DNA of 42,575 nt from the NCBI GenBank assembly GCA_017744495.1, contig JAGIBE010000122.1, positions 1,496-44,070 of the forward strand, read 5' to 3'. Position numbers and translations under genes: made by a program. The notes beneath the pieces are model-generated. The model did not search any database. It saw only the letters and a program-made list of their open reading frames with translations, and had not been told where the DNA came from. Shown here in pieces: positions 1-42,575 of the stretch. How positions within the stretch are numbered: the stretch's first letter is position 1; every line of letters begins with the position of its first letter. Source of the DNA: Caulobacter sp. Its GTDB lineage: Bacteria > Pseudomonadota > Alphaproteobacteria > Caulobacterales > Caulobacteraceae.

Positions 1-65
1 CCGGCGGCCACCACTTCATGGAGACCCCGATCGGCGACCAGGTCATCGCCTATGCGCTGAAGTAG
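1..65 (+). CDS. C-terminal fragment of an unidentified protein
   Basis: The window opens inside a gene read in the frame that starts at base 3 and ends at a TAG at 63-65. About 20 residues are visible (GGHHFMETPIGDQVIAYALK). A glycine-flanked histidine pair this close to the C-terminus is compatible with the catalytic histidine of an alpha/beta hydrolase, but that is a weak guess from very little sequence. The rest of the gene lies outside the window. The next gene points the other way and stops 15 bases downstream, so this is a convergent junction. Confidence 0.45.
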   Translation, partial: GGHHFMETPIGDQVIAYALK

Positions 66-80
66 GACGCAGGAACGCGT

Positions 81-491
81 CTAGGCGAAGGTTTCCTCAA
101 GGGACGTCGCGGGCCGGCAGGACCGGCCGAAGATCGCCCAGTTCATCTTGCCCCAGTGGGGCAGGGTACAGCTCAGGTAAAGGCCCAAGGGGATCAGGAT
201 GATGAAGACGCCCAGCATCGGATAGTGGGCGCGCCAATCGTAATGCATCAGATAGCGCGTCATGATCGACCATCCGGCCACGCCCATGGTCAACACGACG
301 GGCCACCGGCTCAGCCTCGCCAGGGCCACGCCGTGATAGGCCACCCACGCGACGGCGAAGAGCACGGTGAAGCTCACCACGGCGGACGCGCCGGTGGAGA
401 CTAGCCGCAGCGTCGGCGCCAGCCCGATGAGCGACCAGACCACGACGATGATCCATATCGACAGTGGCGTGCGGTGTTCGCGCGTCGTCAT
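81..491 (-). CDS. Small integral membrane protein of unknown function
   Basis: This 136-residue protein has no family I recognise. It is strongly hydrophobic, with about four membrane segments: roughly residues 11-32 (IWIIVVVWSLIGLAP), 36-56, 62-80 and 90-110. The short polar C-terminal tail contains a Cys (GRSCRPATS). The ATG at 491 lies only three bases downstream of the stop of the DUF6065 gene, so the two minus-strand genes are almost certainly co-transcribed and may work together. The gene is convergent with the fragment at the left edge. No function can be assigned from the sequence. Confidence 0.7.
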   Translation of the reverse strand: MTTREHRTPLSIWIIVVVWSLIGLAPTLRLVSTGASAVVSFTVLFAVAWVAYHGVALARLSRWPVVLTMGVAGWSIMTRYLMHYDWRAHYPMLGVFIILIPLGLYLSCTLPHWGKMNWAIFGRSCRPATSLEETFA

Positions 492-494
492 CTG

Positions 495-1238
495 CTAGCC
501 GACCTTCGGCGGCTTCAGCCGGCGCTTGTTGACGTGGGCCGACGGCGCCGGGGCCTCGATCTCCTCGGGAAACTCGCCCTTGAAGTAGAAGCGCTGCCAC
601 GCCTCCTTCATCGCCTCGGGCTCGCGCTTGAAGATGCGAGCGTTGAACTCGCCGCGCTTGGCGGCCCAGGCGTCGTACTGGCCGCGCAGGTCGGGGTTGG
701 AGTTCATCGACCGGATCACCGGCTGCACCTGCTCCAGGGGCTTGTCCTGGATCATCATGAAGAAGCAGAACGGCTCGCCCTTCTCGAAGCGGATCGTGCC
801 CGGGCGGGTGAAGATCCAGTTCATCGTGAAGGGGAAGGGCAGCCAGTCGGTCTCGACCAGGCCGGCCAACGGCTGGACACCATCCTTCACATGATTGGGC
901 GGGCCCATGGTCCAGATCGACCAGCCCGGCGGGGTGCGGAACAGGTAGCCGGTGTGGAAGGTGATGGTCCCGCGTGAGAAGTGCGATTTCACGAAATCGT
1001 CGAAGCCCGGATGCGGGTGGTCGGCGCGGAAGGTGATGCAGTTCTGGTGCGCCCCGCCGTCCCAGGTGGCCGTGAAGCCGACCGGGCAAAGGATCTCCCA
1101 GCCGGTGGTGTTGGCCATGGTCAGGGGCAAGCAGCGATAGGGATGGCGGTCGGCGAAATGATCCATCCAGGCCCGCTGGGGCCGTCCGGGCACGATCTCG
1201 GGCGGACGGGGCTCGGTGGGGTAGCACTCAAGTTCCAT
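495..1238 (-). CDS. DUF6065 family protein
   Basis: The 247-residue product matches my memory of the DUF6065 family. The opening MELECYP is followed by a proline-rich stretch, then the hallmark segments [18 protein letters not shown] (about 35-52), [19 protein letters not shown] (about 97-115), [20 protein letters not shown] (about 128-147) and [10 protein letters not shown] (about 152-161). No signal peptide or membrane segment is visible, so it is probably cytosolic. Family members often occur near secondary-metabolite or oxygenase genes, but no biochemical role is established that I know of. It is the first gene of a two-gene unit with the membrane protein at 81-491 and is divergent from the ProX-like gene across about 70 bp. 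Confidence 0.8.
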
Positions 1239-1309
1239 GCCGGCTCTCTTCTTCCCTAGCTGGTCTTGAGTCTGGTCTAGCGGCGCCGGGCTCGGCTAGG
1301 AAGTCCCCC

Positions 1310-1816
1310 ATGAAAACGCGCGCGGACCTCTTCGCCTTCTTCGACGCTCACGGCGTCGCCCATTCCACCCTCGATCACCCGCCGGTGTTCCGCGTCGAGG
1401 AGGGATTGGAGATCAAGGCGGCTCTGCCGGGCGGCCATACCAAGAACCTGTTCCTCAAGGACGCCAAGGGCCAGCTGTGGCTGATCTCGGCCCTGGGCGA
1501 AACCCGGATCGACCTGAAGCGCCTGCACACCGTCATCGGCTCGGCCCGACTGTCATTCGGCAGCCCCGAGTTGATGATCGAGACCCTGGGCGTGACCCCA
1601 GGCTCGGTGACCGCCTTTGGCCTGATCAACGACACCGACCGGCGCGTGCGCTTCGTGCTGGACGCCGCCCTGGCCAAGGCCGATCCCGTCAACTTCCATC
1701 CGCTGGCCAACGACGCCACCACGGCGGTTTCACAGGACGGCTTCCGCGCCTTCCTGGCGGCCTTGGGGGTCACCCCGATGATCGTCGATTTCGACGCGAT
1801 GGCCGTCGTCGAATAA
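1310..1816 (+). CDS. Prolyl-tRNA editing protein ProX (YbaK/EbsC superfamily)
   Basis: This 168-residue protein is a free-standing trans-editing domain of the INS/YbaK superfamily, ProXp-ala/PrdX branch. That branch hydrolyses Ala mischarged on tRNA(Pro), protecting translation from prolyl-tRNA synthetase errors. Family hallmarks are the substrate-loop segment [11 protein letters not shown] (about residues 43-53), [13 protein letters not shown] (about 96-108) and [11 protein letters not shown] (about 128-138). The length is normal for the branch. The ATG at 1310 follows a GGAAG-like ribosome site and leaves a short leader. It is encoded alone, divergent from the DUF6065 gene and 130 bp ahead of cnoX. 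A second, different superfamily member (YbaK type) begins at 42228. Confidence 0.88.
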
Positions 1817-1946
1817 GCCGACGGCCCCGATTGCGAACCGGGCGTCGAGGGACCATCTTGGCCGCCGGGACCGGCCAGCTTCGCACTTCGCCGGTCGATC
1901 CGATTTCACGCCCCGTGCGTTCAAGACCCGCGTACAGAGAGACCCC

Positions 1947-2876
1947 ATGGCCCTGATCGGCGATACTCCTCCTCCCATCCAGGCCGGCGGCCCAAATGGA
2001 CAAGCAGGCGGCAAGAGTCCTCACATCAAGGACGGCACCGACGCCAGCTTCATGGCCGACGTGATCGAGGCGTCGAAGACCCAGCCGGTCATCGTCGACT
2101 TCTGGGCCACCTGGTGCGGCCCGTGCCGCCAGCTGACGCCGGCCCTGGAAAAGGCGGTCAACGCCGCCGGCGGGGCGGTCAAGCTGGTCAAGATCGACGT
2201 CGACAAGAACCCCGGCTATTCGGGCCAGCTGCGCGTGCAGTCGATTCCGACCGTCTACGCCTTCGTCAACGGTCAGCCGGTGGACGGCTTCCAGGGCGCC
2301 CTGCCCGAGAGCCAGGTCAAGCAGTTCATCGACCGCCTGGCCGGTCCGCCGCCCGAGAGCGACATCGACGCCCTGCTGGCCATGGCCAAGGAGTCGGTCG
2401 AGCTGGGCGACATCGGCGGCGCGGCCCAGGCCTACGCCCAGGCCCTGCAGATGGACCCGACCAACGTCAAGGCGATCGGCGGCCTGGCCAAATGCTACCT
2501 GACCGGCGGCGACCTCGAGGGCGCGGCCGAGGTGGCCGCCACGGCTCCAGCCAATGCGAAGGACCCGGACCTGGAGAGCGTTCGCGCCGCCCTGGCGCTC
2601 GCCGAAGCCGCCCCGTCGGAAACGGCGCCGTTCGAACAGCGCCTGGCCGCCGACGCCGACGATCACGAGGCCCGCTTCGAGCTGGCCAAGGCCCTGGCCG
2701 GCGCCGGCCATCTTCAGGCGGCTTCGGACCATCTTCTGACCATCATCGAACGCGACCGTGCCTGGAACGACGAGGCGGCCCGCAAGCAGCTGCTGACCGT
2801 GTTCGAGGCCGCCGGCTACGCGTCGGAGGTGGCCAAGGCCGGCCGCAAGCGGCTGTCCTCCATCCTCTTCAGTTAA
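1947..2876 (+). CDS. cnoX: Thioredoxin-TPR chaperedoxin CnoX (YbbN family)
   Basis: The 309-residue protein joins a thioredoxin fold (about 25-130) to a helical TPR-like region (about 135-309), the architecture of the CnoX/YbbN chaperedoxins. These proteins protect substrates from oxidative aggregation and hand them to chaperones. The redox site WCGPC is intact (C57 and C60), and the cis-proline segment SIPTVYAF follows near residue 95. E. coli YbbN lacks the first active cysteine, whereas the Caulobacter-type protein keeps both and can act as a reductase. The C-terminal part carries repeated helix pairs such as SVELGDIGGAAQAYAQALQM. Co-directional with the Lon-domain gene 10 bases downstream, so probably one operon. 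Its 130-bp leader holds a small hairpin (TGGCCG/CGGCCA). Confidence 0.93.
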   Translation: MALIGDTPPPIQAGGPNGQAGGKSPHIKDGTDASFMADVIEASKTQPVIVDFWATWCGPCRQLTPALEKAVNAAGGAVKLVKIDVDKNPGYSGQLRVQSIPTVYAFVNGQPVDGFQGALPESQVKQFIDRLAGPPPESDIDALLAMAKESVELGDIGGAAQAYAQALQMDPTNVKAIGGLAKCYLTGGDLEGAAEVAATAPANAKDPDLESVRAALALAEAAPSETAPFEQRLAADADDHEARFELAKALAGAGHLQAASDHLLTIIERDRAWNDEAARKQLLTVFEAAGYASEVAKAGRKRLSSILFS

Positions 2877-2886
2877 GGAGCATCGC

Positions 2887-3549
2887 ATGCCGGGATCCTA
2901 TCGAAGGGCTGACGACCTGCCGCTGGTGATCCCGGTGTTCCCGCTGGACGGCGCCCTGCTGTTGCCCGGAGGCCAGCTCCCGCTGAACATCTTCGAGCCG
3001 CGCTATCTCAACATGTTCGACGACGCCATGTCGGGCGAGCGGATCATCGGCATGGTCCAGACGCGGCCGGGCGGCGAGGCCGAGCGGCCCAACCTGGCCC
3101 CGGTGGGTTGCGCGGGGCGGGTGACCAGTTTCGCCGAGACCAGCGACGGCCGCTATCTGGTGACCCTGACCGGGGTCTGCCGGTTCCGGGTGGGCGAGGA
3201 GCTGCCCGCCCGCTCGCCCTACCGCCAAGTGCGCGCCGACTTCGCGGCCTTCGAGGCCGACCTGCGCGAGACCTCGCCCCAGACCGTCGGCGCCGGCGAC
3301 GCTTCGCCCCTGCTGGAGGCCTTGCGGCGGTATCTGGACCATCGCGGTTTGGCCATCGACTGGTCCAGCGCCGAGGCGGCCCCCTCCGACGCCCTGATCA
3401 ACAGCCTGGCCATGGCCCTGCCGTTCGAGCCGGTCGAGAAGCAGGCCCTGCTGGAAGCCCCGACCCTGGCCGAGCGCCGCGAGACCCTGGTGGCTCTGCT
3501 GGAGATCGACGCCGCGGGCGACGACGAAGACCCGACGATGCTGCAGTAG
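2887..3549 (+). CDS. Lon N-terminal (LAN) domain protein, peptidase S16-like
   Basis: This 220-residue protein consists of the substrate-binding LAN domain of Lon without the AAA+ ATPase or the Ser-Lys protease. The signature start is IPVFPLDGALLLPGGQLPLN (about 15-34), followed by IFEPRYLNMFDDA. It has no signal peptide. The family's role is unsettled; it may bind unfolded segments or form an adaptor. Its location 10 bases after cnoX, with a good AAGGAG site in the gap, suggests a shared proteostasis role, as this gene pair is common in alphaproteobacteria. The ATG at 2887 is the only sensible start. The gene ends just before a palindromic intergenic repeat. Confidence 0.9.
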   Translation: MPGSYRRADDLPLVIPVFPLDGALLLPGGQLPLNIFEPRYLNMFDDAMSGERIIGMVQTRPGGEAERPNLAPVGCAGRVTSFAETSDGRYLVTLTGVCRFRVGEELPARSPYRQVRADFAAFEADLRETSPQTVGAGDASPLLEALRRYLDHRGLAIDWSSAEAAPSDALINSLAMALPFEPVEKQALLEAPTLAERRETLVALLEIDAAGDDEDPTMLQ

Positions 3550-3554
3550 CTGAA

Positions 3555-3693
3555 CCGTCATCCTCGGACTTGTTCCGAGGACCCCTCGATCAGCTTGTTT
3601 GTCGCTTGATGTAGGCCGCGACCTCATAGCTCCACGGATCTTCCTTCTTCTCGGCTGAACCAGGGTTCCTCGGAACAAGTCCGAGGATGACGG
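3555..3693. repeat. Intergenic palindromic repeat with 27-bp inverted ends
   Basis: The ends at 3555-3581 and 3667-3693 are perfect 27-bp inverted copies. Each arm contains its own small hairpin (CCTCGGA, five-base loop, TCCGAGG). The roughly 85-bp centre has no ORF. An identical 8-bp word CTGAACCG flanks it at 3550-3557 and 3700-3707, which could be a target duplication, although a third CTGAACC at 3655-3661 weakens that reading. The layout fits a REP/MITE-like dispersed intergenic element. It separates the Lon-domain gene from the Trm112-like gene and could stabilise or terminate the cnoX transcript. Confidence 0.75.
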
Positions 3694-3722
3694 GCCGTTC
3701 TGAACCGCCTAGAAACGAGACC

Positions 3723-3923
3723 ATGACCGCCGCACCGCCTCCGCCGCCCGCCGATCTCGACCCGCGCCTGCTGGAGGTGCTGGTCTGCCCCGTCACCCGC
3801 GCGCCGCTGTTCTACGACCGCGCCCGAGGCGAGCTGGTCAGCAACGCCGCCAAGCTGGCCTATCCCATCCGTGATGGCGTGCCGATCATGCTGCCCGAGG
3901 AAGCCCGCAGCCTGGACGACTAG
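3723..3923 (+). CDS. Trm112 family (YcaR-like) small protein
   Basis: This 66-residue protein matches the Trm112/YcaR family: [17 protein letters not shown], then [13 protein letters not shown] near the C-terminus. Eukaryotic Trm112 is a zinc-binding activator of methyltransferases; the bacterial role is unclear. Only one cysteine remains of the usual CPxC zinc knuckle (CPVT here), as in many alphaproteobacterial versions, so zinc binding by this motif is unlikely. An in-frame ATG at 3687 exists but falls inside the right arm of the palindromic repeat, so the ATG at 3723 is preferred. The stop is followed after three bases by the GTG of the NagX-like gene, so the two are translationally close. 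Confidence 0.85.
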
Positions 3924-3926
3924 GCG

Positions 3927-5021
3927 GTGGAGACCCGGCCCCCTCGTCTGGCTTCCCTGGATGTGCTCCGTGGGCTGACGATCGTGGGCATGATCGTCGT
4001 CAATTCGGCGTCCTATCTGCACTACGTCAGCGGCTACGCCCAGTTCGCCGCCCTGGAGCATGCCGCCTGGCATGGCTTCACCGTGGCCGACGCGGTGTTT
4101 CCGGCCTTCGTCTTCATGACCGGCGTCTCGATCCCCCTGGCGTTGTCCGGACGGGGCGGGAACGGCCTGGACGGCGCGACCCTGCGCCGGCTGCTGGTCC
4201 GCTCGGGACGGCTGTTCCTGCTGGGCCTGATCCTCAGCAATCTCTACTGGATGGCCACGCCCGAGAGCGTGCTGTTCCGGCCGATGGGCGTGCTGCAGCG
4301 ACTGGCCCTGGCCTTCCTGGCCGCCGCCGTCCTCTACAAGACCGTGGGGCCGCGCGCCCGGCTGGCGATCGCCGCCGCGATCCTTCTGCTCTACTGGCCC
4401 CTGACCCTGGCGCCGTTCCCGGACGGAACGACCGATCTTCTCAAGCCCGGCGCCAATTTCGTCGGCTGGTTCGACCGCTTGGTGCTGGGCGCCCACGTCT
4501 ACGTGCCTGGACCCCTGGGCTACGATCCCGAGGGCCTGCTTTCGACCTTGCCGGCCATCGCCCAGGCCCTGATCGGCGTGACGGTCGGCGAACGCCTGAT
4601 GGCGCGCAAGGGCGTGCGGAGCGTTAGCCTCGCCGGGATCGCGCTGATTATTGGCGGGCTGGTCTGGGGACTCGTCTTCCCGATCTCCAAGGAGCTTTGG
4701 ACGTCCAGCTTCGTCCTGCTCTCGACGGGTATCCCGATGGTGCTGCTGGCCGAGCTGCATCTGGCGATCGACGGCTCGGAGCGGCTTCCGCTTGGCGGTC
4801 GGTTCCTGACCGACTTCGGGATCAACGCCGTCTTCGCCTACAGCCTGCACATGCTGGCTTCGATCATGTTGACCGCCCACATGCTGAAGATCCCGTACCG
4901 TTGGGCCACGCCTATGGTCGGCGACAAGACGGCGGCCCTGATCCCGGTGGCGATCTTCGTCGGCCTGATCTGGACGGTGCTGGCCTACATGCGGCGGCGC
5001 GGCTGGATCGTGAAGGTCTAG
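3927..5021 (+). CDS. NagX/DUF5009-type heparan-alpha-glucosaminide acyltransferase-like membrane protein
   Basis: The 364-residue, multi-pass membrane protein starts at GTG 3927, three bases after the Trm112 stop. The opening [19 protein letters not shown] and the following [20 protein letters not shown] are hallmarks of the COG4299 (NagX) family, related to lysosomal heparan-alpha-glucosaminide N-acetyltransferase. About ten hydrophobic segments can be counted. Members transfer acyl groups from cytosolic acyl-CoA to sugars across the inner membrane, and nagX genes often lie in aminosugar clusters, but there is no such context here, so the substrate is unknown. Its TAG stop overlaps the stop of the convergent MFS gene (both within CTAG at 5018-5021). 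Confidence 0.85.
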
Positions 5022-6220
5022 GCGCTCCTGGCCGGCCACGCCTTGCGCCCGGCCAGTTGCAGGACCAGGGCCACCAGCGCCGCGCCCGCGCCGAGGGCCG
5101 ACACTGCGGTCCAGCCGCCCAGGTTCCAGGCCGTCGTCGCGCCGGCCGAGCCCGCCGCGCCGCCCAGGAACATCACGCCCATAAAGATGGTGTTGATCCG
5201 CGCGCGAGCCTCCGGCCGCAGAGCGTAGACCAAGTGCTGGTTGGAGATCAGCGCGCCCTGGATCGCGAAGTCCAGGATGATCACCCCGACCACCAGACCG
5301 GCCACGGCGTTCCAGAGGCCGAAGATCAGCCAGGAGACGACGCTCAGCGCCGCGCCCAGCAGGATCACCAGGTGCGGTCCGCGCCGGTCGGCGATCCGCC
5401 CAGCCAGGGGCGCGGCCAGGATGCCGACGGCGCCGACCACGCCGAACAGGCCCGCGATGTCGGCGCCGAGGCCGAAGCGCGGCTCCTTCAGGTGCAGGGC
5501 GAGGATCGTCCAGAAGGCGGTGAAGCCGGCGAACAGCAGGGCCTGGGTCAGGGCCGCGCGGCGCAGGGCGGGGAACTCCAGCCAGAGGCCGCCGAGGGAC
5601 TTCAGCAGCGGGCCATACCGCAGGCCGCCGTCCTCGGGACGGCTGCGAGGCAGGATCACGGTCATCAGGGCGCAGGCGGCCAGGGCCATCGGCGCGCCTA
5701 GCCAGAACATCGCCCGCCAGCCCAGGTGGGTGGCGACGAAGCCGGCCAGGGTTCGGCTCAGCAGGATGCCGCACAGCAGGCCGGCCATCACCGTGCCGAT
5801 CGTCGCCCCGCGCCGCTCGGGCGTAGCGAGGTGGGCGGCGAACGGCACGATCTGCTGGGCGACGGTGGCGCAGAACCCGACCACCAGGGAGGCCAGGATG
5901 ATCAGCCCCACGCTCGGCGCGAGGGCGGCGGCGACCAGACCGGCCGCCAGGACCAGGAACTGCACAAGGATGACGCGGCGCCGCTCCAACAGGTCGCCCA
6001 GCGGCACCAGCAGGAACAGGCCCAGGGCGTAGCCCAGCTGGGTGGCGGTGGGGATGAAGCCGGCCAGGGTCTGGCGCGGGAAGTCCGCCTCGATCACCCC
6101 CAGCATCGGCTGATTGTAGTATATGTTGGCCACGCCCACGCCGGTGGCGACCGCCATGGCCAGGGTCAGGCCGCGCCCCAGCGGTGGCGCGGCGGAAGCG
6201 GTGGCGGTCTGGGCGGTCAT
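5018..6220 (-). CDS. MFS transporter, drug/metabolite exporter type
   Basis: This 400-residue protein has 12 predicted membrane segments and Major Facilitator signatures: [17 protein letters not shown] near the N-terminus, the loop 2-3 motif [13 protein letters not shown] (about residues 65-77), and RIADRRGPH in the second half. The NIYYNQPML opening is typical of a YgaY/YnfM-like subgroup of unassigned exporters. The ATG at 6220 is chosen because GGAG lies eight bases upstream; the reading frame remains open beyond it, but that part is low-quality antisense to the UbiH-type gene. It faces the NagX-like gene convergently, with the stop codons overlapping. The substrate cannot be inferred. Confidence 0.88.
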
Positions 6221-6311
6221 GCAAGCAACTCCGGCGCCCAGCCGACCTGGCGGAGCGATGCGCCTAGGTAGAAGGCATCGGCGTCCTGGCCAAGGCCCTG
6301 CTTGTCGCCGG

Positions 6312-7562
6312 CTAGATCGGTACGCCCCGCAGCAGCTTGGGCAGGTCGCCCACCCCGCCGCCGGCTTCGTGCATGAAGAATCGGCGTGCGGGCGCGATGC
6401 GGTTGACCGCCGCCATGCCCACCCCACGCGCCAGGCGCAGCAGCGGGTTGTCGTTCGAGAACAGGCGCACGAAGCCGTCGAAGGCCAGGGCGTTGCTGAC
6501 ATTGTCGAACCGCCGCCAGCGGGCGTAGCGCTCCAGCGTCGCCTCGGCGCCGATGTCCTCGCCGTTGCGCAGGGCCTCGGCCACCACCTCGGCCAGAGCG
6601 GCGGCGTCCTTGAGGCCCAGGTTCAGCCCTTGGCCGGCGATCGGGTGCACGCCGTGGGCGGCGTCGCCGATCAGGGCCAGGCGCGGGGCGACAAGCCGTT
6701 CGGCCAGCGACAGCGACAGCGGATAGACGAAGGTTGGGCCGGCCATCTCGACGGCGCCCAGGAACTCGCCGAACCGCCGCATCAGGTGGGCGTGGAACGC
6801 TTCGGGAGAAGCCTCGCGCAGGGCTTCGGCGCGGTCGGTGCTATCGGTCCACACTAGGCTGGCGCGATTGTCCGTTAACGGAAGGATGGCGAAAGGGCCG
6901 CTGGGCAGGAAGTATTCGTGGGCCACGCCCTGGTGGTCGTGCTGCATGCGGACGGTGGCCACCACCCCGCTTTGGCCGTAGCTCCAGCCGATGTCGCCGA
7001 TACCGGCCGCTTTGCGCAGGGCGCTGTTGCGGCCCTCGGCGCTGACCACCAGCGAGGCCGACAGCACGCGGCCGTCCGTCAGGGTGAGCAGGGCTCCGGC
7101 CGGCGTGACCTCCAGGCCCTTGGCGGCGGCCGGGGCCAGCACGGTGATCTGCTTGTCGATCAAGGTCTTGGCCAGGGCGGCGCGGATCTGGCGGTTCTCG
7201 ATCAGATAGCCCAGCGGCTCGCCTTCGGAGCGGTCGGCGATCTCGCTGGAGTCGAAGCGCAGGAAGAACGGCGAGGGGCCGCCCGTGGCCGGACCCGGCG
7301 TCTTGCCGTCGGTGACCAGGATCTGCTCGATCCGTTGAGCGTGGGGCGCCAGGGCCTCGCCGGCCCCGATGGCCCGCCACTGGCGGAACGACGAATAGGC
7401 GATGGCCGACGAACGCCCGTCGAAGGTCGGCGCCAGCTGGTCGTCGAACGGCTGGGGATCGACCAGCAGCGGCTTGATCCCGGCCGAGGCCAGGGCGAGC
7501 GCCAGGGTGGTTCCGGCCATGCCGGCTCCGGCGATGATGACGTCGGCGTCGTGGTCGCGCAT
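6312..7562 (-). CDS. UbiH/COQ6 family FAD-dependent aromatic hydroxylase
   Basis: The 416-residue protein is a class A flavoprotein monooxygenase of the ubiquinone-biosynthesis family, hydroxylating the polyprenyl-phenol ring at the inner membrane. Visible motifs are the N-terminal dinucleotide fold AGAGMAG (11-17) and the C-terminal FAD-ribityl motif [18 protein letters not shown]. Alphaproteobacteria use several paralogues (UbiH, UbiL, UbiM, UbiF) with different ring positions, and I cannot tell which this is. The ATG at 7562 begins exactly at the flavin fold ([12 protein letters not shown]); the upstream extension reads as antisense-like sequence. No clear Shine-Dalgarno is present. It is the last gene of a co-directional minus-strand run from 8880. 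Confidence 0.9.
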
Positions 7563-7602
7563 GGGCGGATATGGCGCTTGGGGGGCGTGGGTGTCCAGCG
7601 TC

Positions 7603-8094
7603 TCAGTGATCCTTGGGCACGACGCTGATCTTGCCGCCGCCCTCCAGCGTCGCCAGTCGGACGTCCTCGGTCCGGTCGACCTGCTCCATGCGCAGCCCTT
7701 CGGCAAGGTCGGCGTCGCTGATCCCGTGCCGGCGTAGGGCGCCTCGATCGACCACGCCGTCGCGGATCAGGATGGCGGGGGCGTATTTGACCGCTCGCGC
7801 CAGCCAGCTCCATTTCAACGTGGCCATGGCGACCAGTCGATGCAGCACCACCAGCACGAGGGTCGCGGCTATGCCGCCGAGGAACGGCGCCTTGCCGGTC
7901 ATCATCCGGCTGATGTTGGATCCGACCACGACGGCCACGATGATGTCCAGCGGGGTCATCTGGGAAAAGGTTCTGCGACCGGCGATGCGGATGCAGATCA
8001 AGCCGAAGGCGAACAGCATCGCCGCCCTGACGCAGAGCTGTGCGGCCGTGGCGTCGCCGTTGTCCGGGCCAACCAGGAGACGGAGCATTTCCAT
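7603..8094 (-). CDS. YetF/DUF421 family membrane protein
   Basis: This 163-residue protein matches the DUF421 (YetF) family: two to three N-terminal membrane helices with FGLICIRIAGRRTFSQMTPLD, a motif containing the conserved GRR/K and TPLDI segments, then a soluble domain with APAILIRDGVVDRGALRRH. In related Bacillus proteins the soluble part is a small alpha/beta domain linked to spore germination or unknown membrane roles. No biochemical function is established. It sits between the UbiH-type gene (40 bp downstream) and the thioesterase gene (70 bp upstream), so co-transcription is likely but need not mean a shared function. Confidence 0.85.
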   Translation of the reverse strand: MEMLRLLVGPDNGDATAAQLCVRAAMLFAFGLICIRIAGRRTFSQMTPLDIIVAVVVGSNISRMMTGKAPFLGGIAATLVLVVLHRLVAMATLKWSWLARAVKYAPAILIRDGVVDRGALRRHGISDADLAEGLRMEQVDRTEDVRLATLEGGGKISVVPKDH

Positions 8095-8164
8095 GCTTCG
8101 TCAACGTGCGCGTCGGGCGGCGGTTTCGATCCGGTCGCGGAGCGAAACCCAGTCTGGAACGCCC

Positions 8165-8596
8165 TTAGGGCAGCGGCCGGGGCTTCCGGTTCTCGTCGAT
8201 GGCCACGAAGGTGAAGACGCCTTCGGTCACCTTGTGCGCCTGTTCGCCGTCGCGGCGGCGGCGCCAGGCCTCGACCTGCACCTTGATCGAGGTGCGACCC
8301 ACATGAACCACCTTGGCGAACAGGCTGACCTCGTCGCCGACGAACACCGGGCTGATGAAGGTCATACCGTCGATGGCGATGGTGGCGCAGCGGCCGGCGG
8401 CGCGGTGGAAGGCGATGGAGGCCGCCGCCAGGTCCATCTGCGACAGCAGCCAGCCGCCGAAGATGTCGCCTTCGGGATTGGTGTCGGACGGCATGGCGAT
8501 GGCCCGCAGGACGGGGGCCTCATGCGGCCATTCGGCGGCCTCCCAGGCCTTGGCCAGGGATTCGGCGCGTTGGCCGGTTGGGATCGTCTCGTTCAC
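8165..8596 (-). CDS. yciA: Acyl-CoA thioesterase, YciA type (hotdog fold)
   Basis: The 143-residue hotdog-fold enzyme hydrolyses acyl-CoA to free acid and CoA in the cytosol. The signature NPEGDIFGGWLLSQMDLAA carries the catalytic Asp and the helix N-terminus typical of YciA, followed by GMTFISPVFVGDEVSLFAKV and VQVEAWRRRRDGEQAHKVTEG. I choose the GTG at 8596, giving VNETIPTGQ at the N-terminus. It shares its first G with the TAG stop of the zinc-finger gene (TAGTG), an arrangement for translational re-initiation. The longer ORF upstream overlaps that gene's coding region and is rejected. Confidence 0.88.
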   Translation of the reverse strand: MNETIPTGQRAESLAKAWEAAEWPHEAPVLRAIAMPSDTNPEGDIFGGWLLSQMDLAAASIAFHRAAGRCATIAIDGMTFISPVFVGDEVSLFAKVVHVGRTSIKVQVEAWRRRRDGEQAHKVTEGVFTFVAIDENRKPRPLP

Positions 8597-8880
8597 TAGT
8601 GGCCGCCGGAACCTTCGTAGACGCCGGGCGCCAGCTGCTCGTCCTCGTCGTGGCCGGGGGCGGTCGAGGCCACGAAGCGGCGGTCGCAATAGGAGCAGTC
8701 GACGAACCCGGCCGCGCCCATCTCCAGCCAGACGCGCGGATGGCCGAGGGCCCCGCCGACGCCGTCGCAGGCGATGCGGTGCGAGCGAACCATGATGGTC
8801 TCCGGAGCCGGACCGGCGCCGATATCGACCACGGTGGGCTCCATGGCGGTGGGAGCGGTGGACTTGGCCTTGCGCGCCAT
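8596..8880 (-). CDS. CHCC-type zinc-finger protein (NDUFS6-like)
   Basis: This 94-residue protein carries the zf-CHCC domain. The ligands are visible as C38, H47, C62 and C65 in ACDGVGGALGHPRVWLE and DCSYCDRR. The fold is that of the mitochondrial complex I accessory subunit NDUFS6, which has true homologues in alphaproteobacteria, so a role at NADH dehydrogenase is possible but inferred. The first 30 residues are a disordered Ala/Pro/Thr-rich tail. It is the promoter-proximal gene of a unit reading leftward into the thioesterase gene (one-base overlap). A candidate promoter lies at 8937-8965. Confidence 0.9.
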   Translation of the reverse strand: MARKAKSTAPTAMEPTVVDIGAGPAPETIMVRSHRIACDGVGGALGHPRVWLEMGAAGFVDCSYCDRRFVASTAPGHDEDEQLAPGVYEGSGGH

Positions 8881-8936
8881 GTTTCGAAAACCCTTGAAAT
8901 CCAGACGCGGCCTTGGCGTGGCGGCGATGGAGGCAT

Positions 8937-8965
8937 ACCTATGCGACCAGTCGCGCCGTCGTCAA
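8937..8965 (-). promoter_or_regulatory. Candidate promoter for the zinc-finger/thioesterase unit
   Basis: On the minus strand a TTGACG hexamer (8965 to 8960) is followed after 17 bases by ATAGGT (8942 to 8937) within GCATAGGTATG. The -35 fits the Caulobacter housekeeping pattern TTGACGS well; the -10 is weak. The position, about 60-85 bases upstream of the zinc-finger ATG in the divergent gap, is reasonable. Confidence 0.3.
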
Positions 8966-9035
8966 TTCGTACGGGGCCCGTTCCCTTCCCTATCGTCCGC
9001 CTTCTCGGGTTTGGCGGGCCGCATCTGGACGTTCC

Positions 9036-9998
9036 ATGGACCTGCCCGCGTACGCGATCGAAGCCGAAGGCCTGTTCAAGACCTACCCCGCCAGCAAGAC
9101 CGCGCCGGAGAAGCGCGCCCTGAACGGAATCGACCTGAAGGTGCCGCGTGGGTCGATCTTCGGCCTCTTGGGCCCCAACGGCGCGGGCAAGTCGACCTTC
9201 ATCAACATCCTGGCCGGCCTGACCCGCAAGACCAGCGGCACGGTGCGCATCTGGGGGCGTGACATCGACGAGCGTCCGCGCGACGCCCGCGCCGCCATCG
9301 GCGTCGTGCCGCAGGAACTGGCCGCCGACGTCTTCTTCACTCCGCGCGAGTCGCTGGAGGTTCAGGCCGGCTTCTACGGCGTGCCCAAGAACGAGCGCCG
9401 CACCGACGAACTGCTGAACGCCCTGGGCCTGGGCGACAAGGCCAACGCCTATGTCCGCCAGCTGTCGGGGGGCATGAAGCGCCGGCTGATGGTGGCCAAG
9501 GCCATGGTCCACCAGCCGCCGGTGCTGATCCTGGACGAGCCCACCGCCGGCGTCGACGTCGAGCTGCGCCGCCAGCTGTGGAGCTATGTCACGGGCCTCA
9601 ACCAGCTGGGCGTGACCATCGTCCTGACCACCCACTATCTGGAAGAAGCCCAGGAGTTGTGCGACCAGATCGCCATCGTCAACCGCGGCGAGGTGGTGGT
9701 CTGCGAGCCGACGCCCAAGCTGCTGGGCCGGATGGACATCCGCAACGTGGTGGTCACGCCGGAGGAGCCGGTCGCCGCCGCGCCCCTGCTGGCGGGCTTC
9801 GAGACCAAGCTGCGCGCGGGCGGGGCGTTCTCGGTCTCGTACCGCACGGGCCAGTCCAGCGTGGAGCAGGTGCTGGCGGCGGTCCGCGCCGAGGGACTGA
9901 AGATCAAGGACATCGCCACGGAAGACCCAGACCTGGAGGACGTCTTCGTGTCGCTGACCTATGGCGATCCCAACGCGAAGGATCCGCTGGGCACTTAA
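9036..9998 (+). CDS. ABC transporter ATP-binding protein (ABC-2/CcmA type)
   Basis: The 320-residue protein is an ABC ATPase of the COG1131 class, which energises ABC-2 type exporters for drugs, lipids or polysaccharides. Walker A is GPNGAGKST (46-54), the Q-loop is VVPQEL, the signature is LSGGMKRR, Walker B is VLILDEPT and the switch histidine is in TTHYLEEA. A C-terminal 80-residue extension follows the core. The ATG at 9036 is used; upstream sequence in frame is not protein-like. Most such ATPases are followed by their permease gene, but here the next gene is a NUP protein beyond an intergenic repeat, and no ABC-2 permease occurs in the window. Confidence 0.92.
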   Translation: MDLPAYAIEAEGLFKTYPASKTAPEKRALNGIDLKVPRGSIFGLLGPNGAGKSTFINILAGLTRKTSGTVRIWGRDIDERPRDARAAIGVVPQELAADVFFTPRESLEVQAGFYGVPKNERRTDELLNALGLGDKANAYVRQLSGGMKRRLMVAKAMVHQPPVLILDEPTAGVDVELRRQLWSYVTGLNQLGVTIVLTTHYLEEAQELCDQIAIVNRGEVVVCEPTPKLLGRMDIRNVVVTPEEPVAAAPLLAGFETKLRAGGAFSVSYRTGQSSVEQVLAAVRAEGLKIKDIATEDPDLEDVFVSLTYGDPNAKDPLGT

Positions 9999-10001
9999 GT
10001 C

Positions 10002-10136
10002 CCTCCCCCTGTGGGGGAGGCGATCGCGAAGCGATCGGCGGGAGCAGGATTCGGATCGCTCGATCCAGGTCGTGGCAGTCTGCCGATCACTCCCCCCTCC
10101 GTCGGCTGCGCCGACACCTCCCCCACAGGGGGAGGA
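10002..10136. repeat. Intergenic palindromic repeat with 19-bp inverted ends
   Basis: The ends at 10002-10020 and 10118-10136 are perfect 19-bp inverted copies (CCTCCCCCTGTGGGGGAGG on the left). Each end is itself nearly palindromic. Internal hairpins are CGATCGC/GCGATCG at 10021-10037 and GTCGGC/GCCGAC at 10101-10115. A GATTC site (the GANTC class methylated by CcrM in Caulobacter) lies at 10048-10052. It starts four bases after the ABC ATPase stop, so it may act as a transcript end. I recall similar sequence in other Caulobacterales genomes but cannot check this. Confidence 0.75.
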
Positions 10137-10236
10137 ACTAGGCATTTCGCTTGCATTCCCCGCCTCCCGCCGATCCCCGATTGCATCCCCGGCCGCATCG
10201 GTGGAGGTTCGGCGCGGATTTCTGGTGGGGTTTCGC

Positions 10237-11283
10237 ATGCGCGCCTTGTGGTTTCGGATCGTCCTGGCGCTGAGCGTCGTCTTCTGCTTCGGCCTGGCCT
10301 CGGCCCGCGCCGCCGACCGCATCCCGGTCAAGGTCGTGGTCGTCACCACCTTCGAGATCGGGGCCGACACCGGCGACTTCGCGGGCGAGTTCCAGCCCTG
10401 GGTCGAGGGCTGGCCGCTGAAACACCAAATCACCATTCCGGGCGTGCGCCACGTGGCTCGCTATTCCGACGACGGGGTGCTGGCCGTCGTCAGCGACATG
10501 CGCGGACGGGCGCGCGAGAGCGTGGCGGCCCTGATCCTGTCGGACCAGTTCGACCTCAGCAAAGCCTACTGGATCGTGGCCGGCATCGCTGGGGTCGATC
10601 CGGCCGCCGCCTCGGTCGGCAGCGCCGCCTGGGCCCGTTACGTGGTCGACGCCGACCCGATCTACGAGGTCGACGATCGCGACATCCCCGCCGGCTGGCC
10701 CTACGGCCTCTATTCCAACGACGCCGAGCGTCCAAATGTGAAGGGCAAGGCCGAAGGCTCCAGCGCCATGGTCTGGACCCTGGACCGCGGTCTGGTCGAT
10801 TGGGCTTACGCCCTGACCAAGGACGTCAAGCTGCCCGACAGCGCCGCCCTCCAGGCCGTCCGCGCGCCCTACAAGGACACCCCGCAAGGCCGGCGGCCGC
10901 CGTTCGTGCTGGAGGGCGACGCCCTGGGCACGGTGCGCTTCTGGCACGGCCACCGCCGCACCCAGTGGGCGCAGGACTGGGTCAAGCTCTGGACCGACGG
11001 CGCGGGCACCTTCACCATGACCGACTGCGAAGACCAGGGGATCCTCGACGTGCTCGACGCCCATGCCGCATCCGGAAAGATCGATCGCAAGCGTGTCCTG
11101 GTGCTGCGCACGGGCAGCAACTACTCCCGCGCCCCGCTGGGCCAGACCAGCCTGCCGCACGTGTTCCACGAGGAGAGCCTGAAGGCCTCGTTCCTGGCCA
11201 CCTTCGCGGTTGGCGGGCCGGTGGTGCGCGAGCTGACCACGCACTGGGACCGCTACGCCAACGCTATTCCTGGGAGCCGCTAG
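10237..11283 (+). CDS. Purine nucleoside permease (NUP family), exported
   Basis: This 348-residue protein matches the NUP family (PF06516), first described from yeast purine nucleoside transport and common in proteobacteria. Its fold resembles nucleoside phosphorylases, and bacterial members carry a signal peptide, as here: residues 1-26 (LALSVVFCFGLASARA) ending at an AxA-type cleavage site. Family segments include VVVTTFEIGADTGDFAGE and AYWIVAGIAGVDP. The ATG at 10237 is chosen for the signal peptide and a GGTGGGG site six bases upstream; the frame is open further left into the intergenic repeat, which is rejected. Only three bases separate it from the NCS2 purine permease gene, strongly supporting a joint role in purine nucleoside or base uptake. 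Confidence 0.88.
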   Translation: MRALWFRIVLALSVVFCFGLASARAADRIPVKVVVVTTFEIGADTGDFAGEFQPWVEGWPLKHQITIPGVRHVARYSDDGVLAVVSDMRGRARESVAALILSDQFDLSKAYWIVAGIAGVDPAAASVGSAAWARYVVDADPIYEVDDRDIPAGWPYGLYSNDAERPNVKGKAEGSSAMVWTLDRGLVDWAYALTKDVKLPDSAALQAVRAPYKDTPQGRRPPFVLEGDALGTVRFWHGHRRTQWAQDWVKLWTDGAGTFTMTDCEDQGILDVLDAHAASGKIDRKRVLVLRTGSNYSRAPLGQTSLPHVFHEESLKASFLATFAVGGPVVRELTTHWDRYANAIPGSR

Positions 11284-11286
11284 GCC

Positions 11287-12603
11287 ATGCTCGAACGCCT
11301 CTTCGGCCTCAAGGCCCACGGAACGAACGTCCGCACCGAGGTGCTGGCCGGCGTCACCACCTTCATGACCATGGCCTATATCGTGGTGGTCAATCCGGCG
11401 ATCCTGGGCGAGGCCGGCATGCCGGTGGCCGCCGTCGCCGCCGCCACCTGCCTGGCCGCGGGCTTCGGCTCGATCCTGATGGGACTGGTCGCCAACTACC
11501 CGCTGGCCCTGGCGCCGGGCATGGGACTGAACGCCTACTTCACCTACACCGTGGTCAAGGGCATGGGCGTGCCGTGGGAGACCGCCCTGGGCTGCGTCTT
11601 CTTGTCGGGCGTGGCCTTCCTGGTCCTGACCCTGGCCGGGGTGCGCCAGATGATCGTCGGGGCCATCCCCAAGCCGTTGTTCTCGGCCGTCGCCGCGGGC
11701 GTGGGCCTGTTCATCGCCTTCATCGGCCTGAAGGAGGCGGGGATCATCGTCGCCCACCCGGCCACCACCGTGGCCCTGGGCGACCTGACCACCCCGACCG
11801 CCGCCGTGGCGATCCTGGGCCTGGTGCTGATCGCCGTGCTCCAAGCCTGGCGGGTCAAGGGCGCGATCCTGATCGGCATCCTGCTGACCTCCGCCGCCGG
11901 CTGGACCTTGGGCCTGGCCAAGATCGCGCCGGGCGCGTCCAGCCTGACCGACCTGACCGCCACCGCCTTCAAGATGGACATCGCCGGCGCCTTCCACCTT
12001 CAAGGCGGTATGGTGCTTGCCATGCTCGAGATCGTCTTCGTCTTCCTGTTCGTCGACCTGTTCGACAATGTCGGCACCCTGGTGGCGGTGACCAAGAAGG
12101 CGGGCCTGCAGGCGACCGACGGCTCGATCCCGCGCCTGAACCGCATCCTGCTGGCCGACTCGGTGGCGACCATGGCGGGCGCGGCGGCCGGCACCTCGAC
12201 CGTGACCAGCTATATCGAGAGCGCCGCAGGCGTCACGGCCGGCGGCCGCACCGGCCTGACGGCGGTGGTCGTGGGCGTGCTCTTCCTGGTCACCCTCTTT
12301 TTCGCGCCCCTGGTCCAGGCTATCCCCGCAGCCGCCACGGCTCCGGCCCTGATCCTGGTCGGCGCCTTGATGGTCGGCGCGTTGGTCGACGTCGACTGGG
12401 CCGACCCGACCGTGGCCATCCCCGCCTTTCTGACCCTGATCACCATCCCGCTGACCTTCTCGATCGCCAACGGCCTGGCCTTCGGCATCACCAGCTACGC
12501 GGTGCTGCGCCTGCTGACCGGCAAGATCGGCAAGGGGGACTGGCTGCTGCTGATCCTGGCGGCGCTGTTCGTCGTCCGCTTCATCTATCTGGCGAAAGGC
12601 TGA
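11287..12603 (+). CDS. NCS2 family adenine/guanine/hypoxanthine permease (AzgA type)
   Basis: The 438-residue inner-membrane protein belongs to the AzgA-like branch of the NCS2 nucleobase:cation symporters. It opens with LKAHGTNVRTEVLAGVTTFM, then has the substrate-helix motif PLALAPGMGLNAYFTYTVV and the later FVFLFVDLFDNVGTLVAV and GAAAGTSTVTSYIESAAG, all family hallmarks. About 14 hydrophobic segments are visible and the length is typical. With the exported NUP protein three bases upstream, it forms a purine salvage unit: the NUP protein may process or bind nucleosides in the periplasm and this permease imports the base. Termination may involve the hairpin ahead of the tRNA gene. Confidence 0.92.
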   Translation: MLERLFGLKAHGTNVRTEVLAGVTTFMTMAYIVVVNPAILGEAGMPVAAVAAATCLAAGFGSILMGLVANYPLALAPGMGLNAYFTYTVVKGMGVPWETALGCVFLSGVAFLVLTLAGVRQMIVGAIPKPLFSAVAAGVGLFIAFIGLKEAGIIVAHPATTVALGDLTTPTAAVAILGLVLIAVLQAWRVKGAILIGILLTSAAGWTLGLAKIAPGASSLTDLTATAFKMDIAGAFHLQGGMVLAMLEIVFVFLFVDLFDNVGTLVAVTKKAGLQATDGSIPRLNRILLADSVATMAGAAAGTSTVTSYIESAAGVTAGGRTGLTAVVVGVLFLVTLFFAPLVQAIPAAATAPALILVGALMVGALVDVDWADPTVAIPAFLTLITIPLTFSIANGLAFGITSYAVLRLLTGKIGKGDWLLLILAALFVVRFIYLAKG

Positions 12604-12613
12604 CAAGACCCGT

Positions 12614-12642
12614 TTGCGCAGGCGCGGCCTTTCGGCTAAGAC
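12614..12642 (+). promoter_or_regulatory. Candidate promoter of the tRNA-Arg gene
   Basis: GCTAAGAC at 12635-12642 matches seven of eight positions of the Caulobacter housekeeping -10 pattern GCTANAWC. It lies 14 bases after TTGCGCA (12614-12620), a poor -35 match. Transcription would begin near 12648-12650, giving a 5' leader of only about 14 bases before the tRNA. Confidence 0.45.
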
Positions 12643-12645
12643 CGC

Positions 12646-12664
12646 GCTTCCGCAAGGCGGAAGC
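12646..12664 (+). other. Perfect hairpin overlapping the tRNA 5' end
   Basis: GCTTCCGC, loop AAG, GCGGAAGC forms an eight-base-pair stem with a three-base loop. Its last two bases (12663-12664) are the first two of the tRNA acceptor stem, so the hairpin and the mature tRNA fold partly exclude each other. It may mark the RNase P cleavage site, or act as a terminator for the upstream purine operon, although no T-run follows. Confidence 0.55.
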
Positions 12665-12739
12665 ACCCGTAGCTCAGCTGGATAGAGCGTTGCCCTCCGA
12701 AGGCAAAGGTCACACGTTCGAATCGTGTCGGGTGCGCCA
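12663..12739 (+). tRNA. tRNA-Arg (anticodon CCG)
   Basis: The 77-base gene folds into a complete cloverleaf: acceptor stem GCACCCG/CGGGTGC, D stem GCTC/GAGC, anticodon stem TTGCC/GGCAA with loop CTCCGAA, five-base variable loop, and T stem ACACG/CGTGT with loop TTCGAAT. The anticodon CCG is at 12697-12699 and reads the CGG arginine codon. Discriminator G and a genomically encoded CCA end at 12739. It stands alone between the purine operon and the sugar operon. I see no integrase or attachment-site repeat beside it. Confidence 0.97.
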
Positions 12740-12777
12740 CCTCCCAATGAAAATCAGAAGCTCGTCGACGGGCCGGA

Positions 12778-13518
<741 letters not shown>

Positions 13519-14730
13519 CTAGTTGGCCCGCCCAAGGGGCAGGCAGGCCGGGCCGATCGGGTCGAAGGCCTTGTAGGTGAGGATGAATTCCTGGTGGCCC
13601 AGCACCTCGGAGACGGTGCGCTCGCCGCCGGCCACGGCCAGGACCAGGTCATGGATCTCGTCGCCGACCTCATCCAGCGTGCCGCGCCCTTCCATGATCC
13701 GCCCGGCGTCGATGTCCATATCGTCGGCCAACTTGCGGTAGGTCTCGGGATTGGCGCAGACCTTGATCACCGGCGAAATGGCTGAGCCGACCACCGAGCC
13801 GCGTCCGGTGGTGAACAGGGTCAGATGGGCTCCGCAGGCGATCAGTTCGACGATCTCGGCGTTGTCGGAGATGTTCGGGAAGCCGAACCGCGGCTCGCCG
13901 TCGGGCACCACGTCCAGCAGGTAGAGTCCGCCGGCGGGCGGCTGGTCTCCGGGCTTGAGAATCCCGACGATCGGCGCCGACCCTGACTTGGAATAGGCTC
14001 CCATCGACTTCTCTTCCTGGGTAGTCAGTCCGCCTTCGGCGTTGCCTGGCGCGAAGCTGCCGTAGCCCATCACGGTGTAGTAGGCCTCGGCCTTCTGGAT
14101 GCTGCGCTCCAATTCCAGGCCGAGTTCGGGGGTGATCGCCCGGTCGGCCATGATCTTCTCGCAGCCGACGAGCTCGCCGGTCTCTTCGAACAAGCACGCC
14201 GCTCCCGCGGCGCCCAGGCGATCGAAGGCGCGACCGACGGCGGGGTTGGCTGTGATGCCGCTGGTTCCGTCCGAACCGCCGCAGATCGTGCCGATCACCA
14301 GTTCCGAGACGTCCATGGGCGTCTCGGGCGTCTGGGCCGCGATGGCGCGCAGGCGTCCGACGGCTTCCAGTCCTTTGCCGATGGTGCTCGCGGTGCCGCC
14401 GCTCTCCTGGATCACCAGGGTCTCGACCGGGCGGCCACTGGCCTCGATGGTGGCGCGCAGCTGCTCCCGGTTGAAGCTCTCGCAGCCCAGCGAGACCAGC
14501 AGCACCCCGCCGACATTGGGGTGCGTGCCGATCGCCTGCATGACCTTCAGCGCGTAGGCGTTGGGATAGCAGCCGGGAAAGCCGATCAGGTGGACATCGG
14601 TATCGTCGCTACGGGTGACGATGGCGCGGGCTACGTGGTGGGCGCATTCGACCAGATAGGCCACCGCCACCACGTTGCGGATCCCCTTGCGGCCGTCCGA
14701 CCGCAGATAGCCTCGCAACGCCTGCGCCAT
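13519..14730 (-). CDS. UxaA family dehydratase, large (C-terminal) subunit; probable fuconate dehydratase
   Basis: The 403-residue protein corresponds to the C-terminal catalytic domain of altronate/galactarate dehydratases (GD_AH_C). Hallmarks are the opening GYLRSDGRKGIRNVVAVAYL, GCYPNAYALKVM, GTICGGSDGTSGITANPAVG and FTTGRGSVVGSAISPVIKVC. Conserved Cys in GCES, CGGSDG, GCEK and later segments are consistent with the iron site of this family. The enzyme removes water from a sugar acid to give a 2-keto-3-deoxy acid. In Campylobacter jejuni a similarly split UxaA pair sits in the L-fucose island, so L-fuconate is the most likely substrate. The N-terminal SAF domain is the separate gene ending two bases upstream. 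Confidence 0.85.
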   Translation of the reverse strand: MAQALRGYLRSDGRKGIRNVVAVAYLVECAHHVARAIVTRSDDTDVHLIGFPGCYPNAYALKVMQAIGTHPNVGGVLLVSLGCESFNREQLRATIEASGRPVETLVIQESGGTASTIGKGLEAVGRLRAIAAQTPETPMDVSELVIGTICGGSDGTSGITANPAVGRAFDRLGAAGAACLFEETGELVGCEKIMADRAITPELGLELERSIQKAEAYYTVMGYGSFAPGNAEGGLTTQEEKSMGAYSKSGSAPIVGILKPGDQPPAGGLYLLDVVPDGEPRFGFPNISDNAEIVELIACGAHLTLFTTGRGSVVGSAISPVIKVCANPETYRKLADDMDIDAGRIMEGRGTLDEVGDEIHDLVLAVAGGERTVSEVLGHQEFILTYKAFDPIGPACLPLGRAN

Positions 14731-14732
14731 GG

Positions 14733-15029
14733 TCAGCGTCCTTCCGAACCCGTCGCCTGCCGGGTGTGGCTGGCGATGTAGTCGCTCTTCATGTTGTGCA
14801 GATGGATGTGGCCGCCGGCGGCCACGGGGGCGGTGATCGACCCGATCGGCGCGCCGTACTTCCGCACTTTGTCGCCGACCGCCAAGGCGCGGCGAGCCAG
14901 CTTGTGGCCGACTCCGACGTCGGCCTCGGTGGTCACCGTCTGGCCGTCAATGATCAGCGCTTGGCCCGCGTGGACCGGGGCACCGAGCACCAGCACGTTG
15001 TCGTCGGGATGCAAGAGGATCAGGCTCAT
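14733..15029 (-). CDS. UxaA family dehydratase, small (SAF-domain) subunit
   Basis: This 98-residue protein is the SAF domain that forms the N-terminal part of fused altronate dehydratases. It contains VGHKLARRALAVGDKVRKYG and the conserved GGHIHLHNMKSDY end, where the His/Asn residues probably help build the active site. It is encoded separately from, but immediately before, the large subunit (two-base gap), so the two very likely form one enzyme. I use the ATG at 15029 (MSLILLHPDDNVL). The longer reading frame starting at 15110 would overlap the aldo/keto reductase gene and lacks family similarity. Confidence 0.87.
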   Translation of the reverse strand: MSLILLHPDDNVLVLGAPVHAGQALIIDGQTVTTEADVGVGHKLARRALAVGDKVRKYGAPIGSITAPVAAGGHIHLHNMKSDYIASHTRQATGSEGR

Positions 15030-15037
15030 CGCGGGTT

Positions 15038-16075
15038 TCAAGTCCGGCCCGCCGCACGGGGCGTCGGCGCGTCGGGATGCAACAGGCCCTCGGCGCGCAG
15101 GTCGTCCCACAGGGCGTCGGGGATGGCGTGCTCGGCCCAGGCCAGGGCCTGGCGCACCTGCTCAGGGCTGGAAAGGCCAGGGATGACGCTGATGACCCGC
15201 GGGTGAGCCGATGGAAACCGCAGGGCGGCCGCCGCCAGGGGCGTGGCGTGGGCCGCGCAGACCGTCTCCAATCGGCGGACGCGGTCCAGCACCTCGGCCG
15301 AGGCCGGGCCGTAGTTATAGTGCGCGCCAGCCTTTACCCCTTCGACCAGTACGCCGGAATTGAACGGCCCGCCAATGATGATCGACACATCGCGGGCCAC
15401 GCAACGCGGCAGGAAGCGGTCCAGAGCGGTCTGCTCCAAGAGCGTGTAGCGGCCGGCCAGCAGGAAGACGTCGAAGTCGGCTTCATCCAAGGCCGCGTCG
15501 CAGATCTCCCACTCGTTGACGCCCAGGCCGATGGCGTCCACCGCCCCGCCGTCGCGCAGGGCCCGCATGGCCTTGTAGCCGCCGTCGAAGAACTGCCGCC
15601 GCCGCATCGCGTCGTCGGCGCCGTGGGTGACAGGGCCGAGGTCGTGGGCCAGCAGGACCTCGACGCGGTCGCGTTTCAGACGCTTCAGACTGGCCTCGAA
15701 CGAGCGCATGACGCCGTCGTAGGAATAGTCGAACACCGGCTCGAACGGCGCGGCCCCGACGAAGCCGTGGCGCTCGCCCGCCGGGTCGGCCTGCGGCGCC
15801 GGCCGCAGCAATCGGCCGACCTTGGTCGAGACCTTGACGTTCGGCGGCAGGATCTCGCCTAGACGCGTTTCGCTGAGGCCGAAGCCGTAGTGTGGGGCGG
15901 TGTCGAAGTAGGTCAGGCCGGCGTCTAGAGCGGCCTCGACCGCATCACGCGCCGCCGTGTCGCTCATGGCGGCGTAGAGATTACCGATCCCGCCGGCCCC
16001 GAAGCCCAGCGGCGGCAGACCCAGCCGATCGGCCGAGCGGTCGCTGGGAACGGGCAGGGCATCAGCAAGGCTCAC
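15038..16075 (-). CDS. Aldo/keto reductase, probable L-fucose dehydrogenase (D-threo-aldose 1-dehydrogenase type)
   Basis: The 345-residue TIM-barrel enzyme shows the aldo/keto reductase tetrad: Asp58 and Tyr63 in YFDTAPHYG, Lys85 in VSTKVGR and a His in VLLAHDLG. The N-terminal PLGFGAGGIGNLYAAMSD and the overall pattern match the L-fucose / D-threo-aldose 1-dehydrogenase branch, which oxidises the sugar at C1 to the lactone. The start is a GTG at 16075 that overlaps the IclR stop in GTGA (four-base overlap), so translation is coupled. The frame is open further upstream, inside the IclR gene, but only in antisense-like composition. It is most likely the first catabolic step of this operon. 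Confidence 0.85.
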   Translation of the reverse strand: MSLADALPVPSDRSADRLGLPPLGFGAGGIGNLYAAMSDTAARDAVEAALDAGLTYFDTAPHYGFGLSETRLGEILPPNVKVSTKVGRLLRPAPQADPAGERHGFVGAAPFEPVFDYSYDGVMRSFEASLKRLKRDRVEVLLAHDLGPVTHGADDAMRRRQFFDGGYKAMRALRDGGAVDAIGLGVNEWEICDAALDEADFDVFLLAGRYTLLEQTALDRFLPRCVARDVSIIIGGPFNSGVLVEGVKAGAHYNYGPASAEVLDRVRRLETVCAAHATPLAAAALRFPSAHPRVISVIPGLSSPEQVRQALAWAEHAIPDALWDDLRAEGLLHPDAPTPRAAGRT

Positions 16076-16842
16076 TGCGACGAGCCTCCGAGTTCGATCG
16101 AGATCTCGTCGGCCGCCGCCTTGATGGCGGCAATCGTGTCGGGCACCGAGATAGCCGTGGGAGTCTCGACATAGGGCGAAGTCAGGGCCGCGGCGACGCC
16201 GTCGGGACCGAGGATCGGCGCGGACAGGTCGACCACCAGCCGGGTGACGTCGCTGGGAGCCAGAACATGTTGGTCGGCCCGGGCCTTGCGGGCCCTGGCT
16301 TCGAAGGCGGCCCAGGCGGCGGGAGAGACGGTCGGCTCCAGTCGCGCCCGCCATTCCTCCCGCACCGGCTCGGGTTGGAATGCGTAGAGCACCAGGCCCG
16401 AGGTCGCCTCGACGATGGCGCGGTGATAGCCGACCCGCACCGAGAAGCCCTGGTTGCCGGGGGCTTCGACCCGCGCCACCACCACCATCTGGGCGGCGCT
16501 GGCCACGGCCAGGTGGCAGGACTGGCCGATTGTGTCGGAGAGCCGCCGCATCACGGGCAGGGCGATCTCGAGCACCGTCTTGGTCGGGGCCTGGGCCATG
16601 CCCAGCGAGAACAGTTTGTCGGTCAAGACAAGGCCGTCGCCACTCGGCGTGTCGGTGATGTAGCCTCGATGCTGCAGCACCTGGACCATGCGGAACAGTT
16701 CGCTGACCGACCGGTTCAGCGCCCCGGCGATCTGGACCATGCCCATCGGCTCGCCTCGCGCCGCTAGCAGCTCGAGGACGTCCAGGCCCTTTTCCAGGGC
16801 GGGGGCGCGGTATTTGGAGAGGGTGTCTTCGGACTCGGCCAT
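16072..16842 (-). CDS. IclR family transcriptional regulator
   Basis: The 256-residue protein has a winged-helix DNA-binding domain at about 13-75 (ALEKGLDVLELLAARGEPMG, then IAGALNRSVSELFRMVQVL) and an IclR effector domain (LPVMRRLSDTIGQSCHLAVA to the C-terminus). IclR regulators typically bind sugar acids or aromatic acids. Its position inside the sugar operon, four bases after the lactonase gene and overlapping the aldo/keto reductase, argues for local control of the cluster, as in the C. jejuni fucose island, which also carries an IclR gene. The best operator candidate is the 14-bp palindrome at 20043-20056. Confidence 0.92.
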   Translation of the reverse strand: MAESEDTLSKYRAPALEKGLDVLELLAARGEPMGMVQIAGALNRSVSELFRMVQVLQHRGYITDTPSGDGLVLTDKLFSLGMAQAPTKTVLEIALPVMRRLSDTIGQSCHLAVASAAQMVVVARVEAPGNQGFSVRVGYHRAIVEATSGLVLYAFQPEPVREEWRARLEPTVSPAAWAAFEARARKARADQHVLAPSDVTRLVVDLSAPILGPDGVAAALTSPYVETPTAISVPDTIAAIKAAADEISIELGGSSQ

Positions 16843-16846
16843 GGCC

Positions 16847-17674
16847 CTATATCCGATAGAAGCGGCGACTTGTCCCGCCGAACAGCGCCTCGAGATCGGC
16901 GGGGGCGCTCACGCCGCTCAGGGTCTCGGCCAGGGCCAACCAGCCGGCGTAGTCGCCGGCCAGGTCCAGCACCGGCCAGTCGCTGCCCCACATCAGTCTC
17001 TGCGGTCCGAACGCCGCGACCAGGTGGTGGACATAGGGCGCCAAGGCGTCGGTCGATTGTTCCGGCGCCGCCTCGGTCAGCAGGCCCGACAGCTTGCACA
17101 AGATCTGGGGCAAGGCGGCCAGGGCCTGGATTCCAGCGGCCCAGGCCTCGGCGCCGGCACCAGTGGCGATCGGCGGCTTGGCGCCGTGGTCGATGACAAT
17201 GTTCAGGTCCGGCCGACGGCGGGCCAGGGTCAGTAGATGCGGCAGGTGGCGGGTCAGGACCAGGGCGTCCAGCGACAGACCGTGAGCGACCATGGCGTCC
17301 AGCGCCGGGTCCAGATCTGGCGACGCGATCCAGGCGTCGTCGGCCAGATTCTGCAGCATCGGCCGAAGGCCGCGCAGCTTGGGACGCCGGGCCAGCTCGG
17401 CGATGCGGGCCGGGGCGTCCGGCGCCCGCAGATTGGCCCAGCCCACGACGGCCAACACTAGGGGTTCGTCGGCGGCCAGGTCCAGCAGCCAGTCGGTATC
17501 GCGATCGTCGGGCTGGGACTGCACCAGCACCGAGCCGGTCAGGCCCAGCGGCGCGCCGATCTCCGACAGGTCGGAAGGGCCGAAGTCGCGGTGGATGGCC
17601 ACTAGGTCGGGCGTCGGCCAGGAAAAGCCGTTTCGGCCCACGCGCCAGAAGTGCTGGTGGGCGTCGATCAGCAT
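16847..17674 (-). CDS. COG3618 amidohydrolase, probable L-fuconolactonase
   Basis: The 275-residue enzyme is an amidohydrolase-superfamily TIM barrel. The metal-binding HxH is H6/H8 in DAHQHFWR, a mid-barrel His is in VIDHGAKP, and the catalytic Asp lies in MWGSDWPVL. COG3618 includes characterised L-fucono-1,5-lactonases that open the lactone made by L-fucose dehydrogenase. The length is normal, and there is no signal peptide, so it acts in the cytosol. The ATG at 17674 overlaps the end of the alcohol dehydrogenase gene by seven bases, supporting tight co-translation. Confidence 0.87.
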   Translation of the reverse strand: MLIDAHQHFWRVGRNGFSWPTPDLVAIHRDFGPSDLSEIGAPLGLTGSVLVQSQPDDRDTDWLLDLAADEPLVLAVVGWANLRAPDAPARIAELARRPKLRGLRPMLQNLADDAWIASPDLDPALDAMVAHGLSLDALVLTRHLPHLLTLARRRPDLNIVIDHGAKPPIATGAGAEAWAAGIQALAALPQILCKLSGLLTEAAPEQSTDALAPYVHHLVAAFGPQRLMWGSDWPVLDLAGDYAGWLALAETLSGVSAPADLEALFGGTSRRFYRI

Positions 17675-18681
17675 CTGACGATCGCCTTGATGACCCCCGC
17701 CGCCGGCTCCATCCAGCCGGGCAGGACTCCAGGCAGTTCGCTGAGCGTGGCGGCGTGGGTGTTCAGGGCCTTAGTCGGCACCTGGCCCGCCCGCATGGCC
17801 GCGACCACGGCGTCGAAGTCCTCGGGCGTGGCGTTGCGGCTGCCCAGCAGGGTGGTCTCGCGTTTGTGGAATTCGGGATCGGAGAAGGTGATGTCCGCAC
17901 CGACCACCGAGATCAGCACATAGGTCCCGCCGTGGCCGACATAGGCGAAGCCGGCCTCCATCGCCTTGGGCGCGCCGGTGGCGTCGAACACCACGTCGAA
18001 GAAGTCGCCGCCGGTCAGATCGGCCAGCATCTTGGGCGTGTCGTCGCTCAGCGCGATGATATGATCCGTACAAAGATGATCACGGCAGAAGTCGAGACGA
18101 TCCTGGCGGCTGTCCAGCGCCGTGACGACGCCGCCCTGCAGCTTGGCGAATAGGGCGGCGGCGATGCCGATCGGTCCGGCGCCGACCACCAGGACCGATT
18201 GGCCGGGGGTCATCCGGGCCCGGCGCACGGCGTGGGCTCCGATGGCCAGGAACTCGATCATCGCCGCCTCGTCGAGGGTCACGCCCTCGGCCTTGCGGAC
18301 GAAGCCGGCCGGTACGGTCAGGTATTCAGCCATGCCGCCGTCGCGATGGACGCCCAGAACCTGGATGTTCATGCAGCAATTGGGCTTGGCCTTGCGGCAG
18401 GCGGCGCAGGTCCCGCACGCCATGTAGGGCATGACATAGACCGGATCACCGGGAGCGAGGCCGCTGTCGTCCGGCGCCTGGGCGACCTCGCCCGCCAGTT
18501 CGTGGCCCATCACACGCGGATAGGCCAGGAACGGCTGGGTGCCTCGGAAGATGTGCATGTCGGTGCCGCAGACCCCGACGCGTCGCACCCGGATCAGCAC
18601 CTCGCCTTCCGCCCGTTCGGGGATCGGGCGGCGTTCCAGGACCAGTTCGCCGGGCGCGGCGCAGACCAGGGCGTCCATCAT
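17668..18681 (-). CDS. Zinc-dependent medium-chain alcohol dehydrogenase
   Basis: The 337-residue MDR enzyme keeps the catalytic zinc ligands (C38 in GVCGTD, H60-E61 in GHE) and the structural zinc cluster C89, C92, C95 and C103. The Rossmann motif is VVGAGPIGIAAAL. Resemblance is to the L-galactonate/L-gulonate 5-dehydrogenase and sorbitol-dehydrogenase-like group. Its step in this operon is uncertain: it could oxidise a sugar acid at C5, or handle lactaldehyde/propanediol made by aldol cleavage. The operon start has two adjacent ATGs (18681 and 18678). It lies one base after the transporter stop and overlaps the lactonase gene. Confidence 0.88.
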   Translation of the reverse strand: MMDALVCAAPGELVLERRPIPERAEGEVLIRVRRVGVCGTDMHIFRGTQPFLAYPRVMGHELAGEVAQAPDDSGLAPGDPVYVMPYMACGTCAACRKAKPNCCMNIQVLGVHRDGGMAEYLTVPAGFVRKAEGVTLDEAAMIEFLAIGAHAVRRARMTPGQSVLVVGAGPIGIAAALFAKLQGGVVTALDSRQDRLDFCRDHLCTDHIIALSDDTPKMLADLTGGDFFDVVFDATGAPKAMEAGFAYVGHGGTYVLISVVGADITFSDPEFHKRETTLLGSRNATPEDFDAVVAAMRAGQVPTKALNTHAATLSELPGVLPGWMEPAAGVIKAIVRC

Positions 18682-18682
18682 C

Positions 18683-19987
18683 CTAGTGGGCTCCCGCTGG
18701 GGCGGCCTGGAGATCTTCCCGCGCTGTCCGTCCGGCCGTGAAGCCGAACAGTCCGACCACGGCGAAGCAGGCGCAGGGGATCAGGATGGCGAAGTTGATG
18801 GCGCTGGCGTCCGACAGTGCGCCCATGGCCGCCGTCAGCACCGCCCCGCCGATGATGCTCATGACCAGGAACGACGACCCGGTCTTCGTCAGAGCGCCCA
18901 GCCCCTTCAGCGATCCGGCGAAGATGGTGGGGAACATGATCGACATGAAGACGCTGGTGGCCGCCAAGGCGTAGAGCCCGACCTTTCCGCCCATCAGGGC
19001 CGCCACCAGCGTCAGGCCGACATTGATCGCCGCGAACAGGCCCATCAGCTGCGACGGGCGCACTCGGCTCATGGCGGCCGTACCGATGAAGCGTCCGGCC
19101 ATGAACCCGACCAGGGACCAGGAGAGATAGGCCGCGGCGGTCTTTTCACCCATGCCCGGAATCTCGTGCTGGGCGTAGCGGATCATGTAGCTCCAGACCC
19201 CGACCTGGGCGCCGACATAGAAGAACTGGGCCGCCACCCCGAACAGGAAGCGGGGTCGGGCCAGCAGGGCGGGGATGGCCTGGGCGGCGGGCAGGCCGGC
19301 CTCGGCCTCGTTGCGATCGGGACGTCCGGCCTGGTGCGGGAACTTGGTCAACGCCACCAGCAGGGCCCAGGCCAGCACCACCCCGGCGATGACCAGATAG
19401 GGGGTTTGGGTCGAATGGGCCTCGGCGGTCTGGAAGGCGTCCAACTGGGCCGGCGTCATGGCCGCGAACTGCGCCTTGGTCGGCTCGACGCCCGACAGGA
19501 TGAACTGACGGCCGACGACCACGGCGGTGATCGAACCCAGCGGGTTGAAGGCCTGGGCGAAGTTCAGGCGCTGCTCGGCCTTGGCCGGATCGCCCAGCAC
19601 GGTGATCAGCGGATTGGCCGAGGTCTCCAGGAACGCCAGGCCCGAGGCCAGCACGAACAGGGCGGCCAGGAACCATGAGTATTGGCGCACCTCCGCGGCC
19701 GGATAGAACAGCAGGGCGCCAAGGCCGAACAGCAGCAGGCCGACGATCACCGCGGCTTTGTAGCCGTAGCGGCGCATCACCATGCTGGCCGGTAGAGCCA
19801 GGAAGAAATAGCCGAGATAGAAGGCCATCTGCACCAAGCCCGACTGAAGGTCGTTGAGGAAGAAGGCCTTTTTCAGATGCGGGATCAGCACGTCGTTGAG
19901 GTTGTTGGCCACCCCCCACAGGAAGAACAGGGCGACGATCAGGATCAGGGGCGCGAGCGCCGTCCTTTGCGATGGGCTTTTATCCAA
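18683..19987 (-). CDS. fucP: L-fucose:H+ symporter family MFS permease
   Basis: The 434-residue inner-membrane protein has 12 membrane segments and the FucP family hallmarks: FFLWGVANNLNDVLIPHLKK in helix 1, FLETSANPLITVLG in the middle, and FAQAFNPLGSITAVVVGR. FucP family members import L-fucose, and relatives import glucose, galactose or N-acetylglucosamine, so the sugar is supported mainly by the surrounding genes. The start appears to be a TTG at 19987, eight bases after GGAGG; no in-frame ATG occurs before helix 1. It is the promoter-proximal gene of the eight-gene minus-strand operon and is divergent from the mutarotase. Confidence 0.87.
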   Translation of the reverse strand: MDKSPSQRTALAPLILIVALFFLWGVANNLNDVLIPHLKKAFFLNDLQSGLVQMAFYLGYFFLALPASMVMRRYGYKAAVIVGLLLFGLGALLFYPAAEVRQYSWFLAALFVLASGLAFLETSANPLITVLGDPAKAEQRLNFAQAFNPLGSITAVVVGRQFILSGVEPTKAQFAAMTPAQLDAFQTAEAHSTQTPYLVIAGVVLAWALLVALTKFPHQAGRPDRNEAEAGLPAAQAIPALLARPRFLFGVAAQFFYVGAQVGVWSYMIRYAQHEIPGMGEKTAAAYLSWSLVGFMAGRFIGTAAMSRVRPSQLMGLFAAINVGLTLVAALMGGKVGLYALAATSVFMSIMFPTIFAGSLKGLGALTKTGSSFLVMSIIGGAVLTAAMGALSDASAINFAILIPCACFAVVGLFGFTAGRTAREDLQAAPAGAH

Positions 19988-20042
19988 GGTGGGTTCCTCC
20001 CGTGGGGACGGTTGACCCGCTCCCGTTTGTCTGGAACGAAAG

Positions 20043-20056
20043 CATCACATGTGATG
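20043..20056. promoter_or_regulatory. Palindromic operator candidate in the fucP/mutarotase divergent promoter
   Basis: CATCACATGTGATG is a perfect 14-bp palindrome in the 120-bp gap between the two divergent starts. On the minus strand a TTGACGC (20067 to 20061) matches the Caulobacter -35 pattern, and the palindrome falls between it and a weak -10-like GCTTTCGT, where a bound repressor would block transcription. The operon's own IclR protein is the natural candidate to bind here. Confidence 0.6.
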
Positions 20057-20107
20057 TACCGCGTCAAATATGAAAATAAAGCGGCGCTCTAGGGAAGGAG
20101 ATACCGG

Positions 20108-20488
20108 ATGCGGCACTGCCTGGCGCTGGACCTGCACGACGACCCGGAAACGATCGCCGCTTACAAGCGCTGGCACGCGCCTGGCGGGCCGCCCGAGGCG
20201 GTGACCCGGTCGATCCGCGCGGCGGGCATCCTGAGCATGGAAATCTGGCTGACCGGGCCCCGCCTCTTCATGATCATGGAAACCGGCCCCGACTTCTCGC
20301 CCGAAGCCAAGGCCGCCGCCGACGCCGCCGACCCGGACGTCCAGGCTTGGGAGGCGATGATGGGCGCCCTGCAGAAGACCCTGCCTTGGGCCGCGCCGGG
20401 CGAGAAATGGACGCCGGCGGTCCGCATCTACGATCTGGCTGAACAGGGCTCCGGGATCGGGGGAGAAGGCGTTCCGCGGCGGCGGTGA
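20108..20488 (+). CDS. RhaM-family sugar mutarotase, probable L-fucose mutarotase
   Basis: The 126-residue protein belongs to the L-rhamnose mutarotase (RhaM/YiiL) family, ferredoxin-like dimers that interconvert the alpha and beta anomers of 6-deoxy sugars. The start RHCLALDLHDDPETIAAYKR and the YKRWH segment place the expected active residues at Tyr19 and His23, with Trp22 beside them and Trp80 later. Some family members act on L-fucose rather than L-rhamnose. A strong AAGGAG site precedes the ATG. It is divergent from fucP, so anomer interconversion and uptake share a control region. The last 15 residues (GSGIGGEGVPRRR) look like a non-conserved tail. Confidence 0.82.
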   Translation: MRHCLALDLHDDPETIAAYKRWHAPGGPPEAVTRSIRAAGILSMEIWLTGPRLFMIMETGPDFSPEAKAAADAADPDVQAWEAMMGALQKTLPWAAPGEKWTPAVRIYDLAEQGSGIGGEGVPRRR

Positions 20489-20537
20489 TCGTCGAACGCC
20501 GTTTCTCCGTTGAAAGCCGGGGTTGGGTCGTGCGGTA

Positions 20538-20552
20538 ATGGGATCGTCCCAT
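20538..20552. promoter_or_regulatory. Palindrome upstream of the dienelactone hydrolase gene
   Basis: ATGGGA, TCG, TCCCAT forms a perfect interrupted palindrome 29 bases before the hydrolase ATG. It could be an operator or a leader hairpin. No clear -10 or -35 is placed around it. Confidence 0.35.
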
Positions 20553-20580
20553 CCCCGCCGCACCGACGGAGACTGCTCGC

Positions 20581-21447
20581 ATGTGTGACGACGATATCCA
20601 CCCGGGTTTGATCCACGATCCCCGCCTGTCGCGCCGGGCGTTCGGCCTGGCCGCCGCCGCCCTGGGCGGCATCGCCGCCACCTCGGCCGGCGCCCAAAGT
20701 CCGGTCGTCGAGAAGGACGTCGAGGTCAAGACCCCCGATGGCGTCTCCGATGCCGCCCTTTTCTATCCCGAGGGAAAGGGCAAGTGGCCGGCGGTGCTGA
20801 TCTGGCCCGACATCCTGAGCCTGCGGCCGGTGTTCCGCGACATGGGCAAGCGCCTGGCGGCGGCCGGCTACGTGGTGCTGGTCCCCAACCTCTATTATCG
20901 GGTCAAGAAGGCGCCGGTGATCGACGGGACGTTCGACTTCTCCAAGCCGGCCGATCGTGAAAAGCTGAGCCCGCTGCGGGCCACCGTGACGCCGGAAGGC
21001 ACTGATCGCGACGCCGTCGCCTATCTCGCCTTCCTCGACGCCCAGCCTCAGACCAACAAGTCCAAGAAGGCCGGCGTCCAGGGCTACTGCATGGGCGGTC
21101 CGCTGTCGTTCCGCACCGCCGGGGCGGTACCGAACCGCATCGGCGCGGTGGCCACCTTCCACGGCGGCGGCCTAGTCACCGATCAGCCGACCAGCCCGCA
21201 CCTGCTGATCCCCAAAACCCACGCCGAATATCTGATCGAGGTCGCCGACAACGATGACAAGCAGGACCCGTCCGTGAAGGACAAGCTGAAGGCCGCCTTC
21301 GCCAAGGCCAAGCGCCCGGCCCAGGTCGAGGTCTTCGAGGGCGCGGCCCACGGTTGGACCGTCCAGGGCAGCGCGGTTTACAACGAGCCGGCCGCCGAGA
21401 AGGCGTGGGCCAACCTGCTGGCGCTCTACAAGCGCGCCCTGGCCTAG
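20581..21447 (+). CDS. Dienelactone hydrolase family protein with Tat signal
   Basis: The 288-residue alpha/beta hydrolase carries a twin-arginine signal (LSRRAFGLAAAALGG, about residues 16-30), so it is probably exported folded to the periplasm. The nucleophile is Cys170 in GYCMGG, typical of dienelactone hydrolases, and the catalytic His is His257 in GAAHGW; the Asp lies near VADNDDKQD. Classical members open the lactone of chlorocatechol breakdown, but exported COG0412 relatives have broader or unknown ester substrates, and no aromatic pathway genes are nearby. The ATG at 20581 gives 15 residues before the twin arginines, which is acceptable for a Tat signal. Confidence 0.88.
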   Translation: MCDDDIHPGLIHDPRLSRRAFGLAAAALGGIAATSAGAQSPVVEKDVEVKTPDGVSDAALFYPEGKGKWPAVLIWPDILSLRPVFRDMGKRLAAAGYVVLVPNLYYRVKKAPVIDGTFDFSKPADREKLSPLRATVTPEGTDRDAVAYLAFLDAQPQTNKSKKAGVQGYCMGGPLSFRTAGAVPNRIGAVATFHGGGLVTDQPTSPHLLIPKTHAEYLIEVADNDDKQDPSVKDKLKAAFAKAKRPAQVEVFEGAAHGWTVQGSAVYNEPAAEKAWANLLALYKRALA

Positions 21448-21470
21448 TTCGGCCGACTTCTGGCCCGACC

Positions 21471-21509
21471 TCTAGCCTTGTCGCGTAACTGTCGTGCGGC
21501 AAGGCTAGA
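21471..21509. other. Long intergenic stem-loop
   Basis: TCTAGCCTTG (21471-21480) pairs perfectly with CAAGGCTAGA (21500-21509), and the stem can extend inward by CGC/GCG plus wobble pairs, giving about 15 pairs. No T-run follows, so this is not a textbook terminator. It lies 24 bases after the hydrolase stop and 43 bases before the phosphatase ATG. Confidence 0.5.
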
Positions 21510-21552
21510 CGACCCCGCTACTGGTTTATCCGATGGACGCGAGGGGGGCTGC

Positions 21553-22803
21553 ATGACCACGATTGGAAAGCTGACGATCACGGCGGCGCTCCTGCTCGCA
21601 CCCACCATGGCTTTCGCCGCCCCGGCCGGCCCCGGTTCGGACTTGAAGCTGGAGCGCGTGGTCATGCTGATGCGCCACGGCGTGCGTCCGCCGACCAAGG
21701 CCCAGGCCACGCCGGAGGGCACGACCGCCCAGCCCTGGTCCAGCTGGACCACGCCTTATGGCGACCTGACCGCGCATGGCGCGGAAGGCGCGCGGCTGAT
21801 GGGCGTCTACAACCGGACCTTCCTGGCCTCGCGCGGCCTGCTGCCGCGCGACGGCTGCGCGCCGGCGGGCGAGGTGGTGGTCTGGGCCAGCGGCAAGTCT
21901 CGCGCCATCAAGACCGCCGAGGCCTTCACGGCCGGCCTGCAGCCCGGCTGCGGGATCGCTGTGGCCCATCCCGACAGCGAGGACAATGATCCGGTCTTCC
22001 ACCCGCTGGACAGCGGCGAGAAACTGGACGGGGCCATCGCTCTGAAGGCCGCCCAGCGGATGGAGCCTGGTCTGGCGGCCGAGACTCGCCTGCACGCGGC
22101 CGAGTTCGCGATCCTGCAGAAGGTGCTGGGCTGCGATCCGGCCACCAAGGCCGGCTGCGGCGTCGCCCGACGTCCGTCCAGCCTGAAGGCCAATCCGCAC
22201 GAAGGGCCCGACGTCGAAGGCGCGCTGGCCGTCGCCTCCACCGCCGGTCAGACCGTGCTGCTCGAATATGTCGAGGGCAAGCCGATGGACCAGGTCGGCT
22301 GGGGCCGCGCCACGAAGGCGGATATCCAGGCGATGCTGCGCTTCCACACGATCAAGTTCCGCTACGAGGCCCGGCCGGCCTATGTGGCCGAGCGCTACGC
22401 CGCTCCGATCGCCAAGCGCATCCTGGCGACGCTGAACGGCGAGGACGGCGCGGGCCGGGTGACCCTGCTGGTCGGCCACGATACCAATATCGCCGCCCTG
22501 GGCGGCTTCCTCGACGTCCATTTCACCGCCGCGGACTATCCGCGGGACGACCCGCCGCCCGGCGGGGCCATGGGCTTCGAGTTGCTGAAGGACGCCGGCG
22601 GCCGGGCGTTCGTGCGCGGCTTCTACACCGCCCAGACCATGGACCAGCTGCGCGAGCTCCAGCTCCTGACCGTGGCCAATCCGCCGGCCTACGCCTATTT
22701 TCCGATCCCCGGCTGTAGCGTCGCGGGCGACGCCACGCTCTGTCCGCTCAAGACCTTCAGCAAGGTCGTCGGGGCCAAGCTGGCGGCGCCGGCCGCGCGC
22801 TGA
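21553..22803 (+). CDS. Exported histidine acid phosphatase (AppA/Agp-like)
   Basis: The 416-residue protein belongs to branch 2 of the histidine phosphatase superfamily. The phosphate-accepting motif RHGVRPPT begins at Arg41 with nucleophile His42, and the proton-donor HD pair is His309-Asp310 in GHDTNIAALGG. It carries an N-terminal signal peptide (LTITAALLLAPTMAFAAPA), so it acts in the periplasm on sugar phosphates, phytate or other phosphomonoesters. Six or more Cys in the mature part suggest disulfides. The ATG at 21553 follows GAGGGGG, a good site; the longer frame from 21478 would cut into the stem-loop region and lacks a signal. Its stop is six bases from the convergent LysR gene. Confidence 0.92.
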   Translation: MTTIGKLTITAALLLAPTMAFAAPAGPGSDLKLERVVMLMRHGVRPPTKAQATPEGTTAQPWSSWTTPYGDLTAHGAEGARLMGVYNRTFLASRGLLPRDGCAPAGEVVVWASGKSRAIKTAEAFTAGLQPGCGIAVAHPDSEDNDPVFHPLDSGEKLDGAIALKAAQRMEPGLAAETRLHAAEFAILQKVLGCDPATKAGCGVARRPSSLKANPHEGPDVEGALAVASTAGQTVLLEYVEGKPMDQVGWGRATKADIQAMLRFHTIKFRYEARPAYVAERYAAPIAKRILATLNGEDGAGRVTLLVGHDTNIAALGGFLDVHFTAADYPRDDPPPGGAMGFELLKDAGGRAFVRGFYTAQTMDQLRELQLLTVANPPAYAYFPIPGCSVAGDATLCPLKTFSKVVGAKLAAPAAR

Positions 22804-22809
22804 GGTCGG

Positions 22810-23724
22810 TCAGGCCTGTCCAAGCAGATCGACTTCCGTCACCAGGAAGTCGATCAGCGCCCGCACCCGACTGGGCAGCTGGCCGCCGTGGCCGACATAG
22901 ACCGCGTGCAGCTCCTCCACGTCGCCGGGATTATAGGTCTCCAGCACCGGGACCAGACGGCCGGCGGCGATGTCGGGGCCGATGTGGAAGTGCGACAGCC
23001 GGGCCAGGCCCTGACCGACCAGGACCAGCTGGCGCGAGGTCTCGCCGTCGCCGGCCGTGGCGTCGCCGTGGACCGGCAGGGACAGCCGCTGATCGCCGTC
23101 GACGAACGGCCACTTGTCGCAGTGACGCGTGAAGTTGAAGCCGATGCAGTTGTGGTCAGCTAGGTCGCGCGGCGTCGCGGGTGCGCCGTGGCGGGCCAGA
23201 TAGGCGGGCGAGGCGACCACGGCCATCGGGCTCTCGCCCAGCTTGCGGGCCATCAACTGCGAGGCGCGCATAGGTCCCACCCGGATGGCGACGTCGGTGC
23301 GGGCGTCCATGAGGTCCACGACCGTGTCGCTGAGCACGATGTCGAGGACCACCTTCGGATAGGCCGCCGAGAAGCGCGGAACCAGCGGCAGCAGGTGGTG
23401 CAGGCCGAACGGCACGTTGGAATTGATCCGCACTCGGCCGCGCGGCGTGGTGCTGGCGGCGACGGCGCTCTCGGCCTCGTCCAGGTCGGCCAGCACCCGC
23501 AGGGTCCGCTGGTGGAACAGCTCGCCCTCGGCGGTCAGGGTCAGCTTGCGGGTCGAGCGGTTGATCAGGCGCGCGCCCAGCCGGGCCTCCATCCGGCCGA
23601 TCAGCTTGCTGACCGCCGAGGGCGTCATCTTCAGTTCCCGGGCGGCGGGGGACAGTCCGCCCAGCTCCACGACGCGGGCGAAGACTTCCATCTCGCCCGA
23701 GCGGTTGATCTCCAGCCTGGCCAT
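22810..23724 (-). CDS. LysR family transcriptional regulator
   Basis: The 304-residue LysR regulator has the N-terminal winged helix (FARVVELGGLSPAARELKMTPSAVSKLIGRM is the core, about 15-45) and a substrate-binding domain from about residue 92 (GRVRINSNVPFGLHHLLPLV). It resembles the CrgA/AaeR-type subgroup that controls efflux and oxidoreductase genes. It is divergent from an MFS exporter across a 52-bp gap, the classic layout for a LysR protein controlling its neighbour; the aldo/keto reductase after the exporter probably belongs to the same regulon. Confidence 0.92.
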   Translation of the reverse strand: MARLEINRSGEMEVFARVVELGGLSPAARELKMTPSAVSKLIGRMEARLGARLINRSTRKLTLTAEGELFHQRTLRVLADLDEAESAVAASTTPRGRVRINSNVPFGLHHLLPLVPRFSAAYPKVVLDIVLSDTVVDLMDARTDVAIRVGPMRASQLMARKLGESPMAVVASPAYLARHGAPATPRDLADHNCIGFNFTRHCDKWPFVDGDQRLSLPVHGDATAGDGETSRQLVLVGQGLARLSHFHIGPDIAAGRLVPVLETYNPGDVEELHAVYVGHGGQLPSRVRALIDFLVTEVDLLGQA

Positions 23725-23776
23725 CTTTGACTTGAACTCACAACTGCGTTTCGTTCATCCAATCTAATTCATAGGG

Positions 23777-24994
23777 ATGATGCGCACCATCTCCGCGGTT
23801 CGAAACCTCCGGAGTCCTCTGACCGTGCCCCTCGCCCTCTACGCCCTGACTGTCGGCGCCTTCGGGATCGGCGTCACCGAATTCGTCATCATGGGCCTGC
23901 TGATGCAGGTCTCGGCCGACCTCGGCGTCTCGATCCCGCAGGCCGGCCTGCTCATGACCGGCTACGCCCTGGGCGTGTTCGTCGGCGCCCCGATCCTGAC
24001 GATCGCCACCCGCCGCCTGCCGCGTAAGACCACCCTGCTGGTATTGATGGCTATCTTCACGATCGGCAATGTCGCCGCCGCGTTGGCCCCGACCTACGGC
24101 CTGCTGATGGTCGCGCGGATCGTCACGGCCCTGGCTCACGGGACGTTCTTCGGCGTCGGCTCGCTGGTCGCCGTCAGCTTGGTCCCGCCCCAGCGCAAGG
24201 CCTCGGCCATCGCCATCATGTTCACCGGCCTGACCCTGGCGACCCTGCTGGGTGTGCCGTTCGGCTCCTGGCTGGGCCTAGCCTTCGGCTGGCGCGCCAC
24301 CTTCTGGGCCGTGGGCGCGATCGGCCTCCTGGCCTTCGTCGTGCTGGCCGCCCTGGTCCCGCGCGAAAAGGAAGTCGCCGAACCCGCCCCGCTGCGCGAG
24401 GAGTTCGCCGTCCTGGCTCGCCCGCAGGTGCAGATGGGCCTGGCCATGACCGTCCTGGGCTTCGGCGGTGTGTTCGCGGTCTTCACCTACATCCAGCCGA
24501 TCCTGACCGAGCTGGCCGGCTTCTCGAAAGAAGCCGTCTCGCCGATCCTGCTGGTGTTCGGCGCCGGCCTGGTCGGCGGCAACCTGTTGGGCGGACGTTG
24601 GGCCGATAAGGCCCTGGCCCCGGCCCTGCTGGGGAGCCTGGCCATCCTGACCCTGGTGCTGGTCGCCTCGGCCTTCGGCTTCCACGATCGGATCGGGGCG
24701 GTGGTCGCCGCCTTCGGTCTCGGCGCGGCCGCCTTCGCCACCGTCGCCCCGCTGCAGATGCGGGTCCTGTCGCAGGCCGGCGGCGCGGGCCAGGGCCTGG
24801 CCTCCAGTCTCAACATCGCCGCCTTCAACCTGGGGAACGCCTTCGGGGCCTGGCTCGGCGGGGCGGTGATCGCCCACGGCCCGGGCCTGGCCGCCGTGCC
24901 CTCGGTCGCCGCCGCCGTGCCTCTGTCGGCCCTTGCCCTGGCCGCCTTCAGCCTCTCCCTTGAGCGCCGCGTTTCCCGCGTCGCCGCCCTCTGA
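23777..24994 (+). CDS. MFS exporter, DHA1 family (AraJ/YdhP/NepI-like)
   Basis: The 405-residue protein has 12 membrane segments and DHA1 motifs: LALYALTVGAFGIGVTEFVI in helix 1, PILTIATRRLPRKTTL as loop 2-3 motif A, and ARIVTALAHGTFFGVGS in helix 4. Relatives export arabinose, purine ribonucleosides or drugs. The annotated ATG at 23777 has no convincing ribosome site. A GTG at 23825, ten bases after GGAG and directly before PLALYALTVGAF, where many homologues begin, is a credible alternative start. Divergent from the LysR gene and 21 bases ahead of the aldo/keto reductase, with which it is probably co-transcribed. Confidence 0.88.
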   Translation: MMRTISAVRNLRSPLTVPLALYALTVGAFGIGVTEFVIMGLLMQVSADLGVSIPQAGLLMTGYALGVFVGAPILTIATRRLPRKTTLLVLMAIFTIGNVAAALAPTYGLLMVARIVTALAHGTFFGVGSLVAVSLVPPQRKASAIAIMFTGLTLATLLGVPFGSWLGLAFGWRATFWAVGAIGLLAFVVLAALVPREKEVAEPAPLREEFAVLARPQVQMGLAMTVLGFGGVFAVFTYIQPILTELAGFSKEAVSPILLVFGAGLVGGNLLGGRWADKALAPALLGSLAILTLVLVASAFGFHDRIGAVVAAFGLGAAAFATVAPLQMRVLSQAGGAGQGLASSLNIAAFNLGNAFGAWLGGAVIAHGPGLAAVPSVAAAVPLSALALAAFSLSLERRVSRVAAL

Positions 24995-25015
24995 TCTCAA
25001 TAAGGACGTCGGATC

Positions 25016-26050
25016 ATGGAATATCGCCAACTCGGAAAATCGGGTCTGAAGGTCCCAGCCCTCAGCTTCGGCGCGGGCACCTTCGGCGGCAGCGGGCCGC
25101 TGTTCAGCCATTGGGGCGACACCGATGCGCGCGAGGCTCGCCGGATCATCGAGATCTGCCTGGAGGACGGGGTCAATCTGTTCGACACCGCCGACGTCTA
25201 TTCGAACGGCGCCTCGGAGGAGATCCTCGGCGCGGCCCTGGAAGGCGTCCGCGACCAGGCCCTGATCTCGACCAAGCTGGGCCTGCCCACCGGCGGCGGC
25301 CCGCTGGACGGCGGGACCTCGCGCCTCCGCCTGGTGCGCGGTGTCGAGGCGGCGTTGAAGCGCTTGCGCACCGACCACATCGACCTGCTGCAACTGCACG
25401 CCTTCGACGCCTTCACTCCGGTCGAGGAGGTGCTGTCGGCTCTCGACGACCTCGTGCGGTCCGGCAAGGTCCTCTATGTCGGCGCCTCCAACTTCTCCGG
25501 CTGGCAGCTGATGAAGTCGCTGGCCGTCGCCGACGCCCACGGCTGGCCGCGCTATGTCGCCAATCAGGCCTACTATTCGCTGGTCGGGCGCGACTACGAA
25601 CATGAGCTGATGCCGTTGGGGATCGACCAGGGCGTCGGGGCCTTGGTCTGGAGCCCGCTGGGCTGGGGACGCCTGACCGGCAAGATCCGCCGCGGCCAGC
25701 CGCTCCCCGCCGTCAGCCGTTTGCACGAGACCGCCGACATCGGCCCGCCGGTCGATGACGAAAAGCTCTACGCCGTGGTGGACGTCCTGGACGAGATCGC
25801 GGCCGAGACCGGCAGGACCTTGCCGCAGATCTCGATCAACTGGCTGCTGCGCCGGCCAACGGTGTCCAGCGTCATCGTCGGGGCTCGCAACGAGGAGCAG
25901 TTGCGCCAGAACCTCGGTGCGGTCGGCTGGAGCCTGACTCCGGACCAGGTGGCGCGCCTGGACGCCGTCAGCGCCGTCACGCCGCCCTATCCGCACTATC
26001 CCTATTGGCGTGAAGGGGGATTCCAACAGGTGAATCCGCCGCCCGTCTAA
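25016..26050 (+). CDS. Aldo/keto reductase (AKR12/voltage-gated-channel beta-like)
   Basis: The 344-residue TIM-barrel oxidoreductase has the tetrad Asp57, Tyr62 (NLFDTADVYSNG), Lys87 (ISTKLG) and His in LLQLHAFD, followed by the NADPH-binding GARNEEQLRQNLGA near the C-terminus. The MEYRQLGKSGLKVPALSFG opening is typical of general aldehyde/sugar reductases. The substrate is unknown. It follows the MFS exporter under probable LysR control, suggesting a detoxification module for a reactive carbonyl: export plus reduction. AAGGA lies ten bases before the ATG. Confidence 0.9.
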   Translation: MEYRQLGKSGLKVPALSFGAGTFGGSGPLFSHWGDTDAREARRIIEICLEDGVNLFDTADVYSNGASEEILGAALEGVRDQALISTKLGLPTGGGPLDGGTSRLRLVRGVEAALKRLRTDHIDLLQLHAFDAFTPVEEVLSALDDLVRSGKVLYVGASNFSGWQLMKSLAVADAHGWPRYVANQAYYSLVGRDYEHELMPLGIDQGVGALVWSPLGWGRLTGKIRRGQPLPAVSRLHETADIGPPVDDEKLYAVVDVLDEIAAETGRTLPQISINWLLRRPTVSSVIVGARNEEQLRQNLGAVGWSLTPDQVARLDAVSAVTPPYPHYPYWREGGFQQVNPPPV

Positions 26051-26238
26051 GCTTGTCTGAACGCGCTCGGGTTCTTGCACGAATGCGCACGGGCGAAAGG
26101 CCACGCCGCGAAATGCGGCGCCGGTCGCAAGCTCCAGCGGCGCCGCGCGGCCAATCGCGCGACGTCGCGTCCGCTTGATTGACCCGTCGGAAGCCGCCGC
26201 CTCGCATAGCCCCAAGCAACAGACAAAAGGGGTCGTGC

Positions 26239-27834
26239 ATGCCGGTCAGTCGTCGCAGCTTCATCCACGCCGTCGGGGCCGCCGGAGGGTATTCCGCGGC
26301 CTTCACCGCCATGCAGGCCCTGGGCCTGCTGGCTCCGTCCACGGCCTTCGCCGGCGCCCCGCCGGACCTGGCCCAGGGCGGAGGCGGCAAGGGCGCCAAG
26401 GTGGTGATCCTGGGCGCGGGCGTGTCGGGCATGGCGGCGGCCTGGGAGCTGGGCAAGGCCGGCTACGACTGCATGATCCTGGAAGCCCGAGCCCGCACTG
26501 GCGGCCGGGTCTGGACCGTACGTCGGGGCGACAAGATCGAGATGACCGACGGCTCGCGTCAGGTCTGCGCCTGGGACGAAGGCCAGTACATGAACGCCGG
26601 CGCCGCGCGCCTGCCCAGCCACCACCAGATCGTCCTGGGCTACTGTCGCGAGCTGGGCGTGGAGCTGGAGGTCGAGGTCAATTCCAGCCGCAGCGCCTTG
26701 CTGCTCAATCCCGAAGCCAACGGCGGCAAACCGATCCGGATGCGCACGGCCATCAACGACACCCGCGGCCACGTCTCCGAACTGCTGGCCAAGGCGATCA
26801 ACGCCGGCGCCCTGGACCAGGACCTGACCGCCGACGACAAGCAGCGGATGGTCGCCTTCCTCAAGACCTACGGCGATCTGTCGCCCGACCTCTTCTACAA
26901 GGGCTCGCAGCGGGCCGGTCTGAAGGTCGAGCCCGGCGCCGGCGACGAGAAGGCCGTGCCCTTCGACCCCATCAGCATGAAGGCCCTGCTGGACGAAGAC
27001 CTGTGGAGCGGCGTGCTGTTCGAGGAAGTCATCGACATGCAGGCCACCATGTTCCAGCCCAAGGGCGGCATGGACGCGATCCCCCACGCTTTCGCCAAGG
27101 CGCTGGGCCCCAAGATCATCAAGCGCCAGTGCGAGGTCCGCCAGATCCGCAAGACCGCGAAGGGCGTGAAGATCGCCTATCACGATAAGGTCGCGAACCA
27201 GGACCTGACAATCGAGGCCGACTACTGCATCTCGACCATCCCCCTGCCGGTGCTGGCCAAGATCGACGCCGATTTCAGCCCCGCCTACAAGGCCGCCATC
27301 GCCCGCACGCCCTATCGCGACAGCATCAAGATCGGCTGGCAGGCCCCGCGCTTCTGGGAAGGTCCGAAGTACCAGATCTACGGTGGTCTTTCGTTCGTGA
27401 AGGGACCCAGCAACATGGTCTGGTATCCCAGCTACGGCCTGCATTCGAAGACCGGTGTCCTGCTGGGTGCCTATGCCGGCGGCAAGCAGGCGGACGAGCT
27501 GGCCAAGATGCCGCGCGCCGCCCAGATCGAGCACACCCGCAAGGTTATCGAGGCCATGCACCCGGGCTGCGGCCAGCTGTTGGAGAAGCCCATGCAGGTG
27601 CAGTGGGCGGCCGTGCCCTACAACCTCGGCATCGGGGTGGGCTGGGCCAGCGACGACGAGCCCGACTATCACCTGTTGGGCCAGCCCGACGGGCCGATCC
27701 ACTTCGCCGGCGAGTATCTCAGCCACGTCGGCGCCTGGCAGGAGGGGGCGATCCGCGCCGCCCACCGGGCCATCGTCATGCTGGACGCCCAGCACCGGAA
27801 GGGCCGTCCGGTGACGGCTCAGCGGGTCATCTGA
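26239..27834 (+). CDS. Flavin monoamine/L-amino-acid oxidase with Tat signal
   Basis: The 531-residue flavoprotein begins with a twin-arginine signal (SRRSFIHAVGAAGG, residues 4-17), so it is probably exported with FAD bound. The dinucleotide fold VVILGAGVSGMAAAWEL (G59, G61, G64) is followed by the GG doublet in ARTGGRVWT. The C-terminal FAD motif HFAGEYLSHVGAWQEGAI contains the tryptophan typical of amine oxidases. It oxidises an amine or amino acid to the imine, releasing H2O2 and ammonia; which substrate is not clear. The ATG at 26239 has AAAGGGG upstream. A 188-bp GC-rich leader with a GCCGC/GCGGC hairpin precedes it. Convergent with the ROK repressor. Confidence 0.88.
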   Translation: MPVSRRSFIHAVGAAGGYSAAFTAMQALGLLAPSTAFAGAPPDLAQGGGGKGAKVVILGAGVSGMAAAWELGKAGYDCMILEARARTGGRVWTVRRGDKIEMTDGSRQVCAWDEGQYMNAGAARLPSHHQIVLGYCRELGVELEVEVNSSRSALLLNPEANGGKPIRMRTAINDTRGHVSELLAKAINAGALDQDLTADDKQRMVAFLKTYGDLSPDLFYKGSQRAGLKVEPGAGDEKAVPFDPISMKALLDEDLWSGVLFEEVIDMQATMFQPKGGMDAIPHAFAKALGPKIIKRQCEVRQIRKTAKGVKIAYHDKVANQDLTIEADYCISTIPLPVLAKIDADFSPAYKAAIARTPYRDSIKIGWQAPRFWEGPKYQIYGGLSFVKGPSNMVWYPSYGLHSKTGVLLGAYAGGKQADELAKMPRAAQIEHTRKVIEAMHPGCGQLLEKPMQVQWAAVPYNLGIGVGWASDDEPDYHLLGQPDGPIHFAGEYLSHVGAWQEGAIRAAHRAIVMLDAQHRKGRPVTAQRVI

Positions 27835-27858
27835 TTCACATTATCTGTATACGGAATA

Positions 27859-29088
27859 TCAGACCGCGCCGGTCTTCATCAGGGCGGCGCGGGAGGGCAG
27901 GAGCTGGGCCATAAAGGGCAGCAGGGCCGCGCCCATGGCCGCTCCGTCGGCCGAGGTCGCGGCCCGCTCGACCCGCGCCAGGGCCGGCACGTCGACGATC
28001 GCCGCCAGGCGGTCGTTGACCGCCGTCACCAGCCGGTCGAGCAGGTCGGTCGGCAGGCGGCCGCCGACATAGATGGCCTGCGGATTGACCAGGCAGCTGA
28101 TCGAAACGAACGGCTGGACCAGCAGCTTGGCCGATAGGGCGATCCAGTCCTCGACCAGGGCCTGGCCTTGCGGCGTCAGCTCGCCCAGCTGGTCGGGGCG
28201 GGTCACCACGATGCCGCCGGCCTCCAGATGCGCGTAGAGGGCCGACAGCGAGACCACCTCCTGCAGCGCCCGGGCCGGGGTTTCGGGCGAGGCGATCGGC
28301 AGGAAGCCGATCTCGCCGCTTCGGCCTTGGGCTCCGCGGAAATAGTCGCCCTCGATCACCAGACCGCCGCCCAGACCCGACGACACCAGGACGTAGAAGA
28401 AGCTAGGTCGGCGCAGGCCGTGGCCGAACTGCAGCTCGCCCAGGGCCGCGGCGGCGGCGTCGTTCTCCAGGAACACCGGCAGCGCTTGGGGCAGAATGTC
28501 TCCCATCAGCTTGCCGATGTCGGCCGTGCTCCAGACGTCGTAGTCCCCGGGACGATGCGGCAGGTCCACCCGGCCCAGGTCGTCGGGCAGGGCCACGCCG
28601 ATTCCCGACAGGCGCGGCGGCGCGCCCTTCCAGGCGGCAAGCATCTTGCGGATCTGGGCCTTGCAGAACTTGGCGACGTCGGCGGGCAGGGGGAACTCGA
28701 TCTCCTGGCTGGCCCGGGCCCGCACAGCGCCCAGCAGGTCCAACATCACCACGGTGATGTGGTCGCGGTCGATGTTCACCCCGATCGACAGGCAACCGTC
28801 GGGGTTGATCGTCAGGTTCATGGCGGGCTGGCCGCGCGCGCCCTGGACACGGCCGGCCTCCAGGATGAGGCCGTCGTCGAGCAGCCGCTTGGTGATGTTG
28901 GCCACGGCCGGCGGGGTCAGGCCGGTGATCTGGGCCAGGGTCACGCGGGTGATCGGGCCGCCCACCCGGATGGCCTGCAGGATGACCCGCTGATTGTGAT
29001 CGCCGACCCGCTCCAGATTGGCCCCGGAAAGGCTGGCGCCGGCGGTGCGCTTCCGGTTCGATTTCCGAGAAAGTTCCAGGGACGGCAT
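27859..29088 (-). CDS. ROK family transcriptional repressor (NagC/XylR type)
   Basis: The 409-residue protein has an N-terminal winged helix (about 28-85: HNQRVILQAIRVGGPITRVT, LTPPAVANITKRLLDDGL) fused to a ROK sugar-binding domain (IGVNIDRDHITVVMLDLLG; ENDAAAAALGELQFGHG). The zinc-cysteine cluster of ROK kinases and of NagC/Mlc is missing: after GEIGFLP there is no CxCGxxGC. It is divergent from a ROK kinase and probably represses it and perhaps the GH2 gene in response to a sugar. The shared gap contains AT-rich sequence suited to an operator. Convergent with the amine oxidase gene. Confidence 0.9.
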   Translation of the reverse strand: MPSLELSRKSNRKRTAGASLSGANLERVGDHNQRVILQAIRVGGPITRVTLAQITGLTPPAVANITKRLLDDGLILEAGRVQGARGQPAMNLTINPDGCLSIGVNIDRDHITVVMLDLLGAVRARASQEIEFPLPADVAKFCKAQIRKMLAAWKGAPPRLSGIGVALPDDLGRVDLPHRPGDYDVWSTADIGKLMGDILPQALPVFLENDAAAAALGELQFGHGLRRPSFFYVLVSSGLGGGLVIEGDYFRGAQGRSGEIGFLPIASPETPARALQEVVSLSALYAHLEAGGIVVTRPDQLGELTPQGQALVEDWIALSAKLLVQPFVSISCLVNPQAIYVGGRLPTDLLDRLVTAVNDRLAAIVDVPALARVERAATSADGAAMGAALLPFMAQLLPSRAALMKTGAV

Positions 29089-29267
29089 GCGGCGACCTTC
29101 GGCGAGACGCCCCTAGTAACATCGTGGCTGGCGATGGCGATAGCGGCGCTGCTTTCCAATAACGTAATTTGCTTTCTTTATTCTCCTGCGCCGACTATGA
29201 CGCAAATTGAAGCGCGCTGCGGCGTCGCTACGACAGGCTCGCGAACGAGCCGCTGGAGGAAACGGGT
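29089..29267. promoter_or_regulatory. Divergent regulatory region between ROK repressor and ROK kinase
   Basis: This 179-bp gap is clearly richer in A/T than its surroundings. AATAA (29158-29162) and TTATT (29178-29182) are inverted around ACGTAATTTGCTTTC-like sequence, reminiscent of the A/T-rich inverted operators of NagC/Mlc/XylR regulators. Just before the kinase start is a small hairpin GGCTCG-CGAA-CGAGCC (29236-29251) and then GGAGGA. Confidence 0.4.
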
Positions 29268-30188
29268 TTGATTCAAGTCGGCGTTGATTTTGGCGGCACG
29301 AAGATCGAGGCCGCCGCCTTATCGCCTGACGGCCGGTTCCTGGCTCGCGTGCGCGTCCCCAATCCCGGTTCCTATGACGCGGCCATTGTCGCGGTCCGCG
29401 ACCTGATCGCTCAGGCCGAGCACGAGGCCGGCGGGCGCGGTTCGATCGGCGTCGGGGCGCCGGGCTCGATCTCGCCGCGCACCGGCGTGATGCGCAACGC
29501 CAACTCCACCTGGTTGAACGGCCGCCGGTTCCGCGAGGATCTCGAGGCGGGGCTGGGGCGTCCCGTGCGCTTGGCCAATGACGCCAACTGCTTGGCCCTG
29601 TCGGAGGCTGTCGACGGCGCGGCCGCCGGTCTGGCGGGCGTGTTCGCCGTGATCATCGGCACCGGCTGCGGCGGCGGCCTGGCCTTCGACGGCAAGCTGG
29701 TCGAGGGCGCCAACGGCGTGGCCGGCGAGTGGGGCCACATCCCTCTGCCTTGGCCTAAGGCCGAGGAGTCGCCGGGGCCGGCCTGCTGGTGCGGCCGTCA
29801 CGGCTGTCTGGAGACCTGGATTTCGGGCACGGGTTTTCGGCGCGACCACGCCGAGCGCACGGGCCAGTCCCTGACCGGACAGGAGATCGTCGCCGCCGCC
29901 CGGGCCGGCGACGCCGGGGCCGTCGCAAGCTTCGACCGCTATCTGGACCGCCTGGGCCGGGGCCTGGCGGTGATCGCCGACATCGTCGATCCGGACGCCT
30001 TCGTGTTCGGGGGCGGCATGTCGAACGTGGCCGAGCTCTATGAGCGCCTGCCGGCCTTCGTTGAGCCGCACGTGTTCTCCGACGGCTGGAGCGCCCGGCT
30101 GGCCCCGGCCAAGTGGGGCGACTCTTCGGGCGTGCGCGGCGCGGCCCGCCTGTGGACCCAGGCCGAAGCGGCGGCCGCCCTGCCGTGA
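29268..30188 (+). CDS. ROK family sugar kinase (fructokinase/mannokinase type)
   Basis: The 306-residue kinase phosphorylates a hexose with ATP in the cytosol. The phosphate-1 motif is DFGGTKIEAA (8-17), the sugar-binding segment includes LANDANCLALSE, and phosphate-2 is IGTGCGGGLAFDG. The ROK zinc site is complete: GEWGHIPLP followed by C173-W-C175-G-R-H-G-C180. The Mak-like pattern favours fructose or mannose over glucose, but N-acetylhexosamine cannot be excluded. The start is a TTG at 29268 with GGAGGA seven bases upstream. It precedes the GH2 gene by 59 bp, so it may phosphorylate the sugar that the hydrolase releases. Confidence 0.9.
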   Translation: MIQVGVDFGGTKIEAAALSPDGRFLARVRVPNPGSYDAAIVAVRDLIAQAEHEAGGRGSIGVGAPGSISPRTGVMRNANSTWLNGRRFREDLEAGLGRPVRLANDANCLALSEAVDGAAAGLAGVFAVIIGTGCGGGLAFDGKLVEGANGVAGEWGHIPLPWPKAEESPGPACWCGRHGCLETWISGTGFRRDHAERTGQSLTGQEIVAAARAGDAGAVASFDRYLDRLGRGLAVIADIVDPDAFVFGGGMSNVAELYERLPAFVEPHVFSDGWSARLAPAKWGDSSGVRGAARLWTQAEAAAALP

Positions 30189-30247
30189 TCTGAGCGGCGC
30201 GGATCCAGACGAAGCGGCCCGAAAGAGGCCGGATCGAGGAGGAAGAC

Positions 30248-33200
30248 ATGACGACCGAGTTCATCCGACTTCGCCTGTCCGTACTGGCGACCTGCGTGGC
30301 CCTGGTCGCCGCTCCGGTCTACGCTCAGTCCGTCTACGGCCCTTACAACGCCGACCTCCCGCGCGGTGGGGACGGTCTATCGAAGTCCCTGTCGGGCGCC
30401 TCTCTGCCGGCGGACGGACCGTGGTCGTTGCAGGGCTGGATCTTGCCGGCGACGGCGTCCCCGGGGCGTGTCGTGGTGGCCGGGGTTGGCGATCCGGTGA
30501 GCGGCGGACGATTCCTGGTGCTGGAGAATGGAGTCCCCGCCGTGGTGGTCGGCTCGGCGGTCGTGAAGGGGCCCGCCGTCCTGAGAACCGGGGGCTGGAC
30601 CCACGTGGCGGCGGTGTCGGACGGGACCAGGGTCGCGCTCTATGTCGACGGCGCCAAGGCGGCCGAAGGGCCTGCGGGGCCGTTCGCCTCGGCCGCGACC
30701 GTTCAGCTGGGCCCGCGTCACCTGAGCGCGCCGTTCGGCGGCAAGGTCGCCGGCTTCACCGCTCAGACGGGCGCCCTGACGCCCGCCGAGCTGAAGGTCC
30801 TGGCGAGGACCAGGCCCGACCCCGCCCTGACGGTCTACGAGCCCGGCAGCCCAACCTGGCCGGTGCAAGTGCGCCAGATGTACGGCCAGGTCACCCCGCA
30901 GGACGCCTGGACTCGGCCCAGGACCAAAGCCCCATTCTCCAAGCCCGTGGCCGTCGCGCCCTATGCCGGTCCTGCCCTGATCGCCGCGCCCGCCTCGGAA
31001 GGCGCCGCCGCCTGGATCCTGAAGCGTTGGTCGCTTGTCGAAGCCCCGAAAGTCAGAGATGGCGGGACAGCGCTGTCGAAGCCCGGATACGATGCGAAAG
31101 CCTGGTACGCGGCCACCGTGCCCGGCACCGTGCTGACCACCCTGGTCGATCGCGGCGTCTATCCGGACCCCGATTATGGCCTCAACAACACCGTCATCCC
31201 CGAAAGCCTGAACAAGCAGGACTACTGGTACCGCACCGAGTTCACCGCGCCGTCGGGGCAGGAGGGCCGTTACCAACAACTGGTGTTCAAGGGCGTCAAC
31301 TACGCCGCCGAGGTATGGCTGAACGGCGAGAGGCTGGGCGCGCTGAAGGGCGCCTTCGCGCGGGGCCGGTTCGACGTCACCGGCAAGCTCAAGCCGGGCG
31401 CCAACGCCCTGGCGGTCAAGGTCTCGCCGCCGCCGCATCCGGGCCTGGCCCACGAGGAGAGCCTGACCGCCGGGGTAGGTGAGAACGGCGGCATGCAGGC
31501 TCTGGACGGCCCGACCTTCATCGCCAGCGAGGGCTGGGACTGGATTCCCAGCGTCCGCGACCGCAACACGGGCCTCTGGCAGGACGTGGTGTTGGCCTCG
31601 ACGGGTCCGGTGCGGATCGGCGACACCCACGTCGTCACCACGCTTCCTAAGGCGGACAACAGTGTCGCCGACGTCGAGATAACCGTTCCGGTCGAGAACC
31701 TGACCGGCGCGCCGGTCCAGGCCTCGGTGCGGGCCGCCTTTAACGATGTCGCGGTGGAGAAGACCGCCACGCTCGCTCCCGGCAAGACCGAGATAGTGTT
31801 CAAGCCCGTCGACTTCCCGCAGCTGTCGATCAGGAATCCCAAGCTGTGGTGGCCCAACGGCTACGGCCAGCAGACCCTGTACGGCATGCGCGTGCTGGCA
31901 GATGTCGGCGGCAAGAGCAGCGACCAGAAGGACAGCCGCATCGGCCTGCGTCAGATGACCTACGAGCTGTCGCTGATGGATTCGCACGGCGAGCTGCGTC
32001 GGGTCGAGGTCGACTTCTCCAAGGCCCGCCAGCTGGGCCAGGACGTCACCGACGGCAGCCACGAAGGCGTCCGCAAGGTCGCCGACGGCTGGGCCACGTC
32101 CCTGACCAAGGAGGGCGAGACCTCGCCGGCCGTGAAGGATGTCCCCGACAACGGCCTGACGCCCTATCTGGTCCTCAAGGTCAACGGGGTGAAGATCGCC
32201 GCGCGGGGCGGCAACTGGGGTACCGACGACTGGCGCAAGCGGGTGTCGCGCGAGCGGCTGGAGCCCTATTTCCGCCTGCACAAAAACGCCCACCTCAACA
32301 CCATCCGCAACTGGGTGGGCCAGAACACCGAGGACGTCTTCTACGACCTGGCCGACGAGTACGGCCTGCTGGTGCTGAACGACTTCTGGGCCTCGACCCA
32401 GGACTACCAGCTGGAACCGCAGGACGTACCGCTGTTCCTGGCCAACGCCGCGGACGTGATCAGTCGCTACCGCAACCACCCCTCGATCGCCCTGTGGTTC
32501 GGCCGCAACGAGGGCGTACCGCAGCCGATCCTCAACGAGGGTCTGGAAAGGCTGGTCCACGACCTGGACGGCACGCGCTGGTACACCGGCAGCTCCAACC
32601 GCGTGAACCTGCAGAACAGCGGACCGTACAACTACCGGGAGCCCGAGACCTATTTCACCGAGCACGCCAAGGGCTTCTCGGTGGAGGTCGGCACGCCCTC
32701 GTTCCCGACCCTGGAGGCGTTCGAAGCGGCCGTGCCCGCCGCCGACCGCTGGCCGATCAGTGACGTCTGGGCCTATCACGACTGGCATCCCACCGGGAAC
32801 GGCGCGACCAAGACCTTCATCGACGCCATGACCGCCAAGCTGGGCGCGCCGACCAGCCTCGAGGACTTCGAGCGCAAGGCCCAACTGATGAACTACGAGA
32901 CCCATCGGGCGATCTTCGAGGGCATGAACCAGGAGCTGTGGACCAAGTCGTCCGGTCGCTTGCTGTGGATGACCCAGCCGGCCTGGCCCTCGACCATGTG
33001 GCAGATCCTCAGCCACGACTACGACACCCACGCCTCGTATTACGGGACCCAGAAGGCGGCCGAACCGGTCCACGTCCAGATGAGCCTGGCCGACCGTCGG
33101 CTGGCGGTGGTCAATAACGGTCTGACGCCGATCATCGGGGCGTCCTTGCGGGCCCGGGTCTTGGGGCTGGACGGCAAGGTCCTGGCCGACCACACCTCGC

Positions 33201-33679
33201 GGATCGACGCCGGCGCGGACAGCACGACCCTGGGCGAGACGCTGGACCTGTCGGGTTCGCTGGGTCAGGGCGCGGCGATCGTGCGCCTGGACCTGGCGGC
33301 CGCCGACGGGGCGGCGTTGTCCAGCAACCTCTACTGGCTGGCCAAGGACGCCGAGGGCGAGCGCCAACTGTCGGCCATGGCGGCTCAACCCGTCTCGATC
33401 GCGGCCGCCTTGTCGGCCTCCGGCGCCGAAACGGCGGTGACGGTGGCCCTGGCCAACACCGGCGCGGCTCCAGCCCTGAACGGCAAGCTGACCCTGATCG
33501 ACGCCAAAGGCGAACGCATCCTGCCGGCCTACTACGCCGACAACTACGTCTCGCTGCTGCCGGGCGAGAAGCGGACGGTCGAGGTCAGATATCCCGGCCC
33601 GGCGCGGCCCGGCGCCAAGATCGAGCTGCGCGGCTGGAACGTCACCCCGGCGGTCGCGACCATCAGGGAGGCCCGCTGA
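30248..33679 (+). CDS. Exported GH2 glycoside hydrolase with N-terminal LamG-like domain
   Basis: The 1143-residue enzyme begins with a signal peptide (about 1-26, ending VYA), then a concanavalin/LamG-like domain (about 55-185: GPWSLQGWI, GGWTHVAAVSDGTRVALYVDG). The GH2 part follows: sugar-binding jelly roll with QDYWYRTEF, immunoglobulin-like domains, and a TIM barrel with NTIRNWVGQNTEDVFYDLAD. Putative catalytic residues are the acid/base Glu755 in WFGRNEG and the nucleophile Glu813 in FSVEVG. The pattern is closest to exo-beta-glucosaminidase and beta-mannosidase-like GH2 branches. The stop overlaps the SGNH gene by one base (TGATG), so the two enzymes are coupled. A perfect 12-bp operator-like palindrome lies in the coding region at 31066-31077. 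Confidence 0.88.
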   Translation: MTTEFIRLRLSVLATCVALVAAPVYAQSVYGPYNADLPRGGDGLSKSLSGASLPADGPWSLQGWILPATASPGRVVVAGVGDPVSGGRFLVLENGVPAVVVGSAVVKGPAVLRTGGWTHVAAVSDGTRVALYVDGAKAAEGPAGPFASAATVQLGPRHLSAPFGGKVAGFTAQTGALTPAELKVLARTRPDPALTVYEPGSPTWPVQVRQMYGQVTPQDAWTRPRTKAPFSKPVAVAPYAGPALIAAPASEGAAAWILKRWSLVEAPKVRDGGTALSKPGYDAKAWYAATVPGTVLTTLVDRGVYPDPDYGLNNTVIPESLNKQDYWYRTEFTAPSGQEGRYQQLVFKGVNYAAEVWLNGERLGALKGAFARGRFDVTGKLKPGANALAVKVSPPPHPGLAHEESLTAGVGENGGMQALDGPTFIASEGWDWIPSVRDRNTGLWQDVVLASTGPVRIGDTHVVTTLPKADNSVADVEITVPVENLTGAPVQASVRAAFNDVAVEKTATLAPGKTEIVFKPVDFPQLSIRNPKLWWPNGYGQQTLYGMRVLADVGGKSSDQKDSRIGLRQMTYELSLMDSHGELRRVEVDFSKARQLGQDVTDGSHEGVRKVADGWATSLTKEGETSPAVKDVPDNGLTPYLVLKVNGVKIAARGGNWGTDDWRKRVSRERLEPYFRLHKNAHLNTIRNWVGQNTEDVFYDLADEYGLLVLNDFWASTQDYQLEPQDVPLFLANAADVISRYRNHPSIALWFGRNEGVPQPILNEGLERLVHDLDGTRWYTGSSNRVNLQNSGPYNYREPETYFTEHAKGFSVEVGTPSFPTLEAFEAAVPAADRWPISDVWAYHDWHPTGNGATKTFIDAMTAKLGAPTSLEDFERKAQLMNYETHRAIFEGMNQELWTKSSGRLLWMTQPAWPSTMWQILSHDYDTHASYYGTQKAAEPVHVQMSLADRRLAVVNNGLTPIIGASLRARVLGLDGKVLADHTSRIDAGADSTTLGETLDLSGSLGQGAAIVRLDLAAADGAALSSNLYWLAKDAEGERQLSAMAAQPVSIAAALSASGAETAVTVALANTGAAPALNGKLTLIDAKGERILPAYYADNYVSLLPGEKRTVEVRYPGPARPGAKIELRGWNVTPAVATIREAR
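31066..31077. promoter_or_regulatory. Intragenic copy of the GACAGCGCTGTC palindrome
   Basis: This perfect 12-bp palindrome lies within the GH2 coding sequence, about 820 bases from its start. It is identical to the copies upstream of the receptor (34505-34516) and the GH3 gene (39347-39358). It may be a secondary binding site of the same regulator, or chance. Confidence 0.35.
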
Positions 33680-34437
33680 TGCTGGATCGTCGCACTTTGT
33701 TGGCGGCCGGGCTGGCCGCGCCCAGTCTCGCCCTGGCCCAGACGACCTCGGCTCCGTCTGCCCCGACATGGCCCAGCGACGAGGAGCGACTGCGCACCGA
33801 TTGGCCGTTCCTGCAGCGCTACAGGACCGAAAACGCCGCCGACCGCGATCTGCCGCTCGCCGCTCGCCGGGTGGTCTTCATCGGCGACTCGATCACTCAG
33901 GGCTGGCGCGACTCCCATCCCGCATTCTTCTCCGACAACGGCTTCCTGGGTCGAGGCGTCAGCGGCCAGGTGACGGCCCAGATGCTGGTGCGGTTCTGGT
34001 CCGACGTGGTGGCTCTGAAGCCGGCCGCTGTGCACATCCTGGCCGGGATCAACGACATCGCCCAGAACGCCGGGCCCTATGATCCGGTCGCCACCCAGGC
34101 CAACCTTCAGGCCATGACCGCCCTGGCCCAGGCCAACGGGATCGCGGTGATTCTGTCGACGGTCCTGCCGGCGGCCGAATTCCCCTGGAGGCCTGGACTG
34201 GGCCCACCGGCCAAGGTCCGGACCCTGAACGACTGGCTGCGGGTCTACGCGGCCCAGCGTGGCGCGGTCCTGGCTGACTACACCCGCGTGATGGACGACG
34301 GTGCAGGCGGCATGAAGCCGGGCTTGGCCTATGACGGCGTGCACCCGACTCGCGAAGGTTACGCCGTCATGGAGCCTGTGGTCCTGGCCGCCATCGCTCA
34401 GGCCCTGAGCCGCCCCCGTATCGGGCGGCCACGCTGA
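33679..34437 (+). CDS. Exported SGNH/GDSL hydrolase (carbohydrate esterase)
   Basis: The 252-residue enzyme shows the four SGNH blocks: catalytic Ser71 in VVFIGDSITQG, Gly in GVSGQVTAQM, Asn in LAGINDIAQNAG, and Asp-x-x-His in YDGVHPTREGY. The N-terminus (DRRTLLAAGLAAPSLALAQ) looks like a Tat or Sec signal, so it acts outside the cytosol. It probably removes acetyl groups from a sugar polymer. The start ATG shares one base with the GH2 stop. Typical relatives are found in polysaccharide loci next to glycosidases, which supports joint action with the GH2 enzyme on an acetylated glycan. Confidence 0.9.
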   Translation: MLDRRTLLAAGLAAPSLALAQTTSAPSAPTWPSDEERLRTDWPFLQRYRTENAADRDLPLAARRVVFIGDSITQGWRDSHPAFFSDNGFLGRGVSGQVTAQMLVRFWSDVVALKPAAVHILAGINDIAQNAGPYDPVATQANLQAMTALAQANGIAVILSTVLPAAEFPWRPGLGPPAKVRTLNDWLRVYAAQRGAVLADYTRVMDDGAGGMKPGLAYDGVHPTREGYAVMEPVVLAAIAQALSRPRIGRPR

Positions 34438-34490
34438 ACGTGACCTGAAAGCCGCATAACGAAAATCAGTTTCTGAATTTCCGCCCAGAT

Positions 34491-34516
34491 TTGACAGCGC
34501 TGTTGACAGCGCTGTC
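34491..34516. promoter_or_regulatory. Tandem operator and probable -35 of the TonB-dependent receptor gene
   Basis: TTGACAGCGCTG occurs twice in exact tandem (34491-34502 and 34503-34514). Each unit contains the ACAGCGCTGT palindrome (34494-34503 and 34505-34516, the second extended to 12 bp). The second TTGACA can act as a -35 with TAGGTT (34526-34531) as a weak -10 at 17-bp spacing, so a bound repressor would cover the promoter. The centred-CG form is typical of LacI-family operators. Confidence 0.65.
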
Positions 34517-34572
34517 TGTTCTCCATAGGTTGAGGCTACCGGCACTGAAAAATAAGCCGGAAATCCACGGGA

Positions 34573-34630
34573 GGATGCGCACGCATCCCTCAAACTTCGC
34601 GTCTTGGCTCGATCGGCACAGCTGATCGAG
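34573..34630 (+). other. Leader hairpins upstream of the TonB-dependent receptor gene
   Basis: Two small stem-loops lie in the roughly 130-base leader: GGATGC/GCATCC (34573-34588) and CTCGATC/GATCGAG (34608-34614 with 34624-34630). They may stabilise the message of this abundant protein. The receptor's AGGGGAA site lies just downstream. Confidence 0.4.
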
Positions 34631-34666
34631 AACGAGAACTGCTGCCGCACATCAGGGGAATGCACA

Positions 34667-37618
34667 ATGACTACAAAGTCTTATCGATCACGCACGGCTT
34701 TGCTCGGCGCGGCTTCGGCCATGGTGCTGCTGAGCGCCGGTCAGGCCTTCGCTCAGGCCGCACCCGCCAAGACCGAGGAACCATCTGAGGTTGACGCGGT
34801 CGTGGTCACGGGTTTCCGGGCTTCGCTGGCCAACGCCCTGAGCCTTAAGAAGAACTCGGATCAGATCATCGAGTCGATCACGGCCGAGGACATGGGCAAG
34901 TTCCCGGACCAGAACATCGCCGAGTCGCTGCAGCGCTTGCCGGGCGTGCAGATCGACCGCGAGAACGGCCAGGGCACCAAGGTCCGCATCCGGGGCCTCG
35001 ACCAGAACATCACCTTGCTGAACAGCGACACCTTCCTGTCGGGTCTCGAAGCCTTCCGCCTGGGCGAAGGCAACCTCAAGCAGACCAATTCGCTGGAAGG
35101 TATCCCGTCCAACCTGCTGGCCGGCGTCGACGTGATCAAGTCCCCTCAGGTCGACCAACTTGCCGGCGCCTTGGGCGGTACGGTCAATCTGAAGACCCGC
35201 AAAGCGCTGGACATGAAGGACGACTTGACCCTGGCGCTGGACGTCGCGGGCAACCAGGGCTCGACCGACGGCAAGCTGAAGCCGAACCTCTCGGCGGTGG
35301 TCGGCTACAAGATCACGCCCGACTTCGGTCTGCTGGGCAGCTTCACCTATGACGAAAACTGGATCGACACCGAAGTGCTCAGCGGAGAGAACCGCGGCGG
35401 CTGGGCGTATCTGAACCGCCCCACCGCGACGGGCAACAACCAGGTCCAGACGGGCACGACCAATATCTGGTCGCCGGAATACCGCTACAGCAACAACCGT
35501 CACCAGGAGCGTAAGCGCACCGCCTTCTCGCTGAACGCCGACTGGAACGTCTCCGACACCGTGACCCTGTCGGCAGACTGGTTTCACTCGGATCTGAAGA
35601 TCTTCACGGGCGAGCATTCGCTGAAGTGGGCCTACGCCAACGAAAACGCGATGTACAACTCGCAGGGCCTGGTGAAGAGCAGCAACGACGTGCTGCAGTC
35701 GGGCACGGTCACGGCCAACTCGTCGGAAGGCGACACCTTCGCCAAGAACGCCAAGGCCAAGACCGACAACGTGCAGTTCGCCCTCGATTGGAAGGGGACC
35801 GAGCGCTGGAGCGGCGAGGCGCGCGCCGCCTGGTCGAAGACCGACTACAAGTCCACCTCGGGCCAGGTCGACACGCGCTATACGCAGTACACGGTGCGTG
35901 ACGGAATCGCGGGCTTCGCGCCGAACTCCACCGCCCCAGCCACGGCGACCTACAGCTTCACCAACGGCGCCTATCCGATGTTCACGCCGGCGGCCAACCT
36001 GGCTACGGCGATGACGACGCCGAGCTCGGTGTTCTTCAAGTCGCACTGGGCGTTCGGCGATAAGTCCAAGCTGGACGACAAGGCCATTACCGGCGACCTG
36101 CACTACCGTCCCGAGTTCGGCGAAGGTGCCAACATGCTGCTCAGCGCCGGGCTGCGTTATTCGGAAAACAAGGTCACCTCCGACTACGGTCGCTACCTGG
36201 CCGACCTGTCGAGCAAGGGTGAGCTGCCGGCCAGCGCCCAGGGCACGACCGACCACGGCGTGTTCGTCGACTGGACGCCGCTGGGCTACTTCATGGACGG
36301 CGCCATCGGCCTGAAAAAGTGCGACATCGCCTTCTACGGCTGTTCGCGCTTCGGCAACTCGGTCGCCGTGAACACGCCGTACCAGACCGCCGCCACGGCC
36401 CCGAACCGCGCGGTCACCGACAACGTCCACGGTGTGAACGCGATCTTCCAGGACTACGGGCAGATGAAGAACCCGGCGAACTGGATTCAGGCGCTGTATC
36501 CATCGACCAAGTTCGCTTGGTACCGCGACCCGATCGAGTCCTTCAAAATCAAGGATGAGACGACTTCGGGTTATGTGATGGCGGACCTGGGCGACGACGG
36601 CTACCACATCAACGCCGGCGTCCGCGTGGTGCACACCAAATTGGTCATCGACTCGTCCAACACGCCGGTCACGCCGCTGTGGTGGGGCACCGACAGCTGG
36701 AACGGCATCCTGAAGAATCCGGACACGGCCCGGACCGTGCGCGAGTACACGGATGTCCTGCCGCAGATCAACGCCGTGTTCAACGTCACTGATCAGGACA
36801 AGGTGCGGGCCAGCGCCGCGCGCGTCGTGGCCGCCCAGAACCTGTTCGATCTGGGCCAGGGCGCGTCGTACAACTTCACCCGCTCGTCCACCCCGGGGCC
36901 GAACTTCGACAAGTTCCTCTACACCAACGGCAGTGGCGGCAACCCGAACCTCGACCCGTTCCGCGCGTCGCAGTTCGACCTGGCCTGGGAGCACTATTTC
37001 GGCAGCCAGGGCCTGATCTCGGCCGGCGTCTTCTACAAAACGATCGACTCGTTCATCGTCCCCGAGACCTTCCCGGTGACGATCAAGGACCAGTCGGTGG
37101 CCGGCGCCACCACCGGCACCTTCAACTCAGTGGTCAACGGCGAGGGCGGCTCGATCAAGGGTCTGGAAGCCCAGGCGCAATACGCGTTCGAGAACGGGTT
37201 CGGCTTCACGGCCAACTACACCTATTCGGACTCCAAATCGCCCGAGTTCACCGACTTCTCAGACAACCTGCCGATCCCAGGGGTGTCCAAGCACGCCTTC
37301 AACGTCCAGGGCTATTTCGAGCGGGGGCCGTTCTCGACCCGCCTGTCCTACGCCTGGCGTGACAAGGCCTATCTGGGCCGCTTCAGCTTCGGCGCCGACC
37401 CCGACCTGCACCGGCTGGGCATCTACAATGAGGCCTACGGCCAACTGGACGGCCAGGTCGCCTACGACGTCACCGAGGATCTGAAGGTTACGCTGGAAGG
37501 CTCCAACCTGACCAAGGAGGACAACAAGGCCTACCTGCAGTTCTCGGAGCTGCCGTTCCGTTTCGTGTCGGGCGATCGGCGCGTAACGTTCGGTCTCCGC
37601 TACCGCTTCGGCCGCTAG
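34667..37618 (+). CDS. TonB-dependent receptor, carbohydrate type
   Basis: The 983-residue outer-membrane protein has a signal peptide (ALLGAASAMVLLSAGQAFAQ, about 11-30), a TonB-box-like EVDAVVVTGFR (41-51), a plug domain with FPDQNIAESLQRLPGVQIDR, VRIRGLDQ and GGTVNLKTRK, and a long beta-barrel ending in GLRYRFGR. The size and plug pattern fit the large Caulobacter/Xanthomonas class that imports oligosaccharides with TonB energy. The ATG at 34667 follows AGGGGAA and gives a proper signal; the frame from 34604 is not used. Two strong hairpins separate it from the halogenase-like gene, which is probably co-transcribed. Tandem operators sit in its promoter. Confidence 0.93.
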   Translation: MTTKSYRSRTALLGAASAMVLLSAGQAFAQAAPAKTEEPSEVDAVVVTGFRASLANALSLKKNSDQIIESITAEDMGKFPDQNIAESLQRLPGVQIDRENGQGTKVRIRGLDQNITLLNSDTFLSGLEAFRLGEGNLKQTNSLEGIPSNLLAGVDVIKSPQVDQLAGALGGTVNLKTRKALDMKDDLTLALDVAGNQGSTDGKLKPNLSAVVGYKITPDFGLLGSFTYDENWIDTEVLSGENRGGWAYLNRPTATGNNQVQTGTTNIWSPEYRYSNNRHQERKRTAFSLNADWNVSDTVTLSADWFHSDLKIFTGEHSLKWAYANENAMYNSQGLVKSSNDVLQSGTVTANSSEGDTFAKNAKAKTDNVQFALDWKGTERWSGEARAAWSKTDYKSTSGQVDTRYTQYTVRDGIAGFAPNSTAPATATYSFTNGAYPMFTPAANLATAMTTPSSVFFKSHWAFGDKSKLDDKAITGDLHYRPEFGEGANMLLSAGLRYSENKVTSDYGRYLADLSSKGELPASAQGTTDHGVFVDWTPLGYFMDGAIGLKKCDIAFYGCSRFGNSVAVNTPYQTAATAPNRAVTDNVHGVNAIFQDYGQMKNPANWIQALYPSTKFAWYRDPIESFKIKDETTSGYVMADLGDDGYHINAGVRVVHTKLVIDSSNTPVTPLWWGTDSWNGILKNPDTARTVREYTDVLPQINAVFNVTDQDKVRASAARVVAAQNLFDLGQGASYNFTRSSTPGPNFDKFLYTNGSGGNPNLDPFRASQFDLAWEHYFGSQGLISAGVFYKTIDSFIVPETFPVTIKDQSVAGATTGTFNSVVNGEGGSIKGLEAQAQYAFENGFGFTANYTYSDSKSPEFTDFSDNLPIPGVSKHAFNVQGYFERGPFSTRLSYAWRDKAYLGRFSFGADPDLHRLGIYNEAYGQLDGQVAYDVTEDLKVTLEGSNLTKEDNKAYLQFSELPFRFVSGDRRVTFGLRYRFGR

Positions 37619-37632
37619 CACCGGGGCAAGGC

Positions 37633-37710
37633 GCGGCCATGGTTCCCGGTGGGCCATGGCCGCCGCCCTTGAGCGCCGCCGTCGCCCGGCTCAAGATCGC
37701 CGGGCGACGG
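37633..37710 (+). other. Two strong intercistronic stem-loops
   Basis: Stem 1: GCGGCCATGG pairs with CCATGGCCGC (37633-37642 with 37654-37663, loop 11). Stem 2: CCGTCGCCCGG pairs with CCGGGCGACGG (37679-37689 with 37700-37710, loop 10). Neither is followed by a T-run, so full termination is unlikely. They could protect the receptor message from 3' exonucleases or reduce read-through into the halogenase-like gene. Confidence 0.65.
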
Positions 37711-37738
37711 AGCGTCATCAGGCTGGAGGGACGGCGAG

Positions 37739-39277
37739 ATGTCGGACGAGCATTGGATCCAGACCATCGTCATCGTCGGAGGCGGAAGCGCCGGATGGAT
37801 GACCGCCGCGGCCCTGGCGCGGGGCCTGGACCGCCGCTACTGCATCCGGGTCGTGGAATCCCAGGACATTGGGGTGGTCGGCGTCGGTGAAGCCACGATC
37901 CCGCCAATCCGTCTGTTCAACGCCATGCTGGGCCTCGACGAGGCCGAGTTCATGCGTGAGACCCAGGCCACCTACAAGCTGGGCATCCGGTTCCGCGACT
38001 GGGGCGCGGTGGGTCAGGACTATTTCCATCCGTTCGGCGTCTACGGCCTCAACGCCGAACTCGGTCATTTCTTCCAGTACTGGCTGAAGCTGAACCAGGA
38101 GGGGCCCCATCAAGAAGGGGGTGCCCTCGCCCTGTCCGACTATTCGCTGTGCGCCCAGGCCGCCAAGGCGGGCCGGTTCGACCGGCAGAGCGACGATCCG
38201 CGCGACCCGATGTCGACCTTCGGTTTCGCCTATCATTTCGACACCATACTCTACGGCCAGTATCTGCGCCGCTTCGCCCAGAAGCTGGGCGTGGCCCGCA
38301 CCGAGGGCGAGGTTGTCCAGGTTGACCAGAATGCCGAGACCGGCTTCGTCACCGCGTTGCGGCTGAAGTCCGGCCAGGTCGTAGAAGGCGATCTCTTCAT
38401 CGACTGCTCGGGCTTCCGAGGCCTGCTGATCGAGCAGACGCTCAAGGCCGGCTACGAAGACTGGTCGGACCTGCTGCCGATGGACCGCGCGGCCGCCGCG
38501 CCCTGCGCCCTGAAGGGGCCGCTGTCGCCCTACACCACCTCGACGGCTCGCGAGGCCGGCTGGCAGTGGCGAATCCCGCTGCAACACCGGGTGGGCAACG
38601 GCTACGTCTATTCCAGCCGTTTCATTTCCGATGACGACGCGGTCGCCGCCCTGACGGCCAATCTCGAGAACGCGCCCCTGGCCGAGGCGCGCCTGCTGCG
38701 GTTCAACACCGGTCGTCGCCGCAAGATGTGGGACAAGAACGTTGTCGCCATCGGCCTCTCCAGCGGCTTCATGGAGCCCCTGGAGTCCACCAGCATCCAT
38801 CTGGTCCAGGCCAGCATCAACAAGCTGCTTCAGCACTTCCCCGACCGGTCGTTCGCCCCGGCCAACCGCGATGTCTACAACCGCCGCATCGCCACCGACA
38901 TGGAGACGATCCGCGACTTCCTGGTGCTGCACTACAAGGCCACCGCCCGCGACGACGCGGCCCTGTGGTCGTATGTGCGCGGGATGGCGATCCCTGACTC
39001 CCTGGCCGAGCGCATCGCCCTGTTCGAGGAACGCGGCCAGCTGGTCATTCATCCCGACGAGATGTTCACGCCGACCTCGTGGCTGGCGGTGCTGCTGGGG
39101 CAGGGCGTTCGACCCAGATCCTACTCGCCGCTGGTGGCGGGCCAGGACAGTCGGGCGATCGCCGACGGCTTCCGCAATATGAAGGCCCTGATCGCCCGCC
39201 GCGTCGAGGCCATGCCCAACCACGCGGACTATCTCAAACACCACGGCATGTGGGCTGCGCAGGCCGCGATGGCCTAA
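37739..39277 (+). CDS. Tryptophan-halogenase family flavoenzyme
   Basis: The 512-residue protein matches FADH2-dependent halogenases (PF04820). The flavin motif is IVIVGGGSAGWMTA (GGGSAG at 14-19), the second flavin strap includes VGVGEATIPPI, the catalytic-type Lys80 is in ATYKLGIRF, the halogenase signature WQWRIP is at 275-280, and the Glu349 equivalent is in MEPLESTSIHL. It needs a flavin reductase for FADH2, absent nearby. No tryptophan or antibiotic genes are present; instead it follows a TonB-dependent receptor, as in several Xanthomonas and Caulobacterales loci whose enzymes halogenate indoles in vitro. The physiological role in glycan loci is unknown. GGAGGG precedes the ATG. Confidence 0.88.
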   Translation: MSDEHWIQTIVIVGGGSAGWMTAAALARGLDRRYCIRVVESQDIGVVGVGEATIPPIRLFNAMLGLDEAEFMRETQATYKLGIRFRDWGAVGQDYFHPFGVYGLNAELGHFFQYWLKLNQEGPHQEGGALALSDYSLCAQAAKAGRFDRQSDDPRDPMSTFGFAYHFDTILYGQYLRRFAQKLGVARTEGEVVQVDQNAETGFVTALRLKSGQVVEGDLFIDCSGFRGLLIEQTLKAGYEDWSDLLPMDRAAAAPCALKGPLSPYTTSTAREAGWQWRIPLQHRVGNGYVYSSRFISDDDAVAALTANLENAPLAEARLLRFNTGRRRKMWDKNVVAIGLSSGFMEPLESTSIHLVQASINKLLQHFPDRSFAPANRDVYNRRIATDMETIRDFLVLHYKATARDDAALWSYVRGMAIPDSLAERIALFEERGQLVIHPDEMFTPTSWLAVLLGQGVRPRSYSPLVAGQDSRAIADGFRNMKALIARRVEAMPNHADYLKHHGMWAAQAAMA

Positions 39278-39346
39278 TGCGGCCGACGCCAAGGTCTTTC
39301 TCAACCGTCAGGGGTTAAAGCCAAGGTACCGCTATCAAAATGTCTG

Positions 39347-39358
39347 GACAGCGCTGTC
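39347..39358. promoter_or_regulatory. LacI-type operator candidate upstream of the GH3 gene
   Basis: GACAGCGCTGTC is a perfect 12-bp palindrome identical to the receptor operator at 34505-34516. Its position just after a possible -10 fits repression by roadblock or occlusion. It links the GH3 gene and the receptor gene to one regulator. Confidence 0.6.
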
Positions 39359-39575
39359 AATCCATGGTGCAGTCAAGGTCGTAGTGAAGGGGCGTCAGAC
39401 CCCGTGCAGGGAAGGGAACACTTGAAACCCGCGCGCCCGGCAGCGGCGAGCGGTGTCCATCGAAATCCTATCCGTCCCGTTCCAGCGCCGATCCGTCGGC
39501 GGGGACGACACGCCGCCGTCAGACCCCTCCGGCGCCGGCGCGACTGGATCCCCTTCATCGGGGGCTCTCCAAACT

Positions 39576-39607
39576 CCGGCGCGACGATGTTCTCCCCGTC
39601 GCGCCGG
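39576..39607 (+). other. Terminator-like stem-loop in the GH3 leader
   Basis: CCGGCGCGACG (39576-39586) pairs perfectly with CGTCGCGCCGG (39597-39607) around a ten-base loop, followed by TTCTTT. The 11-bp stem with a short T-rich tail 62 bases before the GH3 ATG could be an attenuator, or the end of a small leader RNA. Confidence 0.55.
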
Positions 39608-39669
39608 TTCTTTGCCGCGCAATTTCCGCCCGCGCCCAAGTCGCCCGGGCTGCTTCTCGAAGGTGTTGA

Positions 39670-42150
39670 ATGACCGTTTCGCCCCGTCGCCTGCTGATTT
39701 CGGCCCTTGTCGCCTCGACCGGTCTGGCGGGTGCGACGGCCCTAGCGCAGTCGACTTCGGCCCAGTCGAGTTCGTCCGCGATCGCCCATCCCGACCGGTG
39801 GCCCGCCGCGGCCAGTCCGGCGGCGATCACCGACGCCAAGACCGAGGCCTTCATCACCCGATTGATGGCCAAGATGAGCGTCGAGGAGAAGGTCGGCCAG
39901 ACCATCCAGGGCGACATCGCCTCGATGACCCCGGCTGATCTGGAGAAATATCCGCTGGGTTCGATCCTGGCCGGCGGCAACTCGGCCCCCGGCGGCGACG
40001 ACCGCGCCCCGCCGAAGGCCTGGATCGACCTGGTCGACGTCTATCGCAAGGAGGCCCTGGCCGCCCGGCCGGGCCACACCCCGATCCCGATCCTGTTCGG
40101 CATCGATGCCGTGCACGGCCACAACAACATCGTCGGGGCCACGATCTTCCCGCATAACATCGGCCTGGGCGCCATGCGCGACCCGGCCCTGATCCGCCGT
40201 ATCGGCCAGGCCACGGCCGAGGAAGTGGCGGTGGTCGGCGGCGACTGGACCTTCGGTCCGACGGTGGCCGTGCCCCGCGATGATCGCTGGGGCCGCAGCT
40301 ACGAGGGCTACGCCGAGGACCCCGAGGTGGTGAAGTCCTATTCGGGGCCTATGACCCTGGGCCTGCAGGGCGAGTTGAAGCCCGGCCAGACTCTGGGCGC
40401 GGGCCACATCGCCGGCTCGGCCAAACACTTTCTCGCCGACGGCGGCACCGAAGGCGGCAAGGATCAGGGCGACGCGGTGATCTCCGAGCAGGAGCTGGTC
40501 GCCATCCACGCCCAGGGCTATCCACCCAGCATCGACGCCGGCATCCTGACGGTGATGGCCTCGTTCTCCAGCTGGAACGGCCAGAAGATCACCGGCAACA
40601 AGACGTTGCTGACCGACGTGCTGAAGGGCCGGATGGGCTTCCAGGGTTTCGTGGTCAGCGATTGGAACGCTCACGGACAATTGCCCGGCTGCACCAACAC
40701 CAGCTGCCCCCAGGCGATGAACGCGGGTCTGGACATGTACATGGCCCCCGACAGCTGGAAGGGCCTCTACGACAATACCCTGGCCCAGGTGAAGTCGGGC
40801 GAGATCCCCATGGCGCGGCTGGACGACGCCGTGCGCCGCATCCTGCGGGTCAAGGTCAAGACCGGGCTGTTCGAGCGCACGGCGCCGACCGTCCAGGGCA
40901 AGCTGGACCGTCTAGGCGCGGCCGATCACCGGGCCATCGCTCGCGAGGCCGTGGCCAAGTCGCTGGTGCTGCTGAAGAACGACGGCGTCCTGCCGGTCAA
41001 GCCGGGCGCCAAAGTGCTGGTGGCCGGCGCCGCCGACGACATCGGCAAGGCCTCGGGCGGCTGGACCCTGACCTGGCAGGGTACGGGCAACAAGAACAGC
41101 GACTTCCCACACGGCCAATCGATCTGGGGCGGGATCGAGCAGGCGGTGAAGGCGGCCGGCGGCCAGGCTGAACTGGCGGCCGACGGCGCCTTCAAGACCA
41201 AGCCCGACGTCGCCATCGTCGTCTTCGGCGAGGATCCCTACGCCGAGTTCCAGGGCGACGTGGCCCATCTCGGCTACCAGCTGGGCGACAAGACCGATCT
41301 GGCTCTGCTCAAGAAACTGAAAGCCCAGGGCATCCCGGTCGTCTCCGTGTTCCTGTCGGGCCGCCCGCTGTGGGTGAACCCCGAGATCAACGCCTCGGAC
41401 GCCTTCGTCGCGGCCTGGCTGCCGGGCAGCGAAGGCGGCGGCGTCGCCGACGTGCTGGTGGCCGGCAAGGACGGCAAGCCGGCCCGCGACTTCCAGGGCA
41501 AGCTGGGCTTCTCCTGGCCCAAGCGCGCCGATCAAGGGCCGTTGAACCGCGGCCAGCCCAGCTACGACCCGCAGTTCGCCTACGGTTACGGCCTCAGCTA
41601 CGCCAAGCCTGGTCAGGTTGGAACCCTCTCTGAGGATGCGGGCAATGTCGCCGCCGCCGGCAGCATCGACCGCTATTTCGTCGACGGCCGTCTGCCCGCG
41701 CCGTGGCGGATGGACTTCCTGGGGGCGGGCTCGGTCAAGACGATCGACGCCGGCGCCCAGGAGAACGCCCGCCAGATCGCCTGGACCGGCCAGGGGATGT
41801 TGGCCATCCACGGACCGGCCATCGACCTGTCGCGCCAGACGACCGGCGACATGGCCGTGCAGGTCCGCTACCGGATCGACGCCGCCCCGACGGCCCCGGT
41901 GACCATGAGCATCGGCTGCGCCGACGACGCCTCGTGCGCCGGCACGCTGGACGTTTCCAGCCTGGTCAAGGCCGCCAAGCCGGGCGAGTGGCGCAGCGCG
42001 AAGATCAAGCTGTCCTGCTTCCAGGCCGTCGGCGCGAAGATGGACCACGTCACCGCGCCGTTCGTGATCGGCACGACCGCGCCGTTCGGCGTCACCCTGA
42101 CCGAGGTGCGCTTGGCCTCCAACGAGGGCGACGCGATCTGTCCGAAGTAG
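39670..42150 (+). CDS. Exported GH3 beta-glucosidase/exo-beta-glucanase with C-terminal ExoP-type domain
   Basis: The 826-residue enzyme has a signal peptide (about 1-26, ending ALA), a GH3 N-terminal barrel (about 55-390) with ILFGIDAVHGHNN, SAKHFLADGG and nucleophile Asp331 in VVSDWNAH, and a GH3 C-terminal domain (about 420-640) with LVLLKNDGVLPV. The acid/base candidate is the Glu in VFGEDPYAEFQGD. A carbohydrate-binding-like ExoP-type domain (about 670-820) follows, with three Cys. This matches the ExoP/CelD group that removes glucose from beta-1,3/1,4 glucans and cellodextrins. GAAGG lies seven bases before the ATG. It probably shares a regulator with the receptor gene. Confidence 0.92.
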   Translation: MTVSPRRLLISALVASTGLAGATALAQSTSAQSSSSAIAHPDRWPAAASPAAITDAKTEAFITRLMAKMSVEEKVGQTIQGDIASMTPADLEKYPLGSILAGGNSAPGGDDRAPPKAWIDLVDVYRKEALAARPGHTPIPILFGIDAVHGHNNIVGATIFPHNIGLGAMRDPALIRRIGQATAEEVAVVGGDWTFGPTVAVPRDDRWGRSYEGYAEDPEVVKSYSGPMTLGLQGELKPGQTLGAGHIAGSAKHFLADGGTEGGKDQGDAVISEQELVAIHAQGYPPSIDAGILTVMASFSSWNGQKITGNKTLLTDVLKGRMGFQGFVVSDWNAHGQLPGCTNTSCPQAMNAGLDMYMAPDSWKGLYDNTLAQVKSGEIPMARLDDAVRRILRVKVKTGLFERTAPTVQGKLDRLGAADHRAIAREAVAKSLVLLKNDGVLPVKPGAKVLVAGAADDIGKASGGWTLTWQGTGNKNSDFPHGQSIWGGIEQAVKAAGGQAELAADGAFKTKPDVAIVVFGEDPYAEFQGDVAHLGYQLGDKTDLALLKKLKAQGIPVVSVFLSGRPLWVNPEINASDAFVAAWLPGSEGGGVADVLVAGKDGKPARDFQGKLGFSWPKRADQGPLNRGQPSYDPQFAYGYGLSYAKPGQVGTLSEDAGNVAAAGSIDRYFVDGRLPAPWRMDFLGAGSVKTIDAGAQENARQIAWTGQGMLAIHGPAIDLSRQTTGDMAVQVRYRIDAAPTAPVTMSIGCADDASCAGTLDVSSLVKAAKPGEWRSAKIKLSCFQAVGAKMDHVTAPFVIGTTAPFGVTLTEVRLASNEGDAICPK

Positions 42151-42215
42151 GTTCGGGCAAGGTTTGAGGAGGTCAGGCCCAATCCCGGGTCTGGCTCGGT
42201 CTGGGCGGACTTGGC

Positions 42216-42221
42216 TATAGT
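42216..42221 (+). promoter_or_regulatory. -10 element directly before the ybaK start
   Basis: TATAGT within GGCTATAGTGAC ends seven bases before the A of the ATG at 42228. With normal spacing, transcription would begin at or within a base or two of that A, giving a leaderless message. No Shine-Dalgarno is present. A -35 is not obvious. Confidence 0.5.
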
Positions 42222-42227
42222 GACGCC

Positions 42228-42575
42228 ATGTCCCGCACCACGCCCGCCACCCAGACCCTGATCAAGGCCGGGGTCGAATTCACCGTCCACGCCTACGACT
42301 ACGATCCGGACGCCGACAGCATCGGCCTGGCGGCTGCGGCGGCGCTAGGCGAAGCCCCCGCCCGGGTGCTCAAGACCCTGATGGCCCTGGTCGACGGCAA
42401 GCCGGTGCTGGTCATTGTCCCGTCCGACCGCGAGGTGGCGATGAAGAAGCTGGCCGCCGCGGTCGGCGGCAAGTCGGCCCAGATGATGAAGCCCGCCGAC
42501 GCCGAACGCATCAGCGGCTACAAGGTCGGCGGCATAAGCCCCTTCGGCCAGCGCAAGGCCCTGCCGGCGGTGATC
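42228..42575 (+). CDS. ybaK: YbaK-type Cys-tRNA(Pro) deacylase (partial, 5' part)
   Basis: The first 116 residues of a YbaK/EbsC protein are visible; the window ends before the C-terminus (full members are about 155 residues). YbaK removes cysteine mischarged onto tRNA(Pro). Diagnostic segments are TLIKAGVEFTVHAYDYDPDA, RVLKTLMALVDGKPVLVIVPSDREV (with the substrate-binding Lys in LKTL), and YKVGGISPFGQRKALP. It is a distinct branch from the ProX-like protein at 1310-1816. The ATG has a -10 element at leaderless distance and no ribosome site. Confidence 0.9.
   Translation, partial: MSRTTPATQTLIKAGVEFTVHAYDYDPDADSIGLAAAAALGEAPARVLKTLMALVDGKPVLVIVPSDREVAMKKLAAAVGGKSAQMMKPADAERISGYKVGGISPFGQRKALPAVI

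Follow-up and report, generated by a model that had tools for sequence, protein, structure and literature searches.

The palindromes that recur in the 42,575-nt stretch of Caulobacter sp. DNA analyzed here (the window) are probably operators of GluR, a LacI-family regulator whose gene closes the zwf-pgl-edd-glk operon on contig C166. Near-identical sites occupy fixed positions at the promoters of a TonB-dependent receptor (TBDR) gene and a GH3 glycoside hydrolase gene across Caulobacter, gluR is physically linked to the receptor/GH3 genes in many genomes, and the frame TGACA-N4-TGTCA, with at most one mismatch, precedes zwf, gluR, pyk, a gluconolactonase-family gene and sucC. From these comparisons we infer that GluR binds the sites, acts as a repressor and responds to an inducer.

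Table 1. Features of the locus in window coordinates; operators and promoter elements are predictions from sequence.
Feature	Position	Strand	Remarks
ROK-family repressor (NagC/Mlc-like, below curated cut-offs)	27859–29088	-	Candidate second regulator
Divergent ROK/kinase promoter region	29089–29267		Conserved AT-rich stretch in a 7-locus alignment; candidate ROK operator
ROK-family sugar kinase (fructokinase-like, below curated cut-off)	29268–30188	+	Domain/model matches
GH2 glycoside hydrolase with laminin-G and exo-beta-glucosaminidase Ig-like domains	30248–33679	+	Domain matches
Intragenic operator copy in GH2	31065–31078		Codons ACA GCG CTG; between laminin-G and GH2 domains
GDSL-type esterase/lipase	33679–34437	+	Domain match
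Upstream tandem operator copy TGACAGCGCTGTTG	34492–34505		5' of the TBDR gene
Putative receptor promoter TTGACA-17 bp-TAGGTT	34503–34531	+	-35/-10 roles inferred
Main receptor operator TGACAGCGCTGTCT	34504–34517		First half overlaps the TTGACA -35-like hexamer
TBDR (TIGR01782)	34667–37618	+	Start codon read from sequence
Tryptophan-halogenase-family flavoprotein (PF04820)	37739–39277	+	Domain match
GH3 operator GGACAGCGCTGTCA	39346–39359		Palindrome match and conservation
GH3 glycoside hydrolase with Exop_C domain	39670–42150	+	Domain matches

The three copies of GACAGCGCTGTC (31066–31077, 34505–34516 and 39347–39358) and the additional decamer ACAGCGCTGT (34494–34503) lie exactly where the first-pass annotation of this DNA had placed them, and its view that such recurrence is not fortuitous held up: GACAGCGCTGTC arose in none of 100 dinucleotide shuffles of the window, and a scan of the genome (4,300,567 bases; 4.30 Mb, 85% complete) found it at the three window places only, with no occurrence of the reversed control and no random scatter of the 12-mer through unrelated genes. 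With three window sites against none expected and no other copy of the 12-mer in the genome, a chance origin was rejected. The decamer test is weak taken alone, 5 of 100 shuffles giving four matches when one mismatch was allowed. In the part of the literature open to text search, the 14-mer retrieved a single paper, which concerns an artificial mannitol MtlR box.

Upstream of the receptor gene, the copies form two overlapping 14-mers within a 12-bp direct repeat, a tandem that recurs with identical 12-bp step in locus L033. A site with at most two mismatches within 210 bp of the start of the receptor match was present at each of the 18 orthologous Caulobacter loci that include the 5' end of the receptor. 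The GH3 operator was kept at all 16 orthologous Caulobacter loci that have GH3 downstream of the receptor. For these counts, L032–L062 out of 75 loci were taken as orthologous, with L060, which comprises the 3' part of the receptor only, counted for GH3 alone. L063–L106 (receptors at most 37% identical) were excluded, including the Caulobacter locus L102 (36% identity), which has no such site near its receptor; intergenic labels were not used for this group, in which the gene caller, trained on the GC-rich window, calls few or no genes. Computed gene starts are approximate, and some 'inside' labels at receptor starts (L219, L221, L223 and L235) may represent promoter sites. In all 17 loci examined for it, the putative receptor promoter has a spacing of 17–18 bp; L044 and L056, which are outside this set, show no TAGGTT in the alignment.

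As regards the receptor and GH3 genes, the conservation described above supports the earlier proposal of control by one operator shared by GH2, receptor and GH3; for GH2 the support is for conservation at the DNA level, and control of the gene would be hypothetical. The GH2-internal site is present in seven of eight GH2 genes, that of the window included, and sits in an otherwise variable stretch. Its column is the sole one among 770 amino-acid-invariant columns in which all seven genes share the same rare codon (ACA; 22 of 567 Thr codons), for which reason the DNA of the site itself seems to be under selection. A coding coincidence through common descent, devoid of operator function, is a serious though minority possibility: the site is 818 bp inside the GH2 frame and is not closely followed by a start codon, the GH2 relative in L044 lacks it, and codon identity is common among these genes, with one codon kept in 25 of 42 invariant Thr columns, whereas the rarity of ACA and the singularity of this column amid variable surroundings argue against coincidence. 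The copy is a conserved intragenic site, which perhaps serves as an auxiliary or roadblock operator. The lac operon carries its auxiliary operator O2 inside lacZ, likewise a LacI-type site within a GH2 coding sequence; here, in contrast, about 3.4 kb separate the GH2 copy from the main operators downstream of it, and a looping or auxiliary role would be hypothetical. Rather unlikely is a scenario in which the intragenic operator, kept by the rare codon, together with the receptor and GH3 operators lets GluR govern the whole polymer-scavenging locus by roadblock or looping, with the receptor-halogenase pair that follows the operator swapped between lineages. A rare-codon signature of this type may be an aid in recognizing functional intragenic operators.

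The first-pass annotation had also suggested, for the palindrome, a LacI-family regulator encoded outside the window. This is well supported: the nine LacI genes found in the genome are all on other contigs, scanning the window for a LacI helix signature returned none, and presence of the operator goes with that of gluR, a LacI gene. That annotation did not anticipate that the regulator belongs to central glucose metabolism. In the gluR operon and at pyk, the identities of zwf, edd, glk and pyk were confirmed by family, while pgl is named by position only. Exact TGACA-N4-TGTCA sites number 12 in the genome versus one for the reversed control, and nine of the ten whose context was read are intergenic. 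Among the intergenic ones are the sites that precede zwf-pgl-edd-glk, gluR, the gluconolactonase-family gene and sucC; pyk has a site with one mismatch, as have the main window copies, TGACAGCGCTGTCT and GGACAGCGCTGTCA. One exact site (C222:19367) falls inside a gene, and two others (C18:837 and C60:3435) show no obvious connection with the use of sugars. In a further nine Caulobacter genomes, the sites at zwf and gluR were present throughout and the pyk site in eight; in the one genome lacking the latter, GH3 follows gluR.

A regulon of GluR (CC2053) in Caulobacter central metabolism was predicted in 2014, with zwf-pgl-edd-glk, pykA, gnl-gfo, ppdK and sucABCD as targets (PMC4052901, GluR section). 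The sites in the present genome agree with that prediction as described there: the operator is palindromic, gluR closes the zwf-pgl-edd-glk operon and has its own site, and the motif stands before pyk, the gluconolactonase-family gene and sucC. The window sites differ from those of the published regulon in their AGCGCT center and in their position before receptor and GH3 genes; no TonB-dependent receptor, halogenase-family or GH3/glycosidase target is named in the GluR section of PMC4052901. Since GluR was thus predicted without such targets in that section, the receptor and GH3 genes are, as predicted targets, new ones of an already known kind of regulator. A search of the literature, judged mostly at the level of abstracts, likewise retrieved no assignment of receptor or GH3 genes to GluR.

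Gene linkage points in the same direction. The order zwf-pgl-edd-glk-gluR-TBDR-halogenase-GH3 is found in eight related loci, with pyk directly after GH3 in seven of them, the contig of the eighth ending within GH3. Counting one GH3 match per genome (45 rows, paralogues left out), 30 of 45 gluR-positive Caulobacter genomes have a same-strand GH3 gene no more than 8 kb from gluR, in 24 of these 157–419 bp downstream. At 12 of a further 39 sites that were read, an AGCGCT-centered operator was seen in the interval between gluR and GH3. Counting against the link, the GluR-like gene does not adjoin GH3 in the four Niveispirillum-group genomes that were read. Among 61 Caulobacter genomes, the operator occurs in 44 of 45 with gluR versus 6 of 16 without (Fisher p = 8.7e-7, not corrected for phylogeny); for genomes at least 90% complete, the figures are 39 of 39 and 5 of 11. 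The reversed word gave p values of 0.06 (all genomes) and 0.29 (at least 90% complete), yet it still made 24 hits, against 125 for the operator word.

Core GluR sites in Caulobacter are centered on AACGTT, AAGGCT or AAGGTT (AACGTT or AAGGCT in the present genome). As the AGCGCT center of the window sites differs from these, a second regulator that has a preference of its own may be involved; the sucC site, for its part, shows both kinds of center, being TGACAAGGCTGTCA in the present genome and TGACAGCGCTGTCA in genome G027. The main rival is a paralogue of GluR with the same recognition helix (SIKTVSRV), the LacI gene L009, present in all ten tested named Caulobacter genomes with a close GluR. 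Competition of GluR and such paralogue(s) at shared operators, with glucose and an oligosaccharide sensed at the same site, is unlikely in our judgment. GluR orthologues as well as several LacI relatives whose recognition helix is of the IK, MK or TK type occur near TGACA-N4-TGTCA sites, in line with sharing; against it, six of seven gluR-positive genomes without an L009 match at E 1e-112 retain sites (up to eight), nor do the present comparisons separate competition from GluR acting alone. A strict division of labor, in which the BglR-like L009 governs the AGCGCT-centered sites and GluR is confined to the central-metabolism sites with AACGTT/AAGGCT, appears improbable. In genome G008 (loci L044 and L179), where no close GluR was found, the operator and GH3 lie near an L009-like LacI gene, with a TGACAGCGCTGTCA site in L179, and three GluR paralogues (BglR1-3) were predicted for beta-glucoside operons of Caulobacterales (PMC4052901). 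Yet the same persistence of sites without L009, and the proximity of GH3 to gluR in two thirds of the gluR-positive genomes, speak against L009. Moreover, in nine L009 loci that were read, TGACA-N4-TGTCA (at most one mismatch) was seen only inside the gene, in four of the nine, and none had a local or autoregulatory site before it. BglR1-3 resemble the regulator sought here as LacI-family proteins associated with sugar-polymer genes, but linkage and co-occurrence favor gluR, and the section of PMC4052901 gives no BglR motifs. On contig C29, the L009 gene itself is flanked by two MFS transporter genes.

A NagR motif of similar form is reportedly found in Shewanella. Three further candidates were set aside: LacI L004 neighbors uronate genes such as UxaC and has no TGACA-N4-TGTCA site (at most one mismatch) in its locus, LacI L005 has a perfect TGTTAGCGCTAACA in its own locus, which is a different half-site, and for a NagR-type regulator the portion of PMC2996990 consulted gives no motif letters, and linkage favors gluR. 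The remaining five LacI genes of the nine were considered by their helix sequences.

Caulobacter and related bacteria possess numerous loci with a TonB-dependent receptor, many of them without an assigned regulator or substrate. With GluR as the most probable regulator, a GluR dimer seated over the TTGACA hexamer would block RNA polymerase at the promoter of the receptor gene, and a dimer at the GH3 operator would act likewise. GluR would be released by glucose itself or by a metabolite formed early from it, and the receptor, the halogenase-family protein and GH3 would therefore be induced jointly with the enzymes of the Entner-Doudoroff pathway, which consume the glucose so yielded. Because the receptor/GH3 operator is most likely that of GluR, the predicted regulator of core glucose-burning genes, the scavenging of polymers appears to have one switch in common with glucose metabolism. 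The link to GluR suggests that the receptor and GH3 feed glucose to the Entner-Doudoroff pathway, and it would extend the purely computational regulon prediction of 2014 to outer-membrane uptake.

Control of the upstream part of the locus may be different. The kinase, GH2 and esterase genes would probably respond mainly to the adjacent ROK repressor, and two regulators at a single locus, as the first-pass annotation had proposed, are plausible given the ROK-type repressor gene and the conserved AT-rich stretch in its divergent promoter. Receptor, glycoside hydrolases and a sugar regulator stand together, as in the TonB-dependent carbohydrate utilization loci described in the portion of PMC1790865 consulted; in contrast to these, the putative master switch here would be a distant regulator of central metabolism instead of a locus-encoded one. 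An Rfam search of the window returned tRNA only. As a possible inner-membrane sugar transporter of the locus, the MFS gene at 23777–24994 matches both efflux and sugar-transporter models, all below their cut-offs.

The operator word GACAGCGCTGTC is real and conserved. A direct word search of the window bore out the coordinates that the first-pass annotation had assigned to three copies and a fourth decamer, and no occurrence was obtained in dinucleotide shuffles of the window. In the genome assembly, which totals 4.30 Mb on 290 contigs and is about 85% complete, the word is confined to these three copies and is not scattered. The exact pattern TGACA-N4-TGTCA occurs 12 times in the same genome versus once for the reversed control, and nine of the ten sites read in context are intergenic.

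Positions of genes and sites in the window, and of two further palindromes elsewhere in the genome
Feature	Position	Strand
Gene run: ROK repressor (-), ROK kinase, GH2 with laminin-G domain, GDSL esterase, receptor, halogenase, GH3 with Exop_C	27859-42150	
Divergent ROK-repressor/kinase promoter	29089-29267	
GH2-internal operator site	31065-31078	
Tandem receptor operator	34492-34517	
Receptor leader stem-loops	34539-34588	
TonB-dependent receptor	34667-37618	+
Tryptophan-halogenase-family protein	37739-39277	+
GH3 operator site	39346-39359	
Palindrome TGTTAGCGCTAACA	L118:3570-3583	
Palindrome TGATAGCGCTATCA	L108:4810-4823	

A scan of genome contigs with the receptor yielded 75 loci, of which L032-L062 were taken as orthologous. 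The operator (at most 2 mismatches) lies no more than 210 bp from where the receptor match begins in all 18 Caulobacter loci that include the receptor 5' end, and a site precedes GH3 in 16 of the 16 with GH3 downstream of the receptor. In 17/17 promoters examined, TTGACA overlaps the first half of the operator, 17-18 bp ahead of TAGGTT, and the two hexamers would represent the -35 and -10 elements of the receptor promoter; TAGGTT is missing from L044 and L056 in the alignment, both outside this set of 17. The operator is doubled with 12 bp between copies in the window and L033, and with 16 bp in eight C. hibisci-group loci. Allowing one mismatch, TGACA-N4-TGTCA also precedes the receptor in 4/4 Asticcacaulis loci and in 8/8 of the Niveispirillum group, there between divergent receptor and GH3 genes.

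The first-pass annotation had suggested a LacI-family regulator encoded outside the window, and indeed none of the nine LacI genes found in the genome is on the window's contig. One of them (L007, contig C166) is located at the 3' end of zwf-pgl-edd-glk, ahead of pyk, the placement described for GluR (CC2053) in PMC4052901. Judged from sequence, the operator most likely belongs to GluR. Genes preceded by exact or one-mismatch sites include zwf, gluR, pyk, a gluconolactonase-family gene and sucC. Also among them are two GH5 genes, another GH3, genes for a halogenase-family protein, a 3-keto-disaccharide hydrolase and a siderophore-type TonB receptor, and an MFS gene of fucP/gluP type that scores below cut-offs. 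Some sites have no evident sugar link: C18:837 has an acetyltransferase gene nearby, C60:3435 precedes an efflux-like MFS gene, and C222:19367 is intragenic. The predicted GluR regulon would widen to outer-membrane uptake and glycan hydrolysis, with a conserved intragenic site in addition.

Linkage points in the same direction. Eight loci (L037-L042, L057, L061) share the order zwf-pgl-edd-glk-gluR-receptor-halogenase-GH3, with pyk immediately 3' of GH3 in seven; the eighth contig stops within GH3. Nine further Caulobacter genomes have the zwf and gluR sites (9/9) and the pyk site (8/9), and in the ninth, HMWF025 (L171), the operator and GH3 come after gluR. Likewise, gluR is followed by related sites, at a gap of at most about 1.8 kb, and then by GH3 in three Asticcacaulis genomes (L172-L174); in the four genomes read from the Niveispirillum group (L175-L178) the GluR-like gene does not adjoin GH3. 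At E 1e-110, gluR was found in 45 of 61 genus genomes; in 30 of these a GH3 homologue lies no more than 8 kb from it in the same orientation, in 24 of them 157-419 bp downstream. From the 125 copies of the 12-mer in the 61 genomes, 39 further ones were read, picked among the matches listed and omitting most that resembled receptor-GH3 sets by spacing. Among the matches listed, 12 of the 39 fall between gluR and GH3 and one upstream of a glk-gluR-GH3 set (L216); another precedes sucC (L212), whose site in the window's genome is the AAGGCT-centred variant. Ten are inside called genes; four of these fall at the beginning of a receptor gene, and there the start may have been miscalled.

The 12-mer occurs in 44/45 genomes with gluR versus 6/16 without (p 8.7e-7, kinship among genomes ignored), and in 39/39 versus 5/11 when only genomes of 90% completeness or more are counted (p 2.9e-5, kinship likewise ignored). 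The reversed word gave 18/45 versus 2/16 (p 0.06), with 24 matches in total versus 125. A rival regulator is L009, a BglR-like paralogue of GluR. Its recognition helix, like that of other relatives, is the same or similar, and such genes can adjoin similar sites; moreover, the AGCGCT centre of the window sites differs from the AACGTT and AAGGCT centres of core GluR sites in the window's genome, and genome G008, where no close GluR was found, possesses both operator and GH3. Against L009, the site is kept in 6 of 7 gluR-bearing genomes that have no L009 match at E 1e-112. Fifteen genomes harbor neither gene, and five of them carry the site.

The GH2-internal copy, read in frame as ACA GCG CTG TC, falls in a variable stretch separating the laminin-G and GH2 domains and is present in seven of eight GH2 genes including the window's; L044 is without it. 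ACA accounts for 22 of 567 Thr codons across these seven genes. Since the ACA of the site is the sole rare codon (below 8% of its codon family) shared by all seven among 770 invariant residues, its retention argues for selection acting on the DNA, no particular role being implied.

Two conserved stem-loops, CCGGC/GCCGG and GGATGC/GCATCC, occur in the receptor leader, where an Rfam search returned no match; the latter is invariant in 15 aligned loci and its pattern is single in the genome. At the divergent ROK promoter, an AT-rich stretch ending CTTTCTTTATTC, a candidate ROK operator, is kept in seven loci. The palindromes TGTTAGCGCTAACA and TGATAGCGCTATCA, LacI-like as well, suggest different half-sites for sister regulators. 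In Colwellia, a gammaproteobacterium, a same-helix LacI gene of one receptor locus (L063) has several TGACAGCGCTGTCA-type sites beside it.

The GH3 gene ends 425 bases before the contig end, which is also that of the window. The nearest receptors in the named genome collection are from Caulobacter species (92-94% identity in L032, L033 and L048). In locus L034, the ROK repressor, kinase, esterase and GH3 match those of the window at 87-92% identity, but the receptor at only 61% and the halogenase-family protein at 48%; the receptor-halogenase pair seems to have been swapped as a cassette behind a retained operator.
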